From Beroe forskalii (taxonomy: Eukaryota; Ctenophora; Nuda; Beroida; Beroidae), in contig WFMF01000046.1 in assembly GCA_011033025.1 (NCBI GenBank), forward strand, positions 62,001 through 126,000: DNA of 64,000 nucleotides, given 5' to 3'. How positions within the stretch are numbered: the first letter of the stretch is position 1; each line of letters opens with the position of its first letter. A model generated the notes under the pieces. The model was not told the origin of the DNA and searched no databases. It worked only from the letters and a program-made list of their open reading frames with translations. Below, one piece after another: positions 1 through 64,000 of the stretch. The position numbers were made by a program, and so were the translations under genes.

Positions 1-233
1 GCCGATCGTTAGATAGTTAGATGTTGGCATCATTCCAATTCCACAATTTATTCAAAATTAGAAATGCTTCATATCAAGCATGAGAAAGATTCAAAATTAC
101 TGAAAGCTGGAATGATTCAAGAAGTACACCAAGAAAAAGAAGATAGCTGCAAAAATGCAAAGATTCATGAACGTGGCAGCACCCATAAAATTACATCTCA
201 GCCATGCTAGCAGGAAAATAGCAATTCCTCATT

Positions 234-407
234 AGGATATTGGGGAACAGACATTTCATCTCAGGACACTTTATCTCGCAATATGTCAGCTCTATGCAAA
301 GATAAGGGTCTCGGTTAGGGTAAGGGTTTGGGTTAGGCTCAGGACAGGGAGATGAAGTGTCCGGAGATAAAATGTCGTGAGATGAGATGTCGCCCACCCA
401 GGATATT
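234..407. mobile_element. MITE with 8-bp target duplication (Merlin-like ends)
   Basis: AGGATATT occurs on both sides (234-241 and 400-407) of a 158-bp segment. The segment starts GGGGAACAGACATTTC and ends in the imperfect reverse complement of that start (GATGTCGCCCACCC). Both arms carry the TTCATCTC / GAGATGAA motif that also builds the large arrays inside the foldback element at 33600-41614. The centre holds a short TTAGGG-like run. An 8-bp duplication and GGG ends fit Merlin or a related DNA transposon; there is no coding capacity. Confidence 0.65.
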
Positions 408-559
408 AGGTGAGTTTGAAGGCTCTTGAAAAAGTCAAGAGATATGCTGATATCACAGGCAAGGACCTTCACAGTACCTATCAACGATGTCTCTGATTAA
501 TAAAAGAATGTTAATGAAAGACGTATAGCAAGTTATTAGTGATTAGATGTTGACATCAT

Positions 560-1500
560 CCCAGTACTTTTTCTGAGTTTCACATAATTAGATAATTATC
601 GAAATAGGTACTTCAAGAAAGTCTAAAATTATGACCGAAAATTACTGACAGCTTCATAAATCACAAATGAGATGAAGAATTAAGATCTGAGACGGGCAAC
701 GCCCTTACAGTCAAAATCAAAAACTCAGAAGAAAGATTAAAACCATGACTGAAAAGTTCTTAAAGATCATTCAAAACACTCGACATGAAATGAAGAAAGA
801 ATAAATTGATCTGAGACCGGTAACGCCCTCACAGTCACAAGCAACAGCTAAAAAAGATTAAAATTTTACTGAAAATGACTGAATTGATTCAAAACACTCG
901 GCATGAAATGAAGAAATTAGAATGCCTAAAGATCTAAGAATGTCAACGCCCTCGCAAGCAACAGCTAATAAGAATCGAAAGATCAAAATCATGACTGAAA
1001 ATTACTGAAAGATTCAAAACAATCGACATGAAATGAAGAATTAGAAAGAATAAAAATCTGAGACCGGCAACGCTCTCACAAACATCAGCTCAGAGGAAAG
1101 ATAAAAATTTTGACTGAAAATGACTGAAAGAGCGAAAGATTCAAAAGACTCGACATGAAATGAAGAAAGAATAAAGATCTGAGACCGGTAACGCCCTCTT
1201 GCAAAAACATCAACCTCAGATTTGGTCAAAGAAAATTAAAATTGTGACTGAAAATGACTGAAAGAGCAAAAGATTCAAAACACTCGACATGTAATGAAGA
1301 AAGAAGAAAGAACTGAGACCGGCAACGCCCCCACAAGCAAAAGCCAAGAAAAAAGATTAAAATTATGACTGGAAATTACTGAAAGATTCAAAACACTCGA
1401 CATGAAGTGAAGAAAGAAGAAGATCGACAACGCCCTCACAAGCAAAAGTCCAGAAGAAAGATTAAAATCGTGACTGATAATAACTTAGAATTAATCAAAA
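560..1500. repeat. Degenerate ~115-bp tandem repeat
   Basis: About eight diverged copies share the order: ctgaaagattcaaaac, actcgacatgaaatgaagaa, ctgagaccggcaacgccctc, acaagcaacagct, agattaaaat. Spacing is about 100-125 bp and copies differ by substitutions and small indels. No coding signal was seen. Confidence 0.75.
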
Positions 1501-4310
1501 GCTCATGACCGGCAACACCCACACACCGTAAGCAAGCATTGAACATTTAGCAAACACGAGGTGAGAATGTTCTGGAACAAGAGCGCTCGATTTTTTGAGC
1601 GAGAAAAGATTCGATGTTCGCGGAGGACAGCTACAAAATTTCAGTAAAACGCCCATAACTCCCGATCCAAAGCATCTTTTTCCACGATTCTTTTTTAATT
1701 TATAGCTGAGAATGAGATCTTTCCAATGATGTAACATTTGACAAAAAGTTTTTTCAATAAATTTCACTCAATTTGCCCAACCAGACAATTTTTTGCAATA
1801 TTGGTGCGCGCGCGTCGTTTCGGTAGCGCAATACGTTAGCTTATGATAATGACGTAGTACGCGCTCGACCAATCAGATTGTGCAGCACTTTCTGCTGCAC
1901 ACGATCATGGCCGACGAGGCTCATTTCGGGTACCTTGACCAAGTTTTCGCGCATTCAGTGATCGGTGTGCAGCGCGCGGCTCAAATTTGAATAATTTTTG
2001 CAATTACAATATTTTGCAATAAAAATTACACGAATGTCTTGGAAAAATTTTGTTATTATCAGATAATACAATTTTTGTGCTATTCTTGTCTTGGTTTTTG
2101 CTTCTGAAAAAATCCGATTTAAAATCATCAGCACAAAATATTTTTGATGATGTGCTGTTGAAATTATGAAAATAACATATATTTACAATCTGTGCTATGT
2201 TGTAGATTCTTCTTTGTAGATTGTTATTGACTTCGTCTCTGGAGAACTACCTTGTTTCTTCAAAGCAGCAACCTGTTTATTGAGTATATTATTTCATGAG
2301 TATATCAACATTTAAGTTATAATAAAAGTTCATGTTGATACTTCACTTGACAAACCAATGCTACCTGAATAAGTATCCGACATCCATTAACAAAGTAAAA
2401 AAACTGTACCCCCGTATCAAGAATTTTACTCTTTTTCTAAATTTGAAATCAAACGAATGTTCTCAACATAGCAGCTCCTGGCTTGGTATGATTTGAAAAT
2501 TGAAATCAAAATAACTCAAATTTAGATAAATGCATCTCCTTCATCCGTATAAAATTAACCCTGCCCCCAATTTTCCCCATTTCCTTGCCCTGTCTCTTCC
2601 CTTGGTACCCACCTATTATATGCCTTCCCTCATTAATATATTATGACAAGCAATAAACCTTCACTAATTTGCATGTGCCATTCTCATAATTTTTTTTCTT
2701 GCTTAATTTTATCCATCCATGATCCCACCCACTGTCCCAGGGATGTGATTAAGCTGACAAGGCGAGAGCATCCTTTAGCTGCAGTGAAGTGTGTCACCCA
2801 AAAGTTGAAACTATCAAAATAATATAATACTGAACTGGGATTGCCTGAATTATTGGTTTACTTAAGCCAACAAGGCATCTCTTGCATACTGAATAAGTAC
2901 CATAAACACCTAGGCCTAAACTAGGATCAGTCGATTAAGAAATCAAGATCTCAGATCAATTATCCTACCCTGAAGCCTGATACAACTACTCAATTTTCCT
3001 TTTTTTTCCTTGCTATCCTCCCAAAACCTCCAAACCATCCTCAGATTAATACCCAGATTAATCTCAACCCTGTATTAACTTAGCAAACCAACAATTTTGC
3101 TATTCAGTTAATCTGCAAGGCTGAGTCCTTTCAGTAAAAATATCTCTATCTGTACTATATCTGTACTCTTGAAGTTCTTGAAATTTCTGTTTAAAAAGGG
3201 TGCCATTGAAAACGATATTTGAGATTTCATACCAGATTTATTTATTACTGTGTTTTTCAATAAAGAAATTCTGTAAGCTATAAAGATTAATCTTTGTTTC
3301 ACTAATCTTTGTTTCACTGAGGATTGAGTGCTGATGAAGTTTGTTGGTTGTTGGCAAATTCTACAATTCTACAAATATTGCATTGCCAAATATTGCATTA
3401 CTCAAATTACTATTTATTCATTTCTGATACACTTGTAATAAAATAATAAGATTGACGACAAAACTTAATTCCATCAGTTCTAATCTCTATCCTTAGGTCT
3501 TGATGGGATGCCTCCATCATAGCCTTGGTAGTTTGAAACAGGTCAAAATACTTTAATGATTGGTGAGACAACAAATTGATGTGACCATGTTTTAAAAAGC
3601 TAACTATGTCACACACAGAGTACAGACTAAGAACATGCAAGGTCCAAATAATAAAATGCTTGCAAAAGGTACCTAACCTATTAACTTAATGCCCCCTACC
3701 ACAATGGAGTGTGTTTGCTTCATGAGCTTCAGTGTCATAAGTTGGTCCTTGTGCATTATTGGGAATTCTTTATATTTATTGGGAAACTTTATCCAATCAA
3801 ATAATCAGACAAGATCAAAGTATCAAGTCAATTGTCACTAGAAATAGAGCCCAATCACACTTTTTGAAGGCAAATTTCAAAAATGCAAATGTTTAAATTG
3901 ATTAGATGGACACTTCCTACATGCTTCCACAATAGTTTCATGTTCATTTGGTATCAAAGTTATCACTTGTCTTATTTAAAACAATTCAATTCAAATATCA
4001 TCTGGTCAGACAAGGAGGAAGTTTTCATGACATCTAGATTTGAGCACAATACATCAATCAACAAATGGTTGGACACAGTACAGGGAATCTGACAAATTTT
4101 CATTGCCATTAGTAATGTTAATGTTTAACTAAACTTTCTATAATTGACAATGAATCACCAGTGTTATCTTTGGGATACAAATACAGTCATCTTTTGTACA
4201 GTCAAATACAAAACTTTCCAACAGCTCTTTCTAGTCTTTGACAGGATCCAAGTGAATACCTAAACAGAGATCTAGGTAGATCAAAACAAATCTTAATGAG
4301 ACACCAAAAA
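1501..4310. other. No gene recognised
   Basis: AT-rich sequence with only short open frames that lack codon bias, splice context or family resemblance. Nothing further is supported here. Confidence 0.5.
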
Positions 4311-4313
4311 TGA

Positions 4314-4375
4314 TATGGTGTAATGGCTAACACTGTGGCACACGGACTTGCGACCGTGTTGTGGGGTTGAATGCA
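4314..4375 (+). repeat. tRNA-like fragment (SINE head or tRNA pseudogene)
   Basis: GGTGTAATGGCTAACA resembles an internal A box and GGGGTTGAATGC resembles a decayed B box about 35 nt downstream. No matching acceptor stem can be drawn. Two other tRNA-like fragments sharing the GGTGTAATGG segment lie on the minus strand at 52800-52873 and 53583-53645, which suggests a dispersed tRNA-derived family. Confidence 0.4.
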
Positions 4376-4484
4376 TTTCGATTAAATGAGTCATAAGCTT
4401 CAAGTTCATTTAGAATTTAAGTTCATGAATTAAAACCCATCTTATCATTAGATATCGTGTTAATCATGCTGTATATTGTTAAAA

Positions 4485-5690
4485 CTCCCATGTTACAGGT
4501 GTTCTACTGACTAACAAACATATTACTCAAGGTCATGGGAAGAATAGAACACCCTAGTATTTGTAATAAAAATCATCAACGTCACCTGCGATGGAAACTT
4601 TGCCATTTGCACCTGTAACAGAGGTTAGGGTTGGCTAAATTGTGGTTAAATTGACCTAGATAGATAATGACTCAATCAGCCTAGTTAGCTCCTAGATATT
4701 TGAACAGTGTTACAGGTGACACCCAAATTCCTCATATTAGCGATGTTTTTGGCACCTGTAACACGGTTTTTGGATTCATTAACCATCTGTAACATCAGAA
4801 CGACATAATAGGCATGTGAATTGCATGATAGTTTTGTTATAATTGACCCCTTGATTGCCAATTTCCAATTAAGAAAGCAAAATCTTAAATGGATTATTTG
4901 CACGAACTTTAAACAAATGATTTACACCTGTAACGAAGTTTATAATCGAAAATATTGCTTGACAATTAGACAAAGCCTTCTGCACAGTGTGTGATAATTT
5001 TGGCTTTGTTCACATTTGTTACAGGGCAGAAATAAAGGCATTCTAAGAGGAACTATGAAGAAGCCTCAACACCTGTAACAAGGTTATTAACCTGCAACAG
5101 TCGGTTTTTCATGCAATTACATGTTTTGGTTGGAAATCTGCTATAAATGGATGACACTGGGCAATTTACAAGCTTACTAGCCAATATTTAAGGATTGAAA
5201 TAATTGGCATTTTGAAAGGTTTCTGCACCTGTAACAGTGGTGTTAGGAACAAAGTTTTCGAATTGACACTTCAAACGTAACAAAATCAACAATTTGGCAA
5301 ATTTCAACCTTCTAGCTCAATTAGTTATATGTTGGGTGCGGCAAAATCATATTTTTAGCATCTGATTTTCAACATGGCCTTTTAATCCACCTGTAACAGA
5401 GTGATAATAATTTGCCACATGTATCACAAATCAGCTTTTAAAAGATAATTCCTATACTACCCAGTCTAAAAAGTTGCATAATCCTAACGACCTCAGGAAG
5501 AGATATGGGCTGCTGAAATCGAACCTGTAACTCATGCACCTGTAACATTGAATGCTTTTTTCAAACTTGAATATCTCAGCACATGTTACAGGGTTTGACT
5601 CCGTTATTTTGACAATATGTTACCAAAACTTTATACTACCCAGTCTTGATATGTATGAAAATGTGAGTTGTTACAGGGGCAAGCAGTAGC
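4485..5690. repeat. Cluster of CACCTGTAACA motifs, both orientations
   Basis: About fourteen full or near copies of CACCTGTAACA or its reverse complement TGTTACAGGTG lie in 1.2 kb at irregular spacing (for example near 4495, 4612, 4702, 4752, 4925, 5070, 5226, 5390, 5538, 5670). The sequence between copies is unrelated, so this is not an ordinary tandem repeat. The motif contains the E-box CACCTG. Confidence 0.7.
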
Positions 5691-5944
5691 TTGTTTAGTT
5701 AACCCTATAAAATTCTCAAAAAAGGGCAAGTCGAACTTCTCTTTGACCATATGGCGTCAAGTATACTGGTGTCAGCGTACACTGGTGTCAGAGTGCCAGT
5801 GTGGTATCTAGATGGCTTGGTGTCAAATTAACTGGTTTCACAGACATTCTCTAACAAGATTCCTCGAGACGAATCAGAATAACCAACTTTTAGGGCGCTT
5901 GGATTTGTCCACTTTTTCCGAAATTTTCTATTCGGTGTTTACAG

Positions 5945-7717
5945 GCCGACACAGAAGACAACGGTATCGTGAGGGTGAAGCCTAAACCTAAAGGTTTGGG
6001 GTACAGATGGCGAGGAAACAGCGAGCATCAGTATTTCCGACTGCGGTTCAGCAAAATCAGAGGTAAGAGAACTGCAACAGAAAGGGAATACTTGCCGCAT
6101 TTTCATAGATTTACAGATCCTTTATTCCTTAAATCTGATAGCTATAATCGATAGGTATGTAATAAGTATATTTTTCATTTCTAAAGTTTTAATATACGTT
6201 TTCAATACATTCACCCACTGTGACTCTGAGTATTTGCTTTCTCTCAGAAACCGAGGAAAGTGACAGCGAAACAGAAGAGATGCAAGGCTACCAAACTGTC
6301 TACAGGTAAATTCAAGGATGGCGTGGTAGGAGTAGGAGTGGCTGGTCATAATTCGTCAAGGAAGGTGTGGTAGGAGTAGGAGAGGCTAGTCAATAGTCAT
6401 CACTCGTAAAGGAAGGCTTGGAAAGAGTAGAAGGGGTTGGTCATCACTCGTCAAGGAAGGTGTGGTAGGAGTAGGAGGGGCTGGTCATCACTTGTAAAGG
6501 AAGTTGTGGTAGAAGTAGGAGGGGCTGTTCAACAATCGTCAAGGAAGGCGTGGTAGAAGTAGGTGCATACCAAAATGTAACATGACAGTTGACACAACTT
6601 TTTGAAGTTTTTCATATGATCCAGGGAATACCTATGGTTGCTTAAACTGAACAATTCATGAATCAAATACTTCAAACAAAATACATGGCGAATATACGAG
6701 CTGTCCATTTGCGTTCTGGCTGATTTTTATGTTTGACGGCAATTTTTAGTGAAATTGAAAAGTTGACAACTTTGGTACAATTTTCGAAAAGTGGCAATTT
6801 TTATACTGTTTGCGTAACGCGCGATGCAATTGTCATAGTGCGCATTTTCATTGCTTCTGGTTTCTGTGGTTTTTCGCGCCATTTTCGAGCCGCGCGCGCA
6901 CTTATTGTTTTGATCCCGGTAATTGGACATTGGCCAAACGTGAGCCGTCAAGTCAGGACCTTTTCTCACGTTGATGTATTGACAGGTTGCACCCAAAGAG
7001 TGGACTGACTGCACGTGACATTTCCGAGACCCTTTCTCTGAAGCAAGTCATTCCGCCTGACAGAATCCACATCATCTACAAAACCGATAGACTCGAGTGA
7101 GTACAATTCAAATACCTCCAAACGGATACTTCAATTCATTATGTGTTTCTTTCCTTCCACATAAACTTTAAAACACCCCTGTCGACATAATCCAAGAATA
7201 CGTCCCTATTCTTTCCAGGCCCGGGGAATCGATTGAGCTACTCTCACCACATTTTGGTAAAAGTAAACTGGAAATAAAGCTGATGACAGATGTGGAAATT
7301 GTCAAATACGACTATGACGCTCACGAGTTTGAAGAACCAGATATTATTGCGGAGGACACTCACAAATCAATGGTTTCTTCGAATCACTCGACAGCCACAG
7401 AGAAGTCAAGAAGTGAGAAGTTAGCTAATGAATCTATATCCTCAGCCAGTAGGGTGAGTGGAAAGTCTGTTAAAAGTGAGAGTGAAAAGTCTGCTATCTT
7501 GAAAGAAAAGTCTGGTATCTTGAGTGAAAAGTCTGCTATCTTGAGTGAAAAGTCTGGTATCTTGAGTGAAAAGTCTGGTATCTTGAGTGAAAAGTCTGGT
7601 ATCTTGAGTGAAAAATCTGATATCTCGAGTGAAAAATCTGAGAGTGGGGCTGAGAAGTTTGCGAATGAACGAGGTGATTTGGGCAGTAGAGGCGGTTCAC
7701 CGGTCGCCTTAACATAA
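5945..7717 (+). CDS. Unknown protein, 3' part, with a repeated Ser/Glu/Lys tail
   Basis: I do not recognise the family. Four exons join in frame at canonical sites: 5945-6062, 6248-6305, 6986-7096 and 7219-7717 (stop 7715-7717). Earlier exons were not found, so the start is missing. The visible protein has a basic stretch (RVKPKPKGLGYRWRGNSEH), an acidic patch (ETEESDSETEE) and a well-behaved globular-looking segment ending KLEIKLMTDVEIVKYDYDAH. The last exon encodes about seven copies of an eight-residue unit, ILSEKSGI or close variants, before a Gly/Ser-rich end. The DNA under the tail is a 24-bp tandem repeat in phase with the frame, so copy number can change without frameshift. An antisense open frame across the tail is a shadow. 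That the gene is real rests on phase-consistent splicing; its function is unknown. Confidence 0.6.
6306..6560. repeat. ~44-bp tandem repeat in an intron, starting at the donor
   Basis: Five to six copies of a unit containing aaggaaggtgtggtaggagt followed by agg(a/g)gggctggtcatcactcgtc start within 10 nt of the donor at 6306 in the intron of the unknown gene. Confidence 0.75.
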
Positions 7718-8706
7718 ACTATACTTATTGCATCAGTGCTCGACCTTATGTCATGGCAATTGATTGACTCCTTAATTTCTAGATTAGTATGTTGATTAAT
7801 AATGTACACATGAACTGCTCTTTTTTTTCATAATTTTTGACGATGATTTTTAGCTTTTTAGAACAGAATGTAAATGGTTGTAAATATAACTGTTGAGTTA
7901 ACAAAATGCAACTAACTGCCATTTCAGCAAACGTATGATGCATGAGAATGAACTTATTAATATTTGAATCGTAATATCATGGTATTTAAAGTACTGTATC
8001 TGACTAAAACTTTTGAGAATGCATGGTACATTTGAAAATTATTGTTTTAAATTCAATAGAAAACATTTAAAAACGATTTGATTGGTAAAATAAAATATAT
8101 CACAATATTGACATTGAATTTCCTCAAATAAATAAATCATCGACAGTTCCCTGAACCGTTAATTCTCAAAAGTTTTCGTCCTCTGAATTTCAATCTAGCG
8201 CTCCTATAAATGTCTTGTCAGGTTGCCACAGGGACACTGGTATTAGTAGCGTCACATGGTCACTGGTGTTCACTGCTTTGTCCTCTCTTCGTTAACATTT
8301 CTATCTTGAATTTGAGATTTGCTTATTTGAAGGGTCAATAGAATGCTCTGATTCAGCTTCAGGCTGGGGTTCCTTGACTGTGTATCAGTGCTGTTGTGCT
8401 GACACTTTGCCTAGTGCTGATAGCTCTTACTCTCAACTGTACCTGCAGAGGGATGGGTTAGTAGTTGCTATGGTTACCAGTCACTGGTTAACATTCACTA
8501 ACATCTCATGAAGAAATGGAATGATTCGTGTCCTCATGAGTTCTTTAACCATTTTCATATTATTCAAACTATATTAACATGGTTGTAACTATGGCACCGT
8601 GTCATCAGTGGCTACTGTCACTCAATCGGGAGTTATGTTTAGAGGAAAGCAGCTATGGCTATGTTTTCTACAGTTATATGGTTGCTATAGCTATGATTTC
8701 ATATGG
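7718..8706. other. Intergenic, convergent 3' ends
   Basis: AT-rich spacer between the unknown plus-strand gene and the receptor-like gene on the minus strand. The first ~400 bp probably hold the 3' UTR; AATAAA-type hexamers occur (for example near 8090-8130), but no site can be chosen. Confidence 0.4.
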
Positions 8707-10880
8707 TTACCGTAACTTACTGGGTAGTAGGGATGACAGGAGAGCTGTAAGAAGGGGTGTGCAGACCGGTAACACAACCATTGCCAGCATCTGTAACCAC
8801 TGAAATGTATCACACCTGTTAGACATGGAATGAGACTTTAAAAGCGAAAGTGTTCCATAAACAGGACCAGACTGGAATTGAACCGAACCCAAAACAACCC
8901 ATGTTCTCATCATCATGTGACTGAATTAGGATGCCTCACGAAACCACCATGGAACTTCCTATCAGTGATAGGAAGTTCCAAGTATCATCCTTCCTCCTCT
9001 CTGACTTACCCTCATAGCGTGCTGGGTGGTGTCTCCCATCTCCTTTGTCATTACAGTGGGAAGTCCCGCGTAACTAGCTACCAGTGTCAGCCCCAGTCCC
9101 GCCATGGGTCCGTAACTCAGCAGTAGGGACAGAGAGGGCACCCAGCTCTCACAGTCTGAAACATGAAGTCTGGTGATATTCATCTTCAGTGGAAAATTGA
9201 AATTCCAGGGGTCACTCATGAGAATTTTAGCAGTCAATTAGCGAAGGGAAATTGTTTAAGTATCCAATATCCCGGTGAGCGGAATGTGCGAGGAATAAGA
9301 AAAATGCCATTCAATTTGCAAATTATTTCCTTATTTTGAAACATTTCGATTCTTTGAAGCATAAATATAGCCTCTATAATGAGCCTCAAAAATGCAGATC
9401 ATTGTGATTCTAAAAAGGAAAGTTATCTAATGCTGTTAATTTGAAAGATGAAAGTGATAATTTGCATGATCATTTTGAAACATTCCTCAGTGATTTCTTC
9501 CTTATAGGACATGGAAACAAGCCAAGACTTGAAGGGTCGATGTCACGAGAAGAAATGAGAAAAAGAGATGAATGAAACGAAGGAGACGAGACCAGGTAAG
9601 ACAGTCAAGTCCAAGTAATGGGCTAAACTTTAAAACCTATAGTGTGACATGCCGTAGTAAACAGTGAGTGTTGTGACTTGTGATTATGAGTCTCTGTCAG
9701 TTACAGAGTTTAACTCTGAAAAAAGAAAAGATAAATGAGTGCTTTGAATAAGAGATGGAGTAGATAGAATAGAAGTGTAGTGAATAGAGCCTACCTCCGA
9801 GTCCAGTACAGCAGAGCACAGTAGCCCCTGTCACCATGACAACCATGAGGACAGTGAGTAGGAAGGGCAGAACACTGAGAAGGATATTATAAAGGAGCAG
9901 GTCCCTCTCTGAAGTGGTGTGGTAGTCAATGTCTAGGACATCGTCTGAGTAGTAAGTACAGAACCCATCCATTCCCAAGTAGTAGGTGTTACCCCGGAGA
10001 TAGGGCAGGATGGCGAAGGAGATACTGAATAGGTACCTGGAGCGGTGAGGGGTTAGTTTTAGGTGTCAGGAATGAGGGTAGTGGGTTTAGAGCGAGTTTA
10101 TGTAAAACTTTACTTTAGAACTTCAGGTTTATTATCACAAAACTTCAAAAACACAGACTTCCCACCCTTCTCACTTTCAGGGCTGTACTGATAACCGCCG
10201 ATGCGAACCGGTGGCGGTTTGCACAGCAATCAAGATGAGAACTTTTTCTTTTTTAATGAATCCACTAAAACTCACCCTATCGCCAGGATCGCTGCTCCAC
10301 CCCACTTCATCCCTCTCCTGCCTCCATCTGAGACCCTGCCTCCTGGCACCCTGCCAGATGAGACGCTGCCTGAGACGAGGGAGAGACTGGAGACCAGGAA
10401 GAAGGGTACTCTGTGTGACATGTCGGTGAGAGGGCCTACCACAGGGCAGATGTCAGGGAGGGGAGTCAGGTAGGAAGCACCGGATACTACACCAACTGTC
10501 AGACTGGGAGGGAGAGAGGTTAGAGTGAGTTGTTATATCTCAGGTTAGACCTACTGCAAGATTGTCGAAATTATCGTAGTCACGAGTTTGGTTAGAATAA
10601 CTTGCGCAATATCAGGTGATATGACACAAAATACAACACATCAAAAACCTACTAATATCCAAACCTACCTTCTCAGGAGGTCCCAGGAGAGCATCTGGAT
10701 GTAGAGTGACGTCACCAGACTACAGGATGATGCCGTCACAGGACTGTACGATGATGACGTCATCACATCACCCCTCTTCCTCTTAACGAGTGCTACAGCT
10801 CGGTAGAGTGACACTAGCAGACTGATGAGACTGCAGCCGAGGATCAAAGCGCCGAACACGGGGCTGCCATGGGGATGCAT
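8707..10880 (-). CDS. Divergent seven-transmembrane receptor-like protein (rhodopsin-type GPCR layout)
   Basis: Five exons on the minus strand join in frame: 10880-10669, 10503-10276, 10036-9795, 9155-9010 and 8799-8707 (306 aa). The ATG at 10880 is followed by a short N-terminus. Seven hydrophobic stretches are visible: VFGALILGCSLISLLVSLYR (TM1), a weak TM2, a segment after PLPDICP whose Cys could be the ECL1/TM3 disulfide Cys, WGGAAILAIGYLFSISFAIL (TM4), an outer loop with GFCTYY, LLLYNILLSVLPFLLTVLMV (TM5), a TM6-like stretch, and WLQMLAMVVLPVCTPLLTAL (TM7). The Trp in TM4, the loop Cys and the Pro-rich TM7 fit class A receptors. No DRY or NPxxY motif is present, so coupling and ligand are unknown. 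Another seven-pass family is possible. Confidence 0.62.
8951..8979. repeat. Perfect 29-nt hairpin
   Basis: GGAACTTCCTATCA is followed after one base by its exact reverse complement. It lies in the last intron of the receptor-like gene. Confidence 0.85.
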
Positions 10881-12326
10881 TGCTTCTAGAGGTGGTGAGT
10901 TGGGTAAGTAAAGGTGATGTGTAACTTGGAAAGGGGGTGAGTTGGGTTAGTAAGCTGATTGAAAAGCTTAGAAATTAAAGCTGACGTGATTTCTTAAATT
11001 TTAAGTTCCTTCATCCCCCCCCCCAAAAAACACAGAGCTCAGAAAAGAGTAACAGGGCTGCTGCCTGCTAATCAAGAATTGGCCTGCTGACAAACTCCAA
11101 ACACACACAAAACAAGGCGTTGGGAGGCAGGCCTGCCCCATTTATACCCTTCGGAGCCCGGTGGAGCGCGCTGGTGTTTCCGAGTTCCAGAATTCCAAAT
11201 ATTTGCGGAATGTTGCAGCCGCTTCTTATCACTCTTTTCTTAACTTTATCGGGTAATTATTACCCGGCGGATCCAACATAATTCCCTCCAGAATCTCCCG
11301 TCATAATAACAGAAGAGGGGACGAGAGGACCAATCGGGAACATGTTATCTGGCATAATTAAATATTATTGCGTTTAATTATTATTTTCTGATATCCGGAA
11401 CGAAATTCGCCACTTCGCGGTGCTATAAGTCTGGAAAAGTGGATTATGAGAACAGAATGTAAGTCCGGACCCAGACGCGATCTGGAATAATGATATAAAA
11501 AGGCTGGAATTTTCCTTTGATGAAATAACAATTGTTTATTGAAAAGTGACGGAATCATGTTCTGTCATTATTACGTAACTACCCCTCCCCAACTTTGGCA
11601 AGGCGTCAGAAAAAAAAACAAGCTTTGTTTTTGGCGCATATTTATTAACTCAGCAGGTACCTTTATGGAGAAGGAACGAGGAGGATCGTGTTTTTGCGGA
11701 CGGATCTTTCATTCAGATTATTCCAGGACGACTTTGAAGGAAAAGCTTCAAGAATTCAAGTTTAACATATAATTTTCAGGACCGATGAAATAGAAATAAC
11801 TTACCTTATCATTCAATGTATTACTTATGCATATAAATTTAACTTGAAATATGCATTTAATAAATACAGCATATTATGAGTTATTTTGTTAAATGTCTGC
11901 TCACCATATCATCGTAAGATAGCTCCTACTTTAATAATACGATTGGTCATCAAAACAATGCCTCACTTTGCTTCATGATTTTCAGAGAGTGTCATGCAGC
12001 AAGCATGACACTCGGTGTGACTTAGTCCTGGCACTCTGCCAGAATAGGCGGTGTGACGTCATCAACTCCCCATGTTACACTCTGATAATGACGTCACTCT
12101 CCCCGCCTACTCTTAGCACGCAGCCGCGAGGAGTAAAACACATCGCAAGCTTTCTCCAATGAGATATGAGCGCGTGTTAGGCCGGTGGAAAATCACTCTT
12201 TTTTATTAAAAAGAAGAGACGTATTCTTGTGCTACTGTCTCTTTCACATTTGCTTGCTGTAAAAGTACCTTATTACTTTGTCAGTAAAAGCACCTCATTA
12301 CAATTTGTCAGACGGGCTGCTTCGCC
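10881..12326. promoter_or_regulatory. Bidirectional intergenic region between divergent genes
   Basis: This separates the start of the minus-strand receptor-like gene from the ATG of the TMEM145-like gene, so both promoters should lie here. Two TGACGTCA or near-CRE sites occur at about 12053-12095 within a repeat-like phrase (ctgataatgacgtca) that recurs at about 24500 and 32100-32240. No TATA box could be assigned. Confidence 0.35.
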
Positions 12327-15300
12327 ATGTTTCGTGTTTTTGTGGGCCTGGTTCTGGGGTTGACTTTGGTAGAAGTGGGCAGGGCTAAAGTGCTGTCTGG
12401 GACAGTCAACACATTCGAGGTAGAGAGGTGAAGGATGAAATGTTTCAGATTTTATGTTATGATGTGTGAGACATCATTAAAACTTTTCAGTTTTCTCTGG
12501 TACTTACTGTTCAGGTTTCTTTGAAATTGATCGATAGTCAGCAGCTCTTAGACCGTCAAATGCAGTTTTAACTTTAAACTCTTTCAGTTTTAATGCTTTT
12601 TTCAGAATTTCCATTTTCTGGCTCGGTTCTGTTTTAGACCCCACAACGGACAGGCTTCCTTCACCTTCAATTATCGCAGGGTTAGTGCAAATCTTTGTTA
12701 GTGATATCTCATGAAGGCATCAGAGAATAGGAACTCAGGGTATTTTATTATGGAGTAGCAAAACGAAGTAGTGATGCGGACAAAAATCAAAGAATCACAA
12801 CAAAATAAGGATAAAATCCTTCAACATCTGGCAATCCCACCAAAACAAGTTGCTTAAGTAGTACAAGCCCATACCCAAAACTTACGTAATGTTTTAATCT
12901 CGATGCACTGCAGTTGAAGATTAGAATACGAATGAGAATTCATAATATGCGAGCAATTCATGACTTATTCGACAGCTGGCCATATTTTGTTACGCTTTAA
13001 TACAAAAATATGTTGCATTTTGACGATGCTATTGTTTATTCTTAGGTACTTTTAGCTGTTGGCGAAAGTATGCTAGTTTTGGAATTGGCATTTTTGCATA
13101 ACATTAGATGAATGATCTCAGAAAATGACTACTTTCGTCTCTTCTTCTCATCTTCTCATCTTCTCACCCTGTTTCTTCAGGGAGAACGTGGATGTCATCC
13201 TCCCAACTTACAACTCTCTTCTCATCTACCACGATGGTCCGGAACAGTGGGAGGCTGCTTACAAAACATCCCTGGTAGGGGGTCAGATATTCGTTCTTAC
13301 TTCTAACCCCTTTCAGCTGTACTCCAACAATGTGATATTTGAATGCGCGGAGAAGTTGCGGAGGTGACTGCGCGGCGTGCGCCTTTGCTGCGCAACTTTA
13401 CATTTAATAAGCCAAAGGGACACCCCTTTCCCACCCCCTTTGTCTATCGATGATTGACTCCTCCGAGTGACGCGCCGCTCACCACTCCGTCAGCTCGGTC
13501 AGCTAACGAAGCCGCTTCGCAGCTGCATCAGCGGGTCTGGTATCACCAGACAACACCCCCCTCTTTTCCACCTTCACCCCTTTTCCACCCCTTTTACCTC
13601 CCCCCCCCCCCTTACACCACCCCCACCTCTCCCCTTACACCCCTTCCCCCTTTCCACCCCATACGCCCCATTTTCTCAGCCCCTTCTCCCCCCTTCCACC
13701 CCACTACCCCCCCCTTTCCACCCCACTCACCCCCCACAGACGTGTAAGGAAAAGGTGGCTCTCCTGACGGTGGACAGGGGAACAGATCAGCTGGCTATCC
13801 TCAAACAAACAGAAGAGAAGTACTGCACGCAGGAAGACAACACTAGTCCCCTTATAAACTGCACCAGTGAGTGGGGAATAGAGACCAGCTGCTTAAACTG
13901 CTTTCCTTGATTTAAACTCATGTGTGTGCACATGGATCGATAGATAAACACGCGTATAATACTGTACTTTGGACAGAAATTTAATGAAAAATCAACTGCG
14001 CGCACTGCAAAATTTGCGTCTTTATCGTTCCCTTCATTGCTTGATGCATGTGAACACACATATGGGACATGGGTTGAAGAACTGCCGCCCCTTCTGACTA
14101 TTCCCACATTTTCCTGCATTGAAGGTATCCTCTATCAGGTAATTTCAAAGGCAAGAAACCGTTTTATGAAGTTGGAGATCCTAACATTGTCACTTACCAC
14201 GATGGTACATCTATTGTATTTAACCTCTTTAGTTTCTTGCAGTGACAGTGCATTATTGCATGGACTGATGCGAGGCATCTTTACTCATTTTTGTTCCGGG
14301 TTACTCATTTCAACCCCAGTGCAGCAAAATATCAACCCCCCCCCAGAGCATGGTGTTATCTTGTATTGAATTTTCTAATCTTGTTGTGAATTTTCTAATC
14401 CTAATCTTACAGCACTGCTTTCACGAACATTTGACCCAGAACATGTGTTGTTGTGATGTTGCTATGACAACATGTGCTGTTGCTATGACAACATGTGCTG
14501 TTGCTATGACAACATGTGTTGTTGCTATGACAGCATGTGTTGTTGCTATGACAACATGTGTTGTTGCTATGACAACATGTGTTGTTGCTATGAGAACATA
14601 TTGTGTTAATGTAGCTATGTATTAGACACTGAATCTTCGCAGCTTCTCATGGCACATCTTCAGGTTACATAGGTTTCCAAAATTCCCGAGCTCGATGGTG
14701 GTACTTTGCCGTATCGAACTGTGACAACCCAAACGTTAGTTTATGAGACAAGTTAAATTGACAGCAAACTGTTGAATGATTTTCAAATTTCATGTGGAAT
14801 TTGCCAAATGTTCCAACTTCATTCCACACGATTTGAGTTGTTCCGTTTTCCACATTTCGACAACGCCTGTTCCCAGGGTGTCACTACGATGAGTTACACG
14901 GTGAAATTAACCAACGGCAACTCTTTCTGGAACAGACACGTCTCAGCTGACGAAATAGGTAAAAATCCGGGGTTTTATTTGATAGGAAGTCTCAGTAGGG
15001 TGACTATAATTATTGGGTCAAACTGCTTATCAGTTGCTTCAGTGGGGTTATACTCAAGAGTCTCATTGTTTCAATTGATTTGAGTAAATTCTGATGTTCC
15101 TCTTAATTATTCCTCGTTTCACTAAACGAGTTCGCAATTAAGAGGAATATCAGAATTTACTCAAATCAATTGAAACGGCTAATGTTTCTGCTATTCAACT
15201 CAAACATTTCTCGGCTCTTAGTTCCTCTAAATGGGAATATCTTCCTCCGCAGGAATTCTGGAGACAGAGATAGTGTTCCTTATTCTCTTTCTCTACCTCG

Positions 15301-18300
15301 TCATATCTGCAGCCAGAATAGCCCGTGAGTTTTATTGGGGTCACAAATGACAGAAAAGCTTGTTCTTCGAGAAGGAGTTCCAATTTCCAAATAATGCCAA
15401 CTTTTTCCTAGTGATATCCAGGATTTTACAATATTTCCATTTTACCCTGTGAAATGAGTAATCATATCAACAATCTGTAACAATACCTCTGGGGACGCGC
15501 AGGCTGAATATTTAAGATATTTAGGATTCCGTTGCCTCTGGTTTCACGGCTTGATCGCTGCAGAGACAAATTAAGTTTGATATACTCAAGTCACCGTTTC
15601 CGTTGCTAATCCTATCACAATTGCCGAACAATAGTCCAGTAGACTGTGGATTGAGACAAGGCACTTAAAGACTGAATTCCACGCCTCAGTTCCACATTCC
15701 ACGCCCTAATTCTACATTCCACGCCCCAATTCCACCCGTCACACCCTCTCTTAGACTCTCTGAGACACGCCCTGAGCCCTGACTGCCGTGTTATTCCAAT
15801 GTTTGTAGGCAAAGTCACGCCCAGGCGATTATCACACCGATAGTTCATGCTCCTGACAAGCAGTCAGATCACATACGGTCCTTGCGAGGCAAATCATTTC
15901 CAATATTTCATAAATATCATCTGGGGAATCGATAAGGAACTTATGAATAACCCTCTTTTCCTAGACAGTTTATGAATCACCCTCTTTTCCCATGATAGTG
16001 TCCCCTGTTAGTGATAGGGTCCTCTGTTAACTTGATAGTGTCCCCTGTTAGTGATAGGGTCCTCTGTTAACTTGATAGTTTCCCCTGATAGTGATAGGGT
16101 GAAGGGTCCTCTGTTAACTTGATAGTGTCCCCTGTTAGTGATAGGGTCCTCTGTTAACTTGATAGTGTCCCCTGTTAGTGATAGGGTCCTCTGTTAACTT
16201 GATAGTGTCCCCTGTTAGTGATAGGGTCCTCTGTTAACTTGATAGTGTCCCCTGTTAGTGATAGGGTCCTCTGTTAACTTGATAGTGTCCCCTGTTAGTG
16301 ATAGGGTCCTCTGTTAACTTGATAGTGTCCCCTGTTAGTGATAGGGTCCTCTGTTAACTTGATAGTGTCCCCTGTTAGTGATAGGGTCCTCTGTTAACTT
16401 GATACTGATAGTGTCCCCTGTTAGTGATAGGGTCCTCTGTTAACTTGATAGTGTCCCCTGTTAGTGATAGGGTCCTCTGTTAACTTGATAGTGTCCCCTG
16501 TTAGTGATATGGTCCTCTGTTAACTTGATAGTGTCCCCTGTTAGTGATAGGGTCCTCTGTTAACTTGATAGTGTCCCCTGTTAGTGATAGGGTCCTCTGT
16601 TAACTTGATAGTGTCCCCTGTTAGTGATAGGTCCTCTGTTAACTTGATAGTGTCCCCTGTTAGTGATAGGGTCCTCTGTTAACTTGATAGTGTCCCTGTT
16701 AGTGATAGGGTCCTCTGTTAACTTGATAGTGTCCCCTGTTAGTGATAGGGTCCTCTGTTAACTTGATAGTGTCCCCTGTTAGTGATAGGGTCCTCTGTTA
16801 ACTTGATAGTGTCCCCTGTTAGTGATAGGGTCCTCTGTTAACTTGATAGTGTCCCCTGTTAGTGATAGGGTCCTCTGTTAACTTGATAGTGTCCCCTGTT
16901 AGTGATAGGGTCCTCTGTTAACTTGATAGTGTCCCTGTTAGTGATAGGGTCCTCTGTTAACTTGATAGTGTCCCCTGTTAGTGATAGGGTCCTCTGTTAA
17001 CTTGATAGTGTCCCCTGTTAGTGATAGGGTCCTCAACTGTTAGGGGTCCCTTGTTAGTGTAGGTCCTGTTAACTTTGATAGTGTCCTCTGTTAGTGATAG
17101 GGTCCTCTGTTAACTTGATAGTGTCCCCTGTTAGTGATAGGGTCCTCTGTTAACTTGATAGTGTCCCCTGTTAGTGATAGGGTCCTCTGTTAACTTGATA
17201 GTGTCCCCTGTTAGTGATAGGGTCCTCTGTTAACTTGATAGTGTCCCCTGTTAGTGATAGGGTCCTCTGTTAACTTGATAGTGTCCCCTGTTAGTGATAG
17301 GGTCCTCTGTTAACTTGATAGTGTCCCCTGTTAGTGATAGGGTCCTCTGTTAACTTGATAGTGTCCCCTGTTAGTGATAGGGTCCTCTGTTAACTTGATA
17401 GTGTCCCCTGTTAGTGATAGGGTCCTCTGTTAACTTGATAGTGTCCCCTGTTAGCGATAAGTCCTCTAATAACTTGATAGTGTCCCTGTTAGTGATAGGG
17501 TCCTCTGTTAACTTGATAGTGTCCCCTGTTAGTGATAGGTCCTCTGTTAACTTGATAGTGTCCCCTGTTAGTGATAGGGTCCTCTGTTAACTTGATAGTG
17601 TCCCCTGTTAGTGATAGGGTCCTCTGTTAACTTGATAGTGTCCCCTGTTAGTGATAGGGTCCTCTGTTAACTTGATAGTGTCCCCTGTTAGTGATAGGGT
17701 CCTCTGTTAACTTGATAGTGTCCCCTGTTAGTGATAGGGTCCTTTGTTAACTTTGATAGTGATCCCCTGTTAGTGATAGGGTCCTCTGTTAACTTGATAG
17801 TGTCCCCTGTTAGTGATAGGGTCCTCTGTTAACTTGATAGTGTCCCCTGTTAGTGATAGGGTCCTCTGTTAACTTGATAGTGTCCCCTGTTAGTGATAGG
17901 GTCCTCTGTTAACTTGATAGTGTCCCCTATTAGTGGTAGGGTCCTCTGTTAACTTGATAGTGTAAACGTTAGTGTTAGGGTCCTCTGTTAACTTGATAGT
18001 GTCCCCGTTAGTGATAAGGTCCTCTGTTAACTTGATAGTGTCCCCTGTTAGTGATAGGGTCCTCTGTTAACTTGATAGAATTGTTAGTGATAGTCCTCTG
18101 TTAACTTGATAGTGTCCCCTGTTAGTGATAGGTCCTCTGTTAACTTGATAGTGTCCCCTGTTAGTGATAGGGTCCTCTGTTAACTTGATAGTGTCCCCTG
18201 TTAGTGATAGGGTCCTCTGTTAACTTGATAGTGTCCCCTGTTAGTGATAGGGTCCTCTGTTAACTTGATAGTGTCCCCTGTTAGTGATAGGGTCCTCTGT

Positions 18301-21300
18301 TAACTTTATAGGGTCCCCTGTTAGCGATACGGTCCTCTGTTAACTTGTGTGTCCCTGTTTACTGATAGGGTCTTAACTTTGATAGTGTCCCCTGTTAGTG
18401 ATAGGGTCCTCTGTTAACTTGATAGTGTCCCCTGTTAGTGATAGGGTCCTCTGTTAACTTGATAGTGTCCCCTGTTAGTGATAGGGTCCTCCGTTAACTT
18501 GGATAGTGCCCCCTGTTAGTGATAGGGTCCTCTGTTAACTTTGATAGTGTCCCCTGTTAGTGATAGGTCCTCTGTTAACTTGATAGTGTCCCCTGTTAGT
18601 GATAGGGGTCCTCTGTTAACTTGATAGGGTCCTTTATTGTGATATTATCCTCTGTTAACTTTAGATAGTGTCCCCTGTTAGTGATAGGGTCCTCTGTTAA
18701 CTGATAGTGTCCCCTGTTAGTGATAGGGTCCTCTGTTAACTTGATAGTGTCCCCTGTTAGTGATAGTCCTCTGTTAACTTGATAGTGTCCCCTTTTTAGT
18801 ATAGGTCCTTCTGTTTAACTTGATAGTGTCCCCTGTTAGTGATAGGGTCCTCTGTTAACTTGATAGTGTCCCCTGTTAGTGATAGGATTCTCTGTTAACT
18901 TGATAGTGTCCCCTGTTAGTGATAGGGTCCTCTGTTAACTTGATAGTGTCCCCTGTTAGTGATAGGGTCCTCTGTTAACTTGATAGTGTCCCCTGTTAGT
19001 GATAGGGTCCTCTGTTAACTTGATAGTGTCCCCTGTTAGTGATAGGGTCCTCTGTTAACTTGATAGTGTCCCCTGTTAGTGATAGGGTCCTCTGTTAACT
19101 TGATAGTGTCCCCTGTTAGTGATAGGTCCTCTGTTAACTTGATAGTGTCCCCTGTTAGTGATGGGGTCCTCTGTTAACTTGATAGTGTCTCCTGTTAGTG
19201 ATAGGTCCTCTGTTAACTTGAGAGTGTCCCCTGTTAGTGATAGGTTCCTCTGTTAAGTTGATAGTGTCCCCTGTTAGTGATAGGGTCCTCTGTTAACTTG
19301 ATAGTGTCCCCTGTTAGTGATAGAGTCCTCTGTTAACTTGATAGTGTCCCCTGTTAGTGATAGGTCCTCTGTTAACTTGATAGTGTCCCCTGTTAGTGAT
19401 AGGGTCCTCTGTTAACTTGATAGTGTCCCCTGTTAGTGATAGGGTCCTCTGTTAACTTGATAGTGTCCCCTGTTAGTGATAGGGTCCTCTGTTAACTTGA
19501 TAGTGTCCCCTGTTAGTGATAGGGTCCTCTGTTAACTTGATAGTGTCCCCTGTTAGTGATAGGGTCCTCTGTTAACTTGATAGTGCCCCTGTTAGTGATA
19601 GTCCCCTGTTAGTGATAGTGTTAGGGTCCTCTGTTAACTTGATAGTGTCCCCTGTTAGTGATAGGTCCTCTGTTAACTTGATAGTGTCCCCTGTTAGTGA
19701 TAGGTCCTCTGTTAACTTGATAGTGTCCCCTGTTAGTGATAGGGTCCTCTGTTAACTTGATAGTGTCCCCTGTTAGTGATAGGGTCCTCTGTTAACTTGA
19801 TAGTGTCCCCTGTTAGTGATAGGGTCCTCTGTTAACTTGATAGTGTCCCCTGTTAGTGATAGGGTCCTCTGTTAACTTGATAGTGTCCCTGTTAGTGATA
19901 GGTCCCTGTTAACTTGATAGTGTCCCCTGTTAGTGATAGGTCCTCTGTTAACTTGATAGTGTCCCCTGTTAGTGATAGGTCCTCTGTTAACTTGAGAGTG
20001 TCCCCTGTTAGTGATAGGTTCCTCTGTTAACTTGATAGTGTCCCCTGTTACTGATAGGGTCCTCTGTTAACTTGATAGTGTCCCTGTTAGTAATAGGGTC
20101 CTCTGTTAACTTGATAGTGTCCCCTGTTAGTGATAGGGTCCTCTGTTAACTTGATGGTGTCCCCTGTTAGTGATAGGGTCCTCTGTTAGCTTGATAGTGT
20201 CCCCTGTTAGTGATAGGGTCCTCTGTTAACTTGATAGTGTCCCCTGTTAGTGATAGGGACCTCTGTTAACTTGATAGTGTCCCCTGTTAGCGATAGGAAC
20301 CTCTGTTAACTTGATAAATTTCCCAGAAATTCTAGGAATACTCCTCTTTTCCCAGACATTTTTTGAATAATCCTCTTTTCCCAGACATTTTATGAATAAT
20401 CCTCTTTTCCCAGACATTTTATGAATAATCCTCTTTACCCAGACATTTAATGAATTCTCTTTTCCCAGACATTTTATGAATAATCCTCTTTTCCCAGACA
20501 TTTTATGAATAATCCTCTTTTCCCAGACATTTTATGAATAATCCTCTATTCCCAGACATTTTGACCAGCAAACAAGTGTACCATACTTCTTTCAAGATCT
20601 TCATAGCTTCCCTCAGCCTGCAAGCTATCGCTACCATTTCCTCCGCGCATGTTATGTGTCAGAAACTTTTGGTTCGTCAATGTCATGATCGGAAATTGTC
20701 CAAAGTCTTAAATGATCTGTCTTTCTATAAAATACCCCCTTTTAACAAAATAACCCCACTCTTTTCCAGCTATCGCTACCACCATCTCCACAATCTACAG
20801 ATGCGTCATTAACCTGACTGGGGAACACAACAAACCCCTCAGATACATTGGCAAGAACACTGGGGACTCTACCACAGGTTACCATGGTAACCGTGGTGTT
20901 ACCATGGTCTTCATCTGGTTACCATGGTAACTGTTGTGTTACCATGATTCTCATCTGGTTACCATGGTAACTGTTGTGTTACCATGATTCTCATCTGGTT
21001 ACCATGGTAACTGTTGTGTTACCATGATTCTCATCTGGTTACCATGGTAACTGTGGTTTTACCATGGTTATCATCTGGTTACTATGGTAACTGTGGTGTT
21101 CTGACTTTTTCGTGCGCGGCGTATTGCGACGCGCATTGTGCTTTTGCAGAGCATTGATGTGCTTTTTGCATGAAAAGCACATTCATGCGCCTGAAAATGC
21201 AGTTCGCGCCTCGTAATACGCCGCGTACTAGAGTCGGGACACCACGGTTAATGAACTCTGTAGAAGTGGTGTCATGGTTCTCATCATATTATCTACCGTT

Positions 21301-24300
21301 TCATTAAATGTTTTGCTATTTGATTGTTGGTTTGAGATGTAAAAATTTGATGTAATGTTTTACTAATGACTGATGCAGGCAAAGGGGCAGGGATATTGGC
21401 TGAGACGCTGTTTATCTTGCTGCTCATTCTCCTCAGTAAAGGATGGACTGTTGTCAGGTACTTGAACTGTTGTTGAGATGAAGTTTTGTCAGGATTTAAC
21501 AGATGTCAGGATCAAATTTTATTTCAAACAAACCTGTCTGAATTTTTAGTGATTTTATAATTTGCATATATTTATTATAATATCTAAATTTTTTTCAGAG
21601 GCCGTCTGAGTACCCAAGGAACTATGATTCTGTCTGCATCTATCACTTTCTACTTCGTAGCTCAAGTCGTGGCTCTCTTTTGGGAAGCCTATATGAGTAT
21701 TTGGAAGGAACTGTGAAAAACGCCGCTCCCTTCTTTCAGTTTCATGATTCATCATTTTTCACCACTTGCCAACTTACAGTTTACTGTGATTGAAAATCCT
21801 CCCCTAGCAGTAACCCCTCTCCTCCCATTGGTTAATCCTCCCCTAACCTCCTCCCATTGGTAAATCCTCTCCAAACCCCCTCCCATTGGTCAGATGTTTG
21901 ACCCGGGCGAGGTACTGTACGAGTTCGAGTCGTTGCCAGGTTACGCGGTGATGGCGTGTATCACGGTCATGTGGATCTGGTTCTGCACGTGCAACTTCCA
22001 CACCCTCAAACTGTACCCTGATAAGGGCAGATTCTACGCCATGTTCTTCGTCTCCTACACCATCTGGTGAGTTCCACGCCCTCAGGGGAGGCGGGAGCCT
22101 CACGTCATTTGACCTAATCTGGTTAGTATTTTAGGCTGTTAAGAAGGTGACTAGGATCATTTTACCCTCCAAATCCAACGCGCGCGCTTTTTTGCGCAAC
22201 ACGACCCTCAAAATGTCGGACTGTCCGAGTGCTGCGCGCTAATGATGTGAGAAATCCAGTGAGTACTGAGTGGGCGTTTGGTAGGTGGTTGAGAGGAACG
22301 TCATTATTATGATCTATACTAGCGAATTCATGACGTCACAGTGCCGCGGTCGCTGTATTTGTCGTCTTTGTTTTAAAGGGTCTGTCAACGTAGGTGGCAA
22401 TGTCATCAGTCTACCGTCCAGAACTGGTCAGGCGTGTGGTTATTCAAGATGTATATTGACAGCTGTCCAAAATTCACTTTGAAAGAATGACAGAATTTTA
22501 TTCTCTCTTCTTTTCGGCACCCCCACTTATTCAACTTTATCACAGAAATACCGTCGACGGACGTTGTTTCTATTTCTTCTGACTGCTGGCGAGGTGGCTG
22601 ACGTCCAAATCAGTCTACCGCGAGGGTAGGGTAACATCCTACGAAAATACCGCAACATTGAGACTTTGAATCTCATTTTTAAATTTTTACCCTCAAACCT
22701 CAGTTATTTATCACTAATAGCTCAGGTTCCTGGCTTTGATCAATTTTAAAACTCACAGAATAGAGCGAGAGATTGAGACTTCTTTTTTATTCAAAACTTA
22801 AAGATCATAATAAGATATGAAACCCTCTGGACCCAGAGGGTTTAAAACAATCAACATATATGAATAATCATATGGCCCCCCCCCCCCGCATATGATTATT
22901 TATCTTGATATTTATCTCGAAACTCATATTCCTACCTCTAACCTCAGTCTTTTATAACTTATTTCCCAGAAAACTGATATTCCTACCTGTAGGCTGTAAC
23001 CTCAGTCTTTCATCACTAAATACTCAGGTTCCTGGCTGAGCTAATCAACCCCCACTCACAAAACTCACAGAAAAAGTGATAGCGAGAGATTGAGACTTTG
23101 AATATGATACTCTTATACAAAACCCCCACAATGTTTACTAATTTGTTCAGGTTCCTGGCTAAACCCATCACAGTTATGATAGCTTCCTTTCTGCTGGAGG
23201 ATTACTACCGGGAGAAGGCAGTTAATGTGGTCCTCAACACCATTCTTTTCTTTGGGTGATTACCACTCTTCTCTTCTCCAATCTCTTTCTTGAACTCTTT
23301 TCCTTTATCTGAATTGAAAGCATTGCTCAGAGCCTTTGTGCTCAAGGACTTGACTACCGAATGTGATTATTTGAATAAGCCAAGATTTATAATGAATTCA
23401 TCTCTATCTTAACACATTCCCCACAGATATACAGTGTTCTTGATCCTCACTCGCCCTTCCAACGCCAACAGAGCGTTCCCTTTCAACATCAAGACTACCC
23501 AGGTGATTGGAAAACATCTTATTATTTATTGGATTAATGAACTACCGTTACCTCTCGCGTTTGTAACTCCATAGAGCAAGAAACAGCCCACCTGGTTTCG
23601 CCTTCAGAACGGAAGCGCTAAAGTATTAAACTTTATTACACTCATTTACGCAATAAAGTCATCTAACTCTGGACAATAGCAGTTGTTTTTTACCCTGGTT
23701 TCGGTTTGACATCGGAATTGCTAAAGTATTCCTCTTTACAATGCAACATTAAGTTATGCTATAAATTAAACTTTCTTCCTCTGGACAATGCCATTGACCT
23801 GGTTTCACTTTCAGATCAGGAATAGCAAACTCCAAAGACGACATTGTGGACGGGGACTTGCCGCGGAAGACTTTCGAAAAAGCGGGCATCTTTAGAGCAT
23901 CTGGCGCGGTTAGTTTCGCTTTCTACTTTCGCTTTCACTATATTCACATTCTGTATTCGCTTTCCCTCTCAATTCAACGACTTTCTGTATTGGCTTTACC
24001 TCTCAGTCTCAATACATCGAATTTTCCTAAACAATTCCACTTCGGTTTCACTATACACCCCTTTACTACATTCGCTTTCACTTTCATTACAGGAGCACCT
24101 GCCGATTATCACGTGCAGATTAGCACGTGCAGGTATCACCTGCCGATTATCACGTGCTGGTATCACGTGCTGATTATCACGTGTTGCCCCAGCAACTCTC
24201 TGTAATGACTTTGCTCCCTAGCCCCAATCCCTTTCTCGTTAAATTCGTATTACATTCCGTCTGTGAGAATATGTGAGGTGACGCCATCAACACACCACCT

Positions 24301-25362
24301 TGAGGAATGATGATGACGTCATCAGAGACGTTATCGCAGTAACTATAAGGGGAGGCAGGTGGTGGTTCCTCAATGCCGAGTGTGTATTGTGTCTGGCAAT
24401 AATAGTAGTAGAAATATAAGCTCATTCTAAGCACCAGGTGGTTTTTATACCGGGCGTCTCCAAACTCTGCCGATGAGTCAACTCACCACTTTCTGCTCTG
24501 ATAATGACGTCATAAACTACTCAATTGTCGCTTTGAGAAAGTGAAAGCTTTGTCTCGCGCTCTCATGTGGGTCGTGTAGAATCTGATATGCAAAGTGTTG
24601 TCCTCCACCTACCCCTGAAACTTTAATGGAGGTACTTATGGGGGCTAAATTACCCCAAGCTTCCAAGGTCTCTATAGCCGTATAGTATTACTTTCAGTTT
24701 AATATGGGCGCAGGAGTTGAAGTTTAAAACGATGAAGTTCTAACTGAGAGCTGATAAACATTTCAAAAATCATCCCAAATTATAACCCACTTTTAATGAA
24801 ATTAATAAAACCAAGTTTAGCTATTTTTCTACCCTCTTGAATGAAAATTGTTATCCCAGGGTATATATTTACTGTTACTGGCCTGCTAAAAAATAAACTA
24901 ACAATCTTTTAGTTTTGATCGCCCTTAGGAAACGACCGGTTAACCGAACCGAAACCGAAATACCGGTTAACCGGGCGTTTTCAGCCAACCGAAACCGTAA
25001 CCGGATATTTTGATTTCGCAATTATCCGTTTGGTGAAATCGGTCGATTAACCGAACCGAAACCGAAATGGGTTAACCGGCGTTTTCAGCGAACCGAAACC
25101 GTGTAACCGGTCGTTTGGTAATCGCCCTTCCTATAACTATAAGAAATAATCATGGAAATTGGAAGCAGCACGCCGTGTAGAACGATATCCTAAAGCCCCC
25201 CTCTGTAATCCTGCCTTATTCCAGGTTATTGGCAGTAGATCTGACGCCTACTCCGTTGGTTTCTCCTCCATCCATTGCAACCCTGATACTCTCACCAGTC
25301 CGGAGTCAGCCAGTCACAGCAGCATGGAAATGAAGCAGTTCGAGGGACCCTCCCATATCTAG
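12327..25362 (+). CDS. TMEM145/GPR180-like seven-transmembrane protein
   Basis: Fifteen exons give 475 aa, close to vertebrate TMEM145: 12327-12427, 12638-12680, 13185-13274, 13740-13866, 14664-14734, 14877-14958, 15253-15324, 20556-20624, 20770-20877, 21379-21457, 21599-21692, 21894-22066, 23151-23255, 23427-23502 and 25225-25362. It has a signal peptide (FRVFVGLVLGLTLVEVG), a luminal domain with paired Cys, then the family landmarks RARWWYFAVSNC, KLTNGNSFWNRHVSADEIGI, SKGWTVVRGRLS, MFDPGEVLYEFESLPGY and LILTRPSNANRAFPFN. The family is a seven-pass membrane group of poorly known role; GPR180 has been linked to signalling at the cell surface. Exon 3 seems to use the second of two AGs. Introns 8 and 11 lack a GT donor at the position that restores the conserved protein. 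A very large repeat fills intron 7. Confidence 0.9.
13441..13547 (+). repeat. Dispersed repeat, copy 1
   Basis: Shares tgtctatcgatgat, gagtgacgc and a conserved end, ccgcttcgc(a/g)gctgcatcag followed by cgggtctggtatcacc, with a second copy at 25416-25500 at the other end of the same gene. Confidence 0.7.
13548..13739 (+). repeat. Long C/T-rich tract before exon 4
   Basis: About 190 nt of almost pure pyrimidine on the plus strand, built from ccccttttccacc-like pieces, leads directly into the CCCCCACAG acceptor of exon 4 of the TMEM145-like gene. It acts as a greatly expanded polypyrimidine tract. Confidence 0.75.
14452..14605 (+). repeat. 21-bp tandem repeat
   Basis: About seven copies of gttgctatgacaacatgtg plus two bases in intron 4 of the TMEM145-like gene. 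The unit is a multiple of three, so it produces a false open frame. Confidence 0.85.
15068..15176. repeat. Nested inverted repeat (MITE-like hairpin)
   Basis: Arms of about 40 nt, starting gtttcaattgatttgagtaa, are inverted copies with one mismatch. The loop contains a second hairpin, ctcgtttcactaaacgag. It lies in intron 6 of the TMEM145-like gene. Confidence 0.85.
15995..20315. repeat. 4.3-kb array of a 40-bp minisatellite
   Basis: About 105 copies of a 40-bp unit that starts gatagtgtcccctgttagtg and ends tcctctgttaactt. Long runs are identical; scattered copies lack one C or G or are rearranged (for example near 17030-17080 and 18340-18380). It contains the palindrome GTTAAC. There are no unique spacers, so it is not CRISPR-like. 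It fills most of intron 7 of the TMEM145-like gene and is bracketed by copies of the 29-bp repeat that abuts exon 8. Confidence 0.97.
20316..20566 (+). repeat. 29-bp array made of copies of the exon 8 acceptor
   Basis: Nine copies of tcctcttttcccagacattt followed by tatgaataa. The last copy supplies the real acceptor: attcccag is followed by the first exon bases ACATTTTG. Two related copies lie at about 15948-15993, left of the 40-bp array, so the big array appears to have grown inside this smaller one. Confidence 0.92.
20624..20782 (+). other. Intron 8 flanked by a 14-bp direct repeat, no GT-AG solution
   Basis: AGCTATCGCTACCA lies at the end of exon 8 and again, 145 nt later, at the start of exon 9 after a good tttccag tract. 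Removing one copy plus the intervening DNA restores the conserved reading LSLQAIATTISTIYR. No register within the repeat gives GT-AG; the register ending in CAG starts with CT. Confidence 0.6.
20878..21100 (+). repeat. 40-bp array starting at the exon 9 donor
   Basis: About five and a half copies of a unit holding ggttaccatggtaactgttg and tgttaccatgattctcatct. The first copy overlaps the exon 9 donor (ACCACAG then GTTACC). GGTTACCATGGTAACC is itself a palindrome. Confidence 0.85.
21094..21244. mobile_element. MITE with terminal inverted repeats
   Basis: Starts TGGTGTTCTGACT and ends in the near reverse complement AGTCGGGACACCA. Inner arms gcggcgtattgcg / cgtaatacgccgc and aagcaca-type segments also pair. 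It lies in intron 9 of the TMEM145-like gene and is non-coding. Confidence 0.7.
22660..23165 (+). repeat. Threefold duplication containing the exon 13 acceptor
   Basis: ctcaggttcctggct occurs near 22723 and 23026 as decoys, and as the true acceptor plus exon start at about 23147. Phrases agcgagagattgagactt and cctcagt(c/t)(a/t)tt recur with it. Only the last copy continues into the conserved FLAKPITVMIASFLLEDYY coding sequence. Confidence 0.75.
22863..22900. repeat. Hairpin with a poly-C loop
   Basis: AATAATCATATG and its exact complement flank a G plus a run of 11-13 C. Confidence 0.85.
24918..25128. mobile_element. hAT-like MITE with 8-bp target duplication
   Basis: ATCGCCCT lies on both sides (24918-24925 and 25121-25128). 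The element runs 24926-25120, begins TAGGAAACGACCGGTTAACC and ends in the near reverse complement CCGGTCGTTTGGTA. Its body repeats aaccgaaaccgaaa. It is the best-preserved relative of the element that forms the LamG-gene intron at 53838-53951. Confidence 0.8.
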
Positions 25363-25415
25363 TGCAAAGTCAAAGCTTAACCTCAAAAGTTGCTCTAACC
25401 AGATCCCTTTGCCCT

Positions 25416-25500
25416 TGTCTATCGATGATAGACCCTTCCCACTTCCGAGTTCCGAGTGACGCAGCCGCTTCGCGGCTGCATCAGCGGGTCTGGTATCACC
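25416..25500 (+). repeat. Dispersed repeat, copy 2
   Basis: Partner of the copy at 13441-13547; lies just after the stop codon of the TMEM145-like gene. Confidence 0.7.
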
Positions 25501-25904
25501 TCTAACCAGATCCCTAGTTTTACGCGCGCGCGACGCCCTGATTAGGGGAATAGAAATACATGAAATAAACTTTGGACCTACTTTACTTGAACTTTTAGCA
25601 AGTTTTTTCACCCTTAAAATCCTCACGTTTGATGCACTGTTTTTTGGCAGCCCTTCTAGTTCTACTCGTTGTCACTGTCAGGCGACTCATGTGTCGCCTG
25701 ACAACTTTGAACGGGTAATAGGCAAAGCCCGAAGAAAGGCTTCGGATCCGAAAGACAGCCCTCAACGAGTACATTGTCTAGTCTTTAGACTCATTTGATT
25801 TTGAGAAATTTAACTTTGAAATTTGAGCACTGCCTCAGCTCCGTGTAATAATATGTTATAGAATTCATAATCGGATTAAAAAACGTCATATAACATTATC
25901 ACGC

Positions 25905-26745
25905 ACCCGGGCCCACGTTCATCAAACCAGGCCAGATGTGCACGTGCGTTCATAAACCAGATGTGCGCGAGCTCATCTGCAATGCAATATGAATAAATTC
26001 AGATGTGTGCGTGGCGCGCGTGCGTTAAACTGATCAGATATGCGCGCGTTCATCTGATCAAATGTGCGCCCGCGTTCATCTGATCAAATGTGCGCGCGCG
26101 TTCATCTGATCAAATGTGCGCGCGCGCGTTCATCTGATCAGATGTGCGCGCGCGTTCATCTGATCAGATGTGCGCGCGCGTTCATCTGATCAGATGTGCA
26201 CGTGCGCGCGCGTTCATCTGATCAGATGTGCACGCGCGTTCATCTGATCAGATGTGCGTGCGCGTTCATCTGATCAGATGTGCGTGCGCGTTCATCTGAT
26301 CAGATGTGCGTGCGCGTTCATCTGATCATAGATGTGCGTGCGCGTTCATCTGATCAGATGTGCGTGCGCGTTCATCTAATCAGATGTGCGTGCGCGTTCA
26401 TCTAATCAGATGTGCGTGCGCGTTCATCTGATCAAATGTGCATGCGCGTTCATCTGATCAGATGTGCGCGTTCGTCTGATCAGATGTGCGCGCGTGTTTG
26501 TCTGATCAGATGTGCGCGCGCGTTAATCTCATCAAATTGCGTGCGCGTCCATCTGCAATCAATGCAGATTTGCGCGCGCGTTATCTATCAGATATGCGCG
26601 CGTGTTCATTTATACATCTGGCTATCTGCAATCAATGCAGATGCGCGTTCGCAACTGATGAGATATGCGCGCATGTTCGTCTTGCCAAATTGCTCGCCCG
26701 TTATTGTTAATTTAATCATATGTGCGCGCGTTCATCTGTGACCAA
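25905..26745. repeat. 26-bp array, palindromic and CG-rich
   Basis: About 25-30 copies of catctgatcagatgtgcgtg plus cgcgtt, more diverged at both ends. ATCTGATCAGAT is a perfect palindrome and the (GC/GT)n part is alternating purine-pyrimidine, which can adopt Z-form. Open frames over it are artefacts of the repeat. Confidence 0.92.
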
Positions 26746-27626
26746 ATCTGTATCTGCGCGGCGCCCGTGTTCATGCAACCAAAAGTATGCGCGTGCGTTC
26801 GTCTAACACGCGCATGTTTCCGAAATATAAATAATCCAACTTGATGCGCGTGCGCCCCGGCCCCGTGCGCGCGCAACGACGCAACGTTCAGCATTTGCAG
26901 CGCTTTTGATAGCCATCCCGGTCTAATCAGACGGGCAACGTACGTCGAAAGAGAAATTTGTAGAAATTTAAGTTATACCTTCCTTAGCCCGCAAAGGTGT
27001 GTATACGTGTTTAGCAAAGTAATACCTCCACTTAATGTTGTGCCCGAAAGTTGAGCTGGGTATGGCTCATTGGCTCCATGAAAAGTGGGACAGTTTCCAG
27101 AGGTCCATGGCTATGATGGAATTTAATTTTTCAAATTATTATTCATCAATATATTATTACTGTACACACTTCCCTGGAACTTGATTAATATTTACATTAA
27201 TGAATGATTAAGTGTGCTTATTAGTGTTTTCACCTAGATGACAAAGCATTTTATCTTTACCTTTATCTTTATAGGAACTTATGATTAGTCAGTTATCATT
27301 TGTTTATAACATTTCAAAGTTTTGCATTTTTTATATCTTCAGGCAAACTTTTTTAAAATTTACATCACCTTTTTCTCATTAACATGTTTTTAACTTTGTT
27401 AGCATTTCCTGTTGCTGTCTAATTATAGGTTCTAAATTGTCTGACGTTGACAGACCCTCTCGAGAATCAGATTCGCGGCTGGCGTCAGCAGGTCATACAT
27501 TGTACGACAAGTTCTAAAGTATTTTGGTATCCGTAAATCAGCTTTTAATTCATTTTTATTTGTAAATTGCATTTATTAATGTAAAAGTAACAAATGAAAG
27601 TAACAAATGTGGTTGCCTAGACCTAA

Positions 27627-27945
27627 GGGGCCATCTGTAAAAGACGTCCGCAATGAGGGGGGAGTCTGGCCAATGCGGACGTTTGCGGATGTAGGGGGAG
27701 GGGCCGTTTAGCCAAATGAAGACGTCCGTAATTCATGGAAATTTTGGCGATTTGACGGCTATTTTACTAGAAAATCATGAAATCTCGGGGCCAAAAATGA
27801 TGACCCAGAAAATTTTCAGGAAACATGTGTATGTCCAGGGGGAGGGAGGGGTTTCTGCATTGCGGATGTTTGCGGACAAGGGGGAGGGAGGGGTCTAAAA
27901 TGGCCAAAATTTTGTGGATGTCCTTTATGGATGGCCCCTCAGGGT
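27627..27945. mobile_element. MITE-like element with GGGGCCATC ends
   Basis: The left end aggggccatctgtaaaagac and the right end (tttatggatggcccct) are near reverse complements. Inside, gtccgcaatgagg and tgcggacgtttgcgga recur. A shorter reverse-oriented relative lies at 48426-48502. Confidence 0.65.
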
Positions 27946-28073
27946 ACTTTAAATTATTGAAAAATTTTTCTCCGGATTGGGTTGAATATTCGAGTTGATA
28001 TCATGTCAAAAATTTTCTATTTCTATCTATTTCCATAAAAATTGGCCAAAAATTGATTACATAATATGTGACC

Positions 28074-28224
28074 GTGGTGTTTCCACATGATAAAAACGGC
28101 GCACACTGAGTGCGCGCCACTGAGTGCGCGCCATTCCCACCATTAAATCTCCAAGGTGGGAATGGCGCGCACTCAATTGCGCGCACTGAGCGCGCGCCGT
28201 CTTTTATGTGGAAACACCATGGGC
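28074..28224. mobile_element. Palindromic MITE
   Basis: GTGGTGTTTCCACATGATAA at the left and its near reverse complement (ttttatgtggaaacaccat) at the right enclose inverted ggcgcgcactgagtgcgcgc-type blocks and gtgggaat / attcccac. The whole 150 bp can fold into one hairpin. Non-coding. Confidence 0.8.
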
Positions 28225-28418
28225 AATGATCCCTAAATAGGAGCATTTAAGTTTCTAGAGATATCACAAGTTCTTGCTCAAGCATATTTAATATGCTCTT
28301 GAAGAAATTATTCTTTATTGCGTGGTTGTTTTTGAAATCTTTCGGTTTTCAAAACTGTTATCAAACAACGATTAATTTTTTGCTTCACACCCTGAGCAAC
28401 AGGCCAAGTACTCAAAGC

Positions 28419-31400
28419 ATGGCATGTCCCTATCAGAATCGGAGAAATACATCAACTAGTGTTTCAGAGTGGAGTTTGGCTGTGAGTGAAAATTATAAGA
28501 AACAGCAGAAGTATTCCCTATTTTATAAAACTTGTTATAAACTTGTTTTCATCAAGATTTAGATTATTCTTCTAATTGTAAGTAACAAGACCAAGTAATT
28601 TGTAATTCGCAACATGAAAAATGGTTATAGATTCGTCCAGACAAGCCTTCTGACTGTGAATGGGCCAAAGGAACTTCTCAGCCAAGTCCGCATGTGCACA
28701 ATGAGTGGAAACCTCCGTAAGTATTTTCAGCCTGCAATTTTATCGAGAAATGAATTGAGTTCTAAACTATTTTGAATTTGGAGCTCACTATTAGCCATGA
28801 ATCGCTTAGGTTTTGATTTTTTATGAGTATGGAACACTTATCCCTGCACGAAAATAACTTCCCTACTCATCTACAGCTTACCCTTTTCAGTACAAAATAT
28901 GGTGTGTATAACACTATTCTTGAACACATTGGAAACACTCCTATGGTAAAATTGGACAGACTCAAAAAGGACTATGGACTTAAATGTGATCTATTTGAGT
29001 TAATTTGTTTTCTTAAGAATGAATACTTAATAAACAATGGCATTGAGGACTCTAACAGCTTAAATTTGGTCATCTTGCATATTTGATTGCAATGAAAGCA
29101 CATACTTAGGCTGAGTTGAATTCACCATCAAAATCATATTATGAAGTACACTGGTGACTTGTGTCATGATAAAACAGGTCTTCCTGGTTTATCTTTAAGC
29201 TTTTTTAAGAAGGCAATTTTATCTCACTGGAATTTATTGGGTCAAAAATATCATATATTGATAAAACCAGTATTTTATTTCACCTTTTTAAAATAGCATT
29301 TGCTGCTTTGAGTCTAATTCACTTATGGTTCGTTGATTCAGGTATTTAATTATTTCTTGATAAGACTAGTTCAACTTGTTTGCTGATAATTCGTGATTTA
29401 ATTTTCTCTAAAATATTTGTACTGGGTTTGCTTTGTCTGGAATCATTGTTCAGATGAAAATATATAACATGGAATTAATTTAGCAGATTTCTCCTCACTT
29501 TATCTCGCAATTCAGATACACTAAATCATTCCTATCACATCTGATCAAATGTATAACTTTGAAGAAGCAATATAAAGTTACATAATATTCCTGTCTCAGT
29601 TGCGAAGTGTGAGTTTTTCAACGCTGGAGGGAGTGTGAAGGACAGGATTGGGTTGCGGATGGTGGAGGAGGCTGAGAGGAAGGGGAGATAACTCCTGGGG
29701 TTCACACCCTCATAGAACCTACTTCAGGGAATACAGGTATACAAATACACCTGTATCACAGGGGGAATACAGGTGTAATACAGGTGTAAAACAGGCGGAA
29801 TACAGGTGTAATACAGGCGGAATACAGGTGTAATACAGGGGGAATACAGGGGGAATATAGGTGTAATACAGGTGTAATACAGGGGGAATACAGGTGTCAT
29901 ATAGGTGTAATACAGGGGGAATACAGGGGGAATACAGGTGTAATATAGGTGTAATACAGGTGTAATACAGGGGGAATACAGGTGTCATATAGGTGTAATA
30001 CAGGGGGAATACAGGGGGAATACACCTGTAATACAGGGGGAATACAGGTGTAATACAGGTGGAATACAGGGGGAATACAGGTGTCATATAGGTGTAATAC
30101 AGGTGTAATACAGGTGTAATACAGGCGGAATACAGGTGTAATACAGGCGGAATACAGGTATATTCTCTGAGATAAAGTATAAACATTGTATACAGACATC
30201 ACCAGACTTTCAGCAGTTGGACCGAGTGATACATGAATTTTTCTCGACTGACGGATATTAAGGTAATTTTATGAACTCTTCCTCATCCAATCTTCCTCAG
30301 GCATTGGTTTAGCTCTGGCAGCAGCAGTGAAAGGGTACCGCTGTATCATTGTGATGCCAGAGAAAATGAGCAATGAAAAGGTGAGTTTTTTTGATAAGAA
30401 TTTGAATTTGAATTAATTTGAGTCCTACTATGAACCATAACTTCTGAGTTCAAGTTTAGGGTTAAAATGGGTCGGCGCCCGACCCATTTCAAACGATCAC
30501 AGTATTGTTGTGCTAATAAGTTTAAACATATAACATTGTGAGCCACACAGGTTTAAAAGTAGGTTCGTATGCTACATTCTAGTCTCGTACTATGAACTTC
30601 TGACATAACATGACCCTGCAGGTGAGTGTGCTGCGAGCTCTTGGGGCGGAGATCGTCCGAACCCCAACCTCTGCTGCCTTCGACAGTCAGGGTAAGGCTA
30701 CTCAGTGTTCTCACTTTCTTTTTCTCCTTTTTAACCTGTCACAGGTCTAACCTGTGACACTCTCTATGTTTACTCATGCTTTTCTGGGAGTTTCTGACCA
30801 CAGAAGTAAAGAAGTCAGTCACAGAAATGTGACTCCAACCTGGAAAAAGTCCAACCTGAACGAACTTGTACTACATATTCATCGATATCTAAAACTGGTT
30901 GTGCTATCATGGTTCCTGCGGACACCGGCATTTTTTTCAGAGTAAAACACTTTTTGTGTAAATCCGTGACCTTGAATTGAGGCCGTGACCTGCAATTGTC
31001 ATGAAAGCCGATTAATTCCGGGTGCACATATCTTCTCCATTCCATTTGTTCTCTGGTGGCAATTCAATATTCTAGGTAATCGCATTAGGGTGCCATCTGT
31101 CATAATCTCGGGGCAGGATAATTAGATTTGGCAAATCAGTTAATTTGGTTGTGAATCATGTACGTAATTTGAAGATTACGTAATTTGAAGTAATATGTAA
31201 AATGATAACAGGAAATGAGTCAAAATGCAGGAACTCGTTACTTGGTAGGAACTCAGCATGTCACAGTTATTCTTATTGATTATTACAAATATTATTGCGA
31301 AAGCCAAAAGTTCAAAACGTTTTCTCCTGTGATTTGTCATGCTGACACAACCTACTACCTTCTGTACTGTACTCAGTACTGTTTGTACTGGGCACAGTGA

Positions 31401-34400
31401 TTAATGTATAGGTACATACTGTGCACGATGATGTGTCGTGTATAACATAGAATCAGTGTAATAAGTAAACACACATCATCACATTGTCAGATGTCCATTA
31501 GTTGTGTAAACAATAAAAGGTTGGGTTACTATACTCTGTAGTCTGTGTTTACTTGCGAAACAGCGTAGGTATGCTTATACACGTGTCGCGGGCAGTAAAC
31601 GACCGAGTACTCGGCCTCGGCCTCGGCCTCGGCCAAAATCGGCCCTTTTTTCAAACTCGGCCTCGGTCTCGGCCAAATTTTGCTTCATTTTGCCGAGTTT
31701 GATACCTAGCCAATTGCCAGAATTTCATGTTATTTCAAAACTTAGGCTGAATTTTAGGATCAAACAAGCTAAAATTTTCTCTGGATTAAAATTAAACATA
31801 AGAACTTTATCAAATTTAACCGATTCAATTAGCAAAAGATTCTTTTAAAATAGTTTTACGGCAATATAAAATTGTAGCTTCACGAAAGTTATATGAACTC
31901 GGTTGAACTCGGCCTCGGCCTCGGTCTCGGCCTCGGCCTCGGCTCCGGCCTTGACGATGCAAACTCGGCCTCGGCCTCGGCTTCGGCTAAGAACCTGAAC
32001 TCGGTCGTTTACTGGCGGCGGGCTAAGAGATAATCAAATTCCTACACAGATTTCACTCTGTACAGCAGTGTTAACAATTAGGCTAATCATCGATGACAAT
32101 TATCCATTCTCAACCCTGATAATGACGTCATCAACTCTCCATTCTAAACCCTGATGATGACGTCATCAACTCTCCATGCTAAACTCTGATAATGACGTCA
32201 CCAACTCTCCATGCTTAACTCTGATATGACGTAATTCTGGAGCGTTTCTCGGGGTCTCTAATGTTATGGCTGCCGGACAAGTGCGCACATGGGAGCTTAA
32301 TAATTGACAGGGTAGCGTGGGAAAATTTGGGGAGTAGCCCAATCAGTAGATTGACAGGGCACCCTGTTAGACCATGGGAAATAGATTCTTATGTGCGCAC
32401 TTGTCAGTAGGCCAATGTTTCACCTCATCAGAAGAAGAGCATATCATCCATTTCATCGTGCAATTACCACTTTCCAGGCCATTTCCCTCCCAATTGATGT
32501 AATACATCATGGTACACCATGAGACGTTTAAATGAGCCCCCTGTGAACTGGTTCCATTTCAGAGTCCCACATTGCAGTGGCGCAGCAGCTGATGCAGGAA
32601 ATACCGAACTCTACCATCCTAGACCAGGTCTGTATTTACAAAACACAGTACAAAGTTGCAGTGATTCGATCAACTCATGATGTGTCTGTATTGCTTACAT
32701 CAAGAATTCAGATCATTTTAATTAGAATTTTCACATTTATTTCAAGGTATTATTAATTGGTATTTACATTTATCATTCCTATATGGTATCTGACATGTTG
32801 CGTTTCTCATTAAAGGCAATTCTCTGTATCGCTAATTAAGGCTTCACTCCAAATCTCCAGAGAATTGATGTATCGCGTAACTTGACACTGCGAATCCCTC
32901 CGACGTTTTGCTGCTACATTCTGATCGTCAAAAAATTGACGTTTCCTGGCGCAGATATTAAAGCGCCCAGTCCTTAGAATAAAGCATTTCAAATTTTAAT
33001 CGACCATTAATTTCAACTCGTTTTGGCTTCCCCTCATGGTTCTTAAAGTTATACGGCAGAAAAGTCCGATATCATTAACTCCTACTCTTCCACGGAACAT
33101 TAATAAGAATTTACACTCTCTTCTCGGTAAATTGAAGCTTTCAGCAGAACTCGTGTAAATCTCACACGCTATCTTAACATGCTCACTGAATTCCAGACAT
33201 CCAACTAGCTGGATCCATTCCAGTGAAAGGGTCATGCATGACTGGAAATTCTGGAAAATCACCTGGAATCCACGCGGAAAGGTCTTCGCCGAACCATGAT
33301 TTTGTGATGTACTTGGCGCGCACGTGCGAACTTTCTTTACATTTTGTAGTTTTCTGTTTTTCTTGTACCAAATCGGGCGCTCAATGCGAGGTAGCTAAAT
33401 TTTAGGCAATTTTTCCAGGATTTGCTTGATTTGACGCCAGATTCCGTTTCAGTATCGCAACGAGTACAACCCTATCGCTCACTACGACTCAACTGCAGAA
33501 GAGATTTACCATCAGATGGGAGGTTAGCGCGGGGATGGTGATGTTTTAAGACTTGCCCACGCCAAGCTATTGGATACTGGGTTTATTTCAATTACTTGTT
33601 AGGGTGCGCCCTTTTTTCAAAGTTTTTTAGGCTCTTTGACTCGATTGTAGATCTCAGTGAGCTGATCACGAGGATATCAAGTTTTTTGAAATTGGACAAT
33701 GTCTTCCTTTGCCTCTGGGCGTTTTTCTGTTTCGTGACGTCACATCACGTGACCTGTCACGTGATCCGCGTGCTAGTACTTTGTGCGCGCTCTGATTCCG
33801 CGCGCGCAATTGCAATTCTATGCGCGTTCGCGGATCTGAGTTGTCTGTGTCAATTCTGTGCTATCTATGCCATTGGTAAGACTTATCTTTATTGAATAAT
33901 AGAATTTTCTGTTACCAATCTATGATAGACGCAGATAGCAAATAATTTAAGGATCAGCTTATCTTGCCAGTGACATTTTCAAGGCCGATAATTGCGATAA
34001 CTTAGAAAATGGAAGCTCAAGTTTATACATTGAGAGCTGAGAAGTACATTAGTACTATACAGGGTTAAAATTGTACATCCCAATCAGGAGTGTCCCCAGT
34101 CAGATCACATGACAAAGCAGAGGACACTCCCTCAACCATTGATAGAGCAGAACAAGGTTCACGTGACTGATAGAGGAGGAAGCAAGCAGTATCTCTTTGA
34201 CCATGAAGAAATCCAGTTAACAGTGACCTAGTTTGTTATATTTTAACGAGTAGGCACTCTTGCTAATTCTATTTCATCGTTCGGCAGTCTTGAAGCTTAT
34301 TCCGATCCCGAGATCTGTGAAATGTGAAACACAAAATATCCGTTTTATTGTTCTGTATTTTTTCTGGCGTTGCTAAACCCCCTGGGTCTGAAAAAGGCGG

Positions 34401-37400
34401 ACAAAGCGGATTCAAAACGACGGAATGTCGCTCGGAATAATGACAATCGAGGTCTAATCCCATAGTCAGGTATTAGACCTGCACTTCTGTTGTCTGAGAT
34501 CGCGAATTCGTACTCTTCAGCTCCTGATTCAGATGATTAAGAAACGGCCAAGATAACGGTATACAAGTTCCTCAGGATTGTGAACCGTCGCTCAAAATCT
34601 GGGCACCATGGAATTTTCTGATACCAATCTACTAATTCTACGATAGACGCAGAAAACAGATAATTTTAGAATCAGCAAGTCTTGCCAGTACCATTTTCAA
34701 GCTGATAATTGCGATTACGGCAGTCTTAAGAACTTCTCTGACACCACCGGCTAGCCGACTTGCCAGACAGCCAGCTAGCCGGTTAGCCAGCCGGCCAGCA
34801 GGTCGGCTAGCCGGCCGGCTAGTTTGTCAGCTGGTCGGCTAGCCGATCGTCTTGCCAGTGCAATTTTCGAGCTGATAATTGCGATAACTTGGAAAATGGA
34901 AGCTTTAGTTTATACATTGGGAGCCAAGAAGTACATTAGTACTATACAAGGTTAAAATTGTACATCCCAATCAGGAGTCAGGGTGCATGTGAATGCCGAG
35001 TGTCCCCAGTCAGATCACATGACAAAGCAAGGGACACTCTCCCTCAACCAATGATCGAGCAGAACCAGGTTCACGTGACTGATAGAGAAGGAGGAGGAGG
35101 AAGCAAGCAGTATCTCTTTGACAATGAAAAGATCGGGGAACAGACATTTCATCTCGCGACACTTCATCTCACGACATTTCATCTTCGACACTTCATCTCA
35201 AAGTACGACATTTCATCTCGTACTGTAAATTGATTCTATCCTGAAGTACGACATTTCATCTCCAGAGTGCGACGTTTCATCTCAAAGGGTACGACAAAAC
35301 ATCTTCTGCTGTAACTTGATTGTACTGACATATGATCTCGAGAGTACGACGTTTCATCTCCAAGGCTACGACATTTCAACTGGGGTTGACACCTCTTATC
35401 AGGGTAGGAAACTTGATCTCAGTGTATGACCCTTCGTCTTAGACTGCGACATTACATCTCTCGGTATGACACTTCATCTCAGGTAAGACACTTCATCTCA
35501 GGGTACGACATTCCATCTCTGGGTACGATACTTCATCTCAGAGTACGACACTTCATCTCAGAGTACGACACTTCATCTCAGGGGAGTATGCGACTTTTTA
35601 CCCCCGACTTTTTATCCCCGACCTTTTACCACCTAAGTATCATGTGCGACTTTTACCCCCGTCTTTTTATCCCCATAGGTATAGAAATGGAAAGTGTTTT
35701 TTAAAGTTTAACCATAAATCACAATATGATGTATAATATAATGCTATTCAAATCACACAGATTACATATCATTATAAACAACTCCACGGAGAAGTCTGTC
35801 AACTTTAGGGAGAGTGTACTCCGAGACCAACTTCTTGATCCGCTCGTTCCTCTTCTTCCCTCTGGCATGTCCTCTCTGGATGTCGTTGATAGTGGGTGCT
35901 GTGTGTGTCTGCTGCTTCTCCAAGGACTCCAGGAATTTCCAGATGGATGGATGCTGACAGCTGATGAGGCTGCTGAAGGAGTGGTGGAATGCTTCAAGGG
36001 CGTTGGTAGTCCTGGAGGACCCTTAGCGTGTCTGGGTACGACATTCTACATCACGAGGCAACAAGGCATAAACACGAACCGTTAACCGTTAACCCGTTCT
36101 TCTGTCCGTGAACTTTGTAGAGCTGGGTCCAAAGCTTCGGAGAAGCTTTAAAGGTCCCATCTCACACAGCCTCTCAGATTACCATGATACAACGGTATAT
36201 GAGTATCGGCAGTCTTGAACTATTCCGACACGACCGGCTGGCCGGTCGGCTAGCCGGCCGGCCAGCCGGTGAGCCAACCGGCTAGCCGGCCGGCTAGTTA
36301 ATCAGCCGGTCGGCTAGCCGCCCGGCTTGCCAGTTAGCCGGCCGGCTAGCCGGTCGGTTAGTCGGTCGGCTAGCCGGCCGAGCAGCCACTGAGCCAACCG
36401 GGTACGACCGGCCAGCCACACGCCGAACCCCTACCTTCTCCAACACCCCTTTGCCTTCCTTCTCCAAACCTTCGTTTGAAAGTTTCTTCTCAGTCTGACA
36501 GTATTAAGAGAAAAATATTTGAAATCAGCGTATCCAAATTTTCAGGACTGCCTCTCAATCGGTACATTAGTGGGTTAACGTATTCAGATTCTCGCGGTAT
36601 ACCTACGTATCTCGCGTCATGTAATGCCTTATCAAGATAAGAACATCGCTCTCCTACTTGTGATCGCATTCACTTACGTGTGTTACGTGAATATGACTGA
36701 TTGCAGGGTGAAAATACTTCCAACAGAATAGTAACATCGGTCACTTACGTATCTCATGTGACACGGACTGATCAGGACTACATTCAATACAATGCTTCAT
36801 AGATCGTCTCCTACCCTGTTATTGCATGGTCAAGTCGCTTCAAGACGAATACTTCCAACAGAATAGCAACATCGTTCACTTACGTATCTCATGTGACACG
36901 GACTGATTAGGACTACATTGAATGCAATGCTTCATAGATCGTCTCCTACCCTGTTATTGCATGGTCACGTCGCTTCAAGACGAATAGGATATTTGTACCC
37001 TTAAATAGAGGACTTTCTGACCATTTATCATCAGTTCATCATGGCTTGTTTCAACTCATCTGTTCTACAGCTACTAACCTCCAGTGAAGCAGACATCCAG
37101 ATCTTCTGCAGAAACAGAGGTGTGATCCTTCTTCCTCCCTCTGTACGGGTACCAACTGCAACGCCCAGATGACGTGGACTTCCTGTTCTGCAACCCGCTA
37201 CAGAGATGGTTCCTATGGAGATGCCCTAGCTGTGGATTATACCGCTCAATCAGACACAACTCCATCCTGGATCAGCAGAACATAACCTTCACGCAGTTCA
37301 TCTGGCTCCTCCACGCCTTCTCCAACAAGAACAACACCAACGTCAACATTGCGGAGTACACGGGACTGTCAGAGCACTCTGTGTCGGTGTGGGTGGGCAA

Positions 37401-40400
37401 GCTACTAACCTGCCGGCGGAGTACATATAAGAACCCTGTGGTGCTCGGCGGACATGGTGTGGTGGTGGAGGTGGACGAGAGTAAATATGGAAGCGGAAGA
37501 ACAACCGAGGATCATGGCGGGATGGCAACTGGGTGCTTGGGATGCTCGAACGCGGAAGGTCCGACAGATGCCACTTCATCCCTCTTCCTGATCAACTAGC
37601 CGGCCGGCTAGCCGGTTGGCTCACCGGCTGGCCACCAGCTGACCGCCAGCCGGCCGGCTAACCAACTTAACCGGCCGGCTGGCCGGTCGGCTATTGGCCA
37701 GCCGGTCGTGTCGGAATAGTTCAAGACTGCCTGAGTATCATGATCCGATCCTTGGTACCTTACACCATTGCTCGAACGAGATAGCATCACGTGAGTTCCT
37801 CCTCGAAATGTGATCCGGAGGGTGTAAAAGGTCGCAGTTCTACGGTTAGGTACGACTGTTTATCCCCATCGAAGCTTGAACGGGGATAAAAGGTCGCAGC
37901 TGTACTGTTGTCTGCGACCTTTATCCCCCCTGTTTGATACCGAGCTCATTTTTCAATGGGGGATAAAAAGTCGCAGTCTATGGCAGAAGTGCGCCTTTTT
38001 ATCCCCCTCAAAATACAGTACAGATCAAAGACAAAGCAGGGGGTAAAAAGTCGCACATGATACTTAGGGTGGTAAAAGGTCGGGGGATAAAAAGTCGCAT
38101 CACCTCTCAGGGTGTACGACACTTCATCTCAGACTGCGAACCTTCATCTCTGGCGGGTACGACACTTCATCTCAAGGTACGAAACTTCATCTCAGACAGC
38201 GACACTTCATCTCAGGGTTCAAAACTTCAACTCAGGGTACCACACTTCATCTCATGGAACGACACTTCATCTCAGACTGCGACACTTCATCTCTCAGTAC
38301 GAAACTTTACCTCAGACTGCGGCACTTCATCTATGGGTATGGCGCTTCATCTCTGGGTACGACAGATCATCTCAGGGTACGACACTTCATCTCAGGGTAC
38401 GACACTTCATCTCAGGGTACGACACGTCTTCATCTCAAGGTACGACATTTCGTCTCAGGGTTCAAAACTTCAACTCAGGGTACCACACTTCATCTCATGG
38501 AACGACACTTCATCTCAGACTGCGACACTTCATCTCTCAGTACGAAACTTTACCTCAGACTGCGACACTTCATCTATGGGTACGGCGCTTCATCTCTGGG
38601 TACGACAGATCATCTCAGGGTACGACACTTCATCTCAGGGTACGCCCTTCAGGCAAAACGACACGTCATCTCTGGGGAAGACACTTCATCTCAAACTACG
38701 TTTCATTCAGGACACTTCATCTCAGGGTACTTCATTCAGAATGACACACTTCATTCAGACAACGAATTTCATTTTTGACCGGCTTCATCTCAAACTAACA
38801 TTTCATCTCAGAAGATGAAGTTCATCTCAGGTACGACACTGTCATCCCTGGTATGAAACTTCATCTAAGACTGTGACATTTCATCTTTTGTGGGCTCATC
38901 TCAAAAAACATTTCATCAGGTACCGGCTACTTCATTCAGATTGTACCCTATGGTTAGACACTCATTTCGGAACAATTCATCCCAGACAACGACATTTCAT
39001 TCAGAGTCAGACTGGGGACTTTTTCAGGTACTGAGATGCCACATTGTCACTTCATCTCAATGAAGTGTCGTACCCAGAGATGAAGCGTCGCAGTCAAAGA
39101 TGAAGTATCGTACCCGCCGGGCCAGAGATAAAGTGTCGCAGTCTGATATGAAGTGTGGTACCAAAAGATGAATCATGAAATGTCGTACCCTGAGATGAAG
39201 TGTCGTACCCTGAGATGAAATGTCGCAGTCTGAGTGAAGTTTCGTACCATGTGTTGCAGTGTCGTACCCTGAGATGAAGTGTTGTACCTGAGATGAAATT
39301 TCGTACCCTGAGATGAAATGTCGTTGTCTGAGATGAAGTGTTGTACCCTGAGATAAAGTGTTGTACCCTGAGATGAAGTGTTGTACCTGAGATGAAACTT
39401 CGTACCCTGAGATGAAATGTCGTTGTCTGAGATGAAGTGTTGTACCCTGAGATAAAGTGTTGTACCCTGATATGAAGTGTCGTACCCTGAGATGAAATGT
39501 CGTAGTTTGAGATGAAGTGTCGTACCCAGAGATGAGATGTCGTACCTTGAGATGAAGACGTGTCGTACCCTGAGATGAAGTGTCGTACCCTGAGATGATC
39601 TGTCGTACCCAGAGATGAAGCGCTGTACCCATAGATGAAGTGCCGCAGTCTGAGGTAAAGTTTCGTACTGAGAGATGAAGTGTCGCAGTCTGAGATGAAG
39701 TGTCGTACCTGAGATGAAGTGTCATACCGAGAGATGTAATGTCGCAGTCTAAGATGAAGGGTCATACACTGAGATCAAGTTTCCTACCTTGATAAGAGGT
39801 GTCACCCCCAGAGATGAAGTGTCGTAGCCTTGGAGATGAAACGTCGTACTCTCGAGATCAAATATCGTACTTGACAGAGTTACAGTACAATCAAGTTACA
39901 GTGAAAGATGAATCGTCGTACCCTTTGAGATGAAACGTCAAATGTCGCACTCTAAAGATGAAATGTCGTACTTCAGGATAAAATCAATTTACAGTACGAG
40001 ATGAAATGTCGTACTTTGAGATGAAGTGTCGAAGATGAAATGTCGTGAGATGAAGTGTCGCGAGATGAAATGTCCGTTCCCCGATCTTTTCATTGTCAAA
40101 GAGATGCTGCTTGCTTCCTCCTCCTCCTTTTCTATCAGTCACGTGAACCTTTTTCTGCTCGATCATTGGTTGAGGGAGAGTGTCCCTTGCCTTGTCATGT
40201 GATCTGACTGGGGACACTCGGCGTCTCGGCATTCACATGCACCCTGACTCCTGATTGGGATGTACAATTTTAACCTTGTATAGTACTAATGTACTTCTTG
40301 GCTCCCAATGTATAAACTAAAGCTTCCATTTTCCAAGTTATCGCAATTATCAGCCCGAAAATTGCACTGGCTAGACGATCGGCTAGCCGACCAGCTGACA

Positions 40401-43400
40401 AACTAGCCGACCTGCTGGCCGGCTGGGTAACCGGCTAGCTGGCTGTCTGGCAAGTCGGCTAGCCGGTGGTGTCAGAGAAGTTCTTAAGACTGCCGTAATC
40501 GCAATTATCAGCTTGAAAATGGTACTGGCAAGACTTGCTGATTCTAAAATTATCTGTTTTCTGCGTCTATCGTAGAATTAGTAGATTGGTATCAGAAAAT
40601 TCCATGGTGCCCAGATTTTGAGCGACGGTCACAATCCTGAGGAACTTGTATACCGTTATCTTGGCCGTTTCCTAATCATCTGAATCAGAAGAGTACGAAT
40701 TCGCGATCTCAGACAACAGAAGTGCAGGTCTAATACCTGACTATGGGATTAGACCTCGATTGCCATTATTCCGAGCGACATTCCGTCGTTTTGAATCCGC
40801 TTTGTCCGCCTTTTTCAGACCCAGGGGGTTTAGCAACGCCAGAAAAAAATACAAAACAATAAAACGGATTTTTTGTGTTTCACATTTCACAGATCTCGGG
40901 ATCAGAATAAGCTTCAAGACTGCCGAACGATGAAATAGAATTAGCAAGAGTGCCTACTCGTTAAAATATAACAAACTAGGTCACTGTTAACTGGATTTCT
41001 TCATGGTCAAAGAGATACTGCTTGCTTCCTCCTCTATCAGTCACGTGAACCTTGTTCTGCTCTATCAATGGTTGAGGGAGTGTCCTCTGCTTTGTCATGT
41101 GATCTGACTGGGGACACTCCTGATTGGGATGTACAATTTTAACCCTGTATAGTACTAATGTACTTCTCAGCTCTCAATGACCAATGTATAAACTTGAGCT
41201 TCCATTTTCTAAGTTATCGCAATTATCGGCCTTGAAAATGTCACTGGCAAGATAAGCTGATCCTTAAATGATTTGCTATCTGCGTCTATCATAGATTGGT
41301 AACAGAAAATTCTATTATTCAATGAAGATAAGTCTTACCAATGGCATAGATAGCACAGAATTGACACAGACAACTCAGATCCGCGAACGCGCATAGAATT
41401 GCAATTGCGCGCGCGGAATCAGAGCGCGCACAAAGTACTAGCACGCGGATCACGTGACAGGTCACGTGATGTGACGTCACGAAACAGAAAAACGCCCAGA
41501 GGCAAAGGAAGACATTGTCCAATTTCAAAAAACTTGATATCCTCGTGATCAGCTCACTGAGATCTACAATCGAGTCAAAGAGCCTAAAAAACTTTGAAAA
41601 AAGGGCGCACCCTATTACTTGTACAACTGAGAATGTTCTAATTAGAATGGTTTACATTTGATCTACATTCCCAGGTAAGATAGACATGATAGTGATCGGC
41701 GCTGGGACGGGGGGAACTGTTACTGGCGTGGCGAGGAAACTTAAAGAGAAGATACCTGGCATTGTGGTGAGCGGGCATCAATGAAGTGCTCAACTGATGA
41801 CTGGAAAATGAACCTATTGTGTTTTTATCTACAAGCCACAGTACAGAAGTGCTGCAATCTTATCAATCCATGTCTGATCTACCCATGTTTGATGTCTACC
41901 CAGGATAATATTTCCTTGCGTTTGAACAGTATTCGTAACCAGGTAGTTGGTGTGGACCCCGAAGGGTCGAGTCTGGCGGTTCCAGAAGCTCTGAACAAGG
42001 AACGGGAGGGGGAAATGTATCATGTGGAAGGGGTAGGGTACGACTTTATTCCTACTGTACTCGATCAGAAGATAGTCGACAGGTAATTTACTCAAACGTG
42101 CCCTTTGAGAGGACTATTTGAGAGGATATGAAACTACTCTGTTTTGTGTCATGGGTTTTATGAAATTCACGGCCCCCCTGAATTTCAAAAATACCCCTGA
42201 GATGACTTTGTAACTTCTTGTAAGTTTTAGCTGTGCTAGCTGCAGTTAAAACAAATATCATATCTGCAGATGGGTTAAGAGCGATGACGAGCCCTCCTTT
42301 GCCATGGCCCGCAAGATGATTAGACTGGAGGGGTTGCTATGTGGGGGCAGCTGTGGTAGCAACATGTACTGTGCGATAGAGGTATTATACGTCAGTAAAG
42401 GTGCCGTGTTGAGTCATGATAATCATTCTCAACCAACTTTCATAATGCTATTTGAAATGCTCGACTATTCGACTAGGATGAGTTTTGCCCCGTCTCAAAT
42501 TCTACTGTGATGGATGCTAATTTCTGCCCCTTCTCACCCCCTCCCCATTTCACCCCTCCTCAACCCCCATTTCACCCCTTCTATTCTGTTAGAAATCCCC
42601 CCTCCCTCAGGAAGCTAGGTCGTTGCCTGAAGGAGCGCGTGTGGTGGTAATCCTGCCTGACTCTGTACGGAACTACATGACAAAGTACCTCTCTGATGAT
42701 TGGATGATAGAGCAGGGATTCCTGAACGTGTCAGAGAAGGAGGACGAGGCGCAGCAATGGTGAGTGTGCAGGGGGGTCAGTGGTAAGGAACAGAAACCTA
42801 GGGGAGGGGAAGTGATAAACCCCGTGTGGATGTCAATTAAATTGGCAAAAAGAGTTTCATTTTTCGGGTTTAAAGGAGTTCAAACAATATGCTTTGTAGC
42901 ACATTCGTACAAAAGGAAACACCTTCCAACTGCAGAATTTCGCGACAGATTTCTGAGATTTCTAACCCCAAAACGTGACTAAACACCACTTCACCTCACA
43001 GGTGGCACAAACTCCCTGTGTCAGTGATAACCCTGACGGACCCCATCATCGTGTCCCCCACAATGAAGTGCCAGACTGCAATTGAGATCATGAGCAAGAG
43101 AAACGTGGATCAGTTGCCGGTGGTGGACAGCGATGGAACCATCCTAGGTCAGACCGATGAGGCAACTTATTGAGATTATGCCGCATCTCAAAATTATTCC
43201 GCATCCTAGGTCAGATTCTTGTGGCAGTGTGACTCCCTATAGTTCATGTCGCACCTTTTCGGGCTTCAAGTAATATAAAAGTTGGAGGGACCTCTGATTC
43301 CTGTATTTTGCTGGATCGCCGTTAGAATTATTCCTGGTAGATACGACCAAAAGTTCACTTTTCCCTGGATTTCACACCCGTTCTCCTCGCAGGAGCGGTT

Positions 43401-45295
43401 ACTCTGCACAACATGATGCGGAAGATAACTAGCAGAAAGGCTGAAGCTCAAGACCCCGTCTCTAAAGTCATGTACAACCAGTTCCAGAAGGTAATGGGAG
43501 GGGATAAGTCAATCCAGAAAGTACAGTATTGTGTGGCTTTTCTTACACCAATTTAATGCGTTAAAGGGAGCGCTGAAACAGGGACTGTTGAAAAGTCCTG
43601 CGTTGAGTTTAGATGTGCTACTCCATTGGGCCATGTACAACCAGTTCCAGAAGGTACGGTATTTTATTGCCAGGCGTTGCCCTCTCCACGCTCGTCAGAC
43701 TAATACTTTATGGGTTTTCTGTGGAGCGATTCTCATTTCACGATGTCGTAACTCCTGTGTTACTACAACTGCGAGTGTGAAACAGAGCGCTGGTATAGAA
43801 AAGAGTGCTGGTCTAAAAATGTGGTCTAAAAAAGAGAGGTTGGTTTTAGAAAGGCCAAGATTCCAGGAGCTCTTTACTTTTAGATGTGCTACTCCATTGG
43901 GCCACGTTATCCCCCCTATTTCAGGTGACGGTGGACACTCCTCTGGCTGTAGTCTCCAAGATGCTGGATCACGACCATTTCGTGATAGTTACCAAAGGGT
44001 GGCAATACTGTGAGTATACATGTTCAGATCTTCTAAGCGATTCGTGTGAAGTCTCACTTTATGATTTAACTGATTTAGTTTCCAGTAAATTTGAACCAAA
44101 CCCATCATTTGTGCGCTATACTTTGCTGCTGATGATTCCCTTGCATAAGCAAACCGCAAATTTCTCAACTCCATAGTCATTCCACGACCACATTGCCACA
44201 CGGACTTTAAAATCAAAATTCTGTCCAAATATAAAATCCAAACATCTGCTAGTCATTTACTCTAACTAGAGGCCTCTTTTGCGCACCGTCGTTTCACTTC
44301 TCAAAAAGTGAAACCACTTTGCCGGTCCTAAGCATCTGGTTAGACCAGTCTCTGCACCCCTGGAGACTAGCCACCAGACCCCTGCTCAGTGCATTCCCCG
44401 CTCAGCTGTTCTGGAGGTTAAATAAATTCAGTATCTAGACCCCTCTGCTCAGCTGTCAGCCCCGTTTCAGACACAGACGACGGCACGCTCCAGTGCCGAG
44501 AAGTGCACATCGGGACCGTCACCGCTACCCACCTCCTCAGCTTCCTGCTCTCCGCAGACAGCAGGCCCATGTCGTCATGTCACGTGATGTCATGTCACGT
44601 GATGTCCCCCATGTCAGACGTGTCTAGTCTCCCGGTGGATGACTGATACCAGGTCCGACAAGGCTGCAGGGCTTGAGACTAAATGAAATAGTGTGCTTTT
44701 TTCTGAAAAAAAAGAGATTGCGTGGCTTTTTGCATCAGTCATTAAAAAGAAGGGATGAAAATGTTTTGCTTTTCGTGTATAAAAAACGAGTGCTGTTTGA
44801 TTAGAAACATCGTTCCGCAAGAACTTGAAATAAACATCTGCCAAAAGTGTATTTGTGACTGCTGAAAACTTGTTGTAGATCCAATCATTGATGCTTCTAA
44901 TTAGCTGATTGTGCCGCAAAATATAAAACGCTTCTGTGTTAGCTGAAATGTTTCATGAATAGCACATTTTGGTTTAAAAAATCATTGTTCATCATTCATC
45001 AGCACCTTACTTATTTCACAAGAGCACTATTTCAACCTGACCGCACATTTTATATCTATCTTCCTGAAAGTTGAAACCCCAGAAAACTTCCAAGAATCCC
45101 TTTTCAGAAGCTTCTAGAATGTAGAACCCCTTTTTCATGGCTCCTATTTCAGATTCTGAGGACGGAACCTTTGCTGAGAAGGACGTTGTGTTTGGCATTA
45201 TCAGTAGGATAGACATTCTCAACCACATCATGCGGGCAACTTCCCCCCTTAGCAACGGCTTCGACCATCCGCATAGCAACGGTCTGGAGAACTAA
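28419..45295 (+). CDS. CBS: Cystathionine beta-synthase
   Basis: A PLP enzyme condensing homocysteine and serine to cystathionine in the cytosol. Exons: 28419-28481, 28631-28716, 28891-28994, 29600-29736, 30301-30380, 30622-30691, 32563-32627, 33453-33522, 41675-41766, 41943-42082, 42270-42381, 42611-42759, 43002-43147, 43393-43490, 43925-44009, 45153-45295. The product is about 546 aa (human 551). Heme-ligand candidates Cys (PSDCEW) and His (SPHVH) are kept, as are the PLP lysine in [17 protein letters not shown] for phosphate binding, and two CBS motifs at the C-terminus. The heme-domain CxxC of the human protein is absent (KIPGIV). Exon 4 lacks one base near 29688, between AERKG and [12 protein letters not shown] read this as an assembly error. 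The exon 3 donor is non-canonical. Intron 8 holds the nested transposons. An alternative last exon exists at 44471-44646. Confidence 0.95.
29724..30165 (+). repeat. Array of copies of the CBS exon 4 donor
   Basis: The exon end TTCAGGGAATACAG followed by GTATAC is directly continued by about 20 short units of the type gggggaatacaggtgtaat and acaggtgtaatacaggcgga. Each unit carries a donor-like ACAG-GTGTAA. The reverse-strand open frame through it is an artefact. Confidence 0.9.
31585..32022. mobile_element. hAT-like MITE rich in CTCGGC repeats
   Basis: Begins CAGTAAACGACCGAGTACTC at 31593 and ends ACTCGGTCGTTTACTG at 32014, a 16-bp inverted repeat. The interior carries runs of cctcgg. Flanks gtcgcggg and gcggcggg match at 6 of 8 positions and may be an old target duplication. 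Its ends share AAACGACC with the elements at 24926 and 53839. Confidence 0.65.
32095..32240 (+). repeat. 35-bp repeat carrying CRE palindromes
   Basis: Three to four copies of ctgataatgacgtcatcaac plus tctccatgctaaac. Each carries TGACGTCA or a one-base variant. The same phrase occurs near 12053-12095 and 24490-24515. Confidence 0.75.
32275..32408. mobile_element. Small MITE
   Basis: ACAAGTGCGCACAT and its exact reverse complement ATGTGCGCACTTGT bound about 130 bp in CBS intron 6. Non-coding; no clear target duplication. Confidence 0.6.
35762..36022 (-). pseudogene. MULE-type transposase, C-terminal fragment
   Basis: On the minus strand, [20 protein letters not shown] leads into [15 protein letters not shown] and ends [10 protein letters not shown] then a stop at 35762. 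R-TN-E-FH followed by HP-iW-fl is the typical end of MULE transposases of the FLYWCH-associated animal type. An upstream in-frame stop and the absence of the DDE core show that only a remnant remains. Confidence 0.7.
36200..37739. mobile_element. Merlin-like transposon nested in the MULE-like element
   Basis: TGAGTATC is duplicated at 36200-36207 and 37732-37739. The element (36208-37731) starts GGCAGTCTTGAACTATTCCG and ends in its exact reverse complement, followed inward by many ggctagccggccgg blocks on both sides. An 8-bp duplication, GG ends and an IS1595/ISXO2-type transposase identify it as Merlin-like. A related short piece lies in the foldback arms near 34720-34860 and 40370-40495. 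Confidence 0.9.
37041..37620 (+). pseudogene. Merlin (ISXO2-like) transposase, frameshifted and truncated
   Basis: Starts at ATG 37041 with a helical N-terminus ending CRNRGVILL. The reading then moves frame to [10 protein letters not shown] (first half of a zinc ribbon) and again to [20 protein letters not shown] (second half and DNA-binding segment). The first catalytic Asp lies in [12 protein letters not shown] further shift is needed to read [16 protein letters not shown]. The rest of the DDE core is replaced by ggctagccgg repeats, so it is inactive as assembled. Confidence 0.8.
38113..40082. repeat. Inverted arrays of a TTCATCTC repeat
   Basis: Up to about 39056 the plus strand carries tens of ~20-bp units such as TACGACACTTCATCTCAGG; beyond it the same unit runs in reverse orientation. 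A further stretch lies at 35130-35583. Longer blocks inside are themselves duplicated (for example 38216-38400 and 38457-38640). Large open frames over these arrays are artefacts. Confidence 0.92.
43465..43912 (+). repeat. Duplicated end of CBS exon 14 and neighbouring intron DNA
   Basis: CATGTACAACCAGTTCCAGA with its AGGTA donor occurs at the true exon end (about 43469-43493) and again at about 43632-43656. A second phrase, tttagatgtgctactccatt, occurs near 43609 and 43878. The copied donor is intact in sequence. Confidence 0.85.
44471..44646 (+). CDS. CBS: Alternative last exon of cystathionine beta-synthase
   Basis: After a good acceptor (ccccgtttcag), a phase-matching exon reads [20 protein letters not shown], then [16 protein letters not shown] and a short tail with a repeated SCHVM, ending TGA at 44646. 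It parallels the downstream last exon ([20 protein letters not shown] then [15 protein letters not shown]) residue for residue over about 36 positions. Both complete the second CBS motif. Only one can be used in a given mRNA, since each has its own stop. They look like an old tandem duplication giving two C-termini; regulation by AdoMet could differ, which is inference. Confidence 0.72.
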
Positions 45296-47008
45296 ACGGA
45301 CAAACGGTTGCTTAGCAACACTTAGGAACAGTTGCTTAGCAACATTTGGGAACAGTTGCTTATTGCTTAACAATAGCAAGAACTTAGGGATAGTTGCTTA
45401 GAGTGAGCTAGAACTTTAGTGGTTATAAAGAAATCACTTCAGGACTAAATTATGGTTTTTAAGCAAAAATAGTATAATCTGAAGACTCTGACTTATATGA
45501 AACTGATGTTTAGGAGTTTTAAATTTTGAGATTTAAAAACTTTTTATGTATATACACCTGCATGCAATGAAAATCAACGGAGTCAATTTATATCACCGCT
45601 TCATGGATGCATGTGGATAACAGACTTCACTACATTCACCACACTTGGATAAAATCAAATTTAGGCCATAATTTTGATTTTTAATCATATGAATCATGCT
45701 GTTTTGTAGCTATTTTCAAAGTTTGATTTGAGTTCAGATATATGTTTTCAGTTTATAAAATACTCAGATAAATAATTTATTTCAAATTGTGAGATTGAAG
45801 AGGATTTTCACATTCTATCAAATTGTAAGATAAAAGAATGTGGAACTGTCAGTGACCATTCTACTTCTCTCCGCCACATGAATGGAGATAAGGGATCGTT
45901 CTCACCTCAAGTTGTTGATTTTTGGCAAAATTCATATCACCTCCCTTTATTTTTGCTACGATATAATCTAGCGTTATCATTTGAAAACTCCCTCCCCTGG
46001 CTGACTAGTGATTACTTTCCAAAATGTGGGGTGTGAACGATACCTTATTATATGAGGGTATGTGATAATGCTACTGGCTCCAATGCTGCACTTTAATTAC
46101 GGGTAATTTATAAGAATTTATTTTTCAATGTAGATAAGTGAAAGCTATGTTATGAATATTCGATTGTATCTAGATACTGAAAATTACCGTACGCTCGTTA
46201 TAAAATGTCTTTTATTTTAAGGTATGTCTATCTTATCATTTAAAATATGTCAAGGGAGTATTTGAAACTGACATCGGTTCGGAAACAGCGAGGTTAAGCT
46301 GCCTTAAGAAGTTGGGGCCCAAATTGGGAAAGGGATGTGGGAACGAAAACCAGAATAAATGGTGATGACCATCAATATGCTATCAATATTGCTAAAATGC
46401 ATTCTTTGAATTCAAGCCACTTTTGAAATGTGATAAATTAGGCCTATAGGAATTAGCAGATCATAATACTGGCTCAATAGCTCCAGTGATTAGATTCAAA
46501 TCAGTCTCCATGGCAACGAACAAACATTGTGGATCTAAATGAAGCTAGAAACAATAGCCCCGCTCCGATTACAAATTAAGCAAGTTTGCCGAACAGTGCA
46601 TGCCCGTTATTAACCAATCACAAGACGCCATAGCTGCTCGCAGCAAATGATCGCAACATCGTACGACATTTTGTTGTGAGTTGTTGTTTTCTGGCCAATG
46701 AAACCATGGCGTTTGAATTCGGAGCTGCCCGGGTCTTCACAAGTGTATCATGCAATCTCATTCTCAAACTTGTTTCTGCCTTTTGTCGGCCCTCCACGAA
46801 GTAAAATTACTCTTGCAGGACGTTTAACTGTAGCGTACGACTGCCAAGTGAATTGAATTTGATATTAGATTGAGGCCATGTCCTGGAATAACCCAGTTCC
46901 TTAAAAATTTATCCATGATTTTCGTAACGTTTTAGCGACAATCGTTGGGTTTTAATATTGAACTGAAACTTGGACACTTTTAATTAAATCTTATTTTCAA
47001 TAGCAAGA
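45296..47008. promoter_or_regulatory. Intergenic region: CBS 3' UTR and dynein light chain promoter
   Basis: The first ~150 bp repeat ttgcttagcaaca and belong to the CBS 3' end. Two CCAAT boxes (aaccaatcac at about 46612 and gccaatgaaa at about 46694) lie some 300-400 bp before the dynein light chain ATG and may mark its promoter; a short 5' UTR intron there is possible. Otherwise AT-rich and featureless. Confidence 0.4.
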
Positions 47009-47433
<425 letters not shown>

Positions 47434-48236
47434 AATGGGACGCTTGCAATTGGAGTAGCTTCAAATGACCTCAACATCCTGTCAAGATGTAGATTGTGTC
47501 AGTCAGGGACAGAGTCAAGACGTGGAGACGAACTTAGCTCAAAAGAAGCAGGATTTATAAAACCCCCTTCATAATCTAGTGATAATGCGTAGAGTAATCT
47601 CTATTAATAAGTGTGTTTTAAAGTTACCCTTCGAACAGATTACGTAGCTAATTACTGTTTTAAAGTGCCATGTTATGAAATTGTTTAAGTTGTTATGAGG
47701 GAGGGAAGAAACAACAATTTTATCAAAGCTATGAAATATAAAAACATAAGAGTGCACATACTACATACTGATATAAAAACAGGGTATCTTGGATATTTCA
47801 TCCGCTAAAAGAATTTAATAAACCGTTTTATAAATCTCTAAAATCTCTGAAGTGGATGATCATAATCATCATGATAAAGTTTGATTGGAAAGTAAAACGA
47901 AGGAGGAAATGTTCACGTATCACTTTGACAAAGTGTATTACCCTTCCAGAAAATTAATGTGATTTCGAACGACCAGTTGATGACAGCAAACTACCATTTC
48001 ACCCCTCATGTGTGACTTGATCCGTGAACATTTTCCAAATTATCTAGGTTACAACACAACACATGAAGTATAAAAAACTTGTCTGAAAGGCTAAGTCACA
48101 TAAAAGGGTCACTGAAAGGGCTTGCCAAACTTTAAACATCCGAAATAATTTATTGCTTAATTTAAGGATCCTTGCAAAAAATAAAATATAGGATTAAAGC
48201 TTCCCTGAATCTCTATTTTAAGATTCGTATTGTCCT
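47434..48236. other. Intergenic, tail-to-tail genes
   Basis: Contains the 3' UTR of the dynein light chain gene (an AATAAA lies at about 47818) and of SARDH on the other strand. No other feature was seen. Confidence 0.5.
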
Positions 48237-51200
48237 TTAACTCGTAGGTTCTTTCGGATCAAACGGAGCAGCAAGTGATACCTCAGCGTCGTACATTTCA
48301 CCCATGCATTCCACCTGAAAACACACGAGGCTTGTTAATAGACTACAAATGGAATAACACCAGATCACATGAGGTGGGTTAGGGGCTGTACATGAAATAA
48401 TCCACAAAATGTAGGCAACTTTATATCCCCCCCTCCTACGTCCGCATTAGCCAGACCCCAACTCCCCGTCATTGAGGGCGTCCTTTATGGACGGACCCTC
48501 AACAGATTACAAGTGAAAAAAGTGACGTTATTATCAACGTTTAGAATGATGAATCTTTGACATAAAACCCTCACTGTTTTGTTTTCTATCACAGTAGAAT
48601 TTAACCACAATCGGTAGGATCCGGAGTCCGGACCCCATTGTGTGGATCACACGGCACATGATAAAGGTATCTTCCGTTCCATGGAAAAGGATCTCTGTTG
48701 GTCCACACCTAAAATCATGAGTCCTACCCCCTCCCATGAAGTTAAATGATTACCGACCTCCGTCACAGCTCATTCCTACAATGTAAAGTAAGGAATCCGC
48801 ATGGACCCATTGCGAATAAAATCTTATAATTCCAGCCATTATAATACCAGTCATTGGTGAAGCAGATTCTCAGCATATCATCTAAAAATAAAGCGATTCC
48901 AAGGCATAGCACCGGCACATAATAGTGATGATTATCCAGGCAATAAAAACAGATTATGAGCATCTCATATGGGAAAGAAAAGCTCAAGATAATTAGCAAT
49001 TATACTTATGACTTAGTACCATTCGCGAAATTCTGCCTAAATCGATGCAACACACTGCATTATTCAGCTGGAATTCAAGCAGCTGACTTCATTCTAGGCG
49101 GTCTCCAGGCAGGTTTCGTGTACGCTTGAAAACGGGCCGAGGCTCGATATTTCCGCGTTTTATACCACTGAATTCTTATTTCCGCGTTAAATTTGCCTGC
49201 TGCTTCGATTGCATTTGTGGTACGGCTGCGGGGTCCAAAATAAACTGATACAAAATACAAGGATACAAAGAAGTTATTCTAGTTTACGTTTTCCTTTCAC
49301 ACGTAATACGTTTGGAGTTTGGACCACTTCCAATGAAAGTATGTTTTGGTACGTTCAACGAACATTTCGACAAGTTGCGCGCGCAATAAATAATTTCAGG
49401 GCGCGCAAATTAAATTTTAAAGTTTGTCGCGTTTTCCGTTCAGTCGACTGGTATGCGACTCAACTAGCAGGAATTTTCCACAATATCGCCTAATCTGTTC
49501 CCTCTTAAAACCCAATCACGCACCGCTTTGATTCCAGCCAAAAGCTGATGTTTAAGAACAGAGAAGTACTAATCAGTCCTTTCTATTACCACTGTCTCCT
49601 TGACAACACCCGTTTGTAGGAAGGGTTAGAAACAACAGCTCCAAACCCCCTTCTATTACCTGGTATTTCCCTGACTTCACCCAATCCAAGTTAATCTTGT
49701 CAGGGTGGTTGACATATCCCCAAGCTACGTTACAACCCACACTGTAACCGTATGCAGTACGAGACACGTAACCCACAATCTCACCGTCTCTATACACTGT
49801 CTCTAGGGTTACCAGAGGGACAGGGCTGAAATAAGAGGTATTGTAACGAGATATTGAGATAAGGGGAATTATAGAATAAATATGTCCTCACCCAGCGGTA
49901 CACTTGGCTAATATGGAAATTATAGCTATTGGCGTGTCCAATGAGTCGTCAAGACGGCTTGATATCAAGGTCGAACACGCCCCTATGAATTACTAATTGG
50001 TGTTGGTTATGGCTGTCTTGTAACTTTCCATAATTTGACCAAGAACTGATGAATATAGTCAATAATCACGCGGTTACCATCCGTTACCAGCTATGTCCAA
50101 TCCTGCCATATTTAAAACTGCTTAATTCACGGCTTAAAACTGCATATCTGAATCTTATGAATTCAAACCCACCAACTGTACCACACAACTCTTATTTACC
50201 TGTCGACTTTGAGACAAACAAGTCGCTTCTTGACACCATTCTTCTTCTGCGCAAGCAAAGCATCTCTCCCCAAGAAGTCAGTTCCTGCTTTGAGTTTAGC
50301 GTTTACGAGCCATGCCATTCCTGCTTCGAGAGGGGTGGTGTCTGGTCTTACATCCTCATGCCAATGCTTGTATCCTGTTAGGGGGTCACCAGGGGTCAGT
50401 AGGGGTCACCAGGGGGTCAGTAGGGGTCACCAGGGGGTCAGTAGGGGTCAGCAGGGGGGGTCAGTAGGGGTCAGCAGGGGGTCAGTAGGGGTCACCAGGG
50501 GGTCAGTAGGGGTCAGCAGGGGGTCAGTAGGGGTCACCAGGGGGTCAGTAGGGGTCAGCAGGGGGTCAGTAGGGGTCACCAGGGGGGTCAGTAGGGGTTA
50601 CCAGGGGGTCAGTAGGGGTCACCAGGGGTCAGTAGGGGGTCACCAGGGGTCAGTAGGGGGTCAGTAGGGGTTCACCAGGGGGTCAGTAGGGGGTCACCAG
50701 GGGGTCACCAGGGGTCAGTAGGGGGTCAGTAGGGGTTCACCAGGGGGTCAGTAAGGGGTCACCAGGGGTCAGTTGGGGTGACCAGGGGTCAGTAGGGGGT
50801 TCACCAGGGGGTCAGTAGGGGGTCACCAAGGGGTCAGTAGGGGGTCAGTAGGGGGTCACCAGGGTCAGTAGGGGGTCACCAGGGGTCAGTAGGGGGTCAC
50901 CAGGGGTCAGTAGGGGGTCAGTAGGGGTTCACCAGGGGGTCAGTAAGGGGTCACCAGGGGGGCAGTTGGGGTGACCAGGGGGTCAGTAGGGGTCACCAGG
51001 GGGTCAGTAGGGGTTCACCAGGGGTCAGTAGGGGTCACCAGGGGGTCACCTGCACCAGGGGGTCAGTAGGGGTTACCAGGGGGTCAGTTGGGTTACCAGG
51101 GGGTCACCAGGGGTGGTGTCTGGCCTTACATCCTCAAGCCAATTGCCAATGCTTGTACCCTGTTAGGATATTAGGGTATGAAATTAGACATTATAGGTCC

Positions 51201-54200
51201 ATCAAACTCACCAAATAATGATAAATTGACATTTCTCAAAGTAATAGGTTCCAGCAACATTATAAAACAAATGAGCACCTTAGAATAATTAATCTGAACA
51301 TCTTGAAATTTAATCGTAGCATCTTAACATTTAATCTTAATAACATCTCAACATTTCATCACACCCCACTAATTTTATACTTCGGATGTATCTAGGAATA
51401 ATATAAGAATTTTTGACGCTCTAGGGCTGACTATACGCTGCACCTCATGGAAATTGACCTGTGTATCGTAAGATATATTGAGCCCTAACTTTGATAGTTT
51501 CATATTGTCCGTGATACGATGCCCGTATCAATGCGTGGAAGTCAATGCTTCAATAAACTAAAGCCTTTCATTAAGTACATACCAATTTCAATATTTACAT
51601 TTATTTCAAATTTTATCGACTGTACGCGATTCAAAATCATTTTTTTATTCCTCATTTTTATTCCTGTTGTTCAACATTTTTACTTAGGTTCCGCTTGATT
51701 ACAATTTCACTGATGTAACGAATTTTTCTCTAAAAATTGACTGCTTTAAGGTAGCATGAATACTAGTTGAAAAGACACCGATATCAAGAAGTTGAGAAAT
51801 CTACCGAGCAAGGAAACGACAAGAGATAATTCCACTTTAGGACGGCTACGGAACTAAGAACTTTGTTAAAGTGCCCTGTCCAGGGAACACCAGCCATGGC
51901 TGCGATAGTGTTGGCAGTGTTGGTGAGAGTGTTACTGTTTGACTCATCTGGAACTCAAGTAGATCCCGGGGATCCTATAACCGCTGACTTTACCCTTCTA
52001 CCATACCGTGGTGAGTGGTTACAGTTACAATCTGGGTTTGTGATATGACTTGAGAACACTATCTGTAGATACCAACACAATAGTTCGGTCTGAGTCGTAA
52101 TGTAATCTGGGTTTGTGTTGAGAAACACAACCTGTAGAAACCAACACAATAGTTCGGTCTGATCGGAATGTAATCTGAGTTTGTGTTGAGAACACTATCT
52201 GGAGAAACCAACACAATAGTTCGGTCTGAGTCGTAATGTAATCTGAGTTTGTGTTGAGAACACTATCTGGAGAAACCAACACAATAGTTCGGTCTGAGTC
52301 GTAATGTAATCTGGATTTGTGTCGAGAAACACTTTCTTTAGAAACCTCCCAAACCTGTAATCCGAGTTTGTGTTGAGAACACTATCTGTAGATACCGAAA
52401 CAATAGTTCGGTCTGAGTCGTAATGTAACCTGGGTTTGTGTTGAGAAACACAACCTGTAGAAACCAACACAATAGTTCGGTCTGAACCTCTCGCGAGGTT
52501 CCTCTGAGAAACCAACACAATAGTTCGGTCTGAGTCGTAATGTAACCTGGGTTTGTGTTGAGAACACTATCTGTATAAACCAACACAATAGTTCGGTCTG
52601 ATCGGAACCTCTCGCGAGGATCCTCTGAGAGCTCTCAGAGGTTAACCACCCTGACCAAGTCATCCTTTCACTTACTACTTAATTACTTAGTACAATAAAA
52701 TAGCTACATCTAACCATGCACATGGCCATTTAAAATAACACCCCCGATTATTCATGACTTATCACCTAATTTGACCCAATTGAATTTCTTCTAATTCCTA
52801 GCATTGGCTGGGAATCGAACCCGGGATGTTTAGATTACGATCAACACTTCATACCATTACACCACCTGAATGTCCTCTAATTCCAGGCATTGGAGAGCTG
52901 GAGTTTCCAGGGGACATAGAAAGCTACGTCAAGATCCTCCCAGGCATCCGGATCCCAATGATGCTGAATGGGTTCACAGTCTCCTTCTGGGTTTACGAAA
53001 CACCTGTAGAGGATAGCACAGGCTACGTTTTCTCCTACGCTACAATGGTCCCTCCTGGCGAGGGAGGTCTCATGATAGGACTCGATGAGGGGAAAGTGGT
53101 GGTCAACATGAAGCCACAGACAGTTGTCTCGAGAGGTTTTTATAAATCACTTTATCAGAGAATGCCTCAACTGACTTAATCAATGAGTTAATCAGAGAAT
53201 TGCCTCATCTGACTCAATCAATGAGTTAACCAGAGAATTGTCCCAAGAGGTTTTAAGATTAATTTCTATAACTTTTCTATCGCTTCCCAATGAAACCTGG
53301 TAACAGTCCTATCTTACAGATCCCGTTGTCCCTAGCAACACGTGGTGCCACGTGGTGGTCACGTTAGAGAACACTGAATTGAAGCTCTACGTAGATACAA
53401 CTAAGCGGGACTTAGTGGCGACTCAACTTGACACCGTACTTATTGCACCAGGCGGCACTCTAATCATCGGACAGGTCTGGTTTAACTCAAGAACTTAAGA
53501 GTTTATAATAACAGCAGGTATTTCATAGTTCTTTTGTCGAAGAAGTAGCCTCTGCATTAGCCTTAGTCAGTAGTAGAAATGGCAGGGAATCGAACCCAGG
53601 ATCTTTCGATCACAAGCCAGACTGAATGCCATTACACCAACTGAACACACTAACTGATACGATTCCCGTCTTCTAAACCTCACACTTTCAGAGGGTTTCG
53701 GTCTGAATCCAGGCCTCAGGAACTACATTGAATTCCAACCTAGCTGCTCGTTCTCCGGCAAACTGCGCCAGTTGTATTGGCTCTCTTTTCCTCTCATAGA
53801 GGAAAAGTTGAGGAAGTCTACCTGAATGGGATGGCAGGTAGCAAACGACCAGTTAACATTTCTCAATCAAATCGGTTTCGGTTGGCTGAAACGCCCGGTT
53901 GACCGGTAGTTGGGTTTCAGTTCGGTTATTACTAATGTTTCCTAATGCCAGGAGCTGAACTCACATATTACATCGTGGGATGGAGTGAGGTTCTGGACAA
54001 CGAGAGTAGGGTTGGGAACGTGGTAGAGAGAGAAGGGGACAGTGACGCAGAGGAGGAAGAGATGGAAGAAGAAGAAGGAGGAGGAGACACAGGAGAGGAA
54101 AGGGGGGAAGAAGAGGACAGACCAGTTCCAGGTATTAGCATCATAACGATGCTTCTTCATTTCCAATGTTAGGGATGCTATCTCGTGATCTCTTGATAGC

Positions 54201-57200
54201 ATCCCAATATTGATGAAGTTAACGATCTATTCAGCAATGATTCATTCACAGTTATGAACTCAACAAAGACCAAAATGAAGTTGGGGCTTCTTTTTTGGTC
54301 TAAAACACAACCATCCATCTTACCTACGAAAATTCGAAGTTTTTTAGTGGAAATTTTCTTGATTATTTCAGAGTTTCAGGAAAAAAGTATCGTTACGTAA
54401 ACATTCAACTGAAAATTCCCTTATTAACCCAATTTATTGCTCAGAAAGCCTCATCAATATAGCATCTCAGAATCTCAGATCTTATCAAAGGTTAATGCAC
54501 ATGTCAATAAAGTGGGGTAGATTATAAGCGCAGCCCACTGCCAGAGAAATGTCAACTTCTTTCCAGAATGAGCAAGATCACAGAACAAACTGGGTAATTG
54601 TGGGATTATTTCTCTCACGATTGAGTATTCATTGTAATTGTAGCTTTGTAGTCACTGACGATTACTGTAATTATAGCAATGACGCTACGCTTAAACAATT
54701 TCTATTAATTGACTAATTGAATGCTACATTAACTGATTGTCTGAAATATGAAATTGTCAAACAAAAATGAGAACCTCTCATTAAATAATTTAAACCTCTC
54801 CTACCTTTGAAATAAATCACATGTTTTTGATCGTTTGAGAAATCCCCAGACAATTAAACCACCAACCTTTCTCCGAGGATAGCGCGTCTATGGCCCTGTA
54901 TCCGGCATTAACGAGCCCATGCTCCTTCCCCGCCTCCATCAAACTCTGGTATACCTCCACTAGACCCTCAGTGGGGATGTGCAGTTCCCAACCCAGCTCA
55001 CCCACAAACGTGAGACGCATTAAGCGGACCTGAGATAGTGCGCATTTGAAATGTGCCGCACCTGGAATAGTGCGTATTTGAAATGTGCCGCACCTGAGAT
55101 AGTGCGCATTTGAAATGTGCCGCACGTGAGATAGTGCGCATTTGAAATGTGCCGATCAACTGGGATAGTTTTAATGAGACATTAACATGGAAACATTTTA
55201 TTGTTTTAACTTATAAGTGAAATGGTGCTTTTTGATTGTTATGAAAATGATTTTGATATGTTCATGGAATATGTTCAATTAATTGACCAACATTTCTTTC
55301 CATTTGTCTTGTTGGGTGATTTAAAATTTTAAGGAAATGTTTAGAAATTCTTTCTTTCAAATATCTGTAAGTCTGAAAACACTTCTTCCTTTTAAATATC
55401 TACAGTAATTCAAAATAAATTCCACCCTCCCCGTCCTAACCTGGTGCCCAGCAATAGTCGTGAGTTGGTGAGTTGAGAAGGGGAAAGCCTCGTTTGACAG
55501 ATCCGCATCACAAATACTCTCCAGTATTTTCCTGCTGTTAGGGCCCTGCACACTCAGCATTCCGAACTCAGAACTGTGCTCTGTAAAGTTATTTTATCAG
55601 ATTAGCACTGTGCTCTGCAAAGTTATTTTATCGGATTAGCACTGTGCTCTGCAAAGTTATTTTATCTTAAGTCTCTGCAAAGTTAATTAATAGACATAAG
55701 ACAAGCTCTAGAACATATAAGACAAGCTCTGAATTTAAAAATCAAGCACCAACAATCAGCGTATTTCAGTCTATCGTCGAATTAAGCAAGAACAACTGAA
55801 TGAAACTCCTTCCAAAGTTAGTAGTAGAATGAAAGTACCTGTCATTGTAACATCGAACTGCTTTTCGTCTATAACTCGTGCGATGTGGAACTTATCTCTA
55901 GTGGAGGAACCACCCCCAGCGGCTATGTAGAACCTATCATGTCCTGTCCTGTGGGGGTATAGTTTAGTAAATGGGGGGGTTATAGTTTAGTCAATAGGGG
56001 GTTGGGGTGGGGGTTGAGGAACCGCCCCCAGCCGCTATGTAGAACCTATCATGTCCCGTCCTGCGCGAAGATGAGGTTGAATTATCTTAGAATAAGGTTA
56101 TCAAACTCTTATCCAAATTCAATGTCGGCATGTCCTGGGGGTTTATTAATTTCTGCATTTTTATTTACAACCAGTCTAGCAGTCTACAGGTCTTAGTCAG
56201 GTTACCAACCAATATTTCGAAAGTAAATGCAAATTTCAATCTCGACTCCTAATTTCAATACAACCTTTACTCACTCCGGGCAAGGTTCGATGTGGGAGAC
56301 AGTGAGGTCGGTCTCTGATCCCCCGTTCTTATTCAGCATGTTGGTGTAGACAGTCCCTCCTTGTCCTTTGTTAATGTTCGAGCAGCACAGGTAATCAACT
56401 GCGGCCTGGAAGGGGAAGGGTTGTAATTATTATGTTTAAAATACTTTAATTACTTTGTACTGAAATAAAACACTAAATAAAATAAATAACGATGAATATT
56501 AAAATCTTATCATTTTAGAATTGTGAGAACGTTTTAATCTGCAAACCACAGTTTATAAGTCAATGAAATTTGATCTATTATGCCTTCATGAAGTAATATC
56601 ATTGATAAAGTGGTTGATATTAACTTCATTAGAACTCTGATGGCACTTACGCAGAACTCTGCTTTAAATTAATTTAATATTGAAGCAGGGTCTTTAAAGG
56701 TCATGCGGGTCACGTTATATTTAATGAAAATATTATCTAATCATTATATTATTCAGAGGACCTGTAACAGGGTCAATATATGTCATGTTGCTTAGAGGGT
56801 GACAAACCCCTCAGATGTCCTCACACTTGCTTCATTTCGTTGATATGCTTATTCAATATACATGACCCGTGTGCGTGACCATTCATTAAAGAAACTAGGG
56901 TTAACAATTCATTTGGAAAAGGCTTTGGATGTGGATTCAGAGAAAAACATAAAAAATTTTCTTTTCTTAACAAGAGACATTGTTGATCATATTGTACTAT
57001 TGCAGCACTTCTGTACTGTGGTATGTGGAGCTAAGAAGAGAATAAAGAAAATTATTCATTCCATTATGCGGCTCATAAACAATTATCCGATATTTCAGTT
57101 AAGATAAAAAATATGCTGCATAAACTTTTCTCTGGATCAGTATCTATTTAGTGAATTGTATATCCTAGTTTCTTTGAGATCACTAGGAAATACAATCCAC

Positions 57201-57597
57201 GCTCAGCAAATGATCATGTTTAGAATATTCTCCTCCTTCCTTACCTGAGCTGCAGCAGCATGACAGCATGGCAACGAAAATGAGAAATAAAATGAGAAAT
57301 AAAATGAGAAATAAAATGAGAAAGAGAATGAGAAAGAAAATGAGAAAGGAAATGAGAAATAAAATGAGAAAGAAAATGAGAAAGAAAATGAGAAAGAAAA
57401 TGAGAAATGAAACATTAAAACAACACCCAAAAAATCCCTATCTCCCCACCTGCGCGTCTGGCCCTGTGAGATAGAACTTTCCAAAGTAGCTCATGTTGAA
57501 GACTGCTGCTTTCTCCCTGCAGGCGGCTGACTCCGCTCCTATCACTTGGAAGTGATGAGGGGGGTAACCGAACGTGTACTCAGCATCCAACCGGTCT
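48237..57597 (-). CDS. SARDH: Sarcosine dehydrogenase, C-terminal two-thirds
   Basis: A mitochondrial flavoenzyme that demethylates sarcosine to glycine, passing the one-carbon unit to tetrahydrofolate. Minus-strand exons in order: 57597-57450, 56405-56275, 55948-55839, 55580-55441, 55029-54867, 50374-50200, 49825-49660, 48314-48237. All phases agree. Landmarks include [98 protein letters not shown] and the GcvT-type C-terminal barrel ending [10 protein letters not shown]. The N-terminal FAD domain is missing: it should lie upstream, at or beyond the assembly gap at 57853. At least four of its acceptors have local copies. The 4.5-kb intron between 54867 and 50374 holds the LamG gene on the other strand. 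Dimethylglycine dehydrogenase is less likely, given the VGELGWELH and GYKHWH context. Confidence 0.93.
48426..48502 (-). repeat. Partial copy of the GGGGCCATC-type MITE
   Basis: Reverse-oriented relative of 27627-27945: shares the tacgtccgcattagccagac and cctttatggacggaccct phrases. Lies just beyond the SARDH stop-side exon, in intron DNA. Confidence 0.6.
50325..51170. repeat. GGGGTCAC/GGGGTCAG array flanked by two copies of a SARDH acceptor
   Basis: About 35 units alternating ggggtcaccag and ggggtcagtag fill 50381-51115. A ~50-bp piece covering the start of the SARDH exon and its acceptor (ggtggtgtctggtcttacat, then cctcatgccaatgcttgtat) occurs at the left end as the real exon and again, slightly diverged, at 51113-51167. 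Confidence 0.88.
51896..54172 (+). CDS. LamG / concanavalin-like domain protein nested in a SARDH intron
   Basis: Six exons give 284 aa: 51896-52010, 52887-53135, 53320-53474, 53694-53770, 53800-53837 and 53952-54172, with a total length divisible by three. ATG at 51896 starts a hydrophobic leader ([14 protein letters not shown]), so it is probably secreted. The middle is a jelly-roll LamG/pentraxin-type domain: [72 protein letters not shown] and [20 protein letters not shown]. The C-terminus is a strongly acidic run of Glu. The partner is unknown. Intron 4 is only 29 nt and intron 5 is a transposon. If the donor-like GGTATTAG at 54137 is used, more exons could follow; simple read-through gives a stop at 54172. 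Confidence 0.75.
52030..52620. repeat. 68-bp tandem repeat in intron 1 of the LamG gene
   Basis: Eight to nine copies of a unit containing gtaatctgagtttgtgttga, gaacactatctg and ccaacacaatagttcggtct. It starts about 20 nt after the exon 1 donor. Minus-strand open frames through it are artefacts. Confidence 0.9.
52622..52641. repeat. Perfect 20-bp palindrome
   Basis: CCTCTGAGAGCTCTCAGAGG at the end of the 68-bp array. Confidence 0.9.
52788..52897 (-). repeat. tRNA-like insert flanked by copies of a splice acceptor
   Basis: On the minus strand, GGTGGTGTAATGGTA (A box) and GGGTTCGATTCCCAG (B box) identify a tRNA-derived sequence at about 52800-52873; no full cloverleaf forms. It is flanked by ttctaattcctagcattgg on the left and tctaattccaggcattgg on the right. 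The right copy is the true acceptor and start of LamG exon 2. This is either a long SINE target duplication or another local copy of a splice junction. Confidence 0.6.
53120..53260 (+). repeat. Duplicated LamG exon 2 donor with 37-bp repeats between
   Basis: TTGTCTCGAGAGGTTTTTA at the donor recurs as ttgtcccaagaggttttaa near 53240. Between them, atcagagaattgcctcatct and gactcaatcaatgagtta are repeated. Confidence 0.7.
53583..53645 (-). repeat. tRNA-like fragment
   Basis: On the minus strand, AGTTGGTGTAATGGCATTCA (A box) and CTGGGTTCGATTCCCTGCC (B box). The acceptor stem is not paired, so it is a SINE-like or pseudo-tRNA copy rather than a functional tRNA. Confidence 0.5.
53771..53799 (+). 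other. 29-nt intron (intron 4 of the LamG gene)
   Basis: GTTGTATTGG, a pyrimidine-rich middle and CTCTCATAG lie between CTGCGCCA and AGGAAAAG. Removing them gives the continuous LamG strand [20 protein letters not shown]; keeping them gives a stop after EKLRKST. Very short for an animal intron. Confidence 0.7.
53831..53952 (+). mobile_element. hAT-like MITE acting as an intron (introner)
   Basis: The target duplication is ATGGCAGG (53831-53838) and ATGCCAGG (53945-53952), differing at one base. The 106-bp element between starts TAGCAAACGACCAGTTAAC and ends TAATGTTTCCTA. Its body (ggtttcggttggctgaaacg, cccggttgaccggt) matches the reverse strand of the MITE at 24926-25120. The intron runs 53838-53951: its GT is the last G of the left duplication plus the first T of the element, and its AG lies in the right duplication. 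Splicing removes exactly the element plus one duplication and restores GMAGAEL. Confidence 0.85.
55022..55154 (-). repeat. 32-bp array of copies of a SARDH acceptor
   Basis: Four copies of cctgagatagtgcgcatttg plus aaatgtgccgca. On the minus strand each gives gcgcactatctcag followed by GT; the copy at 55030 is the acceptor of the exon starting at 55029. Confidence 0.88.
55573..55692 (-). repeat. 34-bp array of copies of another SARDH acceptor
   Basis: Three and a half copies of actgtgctctgcaaagttat plus tttatcggattagc. On the minus strand each reads aataactttgcag followed by AGCACAGT, the acceptor and first bases of the exon that starts at 55580. Confidence 0.88.
56006..56068 (-). repeat. 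Copy of the 5' end of a SARDH exon
   Basis: About 45 bp (minus strand: ggacatgataggttctacat, agcggctgggggcggttcct) repeat the first part of the exon at 55948-55839, with an AG acceptor in front. The copy runs into ggggtt repeats instead of coding sequence, so only the proximal copy can be the exon. Confidence 0.85.
57258..57415. repeat. (aaaatgagaaag)n microsatellite
   Basis: About a dozen 10-12-bp units of aaaatgagaaat or aaaatgagaaag, in a SARDH intron close to a donor. Confidence 0.9.
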
Positions 57598-57852
57598 CTG
57601 GGGAGGACAGTATCAAAAGATGAAAATGAAGGGTCGATTGGACTTAGATTTGGTCTAGTCAAACTTAGATTGGTAGTTTGCTAAAAATTGCGTTTTCCCG
57701 CGAACCCGGGGGCACAAACACCAGCATCCCGAGAGGATTTAAATCCTTAAAAATTTTTAATCGTCTACGTTTCCCAAATTGAAAGTTCCCCGAAATCCCC
57801 CCCAGAAATTGGGCCTCATGAGGGTGTTGCCATAAAAAAACCATACCTTGTA

Positions 57853-57952
57853 NNNNNNNNNNNNNNNNNNNNNNNNNNNNNNNNNNNNNNNNNNNNNNNN
57901 NNNNNNNNNNNNNNNNNNNNNNNNNNNNNNNNNNNNNNNNNNNNNNNNNNNN
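57853..57952. other. Assembly gap (100 N)
   Basis: Exactly 100 N, the usual placeholder for a gap of unknown size. The SARDH 5' exons and the 5' part of the acetyltransferase gene may lie partly inside it. Confidence 0.98.
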
Positions 57953-58001
57953 TATTTTTCTTATCCTACATTTTTGTGACTTCACCCCTCTTTCCCCACA
58001 G

Positions 58002-63977
<5,976 letters not shown>

Positions 63978-64000
63978 GTTCGTTAAACATCTATTCGAGC

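Follow-up and report, generated by a model that had tools for sequence, protein, structure and literature searches.

The introner elements of Micromonas and Aureococcus, which Huff et al. are said to have described in 2016, are reportedly TIR elements that make target site duplications (TSDs), with one splice site taken from the duplication. Maize Ds/Ac elements, in work attributed to Dennis (1988) and Giroux (1994), reportedly act as introns and are spliced from exons. The family of elements that we describe here, in the ctenophore Beroe forskalii, is like the Micromonas and Aureococcus elements in having TIRs and TSDs and, by prediction, in drawing a splice site from the duplication, although the hosts there are unicellular algae and the likeness is one of description rather than of sequence. 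It differs from maize Ds/Ac in that those are mutant alleles in a plant, whereas here many copies lie in conserved animal genes. In their defining form, the TIRs of hAT transposons are short and begin with (C/T)AG or a similar sequence. Introners have been surveyed across genomes, and a survey later and larger than the one discussed below reportedly exists.

According to the main text of Gozashti et al. 2022 (PMC9860276), introners occur in 175 of 3,325 genomes, their hosts are mostly aquatic, mRNA length is usually unchanged, and among animals and land plants they are present in two groups only, both of them animals, which the available text does not name. As described there, introners are DNA transposons, short and non-autonomous, that carry TSDs and/or TIRs and become introns when they insert, the duplication contributing the splice sites in whole or in part; the Beroe family is similar in each of these respects and differs in its ctenophore host and in that a single family shows three splice-site layouts and both orientations. 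Passages of PMC3260210 give Ac/Ds, which are hAT elements, an 8-bp TSD and ends of the form (C/T)AGGGATGAAA...TTTCATCCCTA, edges similar to those of the Beroe family, and Mar, in Drosophila (PMC3517528), is described as a family of TIR-bearing hAT MITEs, to which our family is likened by that description and not by intron formation. No report of ctenophore introners was found in our literature search: the main text of the Beroe ovata genome paper (PMC11184263) contains no word starting with 'intron', and in the available text of PMC6142364, the one paper that came up for introners and ctenophores together, the single occurrence of 'introner' is in the reference list.

The window, by which we mean the whole analysed stretch of 64,000 nucleotides, contains on its forward strand an interval, 53838-53951, that is very probably an introner, judging from its sequence and that of its relatives: a short non-autonomous hAT-type DNA transposon that would have inserted into a coding exon and be spliced as an intron. 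A 106-bp non-autonomous hAT-like element (TAGCAAACGACC...GTTTCCTA, 53839-53944) lies between a left 8-bp target duplication ATGGCAGG (53831-53838) and a right one ATGCCAGG (53945-53952) that agrees with the left at 7 of 8 positions; at a single predetermined place, agreement at 7 or more of 8 positions would arise by chance with a probability of 3.8e-4. The sequence across the insertion reads ...GGGATGGCAG / GTAGCAAACGACC...GTTTCCTAATGCCAG / GAGCTGAAC.... As the earlier note had claimed, the interval equals the element plus exactly one duplication, giving a predicted intron of 114 nt (GTAGCAAAC...AATGCCAG, 53838-53951). Its donor GT (53838-53839) straddles the left duplication, whose final G opens the intron, and the T of the element, and its acceptor AG (53950-53951) lies inside the right duplication; both can be read directly in the sequence. 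The element holds a branch-point-like TACTAAT motif, with CTAAT 17 nt before the intron end by a script count. If the intron were retained, the reading frame would gain 20 codons and then meet a stop within the element. The predicted RNA fold of the intron is not unusual (z = +0.49). The MITE that the earlier note had placed at 24926-25120 is also borne out: this second, 195-bp copy, on the forward strand with ends TAGGAAACGACCGG / TACCAAACGACCGG, is flanked by a perfect 8/8 duplication, ATCGCCCT on the left (24918-24925) and ATCGCCCT on the right (25121-25128).

The host gene of the window copy is a five-exon, plus-strand gene with a LamG/pentraxin-like product (Pfam Laminin_G_3, 2.3e-13; Pentaxin, 1.2e-5, with a query that bridged a frame break in exon 4). 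The model begins with an exon at 51896-52010, and the Laminin_G_3 match starts in the second exon (52887-53135) and extends into the third (53320-53474); exon 4 (53694-53837) lies upstream of the element and exon 5, the last modelled (53952-54172), downstream, so that what had earlier been called intron 5 is intron 4 in our model. As assembled, exon 4 has no single frame, with an apparent one-base shift near 53801-53808, in an A run about 30 bp upstream of the intron, a break on which the earlier note is silent. A 1-base deletion in the A run seems to us the likelier cause and a 26-nt intron less likely, and a one-base indel is likelier than a real lesion. Two of the introns of this gene hold similar blocks (52800-52870 and 53575-53650) with GGGAATCGAACCC, which resemble the B box of a tRNA-derived SINE. 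Searched against Rfam at gathering cut-offs, the window gave no hit. A minus-strand gene at about 50200-57700, which we take to be SARDH-like, matches GCV_T (1.8e-14 and 3.1e-6, in pieces near 55 and 57.5 kb), and one of its introns may enclose the LamG-like gene, provided that a weak piece near 50.3 kb (E = 0.17) is its next exon. A run of 100 N, either an assembly gap or a masked stretch, occupies 57853-57952. The origin of the DNA is supported by mitochondrial COX1 on contig C1134 (13,339 bp), provided that this contig comes from the same animal as the others. By our comparison of positions, AGA/AGG occur in this gene at sites that are usually arginine in COX1, which is the usage of code 4, and when translated with code 4 it matches a Beroe forskalii COX1 record over 507 aa at 100% identity.

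The window element is not a chance match, as copies of it are dispersed in the genome (E down to 6e-23). A genome search with the window intron and its flanks gave at least 60 matches, with 40 of 217 candidates scored. The exact 14-mer end TASSAAACGACCGG occurs 423 times (199 forward and 224 reverse; 2 and 2 for the control), and a 17-base version with one mismatch allowed occurs 333 and 333 times (1 and 2 for the control), so that copies number in the hundreds. Family ends have the form TA[G/C][C/G]AAAC...GTTT[C/G][G/C]TA and insertion produces 8-bp duplications; many copies carry TASSAAACGACCGGTTA at both ends. The duplication is perfect (8/8) for the window copy at 24926, for L016, L020, L027, L028, L030, L032, L047, L067, L080, L081 and L084, and for two long elements. 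Of the 26 elements whose duplication is clear, 24 measure 100-240 bp, and the family is short, non-coding and present in many copies, with TIRs and TSDs, as is expected of MITEs. The earlier description of the family as hAT-like fits its TAG...CTA ends, which are short TIRs, and its 8-bp target site duplications. As for a transposase, 23 places in the genome encode a hAT dimerisation domain, with open frames of up to 996 aa, and none of them was linked to the family TIRs. Two long elements on contigs C46 (L059/L060, 3.1 kb) and C159 (L064/L065, 4.1 kb) have family ends and perfect 8-bp duplications, and were considered as candidates for the autonomous partner; in the parts that were read, the largest non-repetitive frame was 106 aa. 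One of the two is partly filled with simple repeats.

The earlier note had named, as a ground for rejecting its reading, that the family is never found at other intron boundaries; this is not so, since insertions that look like introns, with 8-bp duplications and the element in either orientation, occur in many unrelated genes. We modelled 18 such introns, including that of the window, and each consists of the element together with a single 8-bp duplication, or of a decayed form of this arrangement. These represent about 17 insertion events, since L010 and L044 lie in neighbouring duplicate genes (contig C665) and have a common left duplication. The genes include PDE9A, alpha-spectrin, a collagen, a kinase, cathepsin L and NFRKB. 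The introns are 111-463 nt long, with splice sites at or beside the element edges, and are GT-AG in 17 of 18 models and GA-AG in one (PDE9A, L035), where the element edge seems to have lost a few bases. In 12 models a script detected a duplication of 6/8 or better, in four more (NFRKB, L045, PDE9A and L083) one was recognised by eye, and none was found in the other two of the 18, an RCBTB copy (L044, one base short) and an ankyrin gene (ANK, L036), which has lost its right end. In blastn comparisons (E up to 1), the window intron was matched by all 17 other introns, although for L036 only over the first 20 nt; introns of different genes thus share sequence that reaches both splice sites. Read-through instead of splicing would meet a stop inside the intron in all 12 models tested. 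One model, the 228-nt intron of L083, contains two family elements in tandem, separated and flanked by similar 10-bp pieces.

Homology carries across several of these junctions. Pfam matches span the junction in the collagen (2.4e-7), the protein kinase (3e-20), PDEase (6.2e-23) and spectrin (5.8e-16), and a weak SRCR match across a junction falls below the cut-off (0.02). The collagen junction keeps the Gly-X-Y register, a solved PDE9A structure aligns through its junction gaplessly, kinase structures align through theirs, the NFRKB structure alignment passes through with a 2-residue gap, cathepsin L aligns through its junction to papain-like protease structures with gaps near the junction, and the alpha-spectrin match spans 22-173 (1.4e-36). 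For RCBTB, ankyrin, NUP210-like (L016), L017, L030, L034, L045, L083 and TOGARAM-like L032, we found a continuing frame, or a domain match that is one-sided or too weak, and several of these labels are presumptive. Those of L003/L044 (presumably RCBTB) and L032 (presumably TOGARAM-like) are of this kind; L003/L044 have a weak RCC1-like match downstream of the junction, L032 has neither a Pfam nor a solved-structure match, and the peptidase label of L017 comes from a motif alone, with no Pfam match. A scan of seven further joined frames gave no match for L005, L019, L028, L052, L057 and L050, and for L024 an EGF-like match on one side of the junction only. Beside this EGF-like frame, the L024 insertion has a 6/8 duplication that is outside the three layouts described below.

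These models suggest a simple mechanism in which the terminal T and A of the element would act as half splice sites, for which the target would supply the completing G. In mode A (the window, L010, L015, L017, L033, L038, L040, L082 and others), the duplication ends in AGG, so that its G and the T of the element would make the donor GT while the duplicated AG serves as acceptor. In mode B, the duplication starts with GGT, the donor would lie in the left duplication, and the final A of the element plus a G would give the acceptor; spectrin L076 has this layout, as by eye does L018 (GGTAACTG/GGTAGCTG), which is outside the 18 models. In mode C, found in NUP210-like L016 and TOGARAM-like L032, an AGGT inside the duplication would provide both sites. 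In all three modes the intron equals the element plus one duplication, so the mRNA would be unchanged. The inverted repeat TAGGAAACGACCGGTTAACC gives GTAGGAAAC at the 5' end, a plausible donor context, and GGTTAACCGG...GTTTCCTA at the 3' end, where it would offer a branch-point-like TTAAC and a pyrimidine tract; since the same repeat supplies both kinds of signal, either orientation could splice, and among the models both occur. A branch-point-like yTnAy motif lies 16-22 nt before the AG in 11 of 18 models by raw count. We envisage that the elements are mobilised in trans by a hAT transposase and removed as spliceosomal introns, and that selection would remove exonic insertions that cannot be spliced.

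The cathepsin L genes provide an empty site. Matches to the cathepsin L gene on contig C469 fall into two segments (query 1-64 and 55-153, 95% each), whereas for its closest paralogue, on C1102, a single open frame covers query 5-153 (82%). Three other cathepsin paralogues (one on C325 and two on C216) also read through. The C1102 DNA reads CTCGCAGG, with no element, and C469 reads CCCACAGG-element-CCCCCAGG; small indels near the insertion site are a further difference between the two genes. In this one gene, the element is thus found inserted into an exon that is uninterrupted in C1102. A further paralogue on C558, which is cut off further on, has the insertion at the same place as C469. In the simplest history, C1102 would have split off first, the insertion would have followed, and C469 and C558 would then have separated. 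With 150 of 205 candidates scored, the cathepsin L query has at least 149 matches in the genome, many of them lying in long frames without interruption, and these constitute a large protease family.

Among the other explanations, a target preference of the transposase fares best. If the transposase favours AGG- or AGGT-like sites, intron-like insertions could arise with no selection for splicing, and we regard this as possible, although we doubt that it is the whole account. The trinucleotide AGG precedes 24 of the 423 exact ends, and GGA, with the same letters, precedes three (binomial against 1/64, p = 1e-7; Fisher against GGA, p = 4e-5). The corresponding enrichment for mode B was not found genome-wide (ACC 4/423, control CCA 1). 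Of these AGG ends, 12 are in intron models, and in L032, L033 and L035 the intron is on the other strand from the AGG end, so that 9 of 24 would be used. The other 12 look non-coding, one-ended, unclear or placed at an existing acceptor, and they include L042, where two GCAGGAGG pieces flank the element and an open frame precedes it, a candidate for a further intron outside the models. AGG duplications also occur at apparently non-coding sites (L027, L029/L050, L080, L081 and L084, with L080, L081 and L084 having perfect duplications), so part of the AGG excess may reflect target preference. Against this explanation stands a comparison of 26 elements with duplications of at least 6/8 (20 scored by script and six by hand, namely L015, L018, L026, L054 and the two long ones), which were drawn from the search with the window intron plus flanks, the 17-base end search and one further set of loci. 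With the window copy excluded and coding status judged non-blind, splice-competent duplications were found in 7 of 7 coding insertions (L003, L015, L016, L017, L018, L032 and L076) and in only three or four of the 18 others. The window-intron query held flanking bases, so the loci that it recovered are not blind to AGG, which favours target preference; the 17-base end search, which is blind to AGG, on its own yields two coding insertions, both splice-competent. A target preference would in any case be compatible with intron formation and would change only why AGG sites are common.

A more specific concern is that the window copy disrupts a LamG gene that is dying, with its edge GT and AG present by luck or poorly used, which we consider unlikely. 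The frame break some 30 bp upstream speaks for it, as does the status of the gene as a single-copy gene with no detectable homologue: a protein database search found none at E <= 0.001, and a genome search with exons 4 and 5 found no paralogue, so that there is no empty site for the window's own gene. The exon at L017 has a frame break that resembles that of exon 4, and these two genes could therefore both be damaged, although the recurrence of the same kind of break suggests assembly indels instead. The reading after the LamG element intron also stays open up to its stop, and the same arrangement recurs in conserved genes, which argues against a dying gene, although the exon 4 break means that the window gene alone is no proof of a working intron. 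That the element merely colonised pre-existing introns, older than the transposon and only appearing to derive from it, is very improbable: two copies (L028 and L043) do sit at or beside the acceptor of an apparent existing intron and duplicate it, but most models consist of the element plus one duplication with nothing left over and duplicated bases on both sides, and for cathepsin the straight reading of C1102 through the site largely refutes this idea (L036, with its right end lost, being no test of it).

Sequence comparisons lend strong support to the introner reading of the family and make it probable in the case of the window copy. We further lean towards the view that Ctenophora possess an introner family in which one TIR would carry both splicing signals and the terminal T and A would serve as half sites, so that insertion in either orientation beside a suitable G may yield an intron, and that hAT ends may be generally pre-adapted to this role. 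The origin of new introns is a long-standing question. With its many copies, an empty site in one paralogue and an insertion shared by two others, this ctenophore family allows intron gain to be tested directly in a lineage near the root of the animals, and our analysis suggests a simple rule, in which TA...TA ends and a flanking G would explain why hAT elements can become introns.
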